From the NCBI RefSeq assembly GCF_900220975.1, contig NZ_OBQD01000016.1, positions 1-54,310 of the forward strand: a stretch of DNA of 54,310 nucleotides, read 5' to 3'. Made by a program: the position numbers and the translations under genes. Under the pieces are notes generated by a model, which worked only from the letters and a program-made list of their open reading frames with translations, did no database searches and was not told where the DNA came from. Of the stretch, positions 1-54,310 are shown piece by piece (position 1 is the stretch's first letter; the number at the start of each line of letters is the position of its first letter). The stretch is from Rhizobium subbaraonis. GTDB taxonomy: Bacteria > Pseudomonadota > Alphaproteobacteria > Rhizobiales > Rhizobiaceae.

Positions 1-16
1 TCTTCTCGAAAGTCAT
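1..16 (-). CDS. Start of an unidentified gene, cut by window edge
   Basis: An ATG reads leftward from position 16 (M-T-F-E-K...), preceded on that strand by a GAAGGAA purine-rich ribosome-binding site about ten bases upstream. Only five codons lie in the window, so neither family nor function can be inferred. It would be transcribed divergently from the small gene at 239. Confidence 0.35.
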
Positions 17-123
17 GACACGGTTCCTTCTCTGAGTTGCGCAGAATGATCTTAGCATCTCGCGCGACGGGTTCGGAGGGCCGTCCACATCATCAATTTT
101 CAGCCCCGTCCCGAAGGGCCGGG

Positions 124-184
124 TCAGAAAATCGGCTCCCCCATACGCCGGCTCCGCCGGTCGCGTGCCGCGATCCTTGACCCC
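124..184 (+). repeat. 61-bp dispersed module, copy 1
   Basis: This stretch and 3042-3102 share the same 61-bp layout without gaps. The first 19 bases (TCAGAAAATCGGCTCCCCC) and most of the last 28 are identical, and the middle is diverged. Both copies lie in GC-rich spacer upstream of a small gene with a strong AAGGAG ribosome-binding site, so the module may be a leader or promoter element rather than a mobile element. No function is known to me. Confidence 0.7.
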
Positions 185-238
185 GCCATCCCCTCACGCC
201 GCGGGTCCTCGTCTTTCACAAACGTCAAGGAGACGACG

Positions 239-409
239 ATGACCTATGCCCTCGAAATCCAGGTTGAAGAGTTGCGCGCCGAGATGCGGGCCGTAGTCGA
301 TGCCGCAGAGCGCCGTCAGATCAAGGCCGAGCTCGAACTCGCTCAGGCCGAACTGGCCGCCGCGCTTGCCGAACAGGACGGCAGCCATTCCTCGGAGCCT
401 CCGTTTTGA
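239..409 (+). CDS. 56-residue coiled-coil small protein
   Basis: This ORF of 56 codons begins with ATG eight bases after a clear AAGGAG ribosome-binding site. The product is Glu/Ala/Arg-rich with heptad-like spacing (EIQVEELRAEMRAVVDAAER...IKAELELAQAELAAALAEQ), predicting one amphipathic helix or short coiled coil. No enzymatic motif or signal peptide is visible. A compact hairpin overlaps the stop codon and is followed by a short T run, which supports a real monocistronic gene. I do not recognise the family; similar tiny coiled-coil proteins are common as hypothetical proteins on rhizobial plasmids. Confidence 0.6.
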   Translation: MTYALEIQVEELRAEMRAVVDAAERRQIKAELELAQAELAAALAEQDGSHSSEPPF

Positions 410-416
410 CGGAGGC
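397..416 (+). terminator. Intrinsic terminator of the 56-residue gene
   Basis: GCCTCCGT and ACGGAGGC form an 8-bp stem with a TTTG loop, followed by TTTCT. The hairpin overlaps the TGA at 407-409. Confidence 0.6.
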
Positions 417-769
417 TTTCTGCCGCAGTTGCCGGCCCAGCCCGCCGGATCGACCGGCGGCCAGGGCCCGACGCTTCGCTTCGCCACCGACCACACCAAC
501 ACCGCAGCCTGCATCCCACCGGAAGAGATCGGGGACGTAGCCGCGTCCTTCCTTTCGATCCCCTGTCATCGGCATCGGGGATGTTGCAGCCCGGTGGTCG
601 TACCGCAACCTGCCGCCAACAGAATTTTCCTTAGCCTGCGGCTCCTCGCGCCGCAAAATTCCGTCGCCGGCAGGTCCTCCGCATGCGCTGTGGCCCTTTC
701 GGGTGCAGCACGCCTTTCCGGGCCGCGGCCTATCCCCGCAATGACACGTTATCGAAAGGAGTAAACATC
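417..769. other. GC-rich spacer without recognised gene
   Basis: About 350 bases between the terminator at 416 and the ATG at 770. Overlapping ORFs in this span are Arg/Pro/Ser-rich, lack ribosome-binding sites and look like GC-bias artefacts. The AAAGGAG just before 770 belongs to the next gene. Confidence 0.5.
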
Positions 770-1231
770 ATGCGCCAACTCGCCCAATTCCTCACCGCCA
801 CCGGTCGCCGGCTGCGCGCACTCGGCAAAGTCGCCGGCCATTTCTTCCGCAAAGGCAAACTCGGCCTCAAGCTCGCAATCAAGATCCCGTTCTTCGTCGA
901 GATCGAGATCGCCTTCGAGACGGACTGGGACCGGCGCCGATAAGGCGCCTGTCGAGGCCCGCTCGCGCGGGCCTCGTTCCACCTGTCGTCCCGCCGGGCG
1001 ATAGCCGCGTGTCCGCTTCTGGCGAGCGAGATCGAGAAACAGCAGCACCGCCTCCTCTTCACGCTGGAAGATATGCGCTTTTGACTGGCCGCGCGCGCCG
1101 ATGCGTCCCCAGCGGCGCGTCAGCCGGGTCTCTCCAAACAGGGTTTCCGAGATATCCATGGCATAGTAACGCGCCATGTTCATCGAGGCGTCCTTGCGTT
1201 CGATATAAAGCTGATAGGGCTGCGCAATCAT
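749..1231 (-). CDS. WGR domain protein
   Basis: Residues about 10-75 form a WGR domain: Tyr-Tyr-Ala-Met, a G-x-T-x-L strand, the signature RRWGRIGARGQ, then a helical end (REEEAVLLFLDLARQKRTRGY). WGR domains occur in PARPs and in small standalone bacterial proteins and are thought to bind nucleic acid. The start at MIAQPYQLYIERKD (ATG 1231) matches the usual start of rhizobial homologues; the frame stays open upstream to 1306. Standalone homologues usually stop soon after the KRxRGYRP segment. Here the frame continues for about 75 more residues, antisense to the small gene at 770-943, so either a stop codon was lost or a frameshift occurred. The domain call is firm; the C-terminus is doubtful. 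Confidence 0.7.
   Translation of the reverse strand: MIAQPYQLYIERKDASMNMARYYAMDISETLFGETRLTRRWGRIGARGQSKAHIFQREEEAVLLFLDLARQKRTRGYRPAGRQVERGPRERASTGALSAPVPVRLEGDLDLDEERDLDCELEAEFAFAEEMAGDFAECAQPATGGGEELGELAHDVYSFR
770..943 (+). CDS. 57-residue basic small protein
   Basis: ATG follows an AAAGGAG ribosome-binding site by eight bases. The 57-residue product has a strongly basic N-terminal half (GRRLRALGKVAGHFFRKGKLG), a short hydrophobic segment (LAIKIPFFVEIEIAF) and a charged tail ending WDRRR. This suggests a membrane-surface or nucleic-acid-binding peptide, but I do not recognise a family. A GC-rich hairpin lies ten bases after the stop. The WGR-protein ORF on the opposite strand overlaps the gene completely, so the two reading frames cannot both be under ordinary selection over their full length. 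Confidence 0.55.
   Translation: MRQLAQFLTATGRRLRALGKVAGHFFRKGKLGLKLAIKIPFFVEIEIAFETDWDRRR
954..975 (+). terminator. GC-rich terminator-like hairpin
   Basis: GAGGCCCGC and GCGGGCCTC form a perfect 9-bp stem with a TCGC loop just downstream of the small gene ending at 943. The T run after it is weak (GTTCC), so the site may act from both sides or mainly as an mRNA end. Confidence 0.5.
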
Positions 1232-1315
1232 GACGACAGAATCGTCGATTGCCGATTCCGCGTCCAACCAGAGATTTGAATCGGTCAGGCCCGACCGATT
1301 CATCATGGTGATGGA

Positions 1316-1975
1316 TCAACCGCACCAGGGATGGCGCGCGCCGTCCCAACGCCGCGCTAGACCTTCCGAAATGAGGATCTCGCCGATGGACTGCCCATCG
1401 CGGACAACCCTGCGCAACTTCCGGCCATACCTGTCCTCGTCCCGATCACCCGCCTCAAGCGAAAATGCTCCGCCATTGAGAAGGTCGAGCAAACGTATCT
1501 TCGCCGTCTCGCCCTTGATCCTTTCCGCCTCGCACCGCGGCGGGCTGAGCTCCGGTGTGTCGATATCCGCAATCCTGATCTTCTGATCACCAAGCCAGAA
1601 CGTGTCGCCGTCGACCACGCAGTCGCGGTGAAGCCCATCCGGACAGATGCCGAAGCGAACCAAAATCGAACCGCTTGCCCGTGCGGTTATCGGCGGTCCG
1701 AGATCAGCGGTGATGTCCTGCGTCGCAACAAGATATCCACCAAGCGCCACCAAAGCGATGATGGTCGCCAATACAATGCTGCTGGGTCGGATACGGCTGG
1801 GTTTCCACCTCGGCCGTTTCGGCGGTCTCCTTTCAGCCGTGGCGGCTGGTTTCCGCTTTTCAGTTCGTTTGCTTCGCTCTTCATCGAGCTTGACGATTTT
1901 GTTCAATGCCTGCCGGTCCTCGCAATCTGTTTTCGTTTCCCGCCTTATCCAAATATCAACGGAATGAAAGGGCAT
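1316..1975 (-). CDS. Membrane-anchored thermonuclease-family (SNase) protein
   Basis: This 219-residue protein has a charged, Lys/Arg/Pro-rich cytoplasmic head, one transmembrane segment (about residues 66-87, SSIVLATIIALVALGGYLVAT) and a C-terminal staphylococcal-nuclease domain (about 110-219). The calcium/catalytic motifs look intact: VDGDTFW, then IRIADIDTPEL, then DEDRYGRKLRRV, and the terminal GLARRWDG. It is expected to be a non-specific nuclease facing the periplasm. Related nucleases are frequent on rhizobial plasmids. Its intact active site contrasts with the three degenerate SNase-like proteins at 36628-38596. Confidence 0.85.
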   Translation of the reverse strand: MPFHSVDIWIRRETKTDCEDRQALNKIVKLDEERSKRTEKRKPAATAERRPPKRPRWKPSRIRPSSIVLATIIALVALGGYLVATQDITADLGPPITARASGSILVRFGICPDGLHRDCVVDGDTFWLGDQKIRIADIDTPELSPPRCEAERIKGETAKIRLLDLLNGGAFSLEAGDRDEDRYGRKLRRVVRDGQSIGEILISEGLARRWDGARHPWCG

Positions 1976-2326
1976 TCAGGGCGACCCGCTTCGCGGACGG
2001 CTCTATTCGCTGCGCGAACGGAGCCCGCAGGCGGTCTCCGCCGATCCCGGTGACGATCCTCTCGCTCGGCTGCGCCGATGGAAATCGCCTCTGGCGATTC
2101 ATCCCGGTCTGGTCGGGAAAAGAGGGCGCCGCCCTCTCTCCCCAGCAAGGTCCAAGCGCCGGTCTCCCCGTCCTTCCGCGCCTGCTTGTGCAGGACGGGT
2201 GATCCCCCTCCGGCGCCTGCGCCTTGCCCCCCTCTCACCCGCCGCTCCGCGCGCGCTCGGGAAGCAGGAGCGGGGCCTGCTTCCTGACCAAAGGCCCATC
2301 GCTTCGCGAACCGAAGGAGCTTCAAA
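1976..2326. other. GC-rich spacer
   Basis: About 350 bases between the divergent nuclease gene and the gene at 2327. ORFs here are Arg/Pro-rich, without ribosome-binding sites, and show no family resemblance. I see no gene. AAGGAGC before 2327 is the next gene's ribosome-binding site. Confidence 0.5.
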
Positions 2327-2761
2327 ATGACCCTCAATGCCTATCTTGTCGAAGTCGAAACCCGCAGCATCCGCATGGTGGCGATCGATCCGGCAAACAG
2401 CCTTGCCGACATTCGCCGTCATATCGGATGCAACCTCATCGACATGGTGAGGATCGACCGGAACCATTGCATCATCGTTGACGACAACGGACTGATGGAC
2501 GAGATCCCATGCTTCACCGAGGTTGCCGATTATGCAAGTCCACTGGCCGGGAAGCTCCTGATCATCGGCACCGACCAGTTTGGCGAAACCGTATCACCGA
2601 AACGGCCTATCGAGGATTTTGCCGCCATCCTGACAATCCGGTTCCCGGTTCTATCACCGACTTTCGAAGCAATCAGCGGACCGCACGTCTTCGGCAGCCG
2701 CGTCAGCGGTTTTACCGCCACGTTGAAGGCCGCCAATCCGGACGTGATCGCCACGGCGTGA
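2327..2761 (+). CDS. Small hypothetical protein, possibly DUF3846-like
   Basis: A 144-residue soluble protein whose ATG lies seven bases after AAGGAGC. It opens with a beta-strand pattern (MTLNAYLVEVETRSIRMVAID) and has an IIVDDNGLMDEIP segment and a LLIIGTDQFGE strand, resembling the small DUF3846-type proteins encoded by plasmids and phages. That assignment rests only on overall pattern and is tentative. No catalytic motif, signal peptide or membrane segment is visible. It sits alone between GC-rich spacers. Confidence 0.6.
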   Translation: MTLNAYLVEVETRSIRMVAIDPANSLADIRRHIGCNLIDMVRIDRNHCIIVDDNGLMDEIPCFTEVADYASPLAGKLLIIGTDQFGETVSPKRPIEDFAAILTIRFPVLSPTFEAISGPHVFGSRVSGFTATLKAANPDVIATA

Positions 2762-3153
2762 CGGCGGCAGAAGGGGGCGGGCAATCCCGTCCCCGTTCAC
2801 TCTATCCTAGGCGCCATGGAGCTTCGGGTGTTGCGGCCCTGTCGTCGCAGCTTCGCCGGGTGGTCGGGATCGACCGGCCCGCCCGACGGAAAGAGGGCCT
2901 GGCCCTCTCACACTCTCCCTCCACACGGACACGGCGCCTTCGGCGCCATGGGCTCTTCTTCTCTGACTTCCCATTTTGCACCCGCCACTCCGGCGTCAAG
3001 GACTGCGCGGTTCCCATTTTCAGCCGTCGTCTATGGCGCCATCAGAAAATCGGCTCCCCCGCTTGCCGCCTCCGGCGGTCGCGTGCCGCGATCCCTGACC
3101 CCTCGCGGCTATCGTGCGGCCTCCTTCCGTCAGAAAACGAAAGGAGACTTCCT
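2762..3153. other. Spacer with dispersed module copy 2
   Basis: About 390 bases with no convincing gene. It carries the second copy of the 61-bp module (3042-3102) and ends in the AAGGAG ribosome-binding site of the gene at 3154. Confidence 0.5.
3042..3102 (+). repeat. 61-bp dispersed module, copy 2
   Basis: Partner of 124-184, in the same orientation and of the same length. Identity is highest at the two ends (TCAGAAAATCGGCTCCCCC and GGTCGCGTGCCGCGATCC), while the GC-rich core has diverged. Confidence 0.7.
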
Positions 3154-3477
3154 ATGACACAGCGCAAGATCAAATACATCGATGGTGGAAGCCCGGAATA
3201 CTGGCGGCAGCGCACCGAGGGGTTCCGTCTCATCCGCGAGGCAGAACGGGCACTGATCCGTGTCAAAAACGCGCCGCAATACATTGCCGGCAGCTGGGAC
3301 GAAGACTATGGCGACTATGAGCCGGTCGAAAATCTCGGCCCCTATGACGATATGGATGAGGCAATCCGAGCCATCGAAGCCAATGAGACGGCCGTCGACA
3401 TCCTCGTTGCCCAACGCCGGACCCATTTCGGCGACTGGCCTGTCGCCGCCGTGATCCGCGAACTGGGGACCGACTGA
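3154..3477 (+). CDS. 107-residue hypothetical acidic protein
   Basis: ATG is preceded by AAGGAG at good spacing. The 107-residue protein has a basic N-terminus (MTQRKIKYIDGGSPEYWRQR), an acidic Tyr-rich middle (SWDEDYGDYEPVENLGPYDD) and a helical C-terminal half. No known domain is recognised. The longer frame beginning at 2509 is rejected because its upstream part lies in spacer and has no ribosome-binding site. Confidence 0.6.
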   Translation: MTQRKIKYIDGGSPEYWRQRTEGFRLIREAERALIRVKNAPQYIAGSWDEDYGDYEPVENLGPYDDMDEAIRAIEANETAVDILVAQRRTHFGDWPVAAVIRELGTD

Positions 3478-3681
3478 CATGCAGACGAGAGGCGGCACGG
3501 TCGCCTCTCGTCTTTTCCGCGTAGTCCTGACCGCTTGCCGGCATCGAGCCTGCGCGCGGTCTTGAGGGGAGAGACTTGCCGCCTCTCCCCCCAAACACCC
3601 CTCTCCCTGTGGCGCGGGGCAAGCCCCGCCCGGCCTTTCGGGCCGGTAAACGGACGCTGCCGCGACTTCCCCAAACAATAC

Positions 3682-3749
3682 GGAGAGGATGATCGTCCTG
3701 CGCTGCGCCCTCATGCTTCGGGCATCCGCTCCAGACGATCATCCTCTCC
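3682..3749. repeat. Perfect 16-bp inverted repeat
   Basis: GGAGAGGATGATCGTC (3682-3697) and its exact reverse complement (3734-3749) flank a 36-base loop. Three further perfect hairpins lie just before it at 3566-3590, 3614-3629 and 3630-3646. No T run follows, so it does not read as a simple terminator. Confidence 0.85.
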
Positions 3750-3849
3750 TGCGGTGTGCTCGCCGCCCCATCGTTCGCATGTCATCGATGTCCGTTCCCC
3801 TTCGGTCACGGGCATCCCGACTGCTCCCGAGGGCGGCTCGCTTCAGCAT

Positions 3850-3985
3850 CTCACCATCATGTCCGGCCCTCGCGCTGTTCCTCCTCCGCGGATCACAGGC
3901 GATACACCTGTGATCGCTGTTGCATCGTCTGACGACTCGCAACAGCATTGGCGGGTCGGGCACGTGGGCCGGACATGATGGTGAG
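3850..3985. repeat. Nested multi-branch palindrome
   Basis: The outer arms are perfect over 20 bp (3850-3869 and 3966-3985; CTCACCATCATGTCCGGCCC and its complement). Inside, two directly abutting hairpins are perfect: GATCACAGG/CCTGTGATC (3891-3899, 3907-3915) and GCTGTTGC/GCAACAGC (3916-3923, 3939-3946). The last has a small inner CGTC/GACG stem. The strand would fold as a long stem crowned by two side-by-side hairpins, the geometry of a structured RNA or a single-strand DNA recognition site. Confidence 0.85.
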
Positions 3986-4206
3986 AGATGGCAGGATAGG
4001 CTAACGGTATACCGCTAGCCGTTTCGCCCGAGGGGCGATGGTCGCCAGGGCGACCGGGCGTCTCCGTGATCTGCAAACTTTTGCCAGAATTGGACAAGAA
4101 CGACGGGTGTGAGCGATCGATGTACGTCCGGAAGTGAGGAGGGCGGTTGCGCCTGTTTTGAGGGGTTCCCGGAGCCTTCATCCGGCTGGAGATATCCCGG
4201 TGATCG

Positions 4207-4638
4207 GCGATTGTGCGGTTAAGTGAATAAGCGAATAAGTGGGCAGGTGGTTCAGCGAATCCGCGGCTGAGCGATGGTGTGAATGAGTGCTTTGCCGAGT
4301 GAGTGCATCGGCAAATAAGCGATTGAGTGGCTCGGTGCTTGGCTGAATAGGTAAATCAGCAGATCGGCAAAGAAGCGTATCGGCGAAATGACGCAACGCC
4401 TATTCGCCGAATAGGTAAAGCAGTGAACCGGCGGATGCGCGACCAGGCGAATCCGTGATTGGGCAAGTCGGTGAATGAGCGAATCGGTGTTTACGCCAAC
4501 CGGAGAATCGGTCGATCAGCAAAGAAGAGAAGCGGTGAAACACCGGTTGCGCGAAGAGGTGAAACCGTCAACAGGTTGTTCTGTCATTGAGCAAACCGGC
4601 GAAAGCTCCAATCGGCAAATAGGTCAATGAGCGAACTG
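4207..4638. repeat. Array of 54 degenerate octamers in strict 8-bp phase
   Basis: Cutting the sequence every eight bases from 4207 gives 54 consecutive units related to GYGAATSR (GTGAATAA, GCGAATAA, GCGAATCC, GTGAATGA, GCAAATAA, GTAAATCA, GCGAATCG, GCAAATAG and so on). By hand count the first base is G in 47 of 54 units and the second is a pyrimidine in 52 of 54. No insertion or deletion breaks the phase over 432 bp. The period is not a multiple of three, so codon structure is not the cause. Short-period operator arrays are typical of ribbon-helix-helix proteins (MetJ 8-bp boxes, omega-type heptads); that link is inference. An inverted repeat CTGTCGT/ACGACAG (4636-4655) caps the right end. 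Confidence 0.85.
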
Positions 4639-4818
4639 TCGTTTTGATACGACAGGCCCAAACATCCCCGTCGGCACGATCAACAACAACAGATCACAAA
4701 ATAGGGCTTGCGACCTTGAATGCAGCCGTTGAACGAGGAACCGATAACGCGGAAAGCGGGCGTGGCGAAACGGTTACCTGGAGCGATCTCTTCACCTCAG
4801 CTCTTTTCGGGGGCTGAT

Positions 4819-5232
4819 CTATGACTCTGCCCGGTCGTAAGCGCGCCGGCGCGCCTTGATGGAGTCCAGATTGTCGTGGACCCAGAAGTTAAATCCCTCG
4901 AGGGCGCGCAAAGCTCCATGGGCGATCTCTGTCAGTTCGTATTCGACGCGTGGTGGCACTTCGGGAAAATAGTGACGCACAACAAAGCCGTCGCGCTCGA
5001 GATTGCGCAGCGTGAGCGTCAGCATGCGCTGGGTGATCTCACCGACCTCTTTTCTCAAGGTCGAAAAGCGAAGCCGATGACCTTCCGCGAGAGAAAGACG
5101 CCAAAGAACCGGCACAGTCCATTTGTCGCTCAGCAGGCTGCAGACCCCGTTTGACGGGATCGGCCTGAACTGTCTGTCGTTTTCTGATCCGCGCGATGGG
5201 CCGGCATCGATCTGTTCTTCCAAGGGTGTCAT
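4819..5232 (-). CDS. HxlR-family transcriptional regulator
   Basis: This 137-residue winged-helix protein carries the HxlR core: NGVCSLLSDKWTVPVLWRLSLAEGHRLRFSTLRKEV, then ITQRMLTLTLRNLERDGFVVRHYFPEVPPRVEYELTEIAHGAL. HxlR/YodB/QorR regulators are dimeric sensors, often of quinones or electrophiles, and usually control an adjacent oxidoreductase or NmrA-like gene. Here the divergent neighbour at 5323 is exactly such a gene, with 90 bases between the two starts for a shared operator. A conserved sensing Cys near the N-terminus (NGVCSLL) matches the family. The partner gene is broken by IS66, so the regulator may now control nothing nearby. Confidence 0.88.
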   Translation of the reverse strand: MTPLEEQIDAGPSRGSENDRQFRPIPSNGVCSLLSDKWTVPVLWRLSLAEGHRLRFSTLRKEVGEITQRMLTLTLRNLERDGFVVRHYFPEVPPRVEYELTEIAHGALRALEGFNFWVHDNLDSIKARRRAYDRAES

Positions 5233-5322
5233 CCTTGTGCCTGATGCTGAAAAATGTGCCGTCTTCCGGCAGAATTACATTCGTATATATAGACGGTCCT
5301 TGTTTTAACGCGAGGGCTTCAA

Positions 5323-5669
5323 GTGACCAATAGCAAGCAACCCATTCTGGTTTTCGGCGCTACCGGAAGACAGGGAGGATCTGTCGCCAATGCTTTGCTG
5401 AAGGCGGGATGGCCCGTTCGCGCGCTCGTTCAGGATTCCAGCAAAGCTGCATCTGTGCAATTGCGGAATGCGGGCGTCGAGCTAGTGCAGGGTTCATTTG
5501 AAGAGACCAATGTTATCCGCTCAGCGATGAAAGACGCCTATGGCGTCTTTAGCGTGTTGCCAGCCAACCTGGCCGCCGAGGACGAAATTCGTTATGGTAT
5601 ATCGATTGCAGATATAGCTGCCGAAGCCGACATCAATCATTTTGTTTATACGTCAGGCGCGAGTGTTGG
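5323..5669 (+). pseudogene. NmrA-like NAD(P)-binding oxidoreductase, 5' part (split by IS66)
   Basis: The N-terminal 116 residues hold the Rossmann motif GATGRQGGSV (residues about 10-19), a basic residue after strand 2 and the NmrA-type segment FSVLPANLAAEDEIRYG...FVYTSGASVG. The frame then enters IS66 and stops within three codons. Removing the element and one copy of its 8-bp duplication joins this part in frame to 8178-8718, giving a continuous NmrA/SDR-a5-like protein of about 300 residues. Such proteins are NAD(P)-dependent quinone oxidoreductases or redox sensors, typically regulated by the divergent HxlR gene. As it stands the gene is inactivated unless the element excises. Confidence 0.9.
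5662..5669 (+). repeat. IS66 target-site duplication, left copy
   Basis: AGTGTTGG immediately precedes the GTAAGCG end of the element and recurs at 8170-8177. Eight bases is the normal IS66-family duplication. Confidence 0.9.
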
Positions 5670-5691
5670 GTAAGCGACAAGCCGAGGCCGT

Positions 5692-7284
5692 TCAGGCTGT
5701 GTAATTCCACGGCATGAGTGCGTCGATTTCGCTGCTGGGCCAGCCGTTGGCTATGCGCTCGAGGGTCTGGGTGAGCCATGCCTGCGGATCGACGTTGTTC
5801 ATCTTCGCCGTCTGCAGGAGCGTGGCGATTGTCGCCCAGGTCTTGCCCCCGCCGTCGCTGCCGGCGAATAGACTGTTCTTTCTGGTAATTGCCTGGGGCC
5901 TGATAGCGCGCTCAACGATGTTGGAATCGAGCTCAATGCGGCCGTCGGCGAGGAAGCGTTCGAAGATAGAGCGACGTGAGGTAGCATAGCGGATCGCCTC
6001 TGCGAGCTTCGATTTGCCAGAGATCCGCGGTAGGGTCCTCTGCCAGAGGGCGAAGAGCTCAGTGACAACAGCGTCAGATGTCTTCTGGCGCGCCGCGACA
6101 CGAGCGTCAGGGCTTTGCCCACGCACCGTCTCTTCGACCTGCCAGAGCTTTGCCATGAGCTCCACCGTTTCGGTGGCGATCTTTGAGCTTTCGGAGGCGT
6201 GGAGCTCGTAGAACTTGCGCCTGCTGTGGGACCAGCAGCCGGCCAGCATCACACCGTCATTGCCGCCGTCAGATCGGGCAAGCTTGTTGTAGGCACCATA
6301 CCCGTCAACTTGGAGAATACCGCGATAGCCATTCAGGTGCCGGGCGACACGATCGCCAGCGCGGCTATCTTCGAAGCGATAGGCGACCATCGGCGGACCA
6401 CTGCCGCCGAAGGGTCTGTCATCTCTGGCATAGGCCCATAGCCAGGCCGTCTTTGCCGATCCGGATCCGGGCGCGAGCGTGGGCAACGTCGTCTCGTCAG
6501 CGAAGATCCGCTCAGCCTTCTTGATCTCGGCGAGGATATAGTCGGCCAGGATATCGAGCTCGAAGCCGAGCTTCCCCATCCATTGAGCCATCAGCTTCCG
6601 GTCAAGCTCAACCTTGTCGCGGGCATAGATTGCCTCCTGCCGATAGAGCGGAAGGCCGTCTGCATACTTCGAGACCGCGATCTGGGCGAGAAGCGCTTCC
6701 GTCGGAATGCCACCCTCGATGATGTGCGCGGGTGCGGCTGCCTGAATGACGCCGTCTTCGTTTTTGAAGGCATACTTCGGCCGGCGGGTGACGATGACCC
6801 GGAACTTCGCTGGCACGACATCCAGCCGTTCCGAGACGTCTTCCCCGATCAGCACCTTCTGCTTGCCGGCGTGTTCGGGCAGTTCATCTGGCTCGATCAC
6901 CACCTCGACCCGCTCCAGGTGAGGTGCGAAGCCTTTGCGCGGCCGCGGCTGACGTTTGCCATCCGGATGGGCTGTGCCCTTGGTGACCTGGGCTCGGATC
7001 GCAGCGATGCCGGTCTCGATCTCCTCGAAGACAAAAGCCTGCTGCTCGTCGTCGACGGTTGGGGAGCCAAGCTTCTCCGATCGCCGGCCGAAGCGGGCCC
7101 GATCGAAGGCTCTCAGGATCTGGGTCAGTCGCTCGATGCGTTCATCGGCATCGGCGTTTCTGGCCTTCAGGTCTGCGACCTCGCTCTCAAGAGCATCGGT
7201 GCGCGCTGCCTTCTCGGCCATGGCAAGGACCATGGCTTTCAGGGTCTCGACATCATCAGGGAGCAGCAGATCGGGCGGCGTCAT
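5692..7284 (-). CDS. tnpC: IS66 family transposase TnpC
   Basis: This 530-residue DDE transposase has an N-terminal coiled coil (about residues 25-60, ALESEVADLKARNADADERIERL), a zinc-finger/helix region, then the catalytic core with FADETTLPTLAPG (first Asp), LQVDGYGAYNKLA (second Asp) and a C-terminal DSNIVERAIRPQAITRKNSLFAGSDGG segment containing the catalytic Glu. This is the full family length, so the element looks competent. It follows tnpB after a 73-base gap on the same strand. Confidence 0.95.
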   Translation of the reverse strand: MTPPDLLLPDDVETLKAMVLAMAEKAARTDALESEVADLKARNADADERIERLTQILRAFDRARFGRRSEKLGSPTVDDEQQAFVFEEIETGIAAIRAQVTKGTAHPDGKRQPRPRKGFAPHLERVEVVIEPDELPEHAGKQKVLIGEDVSERLDVVPAKFRVIVTRRPKYAFKNEDGVIQAAAPAHIIEGGIPTEALLAQIAVSKYADGLPLYRQEAIYARDKVELDRKLMAQWMGKLGFELDILADYILAEIKKAERIFADETTLPTLAPGSGSAKTAWLWAYARDDRPFGGSGPPMVAYRFEDSRAGDRVARHLNGYRGILQVDGYGAYNKLARSDGGNDGVMLAGCWSHSRRKFYELHASESSKIATETVELMAKLWQVEETVRGQSPDARVAARQKTSDAVVTELFALWQRTLPRISGKSKLAEAIRYATSRRSIFERFLADGRIELDSNIVERAIRPQAITRKNSLFAGSDGGGKTWATIATLLQTAKMNNVDPQAWLTQTLERIANGWPSSEIDALMPWNYTA

Positions 7285-7357
7285 GAGGCCTACCAGAGCA
7301 TATTGTGCTCAGGTTTTCCTGCCCTTTCAGACGGTTGATTCACTTCGCCGCAGGCAT

Positions 7358-7702
7358 CTACCCCACGATCTCCGGCGGCTTCACCGCCACAGAGCGAACC
7401 CGTCTCCAATCCATGCCATCAACGAGCGCCATGAGCTGGGCATGGTTGAGCTGCACCCGGTTATGGCCGATCCGCGGCCAGCAGAACCGCGCCTTCTCCA
7501 GCCGTTTGGAATAGAGGCAGACGCCTGATCCATCCCACCAGACGATCTTGACCCGGTCCGCCCGCTTCGCCCGGAAGAGATAAAGCGAGCCGTTGAACGG
7601 ATCACTGCCAGCATCGCGCACCAGCGACAGCAGGCTGTCCGGCCCCTTGCGGAAGTCGATGGGATGGCTGGCGAGGAAGACCTTTACACCTGCGGGGATC
7701 AT
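7358..7702 (-). CDS. tnpB: IS66 accessory protein TnpB
   Basis: A 114-residue IS66 Orf2-like protein with the hallmark IPAGVKVFLASHPIDFRKGPDSLLSLV start, FNGSLYLFRAKRADRVKIVWWDGSGVCLYSKRLEKARFCWP centre and a short C-terminal tail. TnpB is required together with TnpA and TnpC for IS66 transposition; its biochemical role is unclear. Its ATG overlaps the tnpA stop (ATGA), indicating translational coupling. Confidence 0.95.
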   Translation of the reverse strand: MIPAGVKVFLASHPIDFRKGPDSLLSLVRDAGSDPFNGSLYLFRAKRADRVKIVWWDGSGVCLYSKRLEKARFCWPRIGHNRVQLNHAQLMALVDGMDWRRVRSVAVKPPEIVG

Positions 7703-8085
7703 GCCGCCCGCACCGCGCGGATCACACGCTGCAGATGCGCCTCGTCGACATGCTGGCCTGCCCGCACGACGATACCGCCAATGATGATTTCGACGACGGG
7801 GTCGGGGTCGGATACAACGCTCTGTGGATCCACTGTCGCTGCTGCTTGCCCAGGCTCATCATTTCCCAGGAGTTCTCTGCGCCAGCGATAGAGCTGAGAC
7901 GGAAGGATCCCGATCTGACGCGCAACTGCTGAGACGTTCACGCCGGGCTGACAGGCTTGCTCGACCGCTGTCGCCTTGAACTCGTCAGACCAGAAACGCC
8001 GCAACTGTCGCGGCGAGCCGTCAAGACGATCGGGCACCGCCTCGATCATACGCATCAATCCAAGGCTAGCCGCAGGTCTAGACAT
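7699..8085 (-). CDS. tnpA: IS66 protein TnpA (helix-turn-helix)
   Basis: This 128-residue protein has an HTH of the IS3/IS66 OrfA type (FKATAVEQACQPGVNVSAVARQIGILPSQLYRWRREL, about residues 36-72) followed by an acidic linker and a C-terminal helical tail. It is the first gene of the element's operon, starting 84 bases inside the right end. Confidence 0.93.
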   Translation of the reverse strand: MSRPAASLGLMRMIEAVPDRLDGSPRQLRRFWSDEFKATAVEQACQPGVNVSAVARQIGILPSQLYRWRRELLGNDEPGQAAATVDPQSVVSDPDPVVEIIIGGIVVRAGQHVDEAHLQRVIRAVRAA

Positions 8086-8169
8086 AGATCCTCACATTCA
8101 GAGAAGTCGTATGTCCGAAATACCCTGCCCAGCATCAGCAGCGCCAGATGGGGTCTCCTTGCCGCTTAC

Positions 8170-8177
8170 AGTGTTGG
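8170..8177 (+). repeat. IS66 target-site duplication, right copy
   Basis: AGTGTTGG directly follows the GCTTAC end of the element and matches 5662-5669 exactly. Confidence 0.9.
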
Positions 8178-8718
8178 GAATGAACTGACAGGTGTTCCGC
8201 GCTTCGACGCCAAGCCCCGTATCGAAGCCCATGTTCGACAACTCGACATGACGACCACCATCATCCGGCCGATGATTTTCATGGAAATGCTCTTACGACC
8301 CGGTTTCGGTCTGGATGAGGGCCGTTTGGTTTCCCTGATCCGACCGGATCATTCCATTCAGCTAATCGCCGTGGAAGACATCGGCCGGTTCGTTGCTGCC
8401 GTGCTTGCCGACAAGTCCCGCTTTGGCGGCGCAACACTTAAGATCGCCAGCGACCGCCTGACCGGGCGCGAGCTTGAGGTTCTACTCAGTGAAGCATCCG
8501 GTCGCCCGATACGCTACGAACGGTTTCCCGACGGCGTACTGGCTGCAAACGCTGATCTCGCGCATATGGCGGAGAGTCTGGAAGGCGGGCCGCTCGCCGA
8601 GCAGGTCGATCTGGAACTCATGCGCGAAATAAACCCCGACCTGCTCACTTTCAGGTCCTGGCTTGCGGGCAGTGGGGGCAGGTCGCTCGATGCAGCTTTG
8701 TCGGCATCAGCCTCCTGA
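8178..8718 (+). pseudogene. NmrA-like oxidoreductase, 3' part
   Basis: Continuing in frame from ...TSGASVG across the duplication, this part begins NELTGVPRFDAKPRIEAHVRQ, the expected NmrA continuation. It proceeds through TIIRPMIFMEMLLRPGFG, the IAVEDIGRFVAAVL motif and a C-terminal helical lid to a TGA at 8718. The frame that starts inside IS66 at 7957 is only a read-through artefact. The segment has no ribosome-binding site or start of its own and is presumably not expressed as a functional protein. Confidence 0.88.
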
Positions 8719-8900
8719 GACTAGGCAAGCTTCAAGAATTGCAAGCGAGCATCAACGGGACAGGCTTGTCAGGCAGCCTGCGGCCCTATTGCCGCCATTT
8801 TAGGTCGGGGGACCCGGTAGCAACACCGGCCTTACAAGGCGCCTGTCGATGAGCTCTGCGTTTCCGGTCAATGTTCCAGTCTGCATCGGCGAAACCGACC

Positions 8901-9815
8901 TTACGCTTCGCGGACTTTCTGCGCAAAGCGTTCTACAACGGTGAAGGCCTCCGCGAAACTTGGCCGCGCGCCGTATACCATGTCGCCCATGAGCTTTTCG
9001 TAGTGCGCGGCGAATTCGGCATGTGTCGCCATGATCTCAAACGTCTTGAGCGTCTCAGCGCGAGGATCTGACTTGTAGTCCGGGTATTTGTCCGCCCGGT
9101 CACCTTTTGCCTCGGCCACCATCGTATCCAGTGCAATTGCAGCTGCTGTATCTAGGTCGTACTTACCGTCCATGCGTGAAATGTCATAGACATGACGGAC
9201 CAGCGTGTGGTCTAGCGGCTCGTGCCCGGCAAAAGCAAAGCCTGCCCGGCGCCCGAGCGCGACGAACTTGTCGGCAGCCGTTTCCACCAGACGAACGCAT
9301 TTAACATCGTTGGCCTCGGCCGGCCGACCGGTGGCTTCCCCGACGAATGAGGTGACCGAACACAACTCCGGGGCGGTGCAGATCGGAAAAGCCGCAATTT
9401 CGATCTTGATCTCCGGGCGTAGGACACCCTCGCCCTTGGCGATCGGATCGTAGGGCAGGTCGTATCGTACATAAGAGCCGTTCTGGAGTACCCGCACGTG
9501 CCCTTCAACCGTGAAGCCGGCGTCTTCCAGACGTTTGCTGACCGCGCGTCTCATACGCTTGAGGGACCCGCGCTCACCGGCATTTTCCCCTACGATGCGC
9601 AAGTCTATGTCTTCTGACATGCGTTCGAGCAGACGATATGCCCGGCCAAGCGCCGTCCCGCCACCGAAAGCCAACGTCAATCCGTCGACCTCTACGTCGT
9701 GGATCGCCGCGAGGGCACGCACGACGAACCAATCCTTTTCGACGAGGGCCGTCGAGGGCAGGGCGAAGTGGTCCTGCACCTCGAGCAGCGTCTGCAGGTC
9801 CGGCTTATCGCTCAA
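8901..9815 (-). CDS. AbiEii-like nucleotidyltransferase toxin
   Basis: About 304 residues of the AbiEii/AbiGii (DUF1814) type, a nucleotidyltransferase-fold toxin of type IV toxin-antitoxin and phage-abortive systems. The motifs are present: FGGGTALGRAYRLLERMSEDIDLRIV gives the G-G-x-T and D-x-D of the active site, followed by RPEIKIEIAAF and the helical C-terminal half. Family members block growth, in the studied cases by nucleotidylating tRNA. The start is taken as TTG at 9815, which overlaps the end of the upstream antitoxin gene; the open frame to 9953 extends into that gene. Toxin follows antitoxin in one operon, as usual. Confidence 0.85.
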   Translation of the reverse strand: MSDKPDLQTLLEVQDHFALPSTALVEKDWFVVRALAAIHDVEVDGLTLAFGGGTALGRAYRLLERMSEDIDLRIVGENAGERGSLKRMRRAVSKRLEDAGFTVEGHVRVLQNGSYVRYDLPYDPIAKGEGVLRPEIKIEIAAFPICTAPELCSVTSFVGEATGRPAEANDVKCVRLVETAADKFVALGRRAGFAFAGHEPLDHTLVRHVYDISRMDGKYDLDTAAAIALDTMVAEAKGDRADKYPDYKSDPRAETLKTFEIMATHAEFAAHYEKLMGDMVYGARPSFAEAFTVVERFAQKVREA

Positions 9816-10215
9816 CGCGAAGCTCCGTACGGCCGTCGGATAGCCGGCGGCTGAAGCGTTTCCCGACCTTGACGGTAAGATTAACCGGGACCTGGGTGGA
9901 CTGCCCCAGATTATAGGCCTGGGTGCTGTCACCTTGCTCCCAAGGGACCCCAAGTTTGTTCAGGGCCTGGAGGGCAGCACCGTGAAACCCGTTTGAACTG
10001 GAGACCATAACGCGCCCCGACAGCCGTGACCGTACGGCCCGGGCATAGACACCATAGCCCAAGCGTATGAGCGCGCCATCCTTCACCAACGCCCTCAGGG
10101 CCCGAAGAACCTGATCGCCGCCGCTCAGGTCAGCAAAGTCGCGCGGAATGAAGACGTCGGTCTTCTTCGTCCGGCTAACTCTCGTCCTGATCCGTTGCTT
10201 CAATGTCTGATCCAT
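9805..10215 (-). CDS. AbiEi-like / DUF6088 antitoxin
   Basis: A 136-residue protein starting at ATG 10215 (MDQTLKQRIRTRVSRTKKTDVFIPRDFADLSGGDQVLRALRALVKDGALIRLGYGVYARA). The N-terminal part is a winged helix of the AbiEi/DUF6088 family; the rest (TQVPVNLTVKVGKRFSRRLSDGRTELRVER) is a short beta-rich domain. It is expected to repress its own promoter and to counteract the downstream nucleotidyltransferase. Its stop overlaps the toxin start. The open frame to 10371 runs through the operator repeats and is not chosen. Confidence 0.82.
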   Translation of the reverse strand: MDQTLKQRIRTRVSRTKKTDVFIPRDFADLSGGDQVLRALRALVKDGALIRLGYGVYARAVRSRLSGRVMVSSSNGFHGAALQALNKLGVPWEQGDSTQAYNLGQSTQVPVNLTVKVGKRFSRRLSDGRTELRVER

Positions 10216-10231
10216 GATCGGTTTCCCGTTA

Positions 10232-10269
10232 CAAAAACCCGACACTGAATATATGCAAAAACCCGACAC
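10232..10269 (-). promoter_or_regulatory. Paired 14-bp direct repeats, likely antitoxin operator
   Basis: GTGTCGGGTTTTTG (minus-strand reading) occurs twice, at 10232-10245 and 10256-10269, 24 bp apart, just upstream of the antitoxin start. The position suits negative autoregulation by the AbiEi-like winged helix; direct-repeat geometry would place two monomers on roughly the same face. Binding is inferred. Confidence 0.6.
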
Positions 10270-10619
10270 ATGGCAACCTTGTCCCAATACGTGATACACT
10301 GACCAGGCCCCACCAATGCAGCGATGCGGGGCTGTTCCAGCTAGCATCGGTTGCGATACAACACCGTTCAAAGAACAAAAGTTTCAAGCGGTCACGCTGG
10401 CGATTGCTGAACGCACGGATGATGGGCAAGCCGGTCCATCCCCATCACCTCTTGCAGCAGGACCGCGAGACTGTTGATCCCCACGCGGAATAGACCGGCT
10501 CCTATCGAGGTCGGCCTTGAGGTCAGCGCCCGGTCCGAAGATGAGCCAAAACTTCTCAAGTGTCAGGACACCATACGCTCAGGTGTTCGCCATATCCCAG
10601 CTGTCCTCGAGGCTCGCCC
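10270..10619. other. Spacer between toxin-antitoxin pair and CBASS operon
   Basis: About 350 bases. Frames here are short and lack ribosome-binding sites; the composition resembles decayed coding DNA. I cannot identify a parent gene. Confidence 0.4.
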
Positions 10620-11756
10620 TTACGTCCGTTCCGGAAATCGCGCAGCGCCTTCATCCGTCTGAATCACACGGGCAACATTTACCCCGGCAACAGGCATCTC
10701 GATCCCCCACGGGTATCGCCTTTCCTGGGAACGTTCAAACTGATAGACCGCGACCCTCGGTAGATTTCGCTTGTCATAGCGACGAGCAAGATTGAACACG
10801 ACACTGTTCTGGGCTGCCAGAACCAGATGGACTTGCTCCACGCCTATTGCATCGAGCTGTTTCAAGACGCCGAGGAACTGATCGGCTAGCTCTGACTGCC
10901 TCGCCTGAGACCAATGAGATGATTGCAGGTCAGGCAATGTCATTCTGACAATCGGGCAGTTAAACGTCGTCGCGAGATCTTCGGTTTTCACCATATACGA
11001 AGCTGAGATCGCGAGAACGACTTCCCGCTGTGCCCCGGCCTGTTCCATACCGGTAATTTCAAAACGTGATGCATCGTCTTGACCGTCAAGCAGGCGCCAA
11101 CGGCTTGCAACCCGATCCCAATCCATGACGACAATATCGCCTTCGTCGTCCAGAAGCAGACCGGTCAAAAAGGTCAATGGGACGGCCGTAAGGCCGCCGT
11201 AGACTGTCGTAAGGTCGCTACGTTCGTTGCCCTTCTGCGCCTGATGGACCCAGGTTTTCATTGCGGCAACAGGTGGAAGGAGATCTTCCGGCTCGACGAT
11301 TACGCCATCCTTACGCTGCCGCAGATCGAGCATGTAGTCGATACGCGTGCCCGTTATGCTTTCGGGTACGGCGGATTTGAGCGATGATCCATCGTCATCG
11401 CGCAAACCTCTCCCTTCGATGACAAAGACCTTTTTCCGCGCAAGACGCTTTTGCTCGTTCGCATAACGTATCCAGGCCCACATGGCCGATCCCAACATGA
11501 GGGCAATGCAGACGACCGTGATGATCCAGAGAATACTATCGGGCACAGCACCTGCCGTTCCGAACTCTATCGATCCGGACTCCCCTCCGATGGTACCGGA
11601 ATATTTGAAGACCCAGTTTGCCCCGTGGATTGCAACCAAGACCGCAACGGCTCCGCGGAAAATCCAGCTTTCAGCATGACGGGCTCGCACGAACCACGAG
11701 ACCAACGATCGAACGACAAAATCCAATGTATTCCAGTTCATCGCGATGCCCTTCAA
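10620..11756 (-). CDS. CBASS effector, 2TM-SAVED (Cap14-like)
   Basis: A 378-residue protein with two transmembrane helices (about residues 30-52, WIFRGAVAVLVAIHGANWVF, and 74-98, ILWIITVVCIALMLGSAMWAW). A soluble domain ends in a SAVED fold: VVLAISASYMV, CPIVRMTLPDL, then VEQVHLVLAAQNSVVFNLARRYD..LPRVAVYQFER. SAVED domains bind cyclic oligonucleotides; in 2TM-SAVED effectors binding is thought to disrupt the inner membrane and kill the infected cell. The ATG overlaps the cap3 stop (ATGA), so it is the last gene of the CBASS operon. An alternative ATG at 11741 would drop five residues. Confidence 0.85.
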   Translation of the reverse strand: MKGIAMNWNTLDFVVRSLVSWFVRARHAESWIFRGAVAVLVAIHGANWVFKYSGTIGGESGSIEFGTAGAVPDSILWIITVVCIALMLGSAMWAWIRYANEQKRLARKKVFVIEGRGLRDDDGSSLKSAVPESITGTRIDYMLDLRQRKDGVIVEPEDLLPPVAAMKTWVHQAQKGNERSDLTTVYGGLTAVPLTFLTGLLLDDEGDIVVMDWDRVASRWRLLDGQDDASRFEITGMEQAGAQREVVLAISASYMVKTEDLATTFNCPIVRMTLPDLQSSHWSQARQSELADQFLGVLKQLDAIGVEQVHLVLAAQNSVVFNLARRYDKRNLPRVAVYQFERSQERRYPWGIEMPVAGVNVARVIQTDEGAARFPERT

Positions 11757-12214
11757 TTTGCGCGCAGGTCGATCATTTCAGGCGGGAGTGCACGCCGGTG
11801 CAGGCTCGCTGATGCATTGAAACGGCCCCAAAACCCAAGCTTCACAATCAGGAGCACGGCAAAACCGATACCTCTTTCACCGTCAACCAGTTCCTGCATG
11901 GAGCGCACGTCAGTGAGGCTTGGTCGAACCGGGAAACTTGGATGGGAATGCCATTCGCCCAAGTAGTTGAATGCTTGATAATTGTGACCTGTTCGGTCGA
12001 AGAACGCATCCAGCGCATGGCGGTGATGATCAGCATCACGCACAAAGTGGGCATCGGCTCCTGACGCTTCGTCCACCGAGAAGTCTAGAACGGAGAAATG
12101 CCCGCTTGCAATCTCCTGTCCCATGAGAATGCCGCCGATTTCACGCGATCCGGCTCGCCTCAACGGTAACTTCATGCGATCACGGATCTGTCTGGAGAGT
12201 GTCACCCTGATCAC
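11753..12214 (-). CDS. cap3: CBASS Cap3, JAMM isopeptidase
   Basis: A 153-residue JAB/MPN-domain protein. The zinc site is complete: Glu25 in REIGGILMG, and H89-x-H91-x7-S99-x2-D102 in GEWHSHPSFPVRPSLTD. In type II CBASS Cap3 removes the conjugate that Cap2 places on the CD-NTase C-terminus, tuning its activity. Start and stop codons overlap both neighbours, showing tight translational coupling in the order CD-NTase, Cap2, Cap3, effector. Confidence 0.9.
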   Translation of the reverse strand: MIRVTLSRQIRDRMKLPLRRAGSREIGGILMGQEIASGHFSVLDFSVDEASGADAHFVRDADHHRHALDAFFDRTGHNYQAFNYLGEWHSHPSFPVRPSLTDVRSMQELVDGERGIGFAVLLIVKLGFWGRFNASASLHRRALPPEMIDLRAN

Positions 12215-13920
12215 GCATTCACCTTCGGAAACAGCGATGTAAGGAGCTCTTTGAGCTCTTCGGACGAAGCCAGTTCCTGCGCACCACCCCAGTCACCTTC
12301 CTGCCGAAGATCGATTGGCCAGGTATCAAAGGGCGCATGGAAAATCCATTCGGCCACCAGTCCGATCGCGTAGGCAGAGCAAGGAAAGACGCTTTGCTCG
12401 CGCGTGAGAAAATCCAGAATGAACCTGGACGCATGGTTGGCAATTACGCTGACATCAGCGTCATCGGCGATCAACGGTTGGGCGTTATCTCGCTCGATGC
12501 CATAGTCCGTCTCGGTTGCGGCGATCCACGGCACGTTATGACTATCGCACCATGCGCGGATTTGGCTGCGCGCTTCGGTAGGGATCGGATCAAACCCCGG
12601 GCGGACCCTAGCAATGATGCCGCCGATCCCACCCGCAAAGACCTGACACCAGACCATGGGTTTGCTATGACGACGGGCAACAGCTGCAACGAGGTTGAAC
12701 GCTCGGGGGTCTGCCGTCGCGTCGACCAATAGGTCGGCTTGGACCAACTCCTCCATAACGGACTCTGTCGATCCCGCACTCTCCTGCTGACCGAGTGCAA
12801 TCCGCCGAACGGAGATGTCTGCGTTTGCCACCAGATTCTGCAGGCGGGCTCCAAGGGCATCGACTTTGTGTTGACCGATTGCCTGCGCATCAAGATCATT
12901 CCTGACAAGGTTTGCCTGGAAAAAGACATCGTCATCGACCAGCGTGAAATTGCGTACGCCAGATCGCGCGAGCGTGCCTGCGATTTTTGAACCCACAGAA
13001 CCGCAGCCAACGATTGCTATCCGCTTTTGCGCCAAGCTGTCGTAACCTGCAGGCAGCCTTCCAGAGACGCTTGGGGCGACAATTATCTTATAGCCAAAGA
13101 CACTCTGTTTGCCCTCATAGGGGTAAAGATTTAGCGCGACCCAATGGTTTTCATCTCCAAGCAACACAAAACCATCGAATGGGTTCTTGGGAAGTTTTGC
13201 CAGCAGGTCGGGAAACTCTACCGGCATCACGTCGGCGAAATCTTTGGGGCTTAGGCGGAAGCGGTCAACGTTTCGCGTTGTCCGGATAACGAACCCATTT
13301 GCGATCGAGGAGTGCGAGGGTTGCGGCGCATTCTGGGCCCACAATATCCCTTCTTCACCTACGCTCATGAGCGATGCGACCCATGTTGGCTTGGCGAGCC
13401 GATCCCAGACGGTGATGGCTGTCGGAACATCGACGGGCAAAGCTGCAAGAACCGTCGCGGCGCTGTCGTCAAGAATGAAGCGCGTAAATTCGCCACGGGT
13501 CTCCCTGCCGATTGATGCCTGATGCGCTGAGCGGACGATGCCGGGCTCGTTTTCGCCTGGCCGCTCTCCTGACAGAAGACGATGGGCGCTTTCAACCATC
13601 ATTGCGCCGGTGATCGAAGGAGCCCAGTTGTCCGGCCTGAACTCGAGGCAAAGCTCACCGCCGGGGCCGTACTGATGCCAGGAAAGGCGCCGTTCATCGC
13701 GGGGCTGCACCATTGGTGGTGTGTCGGGAAAGGTGGACGGATATATCATGGAAAGACCAAACGTCTCTGCGCCATGTTGCACGTCGAAATCCACGATCAG
13801 ATGAAGATCATCTCCCAGCCGCCAGGAGATACCCGACAACCAGCCATCGCGTTCAGACAATTGCGCGATCGCAGTTCGCTCGGCTTTCGCACGGGCAACG
13901 TCGGTAAGCCACCAGCTCAT
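12211..13920 (-). CDS. cap2: CBASS Cap2, E2-E1 fusion
   Basis: About 569 residues from ATG 13920, which overlaps the CD-NTase stop (ATGA). The N-terminal 150 residues are an E2-like domain with candidate catalytic Cys91 in GGELCLEFRPDNWAPSIT. A linker follows, then a ThiF/E1 adenylation domain starting near residue 300 with IAIVGCGSVGSKIAGTLARSG, the LVDDD strand and ADLLVDATADPRAFN. C-terminal cysteines (MVWCQVF, AWCDSHN) are candidates for the E1 thioester. Cap2 conjugates the CD-NTase C-terminus to targets to prime it. The frame stays open to 14196, inside the CD-NTase gene; that extension is rejected. Confidence 0.9.
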   Translation of the reverse strand: MSWWLTDVARAKAERTAIAQLSERDGWLSGISWRLGDDLHLIVDFDVQHGAETFGLSMIYPSTFPDTPPMVQPRDERRLSWHQYGPGGELCLEFRPDNWAPSITGAMMVESAHRLLSGERPGENEPGIVRSAHQASIGRETRGEFTRFILDDSAATVLAALPVDVPTAITVWDRLAKPTWVASLMSVGEEGILWAQNAPQPSHSSIANGFVIRTTRNVDRFRLSPKDFADVMPVEFPDLLAKLPKNPFDGFVLLGDENHWVALNLYPYEGKQSVFGYKIIVAPSVSGRLPAGYDSLAQKRIAIVGCGSVGSKIAGTLARSGVRNFTLVDDDVFFQANLVRNDLDAQAIGQHKVDALGARLQNLVANADISVRRIALGQQESAGSTESVMEELVQADLLVDATADPRAFNLVAAVARRHSKPMVWCQVFAGGIGGIIARVRPGFDPIPTEARSQIRAWCDSHNVPWIAATETDYGIERDNAQPLIADDADVSVIANHASRFILDFLTREQSVFPCSAYAIGLVAEWIFHAPFDTWPIDLRQEGDWGGAQELASSEELKELLTSLFPKVNA

Positions 13921-15137
13921 GCAAATCCCTTCGGCGTAGTGGGAACCCGAGCGGCATTTCCAAAAGACGGAATCGCTGCGACCGGCGCGATGGGAGCCAC
14001 CGACGCCGCCCTCAGGAGCCCGCCGCCGCCGCCGATGCGGCGCGTGGCCCGATCCGACAATGCTGCGCCCATACGGGCCGACACCGCCTCGTTCATACCC
14101 TGCAACGTCGCGGCACGGGCAGCGCGACCGAAGTCTTCCCGTGCTTGGTTGAGCCATCGGAAGAAGGCCTCGGCCTTGCGCGGGTTCTTTTCCCACTTGT
14201 CAGCAAAATTTTCGAAAGGGTCGGTCGGGTTTGGAATGATGAATTTGGACCCGTCATGCTGGATATATCGATCCATTCCGTTGAGGATGGAGAAGAGAGC
14301 GCCGGCAATGGTGTCTTCCTGAACGTAGGCGTGACCAGACAGGGTCGTGATGATGACGGAAATAGGTTTCAAGTCGGCCTCTTGGGCGAACATATTGTCG
14401 CGATGCCGCTTCAAAATCATCACCGCGGCTTGCAGCGGTGTGCGTACGCGGAAGTCCGGAAGTTGCTCGACGCTCGCCGTCACGCCTCGCTGGCGCAACG
14501 ATTCCACCAGCTCCCGCTTCCGCCGCGCGAGGACCACGGCCATTCGTGACTTGAACCATTCACCGTACCCCTTAGGATTGGAGCGCGGCCAATCATACGT
14601 CTTCTGCCTGTAGGTCGGGACTTCCCGGTCGGTGATGGCGATGGCAGTATCTGCCCAACGTACGTCGAAATGGGCACGCTCCAGGAGAAGTCGCTGCTCC
14701 ATCCCGTTAGGAAGGGCAGGCACGATATCCATGTGGAATTGCGCACCGTCGGCATAGGAAAGCACCCAGCAGCGTCTACCCTCTTCCACAGGCTTCGTCA
14801 TGCCTTTGGCATCATGATAGGCTTTGATTTCATAACCTAGGAGCTGTTTCAGGTCGAACTGGGTAAGGTCACCTTTCGCAAGCTTCTTGAGCTCGCAAAC
14901 CGAGTCGACGTCATACTCCTCGGAATCGTTTATCGGCCGGATTGCGGTTCCGAGTCGAAACGATCCCTGCACGTAAGCGGTCGGATCAAAATTGCGAACC
15001 GTGCTTTCAGGCCGATGAAACCAGTCGCCTAGAGACTTGTAGCTTCTTTCCGCCTGCTCATACCGGGACTCCGGAATGGCCAGTTCCTCCGCCATCGCCT
15101 GAAGAAATCTCTCAACCTGATCGTCAGTACCCGCCAT
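13917..15137 (-). CDS. CBASS CD-NTase (cyclic-oligonucleotide synthase)
   Basis: About 406 residues. The nucleotidyltransferase site is clear: GSFRLGT (Gly58-Ser59), EYDVDSV giving Asp76 and Asp78, and the third Asp138 in QFHMDIVPA. A helical domain follows (ADLKPISVIITTLSGHAY...). The C-terminus is a flexible Gly/Ala/Pro-rich tail ending PTTPKGFA; a small-residue terminus is what Cap2 uses for conjugation. It makes a cyclic nucleotide upon phage infection, sensed by the SAVED effector. I chose ATG 15137 because GGAG lies upstream; ATG 15179 in the same frame has no ribosome-binding site. The nucleotide product cannot be read from sequence. Confidence 0.88.
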   Translation of the reverse strand: MAGTDDQVERFLQAMAEELAIPESRYEQAERSYKSLGDWFHRPESTVRNFDPTAYVQGSFRLGTAIRPINDSEEYDVDSVCELKKLAKGDLTQFDLKQLLGYEIKAYHDAKGMTKPVEEGRRCWVLSYADGAQFHMDIVPALPNGMEQRLLLERAHFDVRWADTAIAITDREVPTYRQKTYDWPRSNPKGYGEWFKSRMAVVLARRKRELVESLRQRGVTASVEQLPDFRVRTPLQAAVMILKRHRDNMFAQEADLKPISVIITTLSGHAYVQEDTIAGALFSILNGMDRYIQHDGSKFIIPNPTDPFENFADKWEKNPRKAEAFFRWLNQAREDFGRAARAATLQGMNEAVSARMGAALSDRATRRIGGGGGLLRAASVAPIAPVAAIPSFGNAARVPTTPKGFA

Positions 15138-15210
15138 ATCCAGCTCCATTTGTCGTCTTGTCCGCCTGCAACTCGCCATAGCGGCGGCAGTCGCGGCGCC
15201 CTATGGTCCG

Positions 15211-15292
15211 GTTTACAAAGGTGCGCCAAACGCCGCAGCGCTCGGGATATGGGAGTGCATTTTTCACCCTGCAAGGGAACTTAGTTTACAAA
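15211..15292. promoter_or_regulatory. Repeated GTTTACAAA motifs between CBASS operon and regulator
   Basis: GTTTACAAA occurs at 15211-15219 and 15284-15292 in the divergent intergenic region, with a related GTTGTACA at about 15298. These are plausible operator half-sites for the HTH protein encoded at 15343. The placing between the two divergent starts is seen; binding is inferred. Confidence 0.4.
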
Positions 15293-15342
15293 AATAAGTT
15301 GTACACATAGTTATGGAAACCGACTGTTACAAGGAGGCCATT

Positions 15343-16407
15343 ATGATCGGAAACAAGCTTAAGGTTGCCCGATCGGCATCGGGATTCTCGTTGCGCGCTC
15401 TTGCGGATGCTATGGACCGGATCGTTTCTGCGCAAGCCATTGGAAAATATGAACGAAACGAGGACATGCCAAGTTCTGGAATTCTGATGGCGTTGGCCAA
15501 GGCCCTCGCCGTCTCGGAAGAATACCTTCTCAGGGACGATGAGCTTTCGCTCGAGGGTGTAGATTTCCGAAAAAAATTGGGAACGTCCTCCAAGGAAGTA
15601 GCAACGCTGGAGGCCCGTGCCATCCACATGCTGGAGCGCTATCTTGCCGTTGAAGACCTGCTTCACTTGCGGAGCGTAGAGTGGGAGCAGCCACGGAGCG
15701 CGCCGCATCCAGTCACCGACGTTCGCGATGCCGAGGATGCAGCCCGATCCGTCCGCGACGATTGGGGTCTCGGCAACGATCCGATTCCACAGCTTGCAGA
15801 GTTGCTTGAAGAGCGAGGAATAAAGGTTTTATCACTCGATCTCGACAATGTGGATGGGCTCGCCGCCAAGGTTCGACGTAAGGAGCGCGAAGCTGCGCGA
15901 GTGATTGTCGTCAAGCGCAGCACTTGGTCCGAGCGCAAAAGATTCAACCTTGCACATGAATTGGGGCACATGGTCATTGCGCCGTGCGACGGGGTTGACG
16001 AGGAAAAAGCCGCACATCGCTTCGCTGGCGCCTTTCTAATGCCGGCCGATGTTTTGCGTGCAGAGGTTGGCGCGCATCGATCGTCGATCAGCATTGGAGA
16101 GCTGGTTGCGCTGAAGAAACGTTTCGGTGTGAGCGTCCAGGCGCTTGCATACCGTTGTCAGGATCTCGGCATTATCAGCCAGGCCGCTTGCACACGACTC
16201 TTCAAGGTCTTTTCAGAAAGAGGATGGCGCGATGCGCCCTATGAGGAGCCGGAAAGCTTGGCTCCTGAAGTAGAAGAACCAAGGCGCTTCGAGCGCCTGT
16301 GCTTCCGCGCCCTAGCTGAGGGGGTAATCGGTGAATCGCGGGCTGCTGAACTGCTCGGTATTTCCGTTCGCGAACTCGACCGGAGGCTGGACCAGGTGGC
16401 GGCTTGA
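15343..16407 (+). CDS. XRE-HTH / ImmA-IrrE metalloprotease fusion, putative CBASS regulator
   Basis: A 354-residue protein starting at ATG 15343, six bases after a perfect AAGGAGG. Residues about 1-65 are an XRE-type HTH (KLKVARSASGFSLRALADAM..QAIGKYERNEDMPSS). Residues about 135-290 are an ImmA/IrrE peptidase with zinc motif H205-E-L-G-H209 in RFNLAHELGHMVI and FAGAFLMPADVL. A helical tail ends in an HTH-like segment (ESRAAELLGISVRELDRRL). In some CBASS loci separate CapH (HTH) and CapP (metallopeptidase) proteins regulate the operon; here both activities occur in one chain, divergent from the CD-NTase gene. Linkage to CBASS is by position; fused HTH-ImmA proteins also occur in toxin-antitoxin settings. 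Confidence 0.85.
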   Translation: MIGNKLKVARSASGFSLRALADAMDRIVSAQAIGKYERNEDMPSSGILMALAKALAVSEEYLLRDDELSLEGVDFRKKLGTSSKEVATLEARAIHMLERYLAVEDLLHLRSVEWEQPRSAPHPVTDVRDAEDAARSVRDDWGLGNDPIPQLAELLEERGIKVLSLDLDNVDGLAAKVRRKEREAARVIVVKRSTWSERKRFNLAHELGHMVIAPCDGVDEEKAAHRFAGAFLMPADVLRAEVGAHRSSISIGELVALKKRFGVSVQALAYRCQDLGIISQAACTRLFKVFSERGWRDAPYEEPESLAPEVEEPRRFERLCFRALAEGVIGESRAAELLGISVRELDRRLDQVAA

Positions 16408-16740
16408 ACGGTGGCCGTTCTTGTTTCCGATGCGTTAGTTCTGTTCGACCTGAAATGACCCAGTGTTCTGGAAGGAATGTTTCTGCTGCTATTTGAATGT
16501 GCTGTCCAGCTTGGGCTTGAGGTCGAGACATTGACGTCCGGCGAACTCCGTCGGGCGAGCCGCGTTGGCCGGTAATATGCGCAGCTGTCGAGGATGTGTC
16601 CGAACGGTAGTTTTCCAGCGCCAAGGCTGTCGGCGCAACCACCCGCGAATCTCAGGGGGGACACGACCGGATTGCTTTGGCCGGTTCCACCACCAAACCT
16701 GACTTCCCCATCTTGAGCGTTTCGACTATGACTGCTACAA
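16408..16740. other. Spacer between defence island and transfer region
   Basis: About 330 bases without a recognisable gene, marking the boundary of the CBASS module. A minus-strand frame crosses it but is compositionally poor and has no start signals. Confidence 0.4.
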
Positions 16741-16760
16741 ACTTGTATTGAAGTGCAAGT
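16741..16760. promoter_or_regulatory. Lux-box-like palindrome 1
   Basis: ACTTGTATTGAAGTGCAAGT is a 20-bp imperfect dyad (one arm mismatch). It matches the site at 18225 at 19 of 20 positions and the general lux-box layout ACYTGTA-N6-TACARGT. It lies about 20 bases upstream of the gene at 16781. Confidence 0.65.
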
Positions 16761-16780
16761 CGCGTCGCTGTGCTCTCACT

Positions 16781-17653
16781 ATGTTCGATGACATTTCTTT
16801 CTTGCTGCAAGGCGATGAGCGCCGGCTATGCACTGATATCCGCAAGTCCCACCAGCAAAATAGCAAGACGGGTTTCCCACTGACAAGCCACCGATCTCTA
16901 CTGACGAAGGAATGGTACCGTGTACCGGTCAGCATTGATTGCCCGCACTGCGGTGCTGAGACGCGGACCGCAGGTATCGTGGCTGGCCCATCCAGTCTGG
17001 TGAGCACCGCAGAGTTATCGGCTGAGAGTGATGTCAAGCAAGCCTGGACGCGGTTTGGCGCGTTCGCATTCGTCGAGTCGCTTGGCGGCCGCACCGAAAA
17101 CATCGAACGCTTGGTTCTCGGTCGTTTTCACAACACGTTCTCTGTCCGGAACGATCAGTTGGTGCAGATCTGCGAGCACTGCGAGGAAGGTCTCGCGCCA
17201 AATCTCGTCCGTTCGGGTGTTATGAACGGCTTTGTGCGCCTCGGGCAACGGCGGCTGCTGGTAAACGAACGTTTGCTGCTGTTCTCGTCTGTGGTGGCTC
17301 TTACGGAGTTTGCTTGCGGGACCTGGATCGAGGAGTGCGACGTTCCTCTTCCAGACTACGCGATGATGCTCACCTGCGACACGGAAACCCAGGACGGCGA
17401 AACCGGTACCGTCGAACTGTGGCACAGCATTGCCCGCAACGACTATGCGATCGTCGTCAAGGGCCATGATGGACGTGAACTGTTTCGCGATGGCCTGAAT
17501 GATGACCTCAAAGAGGTAACCACGACCATTGGAACGCTTGGGTTGGTCCTGACCAAATTGCATCTGGCGCAGCCTTCGTCGCCCTATTGCGGGCTCGCAC
17601 GGGATCTCTTTCTCGAAGCCCTCGAACATGCCGGATATCAGCAGGAAACTTAG
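16781..17653 (+). CDS. Hypothetical protein with two CxxC pairs
   Basis: A 290-residue soluble protein from ATG 16781. It has two cysteine pairs, IDCPHCGAE (about residues 61-69) and QICEHCEEG (about 128-136), consistent with a split zinc ribbon, and no signal peptide or membrane segment. The downstream lipoprotein gene follows after 10 bases, and the T4SS operon is next on the same strand. The lux-box-like palindrome just upstream suggests co-regulation with transfer. No strong ribosome-binding site precedes the ATG; the frame opens upstream only through a TTG inside the palindrome. I do not recognise the family. Confidence 0.65.
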
Positions 17654-17663
17654 GAGGTGAGCC

Positions 17664-18125
17664 GTGCAAATCTTGAAGGCGCTGTTTTGGCCTATGGCCG
17701 TCGCAATTCCCTTGGCCGCATGCGGGCGGCTTGAGCAGCCGCCCCGGCCGCTGCCGCCAGCGCCGTATGCCTATCTCAGCCTCACAGCCTGCAGGAACTA
17801 TCCCAGAAATATCACCGAGTGCCAGCTGGAGTATGGCACGTCGTTCGGGCGCCATCGTCTTGGGCCGGTGCAGCAGGTCTCACGTGGCTTCGCGCCGAAT
17901 CTTGATGGTTCTCGTTATCAGGTTTCTTCTTGCTGGCCGGTATCCAGGATCCAGCGGGAACTGCCAAATTTTACGTGCCGAATCTATCAAGGACAGTCAG
18001 GTGCCGACGCCGGTTTCGTGCTGGTCAAAGGGGGAACCGCTGTTCGTTTGGCTCAAATTCTTGGCGATCGAGACCAGATCGAGTATCGATGGAAGCCGGA
18101 TCGGTGGTCGCGGCTAAAGGATTGA
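17664..18125 (+). CDS. Putative lipoprotein upstream of T4SS operon
   Basis: A 153-residue protein starting at GTG 17664 after a GAGGTGAG ribosome-binding site. The N-terminus is a lipoprotein signal (ALFWPMAVAIPLAACGRLEQPP) with lipobox LAAC and mature Cys about residue 20, followed by a Pro-rich linker and a small Cys-containing domain. It is expected in the periplasm, probably outer-membrane anchored. It may be a T4SS accessory or entry-exclusion-type protein, but no specific family is recognised. Confidence 0.65.
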   Translation: MQILKALFWPMAVAIPLAACGRLEQPPRPLPPAPYAYLSLTACRNYPRNITECQLEYGTSFGRHRLGPVQQVSRGFAPNLDGSRYQVSSCWPVSRIQRELPNFTCRIYQGQSGADAGFVLVKGGTAVRLAQILGDRDQIEYRWKPDRWSRLKD

Positions 18126-18215
18126 TTTTGTGTAGTATTTCTGAAGGCGATATCGGCCTTTGGGATAAAACTTGTACTCCAGTTATATTTTTCAGTTGAT
18201 TTCCGGCGCGGATTG

Positions 18216-18253
18216 CAGTCCATAACTTGTATTGAAGTACAAGTTATGGACTG
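18216..18253. promoter_or_regulatory. Lux-box-like palindrome 2 inside a 38-bp perfect dyad
   Basis: The core ACTTGTATTGAAGTACAAGT (18225-18244) has perfect 7-bp arms around a 6-bp centre. The symmetry continues outward to 16-bp arms (CAGTCCATAACTTGTA and complement), covering 18216-18253. The right arm contains the ATG at 18246, so the site is either an operator at the start of the virB operon or an mRNA hairpin covering the start codon. Confidence 0.75.
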
Positions 18254-19400
18254 GTTCGGAATGGATGACAGCCTGCTTTCTTCTGTGATTAGACCGCGAT
18301 CCAGAGTGTTACGAAGGGCAGTCTGGCCTGCGGTGACGTCTGTGCTCCTGGCTACATGTCTTGCCGCAACGTCCGCCGAGAGCGACCCACTCAAGATCGG
18401 CGAGAACCATGACCATACCGATTGGTCGTTCCGGTTCGCGGGTGAAACCTCAAGTGAGCCCGATGCGCTGTCAGCACTCGCCGTCGACGCTGACCCACAC
18501 CCACCGCCAAGCATCGACCTTACCAGTTTCAATGAGCGTTTTGGGGGACAGGCCAATACCAACGCAATTCCCGCAATTCTTTCATTTGTTGCAGAAGCAG
18601 CGATTGAAGCCGACGACAGTAACACAGAGCTACCGGGAGAAGCGGCCGGCAGCATGAGAGCACGGCGCGACCGCGCCGTGCTCTCGCCCATCAGCGTTTT
18701 CTCGTCTGACGCAGGCACCGTCCATCGGTCTACCAATCCAGCCGTCGAAGCACGCACGTCTTCCGATCGGACAGTGACGCAAGCCCGTCCCGACCTGCTT
18801 TCCGGCGTACCTGAAGACTACGCAGCCCTTGCGTTGACAATCGCAGCCGAGGAGGACGTCGATCCGAACTGGGTTCTGTCGATCATGCGGGCGGAAAACG
18901 CAAGGTTCGATCCCGGCCTTGTCAGTTCGGCCGGCGCCATCGGTTTGATGCAGGTCATGCCGAAGATCGGCGAGGCCTTTGGCGTCCATGACCTCACCGA
19001 CCCCGAACCGAACATTCGCGCGGGCACGCGTTTCCTGCGGGTGCTCATCGACAAGTATAGCAACCCTGTGCTGATCGCCTCCGCATACAATGCTGGAGAA
19101 CCCCGCGTTGACGCGCATCAATCCCTGCCGCTGATCCGCGAAACCGCGGACTATGTGACACGTGTTGTCGGCTACTACACCGGCAAGTCGGCAAGCTCCC
19201 AGCCTCCGACACCTGCTCCGACACCTGACTCTCAATCCAATCAGCACCGCCGATCAGGCCCGGCCGACCGGGCAAGGTCCCCGATGCTTGTTTTCTCAGC
19301 TGCAAGCCCGCTCGCTTCGGACAGCCGCTACCCGCAGCCGCTGAAAGCGGCGCAACTCGGCGGTCCGGTCAAAATCGTCAAGGAAGAGGTACTTCAATGA
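18246..19400 (+). CDS. virB1: VirB1-like lytic transglycosylase
   Basis: About 384 residues. An N-terminal signal/anchor (RRAVWPAVTSVLLATCLAATSA) leads to a low-complexity linker, then an SLT domain at about 190-315: VDPNWVLSIMRAENARFDPGLVSSAGAIGLMQVMPKIGEAFGV, catalytic Glu near 216, and ASAYNAGEPRVDAHQSLP. It opens the peptidoglycan layer for T4SS assembly. The ATG at 18246 lies within the 38-bp palindrome; ATG 18261 is an equally plausible start. The stop overlaps virB2 (ATGA). A second lytic transglycosylase is encoded later in the same operon. Confidence 0.85.
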   Translation: MDWFGMDDSLLSSVIRPRSRVLRRAVWPAVTSVLLATCLAATSAESDPLKIGENHDHTDWSFRFAGETSSEPDALSALAVDADPHPPPSIDLTSFNERFGGQANTNAIPAILSFVAEAAIEADDSNTELPGEAAGSMRARRDRAVLSPISVFSSDAGTVHRSTNPAVEARTSSDRTVTQARPDLLSGVPEDYAALALTIAAEEDVDPNWVLSIMRAENARFDPGLVSSAGAIGLMQVMPKIGEAFGVHDLTDPEPNIRAGTRFLRVLIDKYSNPVLIASAYNAGEPRVDAHQSLPLIRETADYVTRVVGYYTGKSASSQPPTPAPTPDSQSNQHRRSGPADRARSPMLVFSAASPLASDSRYPQPLKAAQLGGPVKIVKEEVLQ

Positions 19401-19756
19401 ACATAGTGGTCATGGCAATTCTTGTTGGCAGCGTAACCTGCCGCTCCCTGGTCAAACGCAAGTGGGCCGGCCATGCCGCGATGGTGCTGCTTGCCGCCTC
19501 GGTGCTGTTCGTCAGTCAATACGAGCCGGCGGCAGCGCAGAGCCTCGATGCCCTGGAGAATGCTGCCGACAGACTGGTACAGTTCTTCACTGGCGCATTC
19601 GGTCGCTCCGTCGGCGCGATCGCGTTCATCGGTATGTTCCTGGCAGCGGCCTTTGGCTTCTGGTCCTGGGGCGCGCTTCTGCGGGTCGGTGGAAGCCTCG
19701 CCGGCATGTTCGCTGCCGCTGAGCTTGTCGACTTCTTAGCTGGGGCGGGATCGTAA
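19397..19756 (+). CDS. virB2: VirB2-like T-pilin
   Basis: A 119-residue pilin precursor. A long leader (to about residue 48, ...LFVSQYEPAAAQ) ends in an Ala-x-Ala signal-peptidase site, and the mature part has the two hydrophobic helices of VirB2/TrbC pilins (VGAIAFIGMFLAAAFGFW and GGSLAGMFAAAELVDFL). It would polymerise into the conjugative pilus. It overlaps virB1 by four bases and is followed by virB3 after two. Confidence 0.85.
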   Translation: MNIVVMAILVGSVTCRSLVKRKWAGHAAMVLLAASVLFVSQYEPAAAQSLDALENAADRLVQFFTGAFGRSVGAIAFIGMFLAAAFGFWSWGALLRVGGSLAGMFAAAELVDFLAGAGS

Positions 19757-19758
19757 TC

Positions 19759-20085
19759 ATGGCGAACTCCGGCAACAAGACGTCAGGCGGTGACGACTAT
19801 ATCGAATCCTATCCCGTCATCCTGGCCCTCACGCGGCCGCCGACGGTGATGGGGATCCCTTACACCTACTTCCTGGCGGAATGCTTCGTCTCGCTGATGG
19901 TGTTCATGGTGCTGGGCTCCATCCTCTGGTTTCCCGTCTCCTTCGTCATCCTGCACGGGATTCTTTATGTGCTGACGGTCAAACTCGATCTCTGGTTCTT
20001 CGACATCCTCGGCCGTCTCAGCATGTGCGGCATAAATCCCCTCGGCCGCAGACTTGGCGGGGGTATCCGGACCTACGGAGCCTGA
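19759..20085 (+). CDS. virB3: VirB3-like inner-membrane protein
   Basis: A 108-residue VirB3/TrbD-family protein: SYPVILALTRPPTVMGIPYTYFLAECFVSLMVFMVLG shows the family's ALTRPP motif before the first membrane helix, and a second helix follows. VirB3 associates with VirB4 in pilus biogenesis. Positioned between virB2 and virB4 with tight spacing. Confidence 0.9.
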   Translation: MANSGNKTSGGDDYIESYPVILALTRPPTVMGIPYTYFLAECFVSLMVFMVLGSILWFPVSFVILHGILYVLTVKLDLWFFDILGRLSMCGINPLGRRLGGGIRTYGA

Positions 20086-20088
20086 CCG

Positions 20089-22608
20089 ATGAGCACGATG
20101 GCAAGATCGCTGAAGGGAAGTTTGTCGAAGGGTTGGGAGATCTTCGCCGATCGCAGTATCTCGACCCATGTTCCCTTCTACGTTCCGATCGAAAACGGCA
20201 TTATCCGGCTGAAGAACGATTGCCTGGTCTCGACCCTGCGTCTCACAGGTTTTTCGTTCGAAACGGCCGACATTGAAACGATCAACATGCTGCAGCGGCA
20301 GCGAAACTCGGCTTTCCGCGCCATTTCCTCGATTGGCAATTTTGCGCTCTACACCCATGTTGTCAGGCGCAAGGTCGCACCGTCCTTGCCGGCAACCTTT
20401 ACCGACCCCTTTATCCAGCGTCTGGACGATGTCTATCAGGCGAGCATCTCGCGCAACGAGATGTTCGTCAACGACACCTACATCTCGCTCGTCGTGCGCC
20501 CGCTGTTCAAACAAGGATCCGCGCTTTCCCGCATCATGGGCATCGGTGGCGATGTCGTTCGCAAGGAGCAGTTTCGCTCGATGCGAGACAAATTGGTTGA
20601 AGCCACCAAGGCGCTCGAGAAGTCGCTTGCCGCTTACGGTCCCAAAGTCCTGCGCGACGTACAGCGCATCCAGGTGGATCTTGGCAACGGCAAGACGATC
20701 TACCGCGACTTTTCCGAAAACATGGAGGTCGAGGAGGGGACTCAAAAAATCTGGTTTTCGGAACAATGCGAGTTCTTCTACACGCTGCTGAATGGCGGCC
20801 GTGTCCGACCGATCCGGCTCGGCAACCTCCCCATAGACGCGATGCTGCCAGCGCGCCGCACATCGATCGGCAACCGAACCATCCATCTTCAGGGCGATAC
20901 GCCTGGCGATGACCGCTATGCCGCGGTGGTGTCCTTGAAGGAATATCCGCCCGAGACGGGCGCCGGCATGCTCGATTACATTCTCAAGCTCCCATTCGAG
21001 ATGGTGCTTGCCCAATCCATGTCTTTCATTGACGACATGGCCGCGAGAAGCAGGATCGAGCGCCTCGACCGGCAGCTGTCGAAGGCAGACGAGGGTGGTT
21101 CCAGCGTGCACGCCAATCTCGATCTTGCGCGTGATGAACTGGCGAGGAAACGCGTTGCCTTCGCCGAGCATCATCTCACCGTCATGCCAGTGGCGAGATC
21201 GGCGGCCCAACTCGACGATGGTGTCGCCCTGATTGGCAACGAACTTGGTGCGCTGGGTGCCTCCTATGTCCGCGAAGATCTGAACGCGGAACCGGCCTAT
21301 TGGGCGCAGCTCCCTGGCAATCAGGCCTATATCGCCCGACGTGCCGTAATCTCGACGCTCAATTGCGCGGGCCTGAGCAGCTTTCACGCCTATCCCTACG
21401 GCAAGCCGGACGGCAATCATTGGGGTCCAGCGATCACCATTTTCGAAACGACGTCAGGCACGCCGTTCTTCTTCAACTTTCACCAGGGCGATGTCGGGCA
21501 CACAACGGTGTTCGGACCGACGGGTTCCGGCAAGACCGTGATCATGGCCTTCCTGATCCTTCAGGCCTACCGCGTCAGCCCGCGCCTGAAAACGATCGTC
21601 TTCGACAAGGACCGCGGTCTCGACATCATGGTACGGGCGGCCGGCGGAACCTATATGACGCTCGAACCTGGCGAGCCGTCCGGTTGGAACCCATTGCTCC
21701 TCGACGATACCGAGGAGAACCGCGTTTTCCTCTATCGTCTCTTAAGCTTCATGTTGAAGCCGGCGAAGGAAGGCGAGAGCCTGACGCCACAGGAAGAGAT
21801 CATCATCCGCACCGCGATCAAGTCGGTCTTGAAGACAAAGGACCGATCCTATCGCCGCCTGTCGTCACTCCGCGCCCTGCTGGCGGGCAGTGAGCGGACC
21901 GAGGGAAGCCTGATCGCGCGGCTCGACAAGTGGGTTGATCACGGACCCTATGCGTGGCTCTTCGACAATGCCGACGACAATCTCGATATCTCCCGGCCGA
22001 TGATTGGCTTCGACATGACGTCGATCCTCGACGATCCCCCGGTGCGAACCGCAGCACTCCTTTACATGTTCCATCGGCTCGATGAGGTCTATGACGGCAA
22101 GGCACCGATCATCAATCTCATGGACGAAGCCTGGAAGCTGCTCGACGACGACGAGTTCAAGCGCACCATGAAGGATTACTTCAAGACCATTCGTAAACGG
22201 AATGGCCTCGTTATCTTCGGCACCCAGTCGGCCGACGACGTGGTGCAGTCGAGCGTCAGCCGGACGATCATCGAACAGACATCGACCAACATCTTCTTCG
22301 CCAATCCGAAAGCCGACGAAAACTCCTACATGGAGCATTTCGGGCTTTCGAGGGCTGAGTTCGATTGGGTCAAGAATGGCGACCCGGCCTCCCGCTTCAT
22401 GCTGATCAAGCAGGCGAAGAGCAGCGTGATCGCCCGTGTCGACATGTCCCATATGCCAGAATTCATCAGGGTGCTGTCCGGCCGCGAGGAGACCGTCCGC
22501 GAGGTCGAGATGCTGCTCGACGAATATGGCAACGATCCGAAGAACTGGCTGTCGAAATTCTGCGACTGGGAGGGGGATGCGTCAGATGACCAACGCAAGA
22601 TTTCCTGA
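20089..22608 (+). CDS. virB4: VirB4-like T4SS ATPase
   Basis: An 839-residue VirB4/CagE-family ATPase. The N-terminal half is the family's structural domain; the C-terminal half carries Walker A FGPTGSGKTV (about 474-482) and Walker B NLMDEAWKLL (about 674), followed by the FGTQSADDV arginine-finger region. VirB4 energises pilus assembly and substrate passage at the inner membrane. The stop overlaps the start of the next gene (22586), so the two are translationally coupled. Confidence 0.95.
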   Translation: MSTMARSLKGSLSKGWEIFADRSISTHVPFYVPIENGIIRLKNDCLVSTLRLTGFSFETADIETINMLQRQRNSAFRAISSIGNFALYTHVVRRKVAPSLPATFTDPFIQRLDDVYQASISRNEMFVNDTYISLVVRPLFKQGSALSRIMGIGGDVVRKEQFRSMRDKLVEATKALEKSLAAYGPKVLRDVQRIQVDLGNGKTIYRDFSENMEVEEGTQKIWFSEQCEFFYTLLNGGRVRPIRLGNLPIDAMLPARRTSIGNRTIHLQGDTPGDDRYAAVVSLKEYPPETGAGMLDYILKLPFEMVLAQSMSFIDDMAARSRIERLDRQLSKADEGGSSVHANLDLARDELARKRVAFAEHHLTVMPVARSAAQLDDGVALIGNELGALGASYVREDLNAEPAYWAQLPGNQAYIARRAVISTLNCAGLSSFHAYPYGKPDGNHWGPAITIFETTSGTPFFFNFHQGDVGHTTVFGPTGSGKTVIMAFLILQAYRVSPRLKTIVFDKDRGLDIMVRAAGGTYMTLEPGEPSGWNPLLLDDTEENRVFLYRLLSFMLKPAKEGESLTPQEEIIIRTAIKSVLKTKDRSYRRLSSLRALLAGSERTEGSLIARLDKWVDHGPYAWLFDNADDNLDISRPMIGFDMTSILDDPPVRTAALLYMFHRLDEVYDGKAPIINLMDEAWKLLDDDEFKRTMKDYFKTIRKRNGLVIFGTQSADDVVQSSVSRTIIEQTSTNIFFANPKADENSYMEHFGLSRAEFDWVKNGDPASRFMLIKQAKSSVIARVDMSHMPEFIRVLSGREETVREVEMLLDEYGNDPKNWLSKFCDWEGDASDDQRKIS

Positions 22609-23758
22609 ACTGGCGACCGTCGGCGCTATCGTGCTCTCCACTTTACTCACATCCGCACCCGTCTTTGCGCAAGTGCCGGTAATCGATAACGCCCGCCGGA
22701 AGATCCAGCAGGCGACGGAGAACTGGTACAAGACCTATCAGTCGGACACGCAAGCGTTGAAGGGTGCGTCAGGCGGCACGACAGACAGCGTAGCGCCCGG
22801 GCAGGGATCCGGTGCGCCGGCGGATTGCTCGGCCGATGGCATGGCCGGTGAGACCACGCCTGCCAGCCCGTCGAAGCGCACGCATAGCCAGCAGGAAGTT
22901 GCCCGTATGGTGACGGACGAGGCGATCCGCCAGGGGGTCGATCCCAATTTCGCGCTGGCGATCGCCGAGCAGGAGTCACGCTTCCGCCAATCGGCGCGCT
23001 CGCCGGTTGGCGCGACCGGCGTCATGCAACTCATGCCCGGGACCGCGGCGGGTCTCGGCGTCAACCCTTACGACCTGCGCGACAATATCCGCGGCGGCGT
23101 CAAATACATCAAGCAATTGCAGGGCATGTTCGGCAATCGCTATGACCTGATCGCCGCCGGATACAATGCCGGGCCTTACCGTCAGTCCCTCCAGAACGGA
23201 CGGATACCCAATATTCCCGAGACACAGGATTACGTCAAAAAAGTCTCGGCCTACTACAGCCGGAACAAGGCTGAGAACGGCGACCGGACCCCGTCGGGCG
23301 ATGATGTCGAGACGGAAACCGTCAGTGATGCGCGCGGATGCGGGGAGCAGCTGAAAAAGGCCGTCGACCGCAATACTCAGGCGCAGGTCGAACGTGGTTC
23401 AGTCTGGAACGAGCTGCTCGGAAAATCGCTAGCGGCAAACCAGCAATATTTGCAGCGTCTGCAGGCTGGGCTCCAGTCTTCTTCTGCGGCCTTGCGCGGC
23501 TCGGGAGGCGGCAACGCCAAGGACCACGATGGTTCGCTCGTCATGGCTGAAGTCCAGTGCCCCTCGACCATCATTGATACCGGCAGCACCCGATGCTTTG
23601 CGGTGCCAACAACCGCCACCACAGATCAGATTCAGCGTTGGCTCGAGGACCTTCAGGAGCAGGCACGCGCCAGTGGCGATGTCGCGACCTTTTCGGTGTT
23701 GGAGGACCCGGCGCTCGGGCTCGTGACAGTTGTCGACGCCAGGCCAACTGCAAATTGA
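22586..23758 (+). CDS. Second lytic transglycosylase in the T4SS operon
   Basis: A 390-residue exported protein (signal peptide LATVGAIVLSTLLTSAPVFAQ) with a linker and an SLT domain at about 115-245: VDPNFALAIAEQESRFRQSARSPVGATGVMQLMPGTAAGLGV and IAAGYNAGPYRQSL, catalytic Glu near residue 127. A C-terminal extension of about 120 residues follows, predicted coiled coil then a small Cys-containing domain. The first 30 residues (…FAQVPVIDNARRKIQQ) resemble the start of the VirB5 encoded next (…FAQVPVKDAANIAISQ), suggesting a VirB5-like N-terminus fused to a transglycosylase. It starts inside the virB4 end. Confidence 0.85.
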   Translation: MTNARFPELATVGAIVLSTLLTSAPVFAQVPVIDNARRKIQQATENWYKTYQSDTQALKGASGGTTDSVAPGQGSGAPADCSADGMAGETTPASPSKRTHSQQEVARMVTDEAIRQGVDPNFALAIAEQESRFRQSARSPVGATGVMQLMPGTAAGLGVNPYDLRDNIRGGVKYIKQLQGMFGNRYDLIAAGYNAGPYRQSLQNGRIPNIPETQDYVKKVSAYYSRNKAENGDRTPSGDDVETETVSDARGCGEQLKKAVDRNTQAQVERGSVWNELLGKSLAANQQYLQRLQAGLQSSSAALRGSGGGNAKDHDGSLVMAEVQCPSTIIDTGSTRCFAVPTTATTDQIQRWLEDLQEQARASGDVATFSVLEDPALGLVTVVDARPTAN

Positions 23759-23783
23759 ACAGGAAGAGAGAGAGGACAGGCAG

Positions 23784-24575
23784 ATGAAGAAAATCGTTGT
23801 TGCCGCAGCGCTCAGTATCACCAGTATGTCGCACGCCTTTGCGCAGGTCCCGGTCAAAGACGCGGCCAATATCGCGATAAGCCAGGAGATCGAAAAGCTC
23901 TCGAAGCAGATCCAGGGCGACACGTCGATCGTCAAGGACAATACGATCAAGACGCTTCAGGCGATCACTGGCGACCGGTCACAGGATGCAAGCCAGTTTG
24001 CCAGGCTCGCCACCGGCAATGGGTTCAGTATGGGCCAGGCGCCTGATTTCAACAGCATCCTGTCGGGAAACGAAGCGTTGTTCGGCGGCATCAGCGGTGA
24101 ATTCCAGAACACCGCCGCCAAGCTGATCAATGGGCTCAATCTGGTGAAAATGGTTGTCGATACCGTCAAGGGAGGCGAGCTGTCGGGCGCCAATAAGGCC
24201 TATTCGCAAGGCATCAACGCGCTGACGACGCTGACTGCCCTGACCGACGCAATGAACAGCGCCACCAAGGACCGGCAGAACGCCTTCATGCAGGCGACGG
24301 AGCAGATCGGCACGGCACAGGATCTGAAGGGCGCGCTCGAACAGAACACGCAGATGGTGCTGCAGGGCAACCAGACCGCCAACGAGGCCGTCGGCTCGCT
24401 CAACAACCAGGTGATGCTGCTGAACCAGCAGTATAAGGCGGCCCTTGCAACCTCATCCCAGAACCTCAAGACGTTCGCAACGCTTCCCGACAGCGTGATG
24501 CGCGATGGCGGTGGTGGCGCGGGCGAGGCTTCGATTCGCGAGCAGCTGCAGGCATTCGAGGAGCAGAACCAGTGA
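23784..24575 (+). CDS. virB5: VirB5-like pilus-tip protein
   Basis: A 263-residue exported protein (MKKIVVAAALSITSMSHAFAQ signal, cleavage near residue 21) that is helical and Gln/Asn-rich, as expected for VirB5/TrbJ. ANIAISQEIEKLSKQIQGD and the VGSLNNQVMLLNQQYKAALATS helix are characteristic. VirB5 is a minor pilus component involved in recipient contact. Its position between VirB4 and VirB6 agrees. It overlaps the following lipoprotein gene by four bases. Confidence 0.85.
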   Translation: MKKIVVAAALSITSMSHAFAQVPVKDAANIAISQEIEKLSKQIQGDTSIVKDNTIKTLQAITGDRSQDASQFARLATGNGFSMGQAPDFNSILSGNEALFGGISGEFQNTAAKLINGLNLVKMVVDTVKGGELSGANKAYSQGINALTTLTALTDAMNSATKDRQNAFMQATEQIGTAQDLKGALEQNTQMVLQGNQTANEAVGSLNNQVMLLNQQYKAALATSSQNLKTFATLPDSVMRDGGGGAGEASIREQLQAFEEQNQ

Positions 24576-24790
24576 GGTTTCTCCCGGCGCCGGTCCTCGC
24601 CCTTATCATCTTATCCGGATGCGCGGGCAAGTTCGAACAGCTGGCGAAATGCTCGGCTGATGAGAACCCCATACCGTCTCTCGCCTACGAGGCAGGGCAG
24701 AAGCCGACGGCACCGGAGCAAGCGCTCGCGGACATCGTCAACAACGATTGCGGTCCGATGCGACCCGTCAACTCCTTTCAGGGGGGATGA
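24572..24790 (+). CDS. VirB7-like small lipoprotein
   Basis: A 72-residue lipoprotein starting at GTG 24572, overlapping the virB5 stop (GTGA). Signal ALIILSGCAGKFEQLAKC has lipobox LSGC with mature Cys at about residue 17. Two further cysteines (KCSADENP, NNDCGPM) follow. Position before virB6 resembles EexN-type exclusion lipoproteins or VirB7; size fits either. No clear VirB7 partner motif is visible, so the assignment rests on position. Confidence 0.7.
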   Translation: MRFLPAPVLALIILSGCAGKFEQLAKCSADENPIPSLAYEAGQKPTAPEQALADIVNNDCGPMRPVNSFQGG

Positions 24791-25863
24791 TGGATCCGGT
24801 CAGCTATGCGGTCAATTTTTATGGCGACGCACTCTCATACTTCGACAAGATCAACGAGGCATCCCTAGAGAAAGCCTGGGGATTGTTCGCCGAGAACGGT
24901 AATCTCGTCTCGTCTATACTGGCGCTATTTCTCATTCTCTACTTTCTTTGGGGCGCGCTCGGCCTGTCGAGCGTATCTCTTCAGGATATGGCGATCACGG
25001 CCTCGAAACTCGCGCTTGCCTATGCGCTGGTCATGTCCTGGGCGACCTTCTACGACAATATCGGCCAGTTCGTGCTGACGTCACCGCAGGATCTTGGGGC
25101 TGCCATTTCTTCGGCGATGGGAGGGCAATCCGCCGGCTCCGAACTTGCCAGCCAAGTCGCCAGCATGTCGCGCAAGGTCTACGACTTCGCCATGCAGCTC
25201 TTCAATTCCTATGAATCCGGATGGCTGCCGAACGTCACCGGTGCAGTGGTGGTCTTCATCGTACTGGTCTTTGGCCTGCTGCCGATGCTGCTCATTCTGA
25301 CCGGCGTGACGCTGTTCGCCAAGATGATCACCGCAGTCATGCTGGCTATCGGCCCGATCGCCATCCTTTCCTATTTCTTCGGTATCACGCGTTTCGTCTT
25401 CGATGCGTGGGTGAGAGGTATCGCCTACGGCATGTTCATGCTGCTTTTCACCTATGTCATGGCCGGGCTGTCGTTCGGCTTTCTGATCGGCATGATGGAC
25501 ACGATCAGTGGCGACATGGCGACCAAGGAAAATGCGCTCGCGATCGTGCTGGCGATGGTGCTCTACCTGGCGCTGATCTCCTATTTCATTTTTCAGGTTC
25601 CTGATTTCGCGAGAACATTTGCCTACGGCACGATGACGTCAGGTACTCCCGGCGGAGGCGGAGCCAGCACGATATATGGCGCGGCTCGCGCGAGACTCGG
25701 TTCCAGCACTTCCAGAAGCGGGCAGGCCGCCGCATTGGCCCTTGGCATGATGGCAGGGCCAAAAGGCGCGTTGACCGCGGCGGCACTTGCCGGCCGCGGC
25801 GGAATGGCTGGCGCTGGTGCGCTCGGCCGAATGCTGACCATGCGCCGGCGGAACGGCGAATGA
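24787..25863 (+). CDS. virB6: VirB6-like polytopic membrane protein
   Basis: A 358-residue protein from ATG 24787 (overlapping the previous stop). It has six or so membrane segments, e.g. VSSILALFLILYFLWGALGL, NVTGAVVVFIVLVFGLLPMLLILTG, AKMITAVMLAIGPIAILSYFFG and ALAIVLAMVLYLALISYFIF, and the conserved AIGPIAI Trp/Phe-rich loop of VirB6/TrbL. The C-terminal 75 residues are Gly/Ala/Arg-rich and cytoplasmic. VirB6 forms part of the inner-membrane channel. Confidence 0.92.
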   Translation: MMDPVSYAVNFYGDALSYFDKINEASLEKAWGLFAENGNLVSSILALFLILYFLWGALGLSSVSLQDMAITASKLALAYALVMSWATFYDNIGQFVLTSPQDLGAAISSAMGGQSAGSELASQVASMSRKVYDFAMQLFNSYESGWLPNVTGAVVVFIVLVFGLLPMLLILTGVTLFAKMITAVMLAIGPIAILSYFFGITRFVFDAWVRGIAYGMFMLLFTYVMAGLSFGFLIGMMDTISGDMATKENALAIVLAMVLYLALISYFIFQVPDFARTFAYGTMTSGTPGGGGASTIYGAARARLGSSTSRSGQAAALALGMMAGPKGALTAAALAGRGGMAGAGALGRMLTMRRRNGE

Positions 25864-25968
25864 GGCGAAATATGCGCTGGTCAAGCCTGGGTTTTGCATA
25901 CGGAAACCGGATTTGCCGACAACACAATTGGCAAACATCCATGACGATCATGATTTTGGGGATAGAAC

Positions 25969-26703
25969 GTGGCATTGTTCAGAAGGCAATTGCGAGCCGC
26001 ACCAACCGACCAGGTTGCCGGGCCGCAGGACATCTACGACCAGCACCTTTCCTGGGGTGAGAAGAACCGTTCGCTTCGCACCCTGATCGGCATCATCCTG
26101 CTGGGGTTTGCCCTGGCCGGCTGGGCTGTTGCAGGCGTGTTGTCGTTTTCGGTGGCGCAGCTCTTTCCGCTCGTTCGCACCGAGGTCGTTCCGCTGATCG
26201 TCGACCGGAACACAGGTTACATGGAGACGGTGACCACGCTCAATAAAGACCGTGCGACGGTTTCGGAAAACCAGGCCGTGCGCGCCGCCTTCGCCGGCAA
26301 CTACGTCATCCGCCGCGAAACCTACGATCCCCGCTATCTGTCGGATAATTTCGACATGATTGCGCTGTGGTCAGAACCCGGCTCGCAGGCTTTCAAGGAC
26401 TACGAGGCCTGGATGAACCCCTCCAATCCGAGGGGGCCGGTCAAGACGCTCGGTGCAACCGGCGAAATTCGTCCGGAAATCCTCTCGGTCAATCCTCTCA
26501 ATCCCTCGACCATGGCCGTTCGCTTCGAGACACGCGAACGTCGCCGTGGCGGCGAGGTCGTCACGCGCTGGTCGGCGACCATACGCTACCGGCAGATCAA
26601 CCTGCCCGCCAGCAACCGGGTCCGTCTCTATAATCCTCTCGGTTTTGTCGTGACCGAATATGCGAGGGTTCCCGAAACCATGCCGTCGGGGATCACGCCA
26701 TGA
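25969..26703 (+). CDS. virB8: VirB8-like inner-membrane protein
   Basis: A 244-residue bitopic protein from GTG 25969: short cytoplasmic head, one transmembrane helix (about 40-62, LIGIILLGFALAGWAVAGVL) and a periplasmic VirB8 domain (LFPLVRTEVVPLIVDRNTGYMETV..., RFETRERRRGGEVVTRWSATIRYR). It nucleates the inner-membrane complex. The 105 bases before it contain no separate gene; the stop overlaps virB9 (ATGA). Confidence 0.93.
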   Translation: MALFRRQLRAAPTDQVAGPQDIYDQHLSWGEKNRSLRTLIGIILLGFALAGWAVAGVLSFSVAQLFPLVRTEVVPLIVDRNTGYMETVTTLNKDRATVSENQAVRAAFAGNYVIRRETYDPRYLSDNFDMIALWSEPGSQAFKDYEAWMNPSNPRGPVKTLGATGEIRPEILSVNPLNPSTMAVRFETRERRRGGEVVTRWSATIRYRQINLPASNRVRLYNPLGFVVTEYARVPETMPSGITP

Positions 26704-27533
26704 TGAGGCGGATGGCAGCAATTTCCCTTCTGGTAGTGCTCGGGCCGCTGGCTGCACATGCTGAACTGGTTGCCAGGCCGGGTCGCCTCGACCCCAGAAT
26801 CCGCTCACTTCCCTATTCGGCCGAGCAGGTCTTCCTCGTAACGGGCACCTACGGGCTGGTGACAACGATCCTCTTCGGAGCCGACGAGGACATAACCCAG
26901 GTTGTCGCCGGCGATACCGTCTCCTGGCAGATCCTCACCTCGGCCGACCGGCGCTCACTCACCCTGAAACCGATGGAGAAGGACGCGGCCACCAATCTGT
27001 CGGTGGTCACAACGAAGCGAACCTACTCCTTCGACCTGCGTGTCAACGACACCAAGGCGATGCAGAACCAGACCTTCAAGTTGCGCTTCACCTATCCGGA
27101 AGACGCGGGTCTCAAAGGCACGGCAGAACTCTGGAAACAGGCGCAGGATGCGCAGCGCAATCCCAACATCAAGAACATTCGCCGCGACAAGGTCAATTAC
27201 GACTACGGGTTCAAGGGCAGCGACGGAGCCAAACCGCTCTGGGTCTTCGACGATGGATTGAAGACCTTCATGAAATTCACCGGCGACATCCCGGCAATCT
27301 TCATTGTTGACGCCAAACGTCGTGAAAGCCTCGTGAACTACCGCCGCGAGGCCGATTACATCGTGATCGACAAGGTGTCGCGGCAGTGGACGCTTCGGTT
27401 TGGCACCGAGAGCGAGACCTGCCTCTTCAATCTCCGGACCGCCCCTGCCGATGTGCCCGCACCGATCGAGGGTGCGGTCGCGCCGAAGCGAATTGGCAGC
27501 GGAACATCCAACCAGCAATCGCAGTCAAGATAG
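26700..27533 (+). CDS. virB9: VirB9-like outer-membrane complex protein
   Basis: A 277-residue exported protein (signal MRRMAAISLLVVLGPLAAHA, mature from about residue 21). It has the VirB9/CagX pattern: GRLDPRIRSLPYSAEQVFLVTGTYGLVTTILFG and the C-terminal domain NYDYGFKGS..PLWVFDDGLKTFMKF. It forms the core complex with VirB10 and a VirB7-type lipoprotein. Confidence 0.93.
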   Translation: MMRRMAAISLLVVLGPLAAHAELVARPGRLDPRIRSLPYSAEQVFLVTGTYGLVTTILFGADEDITQVVAGDTVSWQILTSADRRSLTLKPMEKDAATNLSVVTTKRTYSFDLRVNDTKAMQNQTFKLRFTYPEDAGLKGTAELWKQAQDAQRNPNIKNIRRDKVNYDYGFKGSDGAKPLWVFDDGLKTFMKFTGDIPAIFIVDAKRRESLVNYRREADYIVIDKVSRQWTLRFGTESETCLFNLRTAPADVPAPIEGAVAPKRIGSGTSNQQSQSR

Positions 27534-27543
27534 GAGGCACGCC

Positions 27544-28878
27544 ATGTCCGATCCCAATTACCATTCGATCGACACCGATACCTCCATCGGTGGAGAGGTG
27601 AGGCGCGGTGGCATAGGTCTCATGCGCCCGTTTGCCGTCGTCGCGGGCATTGCGGGCGTTGGCGCTGTCCTTTATTTCCTTCTGGCTGGCGGGGAGGCGG
27701 AGCCGCCGATCGATACGACGCCTCGCGAGGAATTCCGGCCGGTCCAGACACCGCGAAACGAGGGGTTCCGGGCGCCGTCACCGCCGCCGCTGCCCACGGT
27801 CGAAATTCCGGAAGCACCACCCCCACCTCCGCCGCCACCGGCGCCGCGTGTGCCGGCCGCGGCCCCTGTCGCACCGCCCGCCGAGATCGATTGCTCCCGG
27901 GGCAAAAATCCCGACGACCCGAAATGTATCGAGCTGGAGCGGAAGGCCAAATTGCTTGAACGCGTCCGCTCATCCGCGATGGTCTTCGATCAATCCGACC
28001 AGACCAGGGGCGCGTCGGCGACGTCGTCCGATACATCGGGATCGGGTCTGTTCGGGGCAAACGGCACGCCGGGTGCATCCACGGCCGTGAATGGAGAAGC
28101 CGGCGCTGCTGTCGATGGTGATCGTGCCTTCTTGAAGGCGATGGGCGGACAGGGTGTGGAGGTGTCGGTCGCAACCGAGAACCGTCGCATCGATGCCTGG
28201 ATACCGCAGGGCACGATGATCCGCGGAACGCTCGAAACAGCCATCAACTCCGATCTCGCCGGCATGGTGAAAGGGATTGTGCGCGAGGATGTCTATTCCT
28301 TCGACGGTCGGCGTATTCTCATTCCGGCCGGATCCTCGCTGATCGGCGAGTACAAGTCCGGCGTCCAAAGGGGGCAGGAGCGCATCCTGATTGTCTGGAC
28401 GCGGATGATCCGCGGCGACGGCGTTTCCGTGCAGCTTGGCTCCTATGGCACCGATCGCCTCGGCCGCTCGGGCATGACAGGCATCGTCGACCGCAAGAAC
28501 TGGGAGAGGTTCGGACCGCCGGCGCTGATGACGCTGATCGGCGGCGCGACACAATACATCGCGCAGCTTGGACAGAGGCAAGATCGCTACATCACCATCG
28601 TCAACGACAACGGCAGCGTCACCCGCATTCCGCAGGACAATGGCGAGACGCCTCAAGATCGCGCCCGCGCGATTGCCGCCGAGACCATCGCATCGGGCAT
28701 CCAGCAAATGGCAGCAACGGCATTTGAGGATTCCCGCAACATCCGTCCGACCATCCATATTCCGCAAGGGTCCGATATCAACGTCTTCGTGACGCGTGAT
28801 CTCGATTTTGCCGGCCTCTATCCCGACCCGGTCCGCCAAGAGTTCGAGCGACTGCGCAAGGTGAGATACGGCAAATGA
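27544..28878 (+). CDS. virB10: VirB10-like energy-sensing core protein
   Basis: A 444-residue protein: cytoplasmic N-terminus, one membrane helix (about 27-48, PFAVVAGIAGVGAVLYFLLAG), a Pro-rich periplasmic stretch (APPPPPPPPAPRVPAA) and the conserved TrbI/VirB10 barrel (AWIPQGTMIRGTLETAINSDLAGMVKGIVREDVYSFDGRRILIPAGSSLIGEYKSG, split here only for description). It spans both membranes and gates the channel. It starts 10 bases after virB9, with GGAGG before the ATG. Confidence 0.95.
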   Translation: MSDPNYHSIDTDTSIGGEVRRGGIGLMRPFAVVAGIAGVGAVLYFLLAGGEAEPPIDTTPREEFRPVQTPRNEGFRAPSPPPLPTVEIPEAPPPPPPPPAPRVPAAAPVAPPAEIDCSRGKNPDDPKCIELERKAKLLERVRSSAMVFDQSDQTRGASATSSDTSGSGLFGANGTPGASTAVNGEAGAAVDGDRAFLKAMGGQGVEVSVATENRRIDAWIPQGTMIRGTLETAINSDLAGMVKGIVREDVYSFDGRRILIPAGSSLIGEYKSGVQRGQERILIVWTRMIRGDGVSVQLGSYGTDRLGRSGMTGIVDRKNWERFGPPALMTLIGGATQYIAQLGQRQDRYITIVNDNGSVTRIPQDNGETPQDRARAIAAETIASGIQQMAATAFEDSRNIRPTIHIPQGSDINVFVTRDLDFAGLYPDPVRQEFERLRKVRYGK

Positions 28879-29924
28879 ACGCACGCCCCCAGATTTCAGC
28901 TGAACAGCACTTTCTGACCGAGGCGCTGGAACCGATCCGGTCATTCCTCGACGATCCCGCTGTCGTCGAAATCTCTTGCCAGCGCAGCAACGAGGTCTGG
29001 CTGGAGAAGATCGGGCAGCTCCGGATGGTGCGCCATGAGATCGAGGGACTGGACCAGGATGTCATCCGCCACATGGCGGCTCGTGCCGCCTCATTCACAA
29101 AGCAGACGATCAATGCGGAGAATCCGCTTCTGTCGGCGACACTGACGGGCGGCGAGCGCGTCCAGTTTGTCTTGAGCCCGACCTCGGCAACCGGTCACGC
29201 CTTCTCGATCCGCAAGCAGTTTATCCGACGGTTCGACCTCAACGACTATGAGGAGGCGGGCGCCTTTCGCTTCACCAAGGTCACCGGTGACGATTATCTC
29301 GATGATGTCGATATCGAGCTCTCGCGATTGTTGCGGATCGGGAAGGCGCGGGCATTCCTGGAACTGGCCGCCGCCAACCATCGGAGCATCCTGATCTCGG
29401 GCGGAACATCCACCGGGAAGACGACCTTTCTCAACACGATGCTCACCGCCATCCCGAACCACGAGCGCTTCATCCTGATGCAGGACACGGCCGAGCTCGA
29501 GCCGTTGCAGGAGAATGTTGTTTCGTTGCTCGTGTCGAAGGGCGGACAAGGGGAGGCGAGGGTGACGATGGGCGACCTCCTTGCCACGGCGCTTCGCCTC
29601 CGGCCCGACCGCATCTTCATGGGCGAGCTGCGCGGCGACGAGGCCTTCGATTTTCTGAACGCCATCAACACCGGTCACCCTGGCTCGATGTCAACCATCC
29701 ACGCCAACTCGCCGCACCATGCCTTCAACCGCCTCTCGACGCTGGTGCTCAACAGCAATGTCCGCATGGAGCGCGACGATATCATCCGCTACATCCGCTC
29801 GATCATCCCGATCGTAGTCCAGTTGAAGAAGAGCGATGCCGCCGGCGGGCGCGGTGTCAGCGAGATCTATTTTGCCGACGAGGTTGATGAACATGGCCAG
29901 CGTATTCACAGACGGAGAGATTGA
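28875..29924 (+). CDS. virB11: VirB11-like traffic ATPase
   Basis: A 349-residue hexameric ATPase: N-terminal domain, then Walker A ISGGTSTGKTTFLN (about 173-186), Asp box QDTAELEP, Walker B region LRPDRIFMGELRGDEAFDFLNAINTGHPGSMSTIHANS with the His box. It alternates between VirB4 and VirD4 to drive pilus assembly and substrate export. It overlaps virB10 (ATGA) at its start and virD4 at its end. Confidence 0.95.
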   Translation: MNARPQISAEQHFLTEALEPIRSFLDDPAVVEISCQRSNEVWLEKIGQLRMVRHEIEGLDQDVIRHMAARAASFTKQTINAENPLLSATLTGGERVQFVLSPTSATGHAFSIRKQFIRRFDLNDYEEAGAFRFTKVTGDDYLDDVDIELSRLLRIGKARAFLELAAANHRSILISGGTSTGKTTFLNTMLTAIPNHERFILMQDTAELEPLQENVVSLLVSKGGQGEARVTMGDLLATALRLRPDRIFMGELRGDEAFDFLNAINTGHPGSMSTIHANSPHHAFNRLSTLVLNSNVRMERDDIIRYIRSIIPIVVQLKKSDAAGGRGVSEIYFADEVDEHGQRIHRRRD

Positions 29925-32655
29925 TCGCCCGAAATGGACGGGCCTCCAGAAACTGTCTTTTCTCACCCTGCCTGTCGCGCTGGTTGGCGTGGTCTGCATA
30001 TGGCTTGCCTTCTTCACCTTGATCTACGACGCCTATGTCGTTTCTTTCGGTTCACTGTCGTATTTCGACTATGTGGGCCACGCGCGGTTCGCTGATGCCG
30101 CCCGCTACACCTGGTCGATCATCCATACGCGCAACACGGTTGGTTTGTCGCTTCTGGCATTCGCGCTTGCATCACCCTTCCTGTTCTTTCTGATGTGCAT
30201 CTGGATGCTCAAGGGCGGAAGGGCGCTGTCGCGCAAGATCCTTTATCTCCTGCATGTCCGTTCGATGTTCAGCCTGATTGCGATGACCGCGCTGATATTT
30301 GCCGCGGCCTGGGCTGGTGCTTTCATCTACGGCTTCGCCTTTTATCTCGTCGCCTCGAAGGCTGGCGAACATGCCGATATCGCCAGCTATTATGGTAGCC
30401 ATCTCGCCGCCATGTATCAGGCGCCGTTCGGGACGACCGATGCAGCCGGTGGCTACCAGCGGCCATCCCGGCAGACGGTCCAGGCTACACTCGTGGGGCT
30501 TGCCGCCGCCTGCGCGCTGGTGGGGTTTCCGATCGGTGCGGCAATCCAGAAGCGTCAGCAGATGATCATGGGCAAGGCCCGCCTTGCCACCCTCAAGGAT
30601 GCGGCAGACTTTCGCTTGCGCGACAAACACGGGATCGTGCTTGGGCTCAAGCAAGGACTTCTTCTGCGCAACGATGGTGACCAGCATGTGATGCTGATCG
30701 GCTCCCCCGGACAGGGAAAGTCGCGTGGCTTTGTTATCCCCTCCATGATGAGTTTCGAGGGCTCGCAGGTGGTGCTCGACATGAGCGGTGAGCTGTTCGA
30801 GGAGACCTCCGGTTTTCTGAAGGACAAAGGATTTGAGACTTTTCTGCTGGCGCCAGGATCGAAATTTACCGACGGTTACAACCCGCTCGACCTGATCAGT
30901 ACGGACCCACACCAGCGCATCACCGACCTTCAGAAATTGACGCAGATGCTGCTGCCGGAGCGGCTTCGCTCCGATTCTTCCGATTTCTGGGAGGAGAGCG
31001 CCCGGATTCTGCTCACCGCCATGCTTGGCTTCGTGCTCGAATGCCCCGACACCCGCAAGTCGCTAAGCGAGCTCTACCGTATCCTTAACTCGATGTCTGA
31101 CGAGCGTACGGCAATTGTTCAGCTGCTGGAGAACTACGAAACGGTCCTTTCCGATCAGACCCGTATGCAGCTCACCAAATTTGCCGGCCGGCACGAAAAG
31201 CTGGGTGAGGGGATTGCGGCCGAAATCGTCGCCAAGCTCAACTTCCTGCAGAACCCGCTCGTGGAGGCGTTGACATCAATCACCACCATTCCGGTCGATA
31301 CCATACGGAAGCGCAAGCTGGTGATCTATATCCAGGCCGACTGGAATGCCATCCAGATCTATGAGCGGCTGATCTCGATGTTCATCCAGCAAATGGCCGA
31401 CAAGCTTGTTCAAATGGGTCCTTTGCCCGATGGCGAGCACGAAGTGATGATGATGCTTGACGAGTTTGGCAATGGAGGCCGCATTGACACGGTGCTGACG
31501 CTCGCCCCCTTGATCCGCAAGAACGGGGTGCGGTTCGTCTTTATCCTTCAGGACGGCGCCCAGCTGGAGCGATTGTACCAGCGGTCCGGACAGAAGATTC
31601 TGATGGGAGCATCGACGATCAAGGTCTTCATGAACTTCCAGAACCAGGACGATGCAATGGCGGTCTCGCTCGCGGCCGGAAAGACGACGGAATGGGTCGA
31701 ACAATCGTCCTATTCCCATCGCCATGGCCGTCGTCAGCGATCAATCTCGAAGGTGCCGATGTCAGTCGATCTCCTTCCGGTGAACACGTTGATGATGATG
31801 AAACCGGAAGAGGCGATCCTGCAGGTCACCGGCATGCCGCTGATGCGGATCATGAAACTGGACGCCGGCGGCGAGCGTATGTTCGCGAAAGTCCGCAAGT
31901 TCAAGATGGTGTCGAAACCCTGTCTGAAGCCTGTTGAGTGGACGATCACCGACAGTGACTGTCTCGAGTCCGTCACGCCAGCTGTACCGGATATAGCCGC
32001 GCCCAGCGATCAGGCCAGCTTGAAATTCGGAACTGACATCGATCTGGCTGCCATCGAGCGGGTCCGGAAGCCGCAAGATCTGCGCTACATCGTGAAGGAC
32101 GGCGTTCGTCACGTTTATATTTCCTCTCTTGACGAGCTGCGTCGCCGGCTGAACCTCGATGAGACTCGCGCCGCAGGCCTGGTCGAAGAAGAATTTGGTA
32201 ATGAGCCGCAGCCGGGACGTAAACCCGCGCATGGTGCGGCTGGCCGGAAAGAGAAACGCGGTGAGCCGAAGGAAGCCCCCGTTGAAGACGCCGATAGCAT
32301 TGATCTCGATGTCGATGAAGAAAAGCTTGGCCAATCTTTCTACCCAGGATCTCCGACAAGGCGGCAGAATTATCCGGATGGCGCATCCGGTTCACCTATT
32401 CTCCGACGCCAGGAAGTAAGAGAAGCATTCGGAGGCGAACTTCAGGCTTTGAATGACGTCATCTTCCGGCAGGCTGCGGAAAATGTAGTTGAGCCACAAG
32501 CGCTGAACGCGGACGTTGAGCTCCTCATAGACACCCTCTCGGGCAAGCTGACGGAGGACAGTTCGAGGGCATGGCTACGTGAATTCGCAGACACGGCGCG
32601 CGATCCTTTGCGCGAAGATGGGGCGCCGCCCGATAGCAGGCCGGGGAACGACTAA
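29893..32655 (+). CDS. virD4: VirD4/TraG-like coupling protein with long C-terminal extension
   Basis: 920 residues from ATG 29893, overlapping virB11 by 32 bases. Two membrane helices lie near the N-terminus, then the ATPase domain with Walker A GSPGQGKSRGFVIP (about 269-282) and Walker B MMLDEFGNGGRID (about 517-529). VirD4-type proteins bring the relaxase-DNA complex to the channel. Typical members end near residue 650-700; here a further 200 or more residues are acidic and Pro/Gly-rich (EEEFGNEPQPGRKPAHGAAG...DADSIDLDVDEEKLG) before a helical end. The tail may bind the relaxosome. Confidence 0.93.
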   Translation: MASVFTDGEIDRPKWTGLQKLSFLTLPVALVGVVCIWLAFFTLIYDAYVVSFGSLSYFDYVGHARFADAARYTWSIIHTRNTVGLSLLAFALASPFLFFLMCIWMLKGGRALSRKILYLLHVRSMFSLIAMTALIFAAAWAGAFIYGFAFYLVASKAGEHADIASYYGSHLAAMYQAPFGTTDAAGGYQRPSRQTVQATLVGLAAACALVGFPIGAAIQKRQQMIMGKARLATLKDAADFRLRDKHGIVLGLKQGLLLRNDGDQHVMLIGSPGQGKSRGFVIPSMMSFEGSQVVLDMSGELFEETSGFLKDKGFETFLLAPGSKFTDGYNPLDLISTDPHQRITDLQKLTQMLLPERLRSDSSDFWEESARILLTAMLGFVLECPDTRKSLSELYRILNSMSDERTAIVQLLENYETVLSDQTRMQLTKFAGRHEKLGEGIAAEIVAKLNFLQNPLVEALTSITTIPVDTIRKRKLVIYIQADWNAIQIYERLISMFIQQMADKLVQMGPLPDGEHEVMMMLDEFGNGGRIDTVLTLAPLIRKNGVRFVFILQDGAQLERLYQRSGQKILMGASTIKVFMNFQNQDDAMAVSLAAGKTTEWVEQSSYSHRHGRRQRSISKVPMSVDLLPVNTLMMMKPEEAILQVTGMPLMRIMKLDAGGERMFAKVRKFKMVSKPCLKPVEWTITDSDCLESVTPAVPDIAAPSDQASLKFGTDIDLAAIERVRKPQDLRYIVKDGVRHVYISSLDELRRRLNLDETRAAGLVEEEFGNEPQPGRKPAHGAAGRKEKRGEPKEAPVEDADSIDLDVDEEKLGQSFYPGSPTRRQNYPDGASGSPILRRQEVREAFGGELQALNDVIFRQAAENVVEPQALNADVELLIDTLSGKLTEDSSRAWLREFADTARDPLREDGAPPDSRPGND

Positions 32656-32737
32656 TCGCCTGGCCTCAGACCAATCGTAGTTCACAGGGCCAGACCAAGT
32701 CAGGTCGCGGTGCCCGAGCATCAGGAGAACAACAACC

Positions 32738-33070
32738 ATGGCCAAAATCGAGCGCCTCTCGACGCTTTATATCGCCGATAAACGTCATCTCGAACGGATC
32801 GTTTCCGCGGCACGGGCCGACCCGGGCTTCTGGCTGATGGTGAAGGAGCGCGAAATGGAACTGAGAACGATGCGCGCCGAGCTCAGGCGCCTCGCTGCTG
32901 ACGACAGCGAAATCGACCATCTGTCTCCGAAGAGGCTTAAGCCAACACTTTCTGATCTCGCGGACGAGCTTGTAACGCGTATGTTCGGGAGTTGCCCTCG
33001 AGACATGCTGGTGCCGGTTCAGAATGCCCTGCTGGCTGCGGCAAAGCGCGAACTGGATGAGTATCCGTAG
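32738..33070 (+). CDS. 110-residue helical hypothetical protein
   Basis: ATG follows CAGGAG by eleven bases. The 110-residue protein is rich in charged helices (EREMELRTMRAELRRLAADDSEIDHL) with no signal peptide or catalytic motif. It lies 82 bases after virD4 on the same strand and may be the last gene of the transfer operon. Family not recognised. Confidence 0.6.
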   Translation: MAKIERLSTLYIADKRHLERIVSAARADPGFWLMVKEREMELRTMRAELRRLAADDSEIDHLSPKRLKPTLSDLADELVTRMFGSCPRDMLVPVQNALLAAAKRELDEYP

Positions 33071-33345
33071 AGCCGACCAGTTCGTTTCGGACTGACCTAC
33101 AGGCATTGATAGCGGTTGGACGAACTCGTGGCGCACAGGCTTGGACATTACTTACAAGGGATAGTTTCCCAGTGCGAATCCGCCCAGGGCCTTACCAGCT
33201 GATTTCCACGAACCTGAGATCAGTTTATAACATGAAATGGAATGTATTAAACTACGGCTATAGCCTGATATAGTCACGATGAAAATCAGCCCATAGCCTG
33301 TTTTTCGGTTGGTTGTGCATGCCCTGATACGCTTACTATTGCGCT

Positions 33346-34692
33346 TCATACGTGCCGGACATTGTCGATGACCCAACCTTGCAGGCGCTTCGCTGTCGCT
33401 TGCGCATTTGCCTCCGTTAGATCCTCGGGAACGATACTGAATATCGGTCCGAGCTGCTTCATGCGCGGAACGGTTTTTTCCTTGGCCTCGCGATACTCAT
33501 CAGTTTCCATGCCGAAGGCCTCGACGATCAAAGTTGCGGGCGTATGGTCCTTGTAGGTTGCCTCCACTATGAAATCCGGCCGGCACGGGCCGAGCGGTGT
33601 TTCGGTCGCAAAAAGCGGCTTGGTGATCTTGACGCGGAGATCAGGAACGCCTTCCAACAGGGACCCCTGAAGCCAGAACAGGAGATGGCACACATCTCTT
33701 TCAAAACCGGATTCCACCGGATATAACGTGTCGCCATTGTAGACCGGTTGGGCATAGGCCTGGACAGCCCTGGCTGGTCCCTCGTCATCGTCGCCGAAGT
33801 CCACGTTCAGCAAAGTAAGGAATGGGCCGCGACGAGCCGGGTCGCCGCGCAGCGGCTGTCGCACTTTCCCGATCACGTCGATTGGTCGCGAGGACGATGC
33901 CGGCAAGATTGTCTGAACGGATATGGATTTCGCAAACAGCAGCATGAAGCCCGTGCGACGAAGCGTTCCGGGCCAGTCTGGACGCGATGTTTCGAGCAGG
34001 CGTTGCCAGCGGCTGTCAGCCTCCTGGTAGTCAGCCGCCCACGTCGACAGAAGAGCGTTGAATGACCATGTTCTCAAGACTCGAAGTTCTTTGGCGGCGG
34101 CGCGCAGCTTTGACAACTGATTTCGCAGTGTGAGACCGTACTCATCCTGCAGGGGAGAAACGACGTTCACGCCAGCGTCGTCGAGCAACCGCCACAGGAT
34201 GCCGCCGAGCCTCGACGGTCTGTCGTTTCGCTCGGTCGAGCGGTTGATGTCGTGGTCGGCGACGTCAGCAAGACGGTCGGGGATGGCCGGCAATGCGTCG
34301 ATATAACTCCGATCGGACTTTCGCAGAGGCCGAATGTGGTAGCTACGATCGATGAGCGCCGGCGTGGCGTCCTTATCCACGTGAAATGGGCAACTGATTG
34401 TGTGGTTTGGCCGCTCCTTATGGCGAACAGGGTCTTCGTCTTTCGACGTCAGTCGCCGCAGCGTATAGGTGTGCTGTTGCCGGATCGGGGCGAGGAGGGG
34501 CTGGAGCCGACCGGTGAGGCAATCGCACTCGATCCAGCCGTTCATCACCTTGGCTTGCCGGATCACAGCGAGGGCGATTGACTTCTCAGCATTGGAAGCA
34601 GCGTTACCATACCACGCCCGAAGTGCAGCCGCCTCTTCCTCGGTAAGCTCTGCCAGGCCGTGAGCGGGGCCGTTTCTGACAACTATGCGCAT
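33346..34692 (-). CDS. DUF1173-like plasmid protein
   Basis: A 448-residue soluble protein from ATG 34692. It has an early cysteine motif (NGWIECDCLTGRLQPLLAPIRQ..TYTLRRLTSK), then HTISCPFH, a long helical middle and a C-terminal alpha/beta domain (PLGPCRPDFIVEATYKDHTPATLIVEAFGMETDEYREAKEKTVPRMKQLG). This architecture fits the DUF1173 family carried by many rhizobial conjugative plasmids. The C-terminal RPDFIVE...LIVEAFG strand pair with E/D residues resembles a PD-(D/E)xK nuclease core, which is only suggestive. Transcribed towards the T4SS operon end; function unknown. Confidence 0.7.
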   Translation of the reverse strand: MRIVVRNGPAHGLAELTEEEAAALRAWYGNAASNAEKSIALAVIRQAKVMNGWIECDCLTGRLQPLLAPIRQQHTYTLRRLTSKDEDPVRHKERPNHTISCPFHVDKDATPALIDRSYHIRPLRKSDRSYIDALPAIPDRLADVADHDINRSTERNDRPSRLGGILWRLLDDAGVNVVSPLQDEYGLTLRNQLSKLRAAAKELRVLRTWSFNALLSTWAADYQEADSRWQRLLETSRPDWPGTLRRTGFMLLFAKSISVQTILPASSSRPIDVIGKVRQPLRGDPARRGPFLTLLNVDFGDDDEGPARAVQAYAQPVYNGDTLYPVESGFERDVCHLLFWLQGSLLEGVPDLRVKITKPLFATETPLGPCRPDFIVEATYKDHTPATLIVEAFGMETDEYREAKEKTVPRMKQLGPIFSIVPEDLTEANAQATAKRLQGWVIDNVRHV

Positions 34693-34906
34693 GAATTTTG
34701 CGAAACAGGAGGATGCAGACCTTCCTCCGGCCCTGCGGTCCGAGCAGCCCCGCTTGCATGGGCGGATCGCGCCGGTGTACGAAGCGTAAAGGGGTTGTGA
34801 AATGCCCAATTTGAACTATGGACAACAATTGGTTTACGCTTGGGTGGTGTAGTTTGTAGTCGATATCGGGTGACGGATGAGCAAAAGAGTTTCAAGGAGA
34901 GTTTCA

Positions 34907-35008
34907 ATGCGCCATCGTGGTGCGCCCTGCCATTACCTTGGCGGCATGTTTGACTGTCGCTGCGTGAGTCCGATCGGGGCTGGGGATGGCGACCAATGCC
35001 CCGTCTGA
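34907..35008 (+). CDS. 33-codon upstream ORF coupled to XRE regulator
   Basis: A short ORF with a good AAGGAGAGTTTCA ribosome-binding site before ATG 34907. It encodes MRHRGAPCHYLGGMFDCRCV... (33 residues, four Cys) and its TGA lies 10 bases inside the next gene, whose own ATG (34996) has only a weak purine stretch upstream. The arrangement suggests translational coupling or a leader peptide. It could also be chance in a GC-rich leader. Confidence 0.4.
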   Translation: MRHRGAPCHYLGGMFDCRCVSPIGAGDGDQCPV

Positions 35009-35337
35009 AACGCCAGCCCCCGGTGGAGGCCGTGGACATTTCGACGATCGACACGTTGTCTTTCCAGGAGAGGCTTGCTATCGGTCTCGAACGATTGAAG
35101 GCCGAACGCAAATTGACGAATCGGGAGCTTGCTGAGCAGCTCGGCGTACACGAAGCATACATATCGCAGGTGACGCGTGCCATGCGAGACGTCAAGCTAT
35201 CGACACTCGACAAGATGCAGCGCGAGTGGAATGTTGTCATCGAGGATTTGCTCAGGATCACCGAAGCCGACCTCCATCGGATAGCGGTTTGGAAAGCCCG
35301 CCGAAAGAAACAGAGAGGCGCCGCGACCGACTCGTGA
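34996..35337 (+). CDS. XRE-family transcriptional regulator
   Basis: A 113-residue protein with an HTH at about residues 25-80: LSFQERLAIGLERLKAERKLTNRELAEQLGVHEAYISQVTRAMRDVKLSTLDKMQREW. The basic tail ends KARRKKQRG. It lies between the divergent DUF1173 gene and the convergent TrbM-like gene and is a candidate transfer-gene regulator. Start at ATG 34996 overlaps the short upstream ORF. Confidence 0.85.
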   Translation: MPRLKRQPPVEAVDISTIDTLSFQERLAIGLERLKAERKLTNRELAEQLGVHEAYISQVTRAMRDVKLSTLDKMQREWNVVIEDLLRITEADLHRIAVWKARRKKQRGAATDS

Positions 35338-35371
35338 TGCTGAGGTCGCCCCAGCGGTGGCAGGAAAAGCC

Positions 35372-35911
35372 CTAGTGGTTCAGGTTAAACCAGAACCTTT
35401 CTTTCACCCCGTTGTCGTTCGGAATATCGAAATAGTAGGGATCCGCGCGGCGAGGCCGCGGAGTGGCAATCTGCTGGATGCAGCTTTCGCCATCTCGGCC
35501 GAAGCGCCGATTGATCGTCAACCCTGCTGAGCTGGTGTTGCCATCGTACTGGCCCGACGCCCGGCAGACATTGACCGTTTCGATGCATTGATCAGGTTCT
35601 CCCCGCCAATTGTTGTCGCCACCTCGCGAGGAGTAGCCCACCGTGGTGCCGGCAGGGCAATCCTCGTAGGTTTCACGACCAGGCTTTCCCGCCTTCGCCT
35701 CATGGCAGATGGGCCAGGAGAAGCCGGGTCTGGACATGGCGGTGATGAGTTTGCGCATTGGCGGCACGCAGTAGGAGACACCGTGCCAGGATGGGTTTTT
35801 CGATGCGGCGCACAGCAGAACCTGACATCCCCATTCGGCGTCTTCGGCCTTTGCTGGCGCCGCCGAAAGCGCGCCTATCAAGCCAGCGGACAATAACATG
35901 ATCGCCTTCAC
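35372..35911 (-). CDS. TrbM/KikA-like exported transfer protein
   Basis: A 179-residue exported protein (signal MKAIMLLSAGLIGALSAAPAKA). The mature part starts EWGCQVLLCAASKNPSWHGVSYCVPPMRKL and continues with PICHEAKAG..TYEDCP and Cys-rich segments. The CxVLLC...C.P pattern is that of the TrbM/KikA/MpfK family, periplasmic proteins of conjugation systems. It is at the downstream end of a minus-strand cluster of exported proteins (35372-38596). Confidence 0.75.
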   Translation of the reverse strand: MKAIMLLSAGLIGALSAAPAKAEDAEWGCQVLLCAASKNPSWHGVSYCVPPMRKLITAMSRPGFSWPICHEAKAGKPGRETYEDCPAGTTVGYSSRGGDNNWRGEPDQCIETVNVCRASGQYDGNTSSAGLTINRRFGRDGESCIQQIATPRPRRADPYYFDIPNDNGVKERFWFNLNH

Positions 35912-35932
35912 AGTGCGTCTCCTTTGAGTGGC

Positions 35933-36304
35933 CTACTGGATTTGTACCCAGGTGTTGTCGATTTTCGCGAACGACAGGGTGCCGGGCTGCGTCGTACCCG
36001 CGAAGGAACCGCTTGTTGTTGTGATGATGCCGGTGCAGGTGACACCGGGTACGGCCTGACGAGGTTTGCACTCCGAGATACGGATCGTGCGGCCCGATTT
36101 GGCGATCGCTGCACTCGCTTGCCTGTCGTCGGGAAAGTCAAACGCCGGCTGCCGTTGAAGCTCACTCTCGAGCCGCGCGACCTCCTGTTCAAGTTCCATT
36201 ATCCTGTCGGCCCGTTCAAACTCGTTGATCGTATACCCGCCAGCAGATCCCACGACGAAAGCAATACCGGCGGCGACAAGCGATCCGTAGTCGAGCTTCT
36301 TCAT
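35933..36304 (-). CDS. Small membrane-anchored coiled-coil protein
   Basis: A 123-residue protein from ATG 36304: MKKLDYGSLVAAGIAFVVGSAGGYTI forms a signal anchor, then a short coiled coil (ADRIMELEQEVARLESELQRQ) and a C-terminal beta-rich domain with two Cys (SECKPR.., VTCTGII). Predicted to face the periplasm. Family not recognised; the context is transfer-accessory. Confidence 0.6.
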   Translation of the reverse strand: MKKLDYGSLVAAGIAFVVGSAGGYTINEFERADRIMELEQEVARLESELQRQPAFDFPDDRQASAAIAKSGRTIRISECKPRQAVPGVTCTGIITTTSGSFAGTTQPGTLSFAKIDNTWVQIQ

Positions 36305-36312
36305 CGGCAACC

Positions 36313-36627
36313 TTAATATCCTTCGATCCCGAGGCGTTTCAGGATCGCGATCGGATTGGTTTCGCACTCCGATTTCCATTCGCGATGCTTGGCGCAGGCG
36401 TAGGCGTATTGGCTAAGGTCTGCCGAAGACAGGTCTGCAAGCCTGTTGCCAACCGCCTTCCATTGCTGCACGTCTGCCGGATCGCAGCCCGCACCGCCCG
36501 CACCGCAAAAGTCCGGATCGCGTTGTTCGACCTGGGTTTGCGTGGCGCCGTCCTGCGCGCCGGCGGCAACCGGAGAAACAGCCAGTAGAATGGCAATAAT
36601 GGTCGAAGTTTCGAAAGGGCGTTTCAT
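36313..36627 (-). CDS. Small exported Cys-containing protein
   Basis: A 104-residue protein with signal peptide (TIIAILLAVSPVAAGA) and four mature cysteines (DFCGAGGAGC, YACAKHREWKSEC). The C-terminus ends NPIAILKRLGIEGY. The mature part starts in a Gln/Thr-rich spacer. Its end abuts the preceding ORF by nine bases, so they are likely co-transcribed. Similar small exported proteins occur in rhizobial T4SS clusters; no function is known to me. Confidence 0.6.
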   Translation of the reverse strand: MKRPFETSTIIAILLAVSPVAAGAQDGATQTQVEQRDPDFCGAGGAGCDPADVQQWKAVGNRLADLSSADLSQYAYACAKHREWKSECETNPIAILKRLGIEGY

Positions 36628-37251
36628 TTAACCTCCGTGCACCTGCGTGAACGACAGTGCTTTGTCGGGAGTGACGGGCAGGGGCAGGGGAAGCCCCTCT
36701 TGGGTGGCTGGCGTGGGGCCATCAGATTTCTCACCGGACTCTGGCGATCCGTTGTAAAGCCAGGGCGGAGATAAGTCCGGCGACGACCAGATGCCAAAGC
36801 CAAGCCCTCTCGCCTTCCTCTCAATGTCGAAATAGGCACGAACCGGGGGCTCGTTGGGATAGTTGAAGGCGTAGCCGATCCCTTCGGCTACCGCCGTCGC
36901 CGCCAGATTGGTCTCGCCTACAAAACAATGGGCGATCAGGCGCTTGTTGTCGTCGCGCCCGACCGGTGCGCAATTGACATTCTGGCCGAGCGTTCGAAGG
37001 ATCATCCACGCGCGCGAGACCTGACCGACAGGCCATGTCACACCTTCGGTCGTCGCGTTCTGCAACAGCTGAGGAGCTTCATAACCAGCAAGACGGACGA
37101 GCTGACGGGTCTTGATAAACTCGAATGTGGTGCCATCAATGACCTGAACCTTGCCGTATATCTGACGGGGAACATCGGATGGGCGGGCTTGCGCCAGCGT
37201 CCCTGTCGGGATGTGAGCGACGACAATCGTCGAGATGGTGGCAAGCTTCAT
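36628..37251 (-). CDS. Degenerate SNase-like exported protein 1
   Basis: A 207-residue exported protein (signal MKLATISTIVVAHIPTGTLAQA) with the SNase beta-barrel pattern: YGKVQVIDGTTFEFIKTRQLVRLAGYEAPQL, ATAVAEGIGYAFNY and FDIERKARGLGFGIW. The catalytic residues are altered: DGTT for DGDT, EAPQ for DTPE, and DDNKR where DRYGR is expected. It therefore probably kept the fold but not the nuclease activity. A Pro-rich tail follows. Its start overlaps the next upstream gene (ATGA). Confidence 0.75.
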   Translation of the reverse strand: MKLATISTIVVAHIPTGTLAQARPSDVPRQIYGKVQVIDGTTFEFIKTRQLVRLAGYEAPQLLQNATTEGVTWPVGQVSRAWMILRTLGQNVNCAPVGRDDNKRLIAHCFVGETNLAATAVAEGIGYAFNYPNEPPVRAYFDIERKARGLGFGIWSSPDLSPPWLYNGSPESGEKSDGPTPATQEGLPLPLPVTPDKALSFTQVHGG

Positions 37252-37901
37252 CGCGACACTCCGGCTTGTTGCATCAGAACAGAGACGGGGTGCGGCATAT
37301 CTGGATAGTCCCAAAGACCCGCGCGGGCGGTGCGGGCGCTTTCCTCAGCAACCCTGTATCCGGGAACAATGACTTGGCCGGTGCTGTCGACTGCCGCAAA
37401 TCCCCATCCTTGCGCGATAACGTAGGTCGCAAGATCATATCGGTGCTCCCCGGCAGTCGTCTGGCATGCAACCACGGCATTGTTCTGGTCGATCATCTGA
37501 ATGGTGGCGCAGACGGGCTTTGTATCCCTGACCAGCGCCTGCATCATGATCACGTTGAATTCACCGCAGTCGCGCGAGCTTCCCTGGGATACGGTAACGG
37601 CGGTCCCGCGAAGGCATGACTGGAGGCCATAGAGCCGATACCGTTGCCCGTTTGAGACCCAGCTATCGCCGGTCTCGAACTCTGCATGCGTCGGGAATGG
37701 TGCGAAGGCGGAAGATGGCGGAAGCGCCACGTCTTCCGTGGCAGGAGCGTCAGCTTGCGACGTCTGAACGGGGACGACCGGCAGCCAAGGCGGTTGCGTA
37801 TGTGGGACTTCACTGCCGGCCAGCATCGGCATTATGACGAAGCCTGCGTAGAAGCCGGAGACTGCGATCGTGGAAATGAGCATCAATGTTCCGATCTGCA
37901 T
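37248..37901 (-). CDS. Degenerate SNase-like exported protein 2
   Basis: A 217-residue protein with signal anchor (TLMLISTIAVSGFYAGFVIMPML), a Pro/Thr linker, then a diverged SNase-like domain: WVSNGQRYRLYGLQSCLRGT, YVIAQGWGFAAVDSTGQVIVPGYRVAEESARTARAGLWDY. The catalytic Asp/Glu/Arg set is absent and extra cysteines are present. Start/stop overlaps with both neighbours show a three-gene translationally coupled run. Confidence 0.7.
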   Translation of the reverse strand: MQIGTLMLISTIAVSGFYAGFVIMPMLAGSEVPHTQPPWLPVVPVQTSQADAPATEDVALPPSSAFAPFPTHAEFETGDSWVSNGQRYRLYGLQSCLRGTAVTVSQGSSRDCGEFNVIMMQALVRDTKPVCATIQMIDQNNAVVACQTTAGEHRYDLATYVIAQGWGFAAVDSTGQVIVPGYRVAEESARTARAGLWDYPDMPHPVSVLMQQAGVSR

Positions 37902-38596
37902 CAGTGCATTGTCGGATTGGCGCGGTAACGCTCACCGTAGGGATGGAAGAAATGGGCGCTGGCCCAGATGCCGGCTTTCGCTTCTCGCGCGACTTGTTCC
38001 GCCCGAGCATATTCCGGGAAGATCGGCTGGCCAGCACGATCACGGAAAGCAAACGCTACGCCTTTGCGAATGAGTTCCTCAGAGAGCGACCGCACCGTGT
38101 CTCCGTCCATGAAAAAGCATTCCGCATATCGTACCGTCGGCTGGCCGGAGTTCCGTCCAAGTTCATGGCAGGGGAATGCAGTGCCAGCGATAGCCTGTAC
38201 CTCACCGATGGTCGCCGTCATCGCTGCAAGTGAGATAATGGTACAGGTGGCAATGACACTCGCATATTCGAGCGGCTCGGTCGAAAGGCAGCCTTGAACC
38301 CCTGCAAGTTTGATGATCGTTCCATCCGCCGCAAAAAATGCGCTGCCGCTCAACGCGGCTTTTGGGGTGACACTTTCAAGATCAAGTCGCGTTGTGATCG
38401 AGGACGTGTCGAATGGTGTTGGCGACGCGGGGATCAGGTCTCGCCCCTGCACATAAGCCTGCTGGTAGTGGCTGACGAACTCTTCAGTCGTGTCCGCCCT
38501 AACCGTCTCGGGCAACGAGACCAGAGCACCCAAAAGGCTGTAAATGAGGTGGCGAGAAGATCGCCATGCGCCATTCTTCATGTTCGCATCCGTCAT
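37901..38596 (-). CDS. Degenerate SNase-like exported protein 3
   Basis: About 231 residues from ATG 38596 (ATG 38581 possible). The signal peptide is HLIYSLLGALVSLPETVRA. The C-terminal half follows the SNase pattern (FFAADGTIIKLAGVQGCLS, ELIRKGVAFAFRDRAGQPIFPEYARAEQVAREAKAGIWA), again without catalytic residues. It is the first gene of the minus-strand cluster, and the lux-box-like site at 38623 lies 26 bases upstream of its start. Confidence 0.7.
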   Translation of the reverse strand: MTDANMKNGAWRSSRHLIYSLLGALVSLPETVRADTTEEFVSHYQQAYVQGRDLIPASPTPFDTSSITTRLDLESVTPKAALSGSAFFAADGTIIKLAGVQGCLSTEPLEYASVIATCTIISLAAMTATIGEVQAIAGTAFPCHELGRNSGQPTVRYAECFFMDGDTVRSLSEELIRKGVAFAFRDRAGQPIFPEYARAEQVAREAKAGIWASAHFFHPYGERYRANPTMH

Positions 38597-38622
38597 CTGT
38601 TGACTTTTTTGAATATGCACGA

Positions 38623-38642
38623 AATTGTACTGTAGTGCAAGT
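38623..38642. promoter_or_regulatory. Lux-box-like palindrome 3
   Basis: AATTGTACTGTAGTGCAAGT is identical to the 18225 core at 16 of 20 positions. It lies in the divergent spacer between the SNase-like cluster (minus) and the membrane protein at 38709 (plus), so one bound regulator could serve both. Confidence 0.5.
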
Positions 38643-38708
38643 ATGGAAAAGTTCTGAAAATTGAGGTAAGGTTGTTCAGACGTTCGATTTGTGTGTGGGG
38701 ATAAGAGG

Positions 38709-39110
38709 ATGGCGATGTATCGGAAGGCACTCACGGTCTTCACTCTTCCATTCCGTGCTGTCTGGTTGTTGATACAGATTGCGTGTTTTTTACTGGTGTC
38801 AGCGGCATGCATCCTAGTTGCGGCCTTCGTCGGCTACTGGGTAGTCTTGACGCTTTCCTATGCCTTTCTGCCGCTTGAAACGACCGAGAACATTTGGCAG
38901 TGGGCGTCCGATCTTTATGAGCAATCGGTATGGTTCAAGGCCGCGACGATCGTCGCGTACTTGCTGCTCATTCTGCCGATCCTTCGGTTTTGGCCGGGCG
39001 AAGATTCAATTGTCGAGGCAGCACGTAAGCGCGAAATGATGCGGCTCAATGAGGGAGTAATCGCAGCCCGACGTCAGGATGAAGCACTGGCAAAGCTTCG
39101 CGGCCGGTAA
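38709..39110 (+). CDS. Small two-helix membrane protein
   Basis: A 133-residue protein from ATG 38709 (AAGAGG upstream). It has two or three hydrophobic segments (AVWLLIQIACFLLVSAACILVAAFVGYWVVLTLSYAF and AATIVAYLLLILPILRFW, each described across its run) and a basic cytoplasmic tail (EAARKREMMRLNEGVIAARRQDEAL). It opens the plus-strand run leading to ParA and the relaxase. Family not recognised. Confidence 0.6.
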   Translation: MAMYRKALTVFTLPFRAVWLLIQIACFLLVSAACILVAAFVGYWVVLTLSYAFLPLETTENIWQWASDLYEQSVWFKAATIVAYLLLILPILRFWPGEDSIVEAARKREMMRLNEGVIAARRQDEALAKLRGR

Positions 39111-39248
39111 AGAACGCGTTTCCCTCTTGTCATGTGGGGAACGAAAGCAACTTGTCGAATTGAACGGATTTCGATCTTCCGCTTTCGAACGCGTGAGCGG
39201 AATCGGTTGATCGTAACATCGGCTTCGGCTCAAAAGGGTGAGGATTTT
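39111..39248. other. Candidate oriT region
   Basis: The spacer ahead of parA contains TTCCGCT and AGCGGAA as perfect 7-bp arms about 12 bases apart (near 39179-39204), extendable to CGAT/TCG with one bulge. Transfer origins of VirD2/MobA-type relaxases usually have such an inverted repeat beside the nick site and lie near relaxosome genes. I find no recognisable RP4/VirD2-type nick sequence, so this remains a positional guess. Confidence 0.3.
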
Positions 39249-39998
39249 ATGACTGTCAAACCTCTCTCGCTCGCCATATCGACCTTCAAGGGCGGCGCCG
39301 GAAAGTCGACTCTGAACGTCAATCTTGCTGCGGAGTTTGCGCAACAAGGCCACAGGACGCTTCTGATCGATTGCGACGAGCAGGAATCATCGACGCGCTG
39401 GTATAATGTCTCCATGAAGCGGGGGCTTTTGCCGACCGACGGAACGTTGTTACATTTGCGCGTAGCGCCCGGAGACAGGTTTCGTGAACGGCTTGACAAG
39501 GCCCCGGACTCGGACATACGGATCTACGATGTCGGCGGCTACGTGCATCAGCGCGCGATCGAGGTTTACCACGAGTGCGATGCAATCCTCATCCCGGTCA
39601 TTCCCGAACCAACGGCTGCGACCTCAGCCATCAAGGTGGCCACGATCCTGACCGAGATCGGCCGGAAGCGGGACAGGGGACCGATCCCTTACGCAGCGAT
39701 TTGGAACTACGTGGACATGATCGCCCTCAAACACAATCGATCCCTTCCCGAGGTTCACGCCATCCTGACGAGCGGCCGGATACCCATGGTCGAGACGGTC
39801 GTGCGCAAAAGCAATCATTTTAGCGATGTCGGGGCCGGTTATGGTTCCCTCTACTCCAAGCTGGCGGGCATCGCAGACAATCCGTCGTTGACGCCGTCGG
39901 CCAAGCGCAGGGCGTCGGAAAGCGTGCTTGACGCAATCGATCTGGTGAAGAGGATCAACAATGAGTTCATCGGACTTCTGCAGACGGAGGCCGCCTAA
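39249..39998 (+). CDS. ParA/VirC1-like ATPase
   Basis: A 249-residue ParA/MinD-family ATPase from ATG 39249. The deviant Walker A is TFKGGAGKSTLNVNLA (about 12-27) with the signature second Lys; LLIDCDEQESSTRW is motif A', and PEPTAATSAIKVATILTEI follows. Because it precedes a ribbon-helix-helix protein and the relaxase, it resembles VirC1, which gathers relaxosomes at the cell pole, rather than a replicon-partition ParA. The frame opens upstream to 39132 without a better start. Confidence 0.88.
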   Translation: MTVKPLSLAISTFKGGAGKSTLNVNLAAEFAQQGHRTLLIDCDEQESSTRWYNVSMKRGLLPTDGTLLHLRVAPGDRFRERLDKAPDSDIRIYDVGGYVHQRAIEVYHECDAILIPVIPEPTAATSAIKVATILTEIGRKRDRGPIPYAAIWNYVDMIALKHNRSLPEVHAILTSGRIPMVETVVRKSNHFSDVGAGYGSLYSKLAGIADNPSLTPSAKRRASESVLDAIDLVKRINNEFIGLLQTEAA

Positions 39999-40001
39999 AC
40001 G

Positions 40002-40403
40002 ATGCCAAGGGAAAGAACGCTTGCCGGAAACATTCTCGCCCTCGCCCGATCCCGTGAAGAGGAGTCTAAGGATGTTCAGGAGGCCGCGACATCGTACATG
40101 CCGACGACCATCGACCTCGACACACTCATGCCTGATGGTGATGCCCAGGGAGAGGGAACCGCGCCTTCTGCGGCCAATGTACCTAAGGCCCACACCCCAG
40201 CCAGGCAAGAACGCAAGGAGCGACCTGTGGCGACGGCGCCCGCAAAGGCGGCTGGCGTGTCCGGCAAACGAAAACGGATATCGCTCTATATCGACGACGA
40301 CGTGTTGACGAAGATCTTCCAAGTTTCGTTGGAGCAACATGAGCAACTGTCGTCGGCGACGCACAGGCTCATCCTCGAGGCGCTGAAGGCGAGGGGGTTG
40401 TAG
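40002..40403 (+). CDS. Ribbon-helix-helix protein (VirC2-like position)
   Basis: A 133-residue protein with an N-terminal disordered, acidic/Pro-rich half and a C-terminal RHH-like fold: RKRISLYIDDDVLTKIFQVSLEQHEQLSSATHRLILEALKARGL. RHH proteins bind DNA as dimers, often on arrays of short sites. Order ParA-RHH-accessory-relaxase parallels virC1-virC2 plus virD. It starts three bases after the parA stop with GGAGG upstream. It is a candidate ligand for the octamer array at 4207-4638, but that is inference. Confidence 0.75.
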   Translation: MPRERTLAGNILALARSREEESKDVQEAATSYMPTTIDLDTLMPDGDAQGEGTAPSAANVPKAHTPARQERKERPVATAPAKAAGVSGKRKRISLYIDDDVLTKIFQVSLEQHEQLSSATHRLILEALKARGL

Positions 40404-40408
40404 ATCGC

Positions 40409-40801
40409 ATGCGACAGCCACCCATCATGTTCCGTCTGCCTGATCACATCCTCAGCAATGTCGAGGCTCTTGCCGGACGGCTCGATATCTCCGTCAACAT
40501 CATCGCCAAGCTGATCGTCACCAGGGAGATCATGCATATTCCGGCGATGCTCGAAGAGCATGATCGGCAAATGGCTAATATGCATCAGTTTCTCCGCGAA
40601 CTTGCCTGGCGCAACGAGGCGGTTCTCGCACAAGAGGTCAGGCATGCCGAGGGTACCAGGCTGATTGCACAAAAGCTGGACGACGTCATGGGGGCCATCG
40701 ACGCTGTCCGCGATGCCGCCTTTGTTCGGCCGTCATCTTACATTGTCGAGCTCATCAGGAAACACGATGAACGAGGTCTCCAGAAATCCCTCGAAGCCTA
40801 G
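40409..40801 (+). CDS. Relaxosome accessory protein, MobC-like position
   Basis: A 130-residue helical protein: MFRLPDHILSNVEALAGRLDISVNIIAKLIVTREIMHIPAMLEE suggests a short RHH-like N-terminus, followed by a long helical region and ...SYIVELIRKHDERGL. It overlaps the relaxase start by 35 bases. Genes in this position commonly encode MobC-type accessory proteins that open oriT DNA. No catalytic motif; family uncertain. Confidence 0.6.
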   Translation: MRQPPIMFRLPDHILSNVEALAGRLDISVNIIAKLIVTREIMHIPAMLEEHDRQMANMHQFLRELAWRNEAVLAQEVRHAEGTRLIAQKLDDVMGAIDAVRDAAFVRPSSYIVELIRKHDERGLQKSLEA

Positions 40802-42788
40802 ACCCGAAGGTCGGCGACTGCCGAGCTATCTTGATTTGATCGAAGACGATCTGCACCGACGTGGAGGAGGCGGCGGAGGAGGGGGAAAACGACCGGCGGC
40901 CGGCAAGAGCAAACGCCCGTCGACGAGACATGCCGGCGCGGCCTCGGCGATCAGTCGGGCTACAGGCAACAATGCAGTGGTGGTCAAGGTCCTTTCCTAT
41001 GGCGCCGGCGCGGGTTCGGCCCGTAACGTGCTCGCCTACCAGAGCAAGGAAGAAAAGGCGCTCGATCAGGATGGCCGCGAAGTATCGGATCTAAACCAGG
41101 CGGTGCGTTCATGGGAGAGGGATTTCGGCAATCGCAAGGGGAGCAGCGACGTGCTGCGTCTGACTTACGAGCTTGAAAACACCCGCCGGGAAGGCGTAGC
41201 CCGCGCACTTGCTTCACTCGCCGCCGACGGTTTCCATAAAGCCGGCGACCCTGTACGAACCTACGCCTTCAGTGTGAGCGACGGCGTAAACGGGCAAACA
41301 AGATTGCATTTCGCCCTGGTGATTGCTCACGAGAAGAAAGACAGGTCGGATCGAAGCAGCAGCAATCGCATTCCAGGAGAACTCGACGTGGCGCATGCGA
41401 TCGACACACGCTTGGATCGAGCTCTCCGGAACGAGGGAATTACGCCGATTTCCCGATACCCCGCTGAGTTTTCTTCAGGTCCAAAGGGGTTAACGGCAAC
41501 GCTGCACGCCATGCAGCGCAGGGGCGCGGAGGTAACGCTTTCGACGACGACGCATGTCGAGGAGCGTCCAGGCAGGAGCGGACGTTACCTCCATGGCACT
41601 GGGCAGCGGGAAATCACCACAGCGGATCACAGGCAACTGACGGCAGAAGGGAAAGTCGTCGGTGCCCTCATGCAAACCCGTCAGCCACGAGATTTCATGC
41701 ACCTGTTGCTGTCAGGACCGGCAAATGTCGATCGCGATCAGCTTGTCTATGCCGGGCGTGATTTTCTAAGAGAACAATTCGCCGGGCACCGTTATGCCTA
41801 TGCCGTCCATAATCGTAATGCTCTCGACAAGCATCCACACATGCATGTGATCGTTGCTCTACGAAACTCCAATGGCAAGATGCTCAATCCCAACATCCGC
41901 GACTTTACCGAATGGCGATACCGTTTCGCCGACAAGGCACGTGAACGGGGCATCTCGATCGACCGTCAGAAACGTCTTGAGCGGGCTGGCCCACCGCCCG
42001 TCAAGCGCTGGGAGTGGGAGATGTTTCGGCGAATGGGAGCCACGGCTCCGAGTAACGTCGTCGACAAAGTTCTGGCGAAGGTCCGCGATACGCCGACAGC
42101 CCCCAGATTGCAGGATGCACAAAAGCGGCTTGATCAGAGCCGGCGCGCAGTTGGGCTCATTCTGAAAATGTTGGAAGAGATAGGGAAGAATCGGTCGGCG
42201 CCCAGCACGGCGCGCGAACTTAGCCAGGACCTGTCGATAGGGCTCCAACGTGAATACCGGCGGCTTGAGACAGCCGTCCGCGCCGGTCGTGACCCAACAA
42301 ACGAGAAAGGAGAAGAGCACATGCTGAGATCGACACCTATCAGCGCTGCCCAGGCGAAGGCTGCGAAGGAGACACTGGCGAACACCGCAGTGAGTCTGGC
42401 CACGAAGATCGCCAACCCCTCCGATCGACTGATCTTCGAACAGGCGACGAAAATTATTGGGAAGGTCGTTGGGCTCCAGCTTGACTCACGGGTGGTCAAA
42501 AACCGCGATCGTGATGCCGCGGGTCAACAGAAAAGCAGCGTGAACAGTTTGGCGACGAAATCGGCGGCCGGCCGCGATCATGTTGCGGAGCAGGGTGTCG
42601 TCAACAAGAGTTCGAACAACCGATCGCTCGATCAATCACGCATCGCGCGCTCCAACGCCGAACATGACAGGTCGGAAGCGGATCGGCCAGATCCAAAGCG
42701 CGAAAAGGCTCAGCGACAGTCTAACGAGTCGCAGAAATCGATAAAACTTCGTCCGCCTCAGGAAAAGGATCGCGACCGGAGCCGCTGA
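40767..42788 (+). CDS. MobA/VirD2-type conjugative relaxase
   Basis: About 673 residues from ATG 40767, with CAGGAAA upstream and overlap with the previous gene. A Gly-run linker precedes the relaxase domain: VVVKVLSYGAGAGSARNVLAYQSKEEKAL (motif I region), EHTKR-like RLTYELE, and the metal motif HNRNALDKHPHMHVIVALRN near residue 350 (three-His cluster). The C-terminal 250 residues are helical then basic and disordered. It would nick oriT and pilot the strand through the T4SS via VirD4. It belongs to the MOBP-like group seen in rhizobial plasmids with VirB-type T4SS. The frame opens to 40665 but lacks a ribosome-binding site. Confidence 0.88.
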   Translation: MNEVSRNPSKPRPEGRRLPSYLDLIEDDLHRRGGGGGGGGKRPAAGKSKRPSTRHAGAASAISRATGNNAVVVKVLSYGAGAGSARNVLAYQSKEEKALDQDGREVSDLNQAVRSWERDFGNRKGSSDVLRLTYELENTRREGVARALASLAADGFHKAGDPVRTYAFSVSDGVNGQTRLHFALVIAHEKKDRSDRSSSNRIPGELDVAHAIDTRLDRALRNEGITPISRYPAEFSSGPKGLTATLHAMQRRGAEVTLSTTTHVEERPGRSGRYLHGTGQREITTADHRQLTAEGKVVGALMQTRQPRDFMHLLLSGPANVDRDQLVYAGRDFLREQFAGHRYAYAVHNRNALDKHPHMHVIVALRNSNGKMLNPNIRDFTEWRYRFADKARERGISIDRQKRLERAGPPPVKRWEWEMFRRMGATAPSNVVDKVLAKVRDTPTAPRLQDAQKRLDQSRRAVGLILKMLEEIGKNRSAPSTARELSQDLSIGLQREYRRLETAVRAGRDPTNEKGEEHMLRSTPISAAQAKAAKETLANTAVSLATKIANPSDRLIFEQATKIIGKVVGLQLDSRVVKNRDRDAAGQQKSSVNSLATKSAAGRDHVAEQGVVNKSSNNRSLDQSRIARSNAEHDRSEADRPDPKREKAQRQSNESQKSIKLRPPQEKDRDRSR

Positions 42789-42799
42789 GTGGATGATAC

Positions 42800-43456
42800 T
42801 CATCCTTGTTCACTGCATTTGGCTGACTCGCAGCTCAGTCCCAAAGCCCGTTGAATCTCAGTGTTAAGCTGTTGCGCGTTCACGGTCGCGGACGGATTAA
42901 AATATTGTCGTTCCATTTTTCTCCGAGCCGGGATCGTTCGATCCGCGGGCAATCCAGAATACTGGATAGACGATATGTTGGCGCTGGTTGCCGCAAGCAG
43001 CCCAACAGCAGTGCTGTTGACAAATATGGCGTCCTTCTCGTCTACGCCATACCACTCAACGGCGTGTAAGATCATTGCGGAGATCAATCCCTCCGTTTCT
43101 CGTTGCGCCTCGTCTGCCTGGGGTATCTCTCGTCTTACTTGTGGAGAAATACCCCATGTCATCCAGAAATCGGGCATCGCGTTTCGGATCTGCAGCAATT
43201 TGTCGAGTCTTCCGGTGAGGGCCGCGAATTCTTCCGGGCTGTGAGAGCCGACGTCCATCCCCCTTGCATCCGAGATGAACCCGAACCTTACGCCGATCCC
43301 TCGCAGATGCTGTAGCATTAGGACGAAGTCGTTGCTGATATCTCCCAACATGAAATCCCGAGGCGGATTGTTCCGTCTCAAAAGGGTGCCATCTCTCTCG
43401 AAAATGACAAGGCCGATAGACCCGATCCTTCGAAATGCACGTTCATTGCTATTCAT
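42800..43456 (-). CDS. HAD-like protein with altered catalytic motifs
   Basis: 218 residues from ATG 43456 (MNSNERAFRRIGSIGLVIFERDGTLL). The layout is that of HAD phosphatases of the HisB/GmhB type: motif I IFERDGTLLRRN, motif II FGFISDARGMDVGSHS, later KDAIFVNSTAVGLLAATSANIS where GDSxxD is expected. The nucleophilic Asp of motif I appears as Glu, and the motif III/IV acidic pair is missing, so phosphatase activity is doubtful. It lies convergent to the relaxase and downstream of luxI, probably in the same transcript. The longer frame to 43678 runs into luxI and is rejected. Confidence 0.65.
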   Translation of the reverse strand: MNSNERAFRRIGSIGLVIFERDGTLLRRNNPPRDFMLGDISNDFVLMLQHLRGIGVRFGFISDARGMDVGSHSPEEFAALTGRLDKLLQIRNAMPDFWMTWGISPQVRREIPQADEAQRETEGLISAMILHAVEWYGVDEKDAIFVNSTAVGLLAATSANISSIQYSGLPADRTIPARRKMERQYFNPSATVNAQQLNTEIQRALGLSCESAKCSEQG

Positions 43457-43542
43457 TGTCTGATGACCAATATGTGAATTGTCTTGCTTTATTCGAGCCG
43501 AGACTCCTTCCAGGAGTCGCGCAGTTCGCCACAGTCTTTTGT

Positions 43543-44208
43543 TCACGCGGTCAACAGCACAGGGACCTCGGCTTCGCGAGCCGCAAAAGAGCGGCCCGCA
43601 TATAGGGGCTGGGCAATCTGCAAGCTCAACCGCATTTTGTTGCAGATGCGCTGCGAGACTTCGAAGGCTCCGCAGCATACCGCAAACCTTCCGTAGCCGT
43701 CTGCTCGACCAAGCTCGTCAAACTCCGCGCCGGCGCGGTTGTAGAACCTCCGCATGTGGGGTTCGTAGTTCGAGATCAGCGTATCAATGCCATTGTCGAG
43801 AGCCACTTCGCATAGCGCAAGGAGGAGAAGGCAGAAAGCACGGTCCGGACGCATATCGGTGAAGCTACAAGCTATAGCGTCTTCGTCGATGCACATGCGA
43901 GTTCCCTCCCAAATGCCGGGCGCAACGAGATCGCAGGCGTTCGGAAATGTCTCGCGAAATACATCGTAGAGAAGAGTAGGGCCCGTGGTTGGCATGAGCC
44001 GGACAGAACCGTAGAGTATCTGTCGATTGTCGCTGCACCATATGAGATAGGCAGGATGAAGGTCGTCGTAGCGATCCCTTTCATAAGGGCCGGACACTGC
44101 CACATCCCATCGGAGCTGGTCGGCGAAAACCCGCTTTCTCAGCCGGAACGATTGATCGAGCAGTTCGGCATGCTTATGATATTCGTGAGCCTGAACAAGA
44201 AGATACAT
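43543..44208 (-). CDS. LuxI-family acyl-homoserine-lactone synthase
   Basis: 221 residues from ATG 44208, six bases after GGAGG. Autoinducer-synthase signatures are present: RKRVFADQLRWDV (conserved Arg, Phe, Trp), DDLHPAYLIW, GSVRLMPTTGPTLLYDVF and WEGTRMCIDE with the catalytic Glu/Arg, then the C-terminal acyl-pocket region. It makes an AHL signal from SAM and acyl-ACP; chain length cannot be read. It lies downstream of luxR on the same strand. Position beside the relaxase mirrors traI/traR control of rhizobial plasmid transfer. Confidence 0.9.
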   Translation of the reverse strand: MYLLVQAHEYHKHAELLDQSFRLRKRVFADQLRWDVAVSGPYERDRYDDLHPAYLIWCSDNRQILYGSVRLMPTTGPTLLYDVFRETFPNACDLVAPGIWEGTRMCIDEDAIACSFTDMRPDRAFCLLLLALCEVALDNGIDTLISNYEPHMRRFYNRAGAEFDELGRADGYGRFAVCCGAFEVSQRICNKMRLSLQIAQPLYAGRSFAAREAEVPVLLTA

Positions 44209-44282
44209 GTTTGCCTCCATCATTTGATGAAAAGCACCATGAGGATTTCAAGAGAGCCGATAAATTCCCCAGAATGGTACCC

Positions 44283-45050
44283 TCAGTTGGGGGTATTGCC
44301 AAATGGATTGATCAGCCGCAGCTGCATCGCTCGCGCGATCGTAAAGGTGATCGAACCGCCCCCCAGTTTGTGGCGAGCCGACTTGATGTAGGCTCTTGTC
44401 GTATGCTCAGACAGCTTCAGCATCACCGCAATGTCGATACTGTCTTTGCCCAGTGCAGTCCAATGCAGGCACTCGATTTCACGACTGGATAGCTGCGGCA
44501 CTGGATCGTGCTCGCCGTGAAGTTCGAAGATGGCCTTGTGATGGATAAGAACGGCAAGCTCGCGCCATTCATTGCGGTATTGTTTGACAGTTACGCCCCA
44601 CTCGTCGGCGGCTTTGTGCGAATTGACAGAAAAGAGAGCTCGACGCGCCTTATCGACGATAGGGATCGAGAAACCGTTCGGGCCAATACCGTGATTATGC
44701 GCGTCCAGCAGAAAGCCGTGTGCTGAGTTTGGAATTTCGACTTCGCGCCAATCGAAAGGCATCTGTCGGACGAGACCTTCACGAAGTATGGGATCGATTT
44801 TGACGTAGTCACGAAGAAGGTAACGGGACACCCATTTGGGGTCGTAGGTGGTGCGCACAAATGGGGTGTCCACGACATCAGCAACCGTCAGCGCCAGATG
44901 GTAGGTCACAAAGTCGATATCGTACGCACGTTGGAAAAGTGGCAGGGCATCTGCGACTGTTGGTGCCGCCCCGATATCTCTAACTAGCTTCTCCACACGA
45001 TTCGGCTGCTGCACTTCGATTGTCTCCTTGCTATCAAACTTGAATGGCAT
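44283..45050 (-). CDS. LuxR-family quorum-sensing regulator
   Basis: 255 residues from ATG 45050 (TTG 45089 would add 13). The N-terminal AHL-binding domain includes FVTYHLALTV, PKWVSRYLLRDYVKIDPILREGL, FDWREVE and GFSIPIVDKARRALFSVNS. The C-terminal LuxR HTH is PQLSSREIECLHWTALGKDSIDIAVMLKLSEHTTRAYIKSARHKLGGGSITFTIARAMQLRLI. It should bind the AHL made by the adjacent LuxI and then 20-bp lux-box palindromes, for which 16741, 18225 and 38623 are candidates. A terminator-like hairpin lies 120 bases upstream. Confidence 0.9.
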   Translation of the reverse strand: MPFKFDSKETIEVQQPNRVEKLVRDIGAAPTVADALPLFQRAYDIDFVTYHLALTVADVVDTPFVRTTYDPKWVSRYLLRDYVKIDPILREGLVRQMPFDWREVEIPNSAHGFLLDAHNHGIGPNGFSIPIVDKARRALFSVNSHKAADEWGVTVKQYRNEWRELAVLIHHKAIFELHGEHDPVPQLSSREIECLHWTALGKDSIDIAVMLKLSEHTTRAYIKSARHKLGGGSITFTIARAMQLRLINPFGNTPN

Positions 45051-45168
45051 AACATAGGCTGACGACAAGGCGGTCTGTTGCCCGGCCAAGGTAGTGTCGA
45101 AAGGCCGTCACTGCTCGTTCGATGGAGCAGTAAATTTTGAAAGAACTCCGTCGTTGCAAAATAAAAAA

Positions 45169-45207
45169 GCCTTGACTCGATCTGTCAGAAACAGGTCGTT
45201 CCAAGGC
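45169..45207 (-). terminator. Intrinsic terminator upstream of luxR (minus strand)
   Basis: GCCTTG/CAAGGC (45169-45174, 45202-45207) and inner GATCTGT/ACAGGTC stems form a hairpin, followed on the minus strand by TTTTTTATTTTG. It could end an upstream transcript lost to the IS3 insertion, or attenuate luxR transcription. Confidence 0.65.
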
Positions 45208-45530
45208 CGTTATTGCCATATTTTAATACGGCATTTTTGCCGCATCAGGTGCGATTGTTCAAGAACACAGAATTCCCACGTTCCAGATTTTTAAAAAAAC
45301 GCGGGGCCACTTTATCGATATACAGGTAGCGTTAGTGCCAAAGTATATGCGCACTTTCGTAACTGACGTGGTCTATCAAGTCAATGGATGCATTTTTCCG
45401 CGGATGCTGGGATGCACTGGTGCGCACGCCGAGCGCCGTCGTTAGTGGCGACGCTGAGCTTTAAGAAAACTTATATTGGCCCGTCTTATAGCTTGTCAGC
45501 TGCCGTCTTATTAGATGACAGCAAGGATGC
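45208..45530. other. AT-richer spacer upstream of luxR
   Basis: About 320 bases with no gene. It includes GCCATATTTTAATACGGC-type symmetry near 45216-45236 and is notably less GC-rich than the flanks. It probably holds the luxR promoter and the left boundary of the IS3 remnant. Confidence 0.4.
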
Positions 45531-45853
45531 TGACCTTGCCCCGCTAAGCTAATCCATTTTGAAGTAAGCTCTGGGCCATCGAGAGGACCAGAGAATGAAG
45601 CGCAACCGTTTCACAGAAGAACAGATCATCGGCATTCTGAAAGAGCACGAGGCGGGTACTCCGGTCTCGGATCTTTGCCGCAAACACGGCGTCAGCGATG
45701 CCAGCATCTACAAATGGAAGGCGAAGTTCGGCGGCATGGACGTGTCGGAAGCCAAACGACTGAAGACGCTGGAGGACGAGAACACGAAGCTGAAGCGGCT
45801 ATTGGCGGACGCGATGCTCGACAATGCGGCTTTGAAAGACCTTTTGGGAAAGA
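45531..45853 (+). mobile_element. IS3-family element, left-end remnant
   Basis: TGACCTTGCCCC at 45531 resembles an IS3-family (IS407-like) left end, and orfA starts 64 bases further in. The similarity stops within orfA at about 45853; orfB and the right end are absent. Confidence 0.65.
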
Positions 45854-45918
45854 ATGTATGGTCCGCCCCGTCCGTGCAAGGGTTCGCGACGTCGCAAATG
45901 ACGATTCCAGTTGCATAA
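45595..45918 (+). pseudogene. Truncated IS3-family OrfA
   Basis: The first 86 residues are a canonical IS3 OrfA (KRNRFTEEQIIGILKEHEAGTPVSDLCRKHGVSDASIYKWKAKFGGMDVSEAKRL and LEDENTKLKRLLADAMLDNAALKDLLGK). The final part (NVWSAPSVQGFATSQM...) is foreign, showing the gene was broken and joined to unrelated DNA. No OrfB with the DDE domain follows, so it is inactive. Confidence 0.85.
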
Positions 45919-45999
45919 ATGTATCCGGCCTCTCGCGAGTGGGCTGCGGTTGCAGCCAGGCCATGATGAGATCCGCACACGCCGTTCCCAATAAATGGT

Positions 46000-46022
46000 T
46001 CGGGCACGAAGCCCGCTTTTTT
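46000..46022 (+). terminator. Intrinsic terminator-like hairpin
   Basis: CGGGC-ACGAA-GCCCG followed by CTTTTTT in the junk region between the IS3 remnant and the amidase operon. Confidence 0.45.
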
Positions 46023-46096
46023 GCACAGGGCTTACGGCATGTTGATCCACTGTTTCGTCATCACTATTCCCGAGCCTTGCAATCGAGCCGGGAGCG

Positions 46097-46210
46097 TCAG
46101 GCGAATGCAGGGTCGCCAACGCTTGCCGCGTACCACTGGTCGTATTTGGTCCTATCGATAAGCGCGCGGTCCTTGACCGGTTGCTGTACCGGATAAACCT
46201 TCTGTGACAT
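46097..46210 (-). pseudogene. acs: Acetyl-CoA synthetase, 5' remnant
   Basis: ATG 46210, with GAGGAGGA upstream, opens a 37-codon frame reading MSQKVYPVQQ, then RALIDRTKYDQWYAASVGDPAF before it breaks into unrelated DNA. This matches the conserved N-terminus of AMP-forming acetyl-CoA synthetases (M-S-E-K-x-Y-P-V ... A-x-I-D-x-x-K-Y-x-x-M-Y-x-x-S-x-x-D-P-x-x-F). It lies 47 bases after the NorD-like gene on the same strand, so an intact operon would have led from amide to acetate to acetyl-CoA. The rest of the gene was lost through rearrangement near the IS3 remnant. Confidence 0.75.
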
Positions 46211-46257
46211 CGGTACTCCTCCTCACTATGCTCTTGATGTGTTGGCCAGGCTCGCCC

Positions 46258-48465
46258 CTATCGGGTCAGCCTGTGAAAAATCGCCGGAAGGTGGGACGGC
46301 AGTTGCTCGACCCTCGTTACCGTCGTCGCTCCCTTGCGACCGAAAATCCGGTCGGCGTAGGACGGTGCGTCGGAGCCGAGCGCCACGCAGAACGTGTCGA
46401 TGCCCTTCTGATTGACTGAATGGACCGCGACCCGGGCGTCCTCCACGAGGTAACGTTCGTCGTCCACGTCGATATCCGAGGGCTCCCCGTCGGTGACCAC
46501 GAGCAACAGGCGTCGGTAGCTTCGTTGCCGCGAAAGGTCCTCGGCAGCATGCCTGATAGCCGTTCCGAGCCGGGTGGACATCCCGCTATCCAGACCCGCG
46601 AGACGCATCTTGGTCCTGAGATCGTAGGGCTCAGCGAAATCCTTGATCCGGAAATACCGGACATCTTCACGTGTGTCCGAACAGAATGCCGCCAAGGCGA
46701 ACTTGTCGCCTAGCCCGGCTATCGTGCTTGAAAGCAGGGCAGTTGAAACGCGCTCCACGTCGAGGACTTTCCTCGACCCGCCCTGAACGGCATCGTCGGT
46801 GGAGTTCGACACGTCGAGCAAGATCAGGACGGAAAGGTCTCGACTTCTCCGTTCGTAGCGGCTGTAGACCCTGAAATCGGGAGCTACGTTCATCCGACTG
46901 GAAATCGCGGCGTCGATGCAGGCGTCCATGTCGATAACATCGCCGTCGGCCTGCCGTCGCAAGCGTTCGGTTCGGCCCGTCCGCGCGGCACGGATCATGT
47001 TCGCCAGCTTCGACGAGATATCGGCATGTGCCTTCTCGGCGAGAATGATCGCATCGGCCGGCTTTTCCGGAACCCGGTGTTCTCGAACGGAACACCATTC
47101 GGTGCGATCCTTGCGCACGAGGTAATCGTATTCGGGATACCGGGCGACCAGAATCCCTTCGGACGCATCGCGGTTCAGGGAGACCTTCCCGACAGCCTCG
47201 CTATCGTTTATGTCTTCGGCTTCATCATCCGGTTTACCGTCGTCGCGCTGCTGCTGCTCGACCCGAGCGCCTTCGACGATGTCCTGCATTTCGATTGCCG
47301 GTTCCGCGGCGTCGCCGAAATCCCAGATACCGATGTTGTCGTCGCGATATGCGGGCTGGACGACATACCCCTTGGCATCGAACCGGATACGCATCTGACC
47401 GAGGTCGTTGCCGAGGAGACCGCCGATGGTCCTGCTGAGTGACTGGTCGGACAGATCGAAGTCCGCTGCTTGTTCGAACAGCGTTCGTCCCTTTTCGATC
47501 CAGCCATCTGGGTCGCGGTAGTCGCCGTCGATCAAGGCTCTCGCAAGCCTAGCCAGGAGCGCCGTGGCCAAGGGCGGGCCGCCGGGCTTGGCGACGTGAA
47601 AAGGCAGCCAAAGTTCTGCGAGACCCGGCAACTCGCGGATCGCCAGGCGTTCTACGCGAGCGTCCTCGATCACGGAAATGACGGCGAGCTGAAATGGCTT
47701 TAACGCTCCGACTGGGAAAAGCTGCTCCGTGTAGTGATGATGAGCGCCTACGTGAGCGACGGCGGCGCGATAGATACGACGCGACTCTTCACCGTCGAAC
47801 CCGGCAAACGAGGGAGGCATGCGGATGCCTCCGCCGCCGAACCCCACGCGGCGTCGCATCGGCTCGGGCATGTCGGGTGCGGCGACCTGCATGGGTGGCT
47901 CTATGCCCCACACGGCGCGTAGGTACGGTCTAAGCGTTCCCTGCAGGGCGGCGTATCGATCTGCACCCTCCTCGACATCGAAGAAGCGCCTCGCCTCCGG
48001 GTCTTCCATTTTGAAGAATGCCGCCTGCCTTTCTGGGTGGCGACGTCCGATGGCGAGCCCCATCGACACGAACGCTTTGAACCCGGCGAGATCGACCCTG
48101 TCGAGGATTTTGGCGCTGTTCTCCAGCAGCACGACGACCGCTGAGGGAGCGGCCTTCGCCGCATTCTCCACGATGAGCAGCCATTCGATGACTGCGTCCG
48201 GTCGGTAAAGGAGTTCCGCTACGGCGACGGCGCTGTCCGGTAAAATGGAAGTGGTCCGCTTGTCCGTCCGGATCGCGAACTCCGAGACTGCACGACCCAA
48301 CCTCAGTACGGGCTCGAGCCCCACGATATCCGCGAGCTCGGGTCCCCGTTGACGGTAGGCGCTGGCGACGAGATCACCGTACCCGGCTTGGTCGATTCTT
48401 TCGTGAGCCGACTTCCACTCGTCATCCCATCGCCCGGCATTCAGGAGGTCAGCGTGCGAAGCCAT
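46258..48465 (-). CDS. NorD-like protein with VWA domain
   Basis: 735 residues from ATG 48465, overlapping the stop of the upstream AAA+ gene. The N-terminal two-thirds are helical NorD/CbbO-type sequence; residues about 540-735 are a von Willebrand A domain with MIDAS motif DLSVLILLDVSNSTDD, a later TDGEPSDIDVDD and a T in GMSTRLG. NorQ/NorD or CbbQ/CbbO pairs act as AAA+ chaperone plus substrate adaptor for activation of metalloenzymes or Rubisco. Here the client is likely the amidase or an associated complex. The open frame to 49140 lies antisense or in another frame to the AAA+ gene and is excluded. Confidence 0.85.
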   Translation of the reverse strand: MASHADLLNAGRWDDEWKSAHERIDQAGYGDLVASAYRQRGPELADIVGLEPVLRLGRAVSEFAIRTDKRTTSILPDSAVAVAELLYRPDAVIEWLLIVENAAKAAPSAVVVLLENSAKILDRVDLAGFKAFVSMGLAIGRRHPERQAAFFKMEDPEARRFFDVEEGADRYAALQGTLRPYLRAVWGIEPPMQVAAPDMPEPMRRRVGFGGGGIRMPPSFAGFDGEESRRIYRAAVAHVGAHHHYTEQLFPVGALKPFQLAVISVIEDARVERLAIRELPGLAELWLPFHVAKPGGPPLATALLARLARALIDGDYRDPDGWIEKGRTLFEQAADFDLSDQSLSRTIGGLLGNDLGQMRIRFDAKGYVVQPAYRDDNIGIWDFGDAAEPAIEMQDIVEGARVEQQQRDDGKPDDEAEDINDSEAVGKVSLNRDASEGILVARYPEYDYLVRKDRTEWCSVREHRVPEKPADAIILAEKAHADISSKLANMIRAARTGRTERLRRQADGDVIDMDACIDAAISSRMNVAPDFRVYSRYERRSRDLSVLILLDVSNSTDDAVQGGSRKVLDVERVSTALLSSTIAGLGDKFALAAFCSDTREDVRYFRIKDFAEPYDLRTKMRLAGLDSGMSTRLGTAIRHAAEDLSRQRSYRRLLLVVTDGEPSDIDVDDERYLVEDARVAVHSVNQKGIDTFCVALGSDAPSYADRIFGRKGATTVTRVEQLPSHLPAIFHRLTR

Positions 48466-49304
48466 TAGAAACAGACCGATACGGCGGCGGTCAACGCTTC
48501 GCGGACGTCGGGGTCGTCGGTGATAGGGAGAACGATCGCCATCCGACAGGCTTGGGCGATCGGAATGCCCTGTCTCGTCAACATGGCGGCATGGATCAAC
48601 ATTCGCGTCGATGCCCCCTCGTCGAGACCGTGACCGCGTAGATTGCGCGACCGCTGCGCGACGCGAACCAGTGCGCTCGCTATAGCGGAGTCCACGCCCG
48701 CTTCCTTCGCCACGATCTCCGCTTCCGCCAAGTCGTCCGGATAATCGAAGCCGATCGCCGAAAACCGCTGCTTCGTAGATTCCTTGAGGTCTTTCAGGAC
48801 GCTTTGATATCCGGGATTGTAGGACACGACGATCCTGAAATTCGGATGAGCGCGGACCACCTCGTTCTTTTTCTCCAACGGGAGAATACGACGGTCGTCG
48901 GTCAGAGAATGGATAACGACGGTAGTGTCCTGCCTCGCTTCCACTATTTCGTCGAGATAGCATATCGCACCAAGGCGGGCCGCCATGGTGAGTGGGCCGT
49001 CGTGCCACTTGGTGCCGTCGGCGTCGAGCAGAAAGCGCCCTACGAGGTCGGCGGCCGTCATGTCTTCGTGGCAGGAAACGGTCACCAGGGGCTGGCCGAG
49101 ACGCCATGCCATATGTTCCACGAAACGGGTCTTGCCACATCCGGTCGGCCCCTTGAGCATGACGGGGATGCGCATCCGGTAAGCGGCCTCGAACAGCGCG
49201 ACTTCCTCACCCGAAGCTCGGTAAAACGGCTCCTCAACGATCGTGAAATCCTTCAGGGCGTCGGGTATGACGGACGCTTGATCGAGGTTGTTCCTGGGCT
49301 GCAT
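48465..49304 (-). CDS. NorQ/CbbQ-like MoxR-family AAA+ ATPase
   Basis: 279 residues. Walker A is GPTGCGKT (52-59), Walker B GAICYLDEIVEA (about 113-124), sensor region FRIVVSYNPGYQSVLKDLKESTKQRFSAIGFDYP, plus the CbbQ/NorQ C-terminal domain (STRMLIHAAMLTRQGI). It partners with the VWA protein encoded next. In Pseudomonas amide-utilisation operons an AAA protein (AmiB) also follows amiE, which supports a role in amide metabolism. It follows the amidase after 66 bases. Confidence 0.9.
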   Translation of the reverse strand: MQPRNNLDQASVIPDALKDFTIVEEPFYRASGEEVALFEAAYRMRIPVMLKGPTGCGKTRFVEHMAWRLGQPLVTVSCHEDMTAADLVGRFLLDADGTKWHDGPLTMAARLGAICYLDEIVEARQDTTVVIHSLTDDRRILPLEKKNEVVRAHPNFRIVVSYNPGYQSVLKDLKESTKQRFSAIGFDYPDDLAEAEIVAKEAGVDSAIASALVRVAQRSRNLRGHGLDEGASTRMLIHAAMLTRQGIPIAQACRMAIVLPITDDPDVREALTAAVSVCF

Positions 49305-49370
49305 GCTGATATCCTTGTATGAACTCTCCCGGGGGGCAGGCCGCCCGCCGGGAGAGTGCCGCTCACGGCA

Positions 49371-50408
49371 TCAACGATGGGCGGTCGTGGAATTGGGAAT
49401 ACCCTCGATCGGGCATTCCTCCGTTCCGACAGTGCCACGGGTCATGGCCTCGACCATTTCGCGCGTGCCCTCCGGATCGCTGATCCACTTCGCATAGAAG
49501 TTGTACGGGCATGCAGCCGTACCCTTGTCGCCGTCACCCGAGTTGATGAGGCCCGTGTAGCCGCGGTGGAGAAGCTTGAAGAGGTGGTTCTGGGACTGAC
49601 CGTTCTTACGGGCGTCCCTGATCGCCGACACGGAGAGCTGGGCATACTGGATGCCGTTTTCCTCGGTGCCGCATTCGCCGAGCGTCCGGCCGTCAAAGCC
49701 GACGATGGCGGAATGACCGAAGTAGGAATAGACGCCGTCGAAACCCGCAGCATTCGCCACTGCGACGTAGACGTTATTAGCCCATGCCATGGATTTCGAC
49801 ATCTGGACCTGCTGGTCCTTTGCCGGATACATGTAGCCTTGGCAGCGGACGATCAGTTCCGCGCCGCGCATCGCGCAGTCACGCCAGATCTCGGGATAAT
49901 TTCCGTCATCGCAGATGATAAGGCTGATCTTGAGGCCTTTAGGGCCTTCGGAGACGTATGTGCAATCGCCCGGATACCAGCCCTCGATCGGAACCCAGGG
50001 CATGATTTTCCGGTACTTCTGGACGATCTCACCCTTGTTGTTCATGAGGATGAGCGTGTTATAGGGAGCCTTCTTGGGATGCTCCTCGTGACGTTCGCCC
50101 GTCAGGGAGAAGACGCCCCACACATTCGCCTTGCGGCATGCCTCGGAGAAGATCGCGGTTTCGTCGCCGGGAATCTGGGAGGCGGTTTCGTACATTTCCT
50201 TGGAATCGTACATGATCCCGTGGGTGGAATATTCCGGGAAGATCACGAGGTCCATGCCCGGGAGGCCGACTTTCATTCCCTCGATCATGTTCGCGATATT
50301 GCGCGCGTTCTCGAGAACTTCGGCTTTCGTGTGAAGCCTTGGCATCTTGTAATTCACGACGGCAACGCCGACCGTGTCTTTGCTGCTGGTGATATCGCCG
50401 TGGTACAT
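49371..50408 (-). CDS. amiE: Aliphatic amidase (AmiE-like)
   Basis: 345 residues from ATG 50408, preceded by GAGGAGA. Nitrilase-superfamily catalytic triad falls at the exact AmiE positions: Glu59 ([10 protein letters not shown]), Lys134 (KYRKIMPW) and Cys166 ([12 protein letters not shown]). The length and the C-terminal [29 protein letters not shown] match aliphatic amidase, which hydrolyses short amides such as acetamide to acid plus ammonia. Formamidase (AmiF) is a close relative; the acs remnant downstream favours acetamide. It starts an operon with the NorQ/NorD-like genes and is preceded by a 450-base leader with two terminators. Confidence 0.93.
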
Positions 50409-50457
50409 AGTCGTTCTCCTCACATTGATATTTCTGGGTTTGGTGGATGGTCGTTTT

Positions 50458-50492
50458 CCGAGGCCTGCATTTCTAGTTAACGCAGGCCTCGG
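50458..50492. repeat. 11-bp perfect inverted repeat in amiE leader
   Basis: CCGAGGCCTGC and GCAGGCCTCGG (50458-50468, 50482-50492) surround a 13-base loop about 50 bases before the amidase start. On the minus strand no T run follows, so it is not a typical terminator; it could protect the mRNA 5' end or bind a regulator. Confidence 0.6.
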
Positions 50493-50681
50493 TTGCGGTG
50501 GACGCGAAGCGGTGGGAGGCCCGCCCCGCGAAACGGTCGTCTGCTGCTGCGGAGCGCCAACGTGGGTTCACGCCCCGAAAGGGACCCTCACCATCGATTG
50601 GGGCGGTAGACTGGACTTCGTTAAGTCCTGTTCGACCGGTCGCTCCGCCTTCGTTTCATTCTCCCCTGCAGGAATAAAAAA

Positions 50682-50723
50682 GGCCCCGGAACGGCCTGCT
50701 CGCGAGCAGTCCGTTCCGGGGCC
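50682..50723 (-). terminator. Strong bidirectional terminator in the amidase leader
   Basis: GGCCCCGGAACGG and CCGTTCCGGGGCC form a perfect 13-bp stem, continued after one mismatch by CTGCT/AGCAG, with a CGCG loop. T-rich runs flank it on both strands (TTTTTTATTCC on minus, TTTTTGCC on plus). On the amiE transcript it lies downstream of the first terminator. Confidence 0.8.
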
Positions 50724-50783
50724 TTTTTGCCTCCTGTGTAATTCGGCTCTGTTGCCGACAAGCTGCCCGGCGAGAACCGAACA

Positions 50784-50862
50784 CAAAAAACCCACGTTCC
50801 GCAAAGCGAAAAGCGTGGGGTCACATCACCCGTATTTCGATGGCATCTTTGCCATTCTGATC
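50784..50862 (-). ncRNA. Leader RNA of the amidase operon (twin A)
   Basis: Starting near 50862, the minus-strand transcript has a TGGCA-AAGA-TGCCA hairpin (50854-50841), a conserved linker (TCGAAATACGGGTGATGTGA), then a terminator hairpin CCCACG/CGTGGG (50819-50814, 50796-50791) with a TTTTTTG tail. It is nearly the same as the plus-strand leader at 51000-51072, including 17 bases of loop and stem. GGGT in the linker can pair with ACCC overlapping the terminator stem, a possible anti-terminator. Small regulatory RNA or riboswitch-like attenuator, class unknown. Confidence 0.65.
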
Positions 50863-50868
50863 TGGTAA

Positions 50869-50897
50869 AGACTAGGATACAGATTGGCCCGAGTCAA
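50869..50897 (-). promoter_or_regulatory. Promoter for the amidase operon
   Basis: On the minus strand TTGACT (50897-50892), a 17-bp spacer, and TAGTCT (50874-50869) give a sigma70-type promoter. The expected start is near 50862, just before the leader hairpin. Confidence 0.65.
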
Positions 50898-50964
50898 CAA
50901 CGAGTTGGCAGGCATAGAGTGGAAAAGCGTTCGGGAGGTACAAGCTACGCGCCAACAAAAGTTG

Positions 50965-50993
50965 TTGACGTCATAGTACGTGTTAGCTAACTT
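50965..50993 (+). promoter_or_regulatory. Promoter for the ABC transporter operon
   Basis: TTGACG (50965-50970), 17 bp, TAACTT (50988-50993). Both this and the divergent promoter are preceded by GTTGTTGAC-type sequence, so the duplication includes the -35 region. Confidence 0.65.
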
Positions 50994-50999
50994 TTCTCT

Positions 51000-51072
51000 G
51001 CTGGCAATAATGCCATCCAAATCAAAGGTAATGACGCCCCACGTTTTTCGCTTTGCGGAACGTGGTTTTTTT
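51000..51072 (+). ncRNA. Leader RNA of the ABC transporter operon (twin B)
   Basis: From about 51000 the RNA has TGGCA-ATAA-TGCCA (51002-51015), linker TCCAAATCAAAGGTAATGAC, then CCACG/CGTGG (51039-51043, 51061-51065) and seven T residues. The hairpin stem is kept while its loop differs from twin A, and the terminator loop TTTTTCGCTTTGCGGAA is almost unchanged. The transcript must read past this terminator to reach the GTG at 51146. Confidence 0.65.
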
Positions 51073-51145
51073 GTTTCTGCATGCGGGCGCACGAAAGCGC
51101 CTCGCGTCCGGGAACGGCGTCATAAAAACCGACAAGGGGAACTCG

Positions 51146-52159
51146 GTGAACATCCTTATCCGCGCCCTCTGCCCCATCTTTTTCGCCAGCGCGCTCACGT
51201 CCGCAGCGCATGCGGCCGAGACGTCGTATCCGCTCACAATACAGAATTGCGGGCGTGATATCACGATCAAGAGCGCCCCCACCAGGACGGTGTCGATCGG
51301 CCAGAGCAGCACCGAAATCCTCTACAAACTGGGTCTGGCGGACAAAGTCGTTGGTACCGCTCTCTGGGTGGGTCCGGTTCTCAAAGGATATGAAGAAATC
51401 GACTCCAGGATCGAACGTCTGGCGGACAACGATCCGAGTTTCGAGAGTGTTCTCTCGAAAAGGCCGGATTTGATCACCGTCCAATTCCAATGGCAGGTGG
51501 GACCTGAAGGTGTGGTGGCGAAACCCGAACAGTTCGAGGAACTCGGAATTCCGGTCTACACATCTCCCTCGGATTGTGTGGGTAAAGAGAATTCGGCGGC
51601 AAGTGACGGGGTCAGACATCAGGTCTTCACCATGGACCTCGTCTATCAGGAAATCCGTGACCTGGCCGCGATCTACGATATCCACGACAAGGGAGAAGCG
51701 GTTGTCGCAGACCTCAAGAAAAGAGAGGAAACGGCACGGGCAAAAGTCGCCGGACTGGACGGAAAAGTGTCGGCCGTGTTCTGGTTCTCGAGCGCTGCGC
51801 AGGCAGACCCCTACGTCGCAGGGAAAAATGGTGCCCCTGGCTACATAATGTCCGCGCTCGGTATCAAGAACGTCATTGAGACCGATGATGAATGGCCGAC
51901 GGTCGGTTGGGAAACGATCGCCAAGAAGAACCCTACTGTCATTGTCGCCGGATCTATGGAACGGCGTCGCTATCCGATGGACAGCTTGAAATCGAAGGTG
52001 TCGTTCCTCAAAAGCGATCCCGTGACGAAGTTGATGCCGTCCGTCGAGAAAGGCCACATCTTTCCAATGGATGCGCAGGCCATGAATCCGACAATACGGA
52101 CCATCGAGGGCATCGAAGTACTGGCGGATGCGGTCCAGAAAGCCGGACTGTCGAAATGA
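51146..52159 (+). CDS. Periplasmic binding protein of a FecB/BtuF-type ABC transporter
   Basis: 337 residues from GTG 51146 after AAGGGGA. Signal peptide NILIRALCPIFFASALTSAAHA, then a cluster A-II (class III) binding-protein fold: YPLTIQNCGRDITIKSAPTRTVSIGQSSTEILYKLGLADKVVGT, VLSKRPDLITV and GWETIAKKNPTVIVAGS. Such proteins bind iron-siderophores, cobalamin, haem or metal chelates. The ligand is not evident. The longer frame from 51053 would begin inside the terminator and is rejected. The stop overlaps the permease start. Confidence 0.88.
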   Translation: MNILIRALCPIFFASALTSAAHAAETSYPLTIQNCGRDITIKSAPTRTVSIGQSSTEILYKLGLADKVVGTALWVGPVLKGYEEIDSRIERLADNDPSFESVLSKRPDLITVQFQWQVGPEGVVAKPEQFEELGIPVYTSPSDCVGKENSAASDGVRHQVFTMDLVYQEIRDLAAIYDIHDKGEAVVADLKKREETARAKVAGLDGKVSAVFWFSSAAQADPYVAGKNGAPGYIMSALGIKNVIETDDEWPTVGWETIAKKNPTVIVAGSMERRRYPMDSLKSKVSFLKSDPVTKLMPSVEKGHIFPMDAQAMNPTIRTIEGIEVLADAVQKAGLSK

Positions 52160-53184
52160 CCAGTCCGGGCTCGCCTTTCTTCAAGACCGGAATGGCCCTT
52201 GGCGCGCTCGCCATCCTTCTGATAAGCGTCTGTATGGGGGCCGCGATCGGCGAGACGGCGATCCCCATTGCGACCGTCGCGCAGACGATAGCCAACAGGC
52301 TATGGGGGGCCGGATACGCCGTGTCCCCGCTCGATGAAGGCATCGTATGGAGCTATCGGCTTAGCCGCGCAGTCGTGGCCGCATGTTGCGGTTCCGCGCT
52401 CGCTATCTCCGGGGTAGTGCTTCAGTCCCTCCTGCGCAACCCTCTGGCCGATCCCTATATCCTCGGTATTTCTGCAGGAGCCTCTACGGGAGCGGTGAGT
52501 GTCGCCATCCTCGGGCTGGGCACCAGCATGCTGAGCCTGCCCCTCGGTGCTTTCCTCGGCGCGCTGACGGCATTCTTGCTGATAAGCCTCCTCGCCATGA
52601 AAACCGGCACCGGAACGACCGCCATCATCCTGGCAGGGGTCGCCGGTTCACAACTCTTCAACGCGTTGACGTCCTTTATCGTAACAAAGGCAGCTACCGC
52701 CGAGCAGGCGCGTGGAATCATGTTCTGGCTTCTTGGAAATCTGTCCGGCGTAAGATGGCCGGACGCGTACCTGGCTATTCCGGCAACACTACTCGGCCTC
52801 GTGATCTGTCTAAGGCACTCGCGCGCGCTTGACGCGTTCGCGTTCGGCTCGAACTCGGCGGCGTCACTCGGCATATCCGTGCTCCGGACCCAGATCGTCG
52901 TTATCGGCGCGTCAGCCGTTATGACCGCGACGATGGTGTCTATCGTCGGCTCGATAGGGTTTGTGGGCCTAGTAATACCCCATGCCGCACGCATGCTGGT
53001 AGGTGTGAGACACGGTGTGCTGCTGCCCGCGTCGGCGCTCATCGGGGCGGTTTTCATGATCCTCGCGGACATATTTTCACGCACCCTCATCCCCGGACAG
53101 GTTCTGCCAGTCGGCGTGGTGACCGCGCTGGTGGGCGCGCCGGTGTTCGCCGTCATTCTATCGAAAAAGAGAGAACGGGCATGA
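52156..53184 (+). CDS. FecCD/BtuC-type ABC transporter permease
   Basis: 342 residues from ATG 52156 (ATGA overlap), with about ten membrane helices. The family signatures are YRLSRAVVAACCGSALAISGVVLQSLLRNPLADPYILGISAGAS and IGFVGLVIPHAARMLVGVRHGVLLPASALIGAVFMILADIFSRTLIPGQVLPVGVVTALVGAPVF, with the coupling loop PLADP. It imports the ligand delivered by the binding protein. The longer upstream frame (from 51892) overlaps the binding-protein gene and is rejected. Confidence 0.93.
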   Translation: MTSPGSPFFKTGMALGALAILLISVCMGAAIGETAIPIATVAQTIANRLWGAGYAVSPLDEGIVWSYRLSRAVVAACCGSALAISGVVLQSLLRNPLADPYILGISAGASTGAVSVAILGLGTSMLSLPLGAFLGALTAFLLISLLAMKTGTGTTAIILAGVAGSQLFNALTSFIVTKAATAEQARGIMFWLLGNLSGVRWPDAYLAIPATLLGLVICLRHSRALDAFAFGSNSAASLGISVLRTQIVVIGASAVMTATMVSIVGSIGFVGLVIPHAARMLVGVRHGVLLPASALIGAVFMILADIFSRTLIPGQVLPVGVVTALVGAPVFAVILSKKRERA

Positions 53185-53987
53185 AGCTATCGGCGACTGA
53201 TCTCTCCTGGTCCATAGGTGGCAACACCCTCCTCCAGTCTATTTCTTTCGAGGTCGCGAACGGAGAGTTTTTCGGCATCGTCGGCCCCAACGGATCGGGA
53301 AAAACGACGCTCATGTCCCTTCTATCGGGAATTCGGAAGCCTCAGGTCGGCAGCGTGACACTGGATGGACAACCCCTGTCAAAAATCGGAAGACGCGATG
53401 TCGCACGAAATATCGCTCTCGTAGAGCAGCAGGCGGAAACGGGCGAACGCCTCACAGCGCGGCAGGCGGTCGAGCTTGGTCGCACACCACACCTCGGCGC
53501 ATACTCACCCTGGACGCAGGAAGACACCGAAACCGTGAATCGGGCGCTACGAAACGTGGACATGGATCATCTCGCGGAACGATACTGGCACACTCTCTCG
53601 GGCGGCGAGCGCCAGAGGCTTCACATCGCCCGGGCTCTTGCACAGGAACCCAAGGTGCTTCTGCTCGACGAACCGACCAACCATCTCGACATCGGCCACC
53701 AGATCGACCTTCTCGATCTTGTCGGGAAACTCGACCTTACCGTAGTCACGGCATTGCACGACCTCAACCATGCGGCCCTGTTCTGCGACCGGATCGCGCT
53801 CATGCAAAACGGGTCGCTGGTTGCGCTCGGCAAACCGTCCGAAGTTCTGACGGTGGATTGTATCCGCGAGGTCTTCGGGGTCGAGGCCGAAGTGGAACCC
53901 ATTGGACAAGGCAGCTGTAACATACGTTTCGTCCCGCGCAGTCGGATTCACCACGCTCGCGAGAGCCGATTCAGGGCCGCTAGTTAA
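53181..53987 (+). CDS. FecE/BtuD-type ABC transporter ATPase
   Basis: 268 residues overlapping the permease stop. It carries Walker A GPNGSGKTT (about 36-44), Q-loop ALVEQQAETGE, signature LSGGERQRLHIARALAQEP, Walker B VLLLDEPTNHLD and H-loop VVTALHDLNHA. It completes a typical three-gene importer for metal chelates or corrinoids. Confidence 0.95.
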   Translation: MKLSATDLSWSIGGNTLLQSISFEVANGEFFGIVGPNGSGKTTLMSLLSGIRKPQVGSVTLDGQPLSKIGRRDVARNIALVEQQAETGERLTARQAVELGRTPHLGAYSPWTQEDTETVNRALRNVDMDHLAERYWHTLSGGERQRLHIARALAQEPKVLLLDEPTNHLDIGHQIDLLDLVGKLDLTVVTALHDLNHAALFCDRIALMQNGSLVALGKPSEVLTVDCIREVFGVEAEVEPIGQGSCNIRFVPRSRIHHARESRFRAAS

Positions 53988-53991
53988 GGAA

Positions 53992-54216
53992 ATGAAACCG
54001 GTGAACCCGCGCAACTACGATCTCAAAGAAGACATCCGGGAGTACTGGTCCCTCAGAGCGGAGACCTTTGACCTCGCCTTCGGGCATCGCATCGCTCCCG
54101 GACCCGAACAGGATGCGTGGATGGCGTCTATCCAGAACATTCTCGGGGACGGGGAAAAGAAGATTCTCGAGCTTGCCTGCGGGACCGGCGAAATAACGAA
54201 GGTAATTCTCTCGTTA
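53992..54216 (+). pseudogene. Class I SAM methyltransferase, cut by IS
   Basis: ATG 53992 follows TAAGGAA; 75 codons read NPRNYDLKEDIREYWSLRAETFDLAFGHRIAPGPEQDAWMASI...KKILELACGTGEITKVILS before the sequence passes into IS5-family DNA. ELACGTGEI is the SAM-binding motif I of class I methyltransferases. It is the fourth gene of the transporter operon, so the full system may have methylated the transported ligand or made a methylated metallophore; that is inference. The C-terminal two-thirds are missing from the window. Confidence 0.8.
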
Positions 54217-54310
54217 GGGTCAGGACTCATTGATCAGAGCCAGAAGATAACGGTTGCAGCGAGAGCGATGGCGGAGAGGAAGACCATTGGGCATCTGTCG
54301 TAGCGCGTAG
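54217..54310 (-). mobile_element. IS5-family element, partial (window edge)
   Basis: From about 54217 (GGGTCAGGACTC) the sequence is the end of an IS5-family element. A minus-strand transposase C-terminus ends at 54234 and reads TRYDRCPMVFLSAIALAATV then IFWL-stop, the usual IS5/IS427-type terminus. The element interrupts the methyltransferase next to TTAG, a plausible target. The remainder lies outside the window. Confidence 0.75.

Follow-up and report, generated by a model that had tools for sequence, protein, structure and literature searches.

The window analysed here is a 54,310-nucleotide stretch (C31:1-54310) of the Rhizobium subbaraonis genome, which is available as 6.58 Mb in 85 contigs. 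Two divergent operons are found in the window. The minus-strand operon begins with an aliphatic amidase gene (AmiE; 49371..50423), identified by NCBIfam model PRK13286.1 (719.3 bits; cut-off 427) and by Pfam CN_hydrolase. It also contains a CbbQ/NirQ/NorQ-type AAA ATPase (48465..49304; Pfam AAA_5 and CbbQ_C) and an open reading frame with the VWA-domain partner of CbbQ (46258..49140; Pfam VWA). VWA is also annotated in relatives; comparison with these places the true start of the VWA gene probably near 48,470. In Roseibium and Rhizobium etli 8C-3 the related genes form one cluster in the order amiC-amiR-leader-urt genes-amidase-CbbQ-VWA; a record labelled Roseateles sp. XES5 has an amiC-amiR-leader-urt-amidase-CbbQ-VWA cluster with extra genes.

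The plus-strand operon encodes a FecCD/BtuFCD-type importer: a substrate-binding protein (51146..52159; Pfam Peripla_BP_2), a FecCD-type permease (open reading frame 52021..53184; Pfam FecCD at residues 65-382) and an ATPase (53181..53987; Pfam ABC_tran). The first part of the permease reading frame overlaps the binding-protein gene and the true start is further in. NCBIfam models for siderophore (EitA/EitC), F420-0 and B12 importers all score below cut-off. The right window edge meets a run of N (C31:54311-54409; positions 5312-5410 of locus L111), where a methyltransferase reading frame ends; DNA after this run, between the importer operon and amiC, looks insertion-sequence-like by eye.

Homologues of AmiC (C31:55786-56937) and AmiR (C31:56951-57607) are encoded 1.5-3.3 kb to the right of the window edge, on the contig and strand of the importer. 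The AmiR homologue has Pfam AmiR_N and ANTAR domains, and its best PDB match is AmiR in 1QO0 (E 1.4e-12). The AmiC homologue matches AmiC in 1PEA/1QO0 (E 1.3e-86) in second place; its top match is 8TG1, an extracellular ligand-binding receptor (E 1.4e-90). Of the NCBIfam models UrtA fits it best, though below cut-off, and this counts against the AmiC-AmiR reading. No obvious signal peptide is seen by eye, which fits a cytoplasmic sensor role. The arrangement of an AmiR_N-ANTAR protein adjoining an AmiC-like binding protein is that of an AmiC-AmiR pair. A search of the genome found two ANTAR genes (PF03861), at C31:57422-57583 and C36:78420-78578; the second looks NasT-like, since its neighbour resembles, by eye, a nitrate-type binding protein.

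The original prediction placed twin, opposite-facing leader RNAs between the two operons. Both are present, at 50785-50860 on the minus strand (AMI_1) and 50996-51072 on the plus strand; each shows a small hairpin followed by an intrinsic terminator, with promoter-like hexamers in front. A third, tandem attenuator on the amidase side (AMI_2; 50677-50763, minus strand) had been overlooked. A DNA search of the organism's own genome aligned AMI_1 with the importer leader over 71 bases at 83% identity (E 1.6e-13) and returned two matches in total at E up to 0.001. With up to two mismatches allowed, the window has two occurrences of the 16-base terminator core, against 0.07 expected from shuffling. 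The back-to-back TTGAC-N17-TA arrangement was also confirmed by eye, as divergent pairs resembling the -35/-10 consensus only: TTGACT-N17-TAGTCT at 50897-50869 (minus strand) and TTGACG-N17-TAACTT at 50965-50993 (plus strand). If these pairs are promoters, both transcripts would start a few bases from the first hairpin (P1). P1 had been described as a TGGCA/TGCCA stem with a tetraloop; a UGGC/GCCA stem closing a hexaloop fits better. Position 1 of the P1 loop is A in 13 of 13 aligned leaders and position 6 varies (C in seven, T in four, G in one, A in one), so the extra A-U pair is not conserved.

AMI_1, itself one of the training rows of model R1, scores 77.7 bits with it. Its P1, AUGGC[AAAGAU]GCCAU (50855-50840), is followed by an 8-nt linker, a second hairpin (P2), GGGU[GAUGUG]ACCC (50831-50818), and a terminator (50819-50791) with a T-run to 50785; P2 overlaps the outer arm of the terminator by 2 nt. 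AMI_2, which is not a training row, scores 22.8 bits; it has P1 UCGGC[AACAGA]GCCGA, an 11-nt linker, P2 GGC[AAAAAG]GCC and a strong terminator which overlaps the whole 3' arm of P2. Second tandem leaders are present in relatives too. The importer leader, a training row, scores 66.7 bits; its P1, UGGC[AAUAAU]GCCA (51002-51015), is separated by a linker, read by eye as 11 nt, from P2, GGU[AAUGAC]GCC (51027-51038), and its terminator (51039-51065) has a T-run to 51072. P1 and P2 stems are 5 and 4 bp in AMI_1, 5 and 3 bp in AMI_2, and 4 and 3 bp in the importer leader.

Two tandem hexaloop hairpins are characteristic of RNA targets of ANTAR proteins, and all three leaders have them; the linkers also lie within the 2-25 nt described for such RNAs (PMC8164766). 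Overlap of P2 with the terminator is a further ANTAR trait which the importer leader does not have: P2 ends at 51038 and the terminator stem begins at 51039. In its minimum-energy fold, P2 and the terminator form together. With a P2 of only 3 bp (-0.7 kcal/mol) that adjoins the terminator and shares no base with it, control of this leader is not accounted for by simple competition between base pairs. In AMI_1 the constrained antiterminator fold has -22.1 kcal/mol (versus -23.9) and retains a shortened terminator stem. Folding stability alone is unremarkable (z-scores of -1.19 and -1.79); the support for the leaders is comparative.

In ANTAR-target RNAs the first loop base is described as A and the fourth as G (A1 and G4; PMC3369931, PMC8164766). 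An alignment was made of 13 leaders, two from the window and 11 from the 12 amiR-linked loci; L144 was left out for its longer linker. The P1 loop has A1 in 13/13 and G4 in 11/13; the P2 loop has A1 in 9/13 (G in the rest) and G4 in 12/13. When L144 is included (loops AGAGAA and GAAGCA), the counts become 14/14 and 12/14 for P1, and 9/14 and 13/14 for P2. Position 2 is mostly A as well; positions 3, 5 and 6 are variable. Loops which depart from the rule are AMI_1 P2 (GAUGUG), importer P1 (AAUAAU) and both loops of AMI_2 (AACAGA and AAAAAG).

The suggestion of a duplicated, conserved fold also holds so far as sequence goes, with pairing kept across the aligned leaders and some compensatory changes. 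With P1 and P2 formed, 98.3% of alignment cells are paired and two pairs have changed on both sides; with P1 and the terminator formed, the values are 97.4% and four pairs. Slid control structures give 33-61%. Shuffles reached the number of two-sided changes in 1/500 cases for the terminator form, a strong control, and in 120/500 for the P1-P2 form, a weak one. The aligned rows are related, so the loop and pair counts are not independent.

Leaders of the same kind are found in other genomes, as had been anticipated. A P1-P2-terminator series lies within about 100 nt 3' of amiR in 12 of 12 distinct loci whose AmiR has 53% identity or more (L106 and L119, having the same sequence, were counted once). 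The scan behind this count demands overlap of P2 with the terminator. Neither the importer leader nor the one following the organism's own amiR was picked up by it, and some of its calls were overlapping and false. In the window it gave eight matches among 722 overlapping 300-nt pieces, true leaders included.

The importer leader, with both hexaloops, is kept on the plasmids of Shinella WSC3-e and Agrobacterium MWF001. The P2 loops of the three copies (AAUGAC, AACGAC, ACCGAC) all retain A1 and G4. The Shinella and Agrobacterium copies share the A4 in P1 and the three-pair P2, which are thus a kept trait of the importer-leader branch. Perhaps this leader acts sterically, or is weak or leaky. 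The Agrobacterium MWF001 plasmid also has a canonical ANTAR leader of 67.5 bits (L175 23580-23656, plus strand) which points into the importer gene in antisense and is perhaps a rearranged leftover; no clear target gene was found at this locus or at the locus of the second leader of genome G118 (L173).

Taken together, the leaders are very probably targets of the AmiR-type ANTAR antiterminator at C31:56951-57607, which would control both the amidase and the importer operons. In Pseudomonas aeruginosa, AmiC releases AmiR upon amide binding (PMC3369931); ANTAR proteins are described as binding hexaloops and stopping the uptake of P2 into the terminator (PMC3369931, PMC8934654). In R. subbaraonis, AmiC would keep AmiR inactive when inducer is absent; the transcript would form P1 and then the terminator, and transcription would stop. 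Binding of an amide-like inducer to AmiC would free AmiR, which would bind the hexaloops of P1 and P2, hold P2 and so block the terminator. Transcription would then read through into amidase-CbbQ-VWA in one direction and into the BtuFCD/FecCD-type importer in the opposite one. The candidate leaders before amiC-amiR, the cobW operon and cbtBA are probably targets of AmiR as well, and one amide signal would then drive amide breakdown and cobalt/corrinoid acquisition together. The sequences show the motif with its conserved loops, the AmiC and AmiR homologues, the pairing of leader and operon in relatives and the lack of a cobalamin riboswitch at this importer copy; AmiR binding, the identity of the inducer, the direction in which control runs and the metabolic role of the cobalt genes are inferred.

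The original prediction read the leaders as attenuators answering, probably, to one shared signal, and this part stands as far as can be judged from sequence. It also proposed that the RNA is itself the ligand sensor, a new riboswitch in which the hairpin-linker-terminator unit binds a metabolite common to amide use and import. This part is unsupported, since an AmiC-like sensor and an AmiR-like ANTAR antiterminator are encoded nearby and the leaders carry the dual-hexaloop motif. A riboswitch would be consistent with the short conserved linker, the duplication of the leader and the Rfam results: as had been expected, no class matches the leaders, and Rfam 15 gave no match in the window at gathering score and none at E up to 10 in 50700-51150. 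However, the RNA has two small hairpins with variable loop positions and linker and no larger aptamer, and its conservation is centred on loop positions 1, 2 and 4, of which 1 and 4 are those of the ANTAR rule. Together with the nearby AmiC and AmiR homologues, this makes a new riboswitch extremely improbable.

Constitutive attenuation, or an unregulated inverted element whose second copy is a passive by-product of duplication, is unlikely. The terminator cores are identical over 16 bases, which suggests recent duplication or conversion and would suit a passive copy, as would the lack of overlap between P2 and the terminator in the importer leader; yet that leader persists with both hexaloops in all three copies, the one in the window and those on plasmids of Shinella WSC3-e and Agrobacterium MWF001. 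It is also quite improbable that a DNA-binding repressor exerts the main control while the leaders merely tune the level. Such a repressor could bind at GTCAACAAC (50893-50901) and GTTGTTGAC (50961-50969), which form a perfect inverted repeat around the -35-like boxes. This repeat, however, includes both -35-like hexamers and is explained by promoter symmetry; moreover, the sole DNA-binding regulator among the scanned reading frames is LuxR-type (44283-45089) and is not adjacent to the promoters. Antitermination by AmiR remains the preferred reading.

Model R1 was run on the window, L111 and eight other loci. Eight sites reach at least 20 bits in the window and L111, the first two (77.7 and 66.7 bits) being training rows; one further window site has 14.9 bits. 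As a control, 458 kb of 78 other loci gave no match of at least 20 bits (best 15.8). Candidate leaders are found before amiC (C31:55611-55695; 22.4 bits), the cobW operon (C31:57652-57739; 22.1 bits) and cbtBA (C31:60999-61086; 20.2 bits); Pfam identified CobW, CbtA and CbtB. On score alone, the weak sites are close to noise in a whole-genome search (one is listed, with E 0.09, where 150 of 4462 candidates were scored), so they rest on position and conservation. The cobW and cbtB leaders are kept on the Agrobacterium MWF001 plasmid, where R1 missed the cbtB one. Candidate amiC leaders precede annotated amiC-like genes in L106, L107 and L175, and in L174 a candidate lies some 1.4 kb ahead of amiR, at the place expected for amiC.

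The region C31:57764-66696 (L111 8765-17697) encodes a 205-aa protein, a DUF6925 protein, CobW, CbtB, CbtA and a tubulin-like protein, as well as another protein with weak similarity to tubulin that stays below the Pfam cut-off; a further gene there looks by eye like a second CbbQ ATPase. A corresponding annotated cluster on the Agrobacterium MWF001 plasmid (L175 11187-23315) additionally has a ferredoxin-domain gene and a VWA gene. Cobalt nitrile hydratase (PF02979), a possible reason for the cobalt genes, had no match in the organism's own genome; the control also gave no match, which leaves its absence unproven.

Two further candidates lie directly before a luxR-luxI pair (43543-45089, minus strand; Autoind_bind/GerE and Autoind_synth); a relaxase gene (40665-42788) is no more than 1 kb away from this pair. 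The ANTAR-like candidate at 45164..45248 (minus strand; 20.4 bits) has P1 loop AAAAAU, no clean P2 hexaloop and a terminator with a T-run. In tandem with it is a candidate decayed leader at 45269..45346 (minus strand; 21.2 bits), whose stem has no T-run after it. The lux leader stretch had no plasmid match; a query which included the lux genes matched 293 plasmid records. The lux-side leaders may be a relic fused by rearrangement, or may belong to an amide-controlled quorum-sensing operon.

A different RNA precedes related importer genes in other genomes. The cobalamin riboswitch (RF00174), which in these loci is a metabolite-binding RNA of about 210-250 nt, is found upstream of the binding-protein gene in 46 of 47 retrieved relatives (17/18, 20/20 and 9/9), which are close relatives only, taken from genome contigs in one scan. 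It is also present upstream of an importer paralogue on contig C35 of the organism's own genome. In contrast, Rfam searches of the window and L111 found no RF00174 upstream of the window importer, and Rfam found no cobalamin riboswitch at the importers of two plasmid copies (L104 and L105). A remnant of the riboswitch was also considered, since relatives carry one; neither the window nor L111 gave a match. The only one of the 47 loci which does not carry the riboswitch is L069 (Rhizobium sp. LC145), which has no R1 match. In seven loci (L051-L054 and L056-L058; five named Agrobacterium and two 'Rhizobiales bacterium'), a terC RNA (RF03067) is found at positions 5834-6382, some 1.9-2.4 kb beyond the gene for the importer's binding protein.

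In a 52-row tree, drawn with a midpoint root for display only, the window copy and the two plasmid copies, each with ANTAR leaders, form one clade (100/99). This clade is nested in a 21-row set (100/98) whose other members, except L069, have the riboswitch. On the simplest reading, the riboswitch was lost in this importer lineage and control by amide was gained.

Distribution of the system is uneven. Of 297 family genomes, 27 have amiR (E up to 1e-15), 19 have the amidase (E up to 1e-60) and 11 have an R1 match at E below 1e-10; ten of these 11, the organism's own included, supplied training rows. AmiR is found in seven of 385 class-level genomes. R1 matches 23 places in 20 of the family genomes; nine of these places, at E of about 0.002-0.007, are treated as unproven. 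Three of the nine were inspected (L164, L165 and L166) and show no clear P2; in L166, though, a terminator is preceded by a long P1 whose loop, AUCGCU, has A1 and G4. When the raw leader was searched as DNA against 199 family genomes, only three matches, of 22-29 bases (E 0.005-0.007), came up beyond the organism's own copies. Four other genomes of the same genus (G054, G145, G209 and G263) have no amidase, amiR or R1 match, which makes the cluster patchy within its own genus. Named relatives of the window genes are mostly Rhizobiaceae and Brucellaceae. The cluster is nearest to plasmids of Shinella WSC3-e, Shinella WSD5-1 and Agrobacterium MWF001; for this reason, it is probably mobile.

The leaders are best read as a known kind of element, ANTAR antitermination of the AmiR/NasR/EutV kind, with an unusual set of targets, and not as a new riboswitch. 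The amiE leader of P. aeruginosa is alike in having AmiC, the ANTAR protein AmiR, an aliphatic amidase and a dual-hexaloop leader before a terminator (PMC3369931). R. subbaraonis differs in its tandem amidase leaders, in another leader before a divergent importer operon, and in the further candidate leaders before amiC, the cobW operon and cbtBA. The eut leaders bound by EutV in Enterococcus faecalis also have A1/G4 hexaloops and several terminators served by one ANTAR protein (PMC3369931, PMC8934654); unlike EutV, the AmiR of R. subbaraonis carries an AmiR_N domain and is partnered by AmiC, in place of a phosphorylated receiver and a histidine kinase. The plasmid amiCRE operon of Pseudomonas veronii Yu15 includes amiE, amiC, amiR, a CbbQ-like ATPase and a NorD-like protein (PMC13209695). 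The parts of that account consulted mention neither a divergent cobalt/corrinoid importer nor a leader RNA structure (PMC13209695). The gene set was not found in the titles and abstract openings of the papers listed on ANTAR with cobalamin, cobalt transport, amidase or quorum sensing.

Tentatively, an amide-sensing ANTAR regulon on Rhizobiaceae plasmids may have taken over cobalt/corrinoid acquisition (the importer, cobW and cbtBA), replacing a riboswitch, so that cobalt uptake would track amide and not B12; luxR-luxI may be included. Opines control the transfer of Ti plasmids; if luxR-luxI is reached, quorum sensing would likewise be tied to a nutrient, here an amide. The aligned alphaproteobacterial ANTAR RNAs are supplied; Rfam 15 gave no match for them here. 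If the proposal is true, the locus would be a clean example of an operon which traded a riboswitch for a protein-read leader. It would also imply a cobalt/corrinoid need, so far unrecognised, in the amidase-CbbQ-VWA-tubulin-like pathway; this link between amide and cobalt is the part that merits testing.
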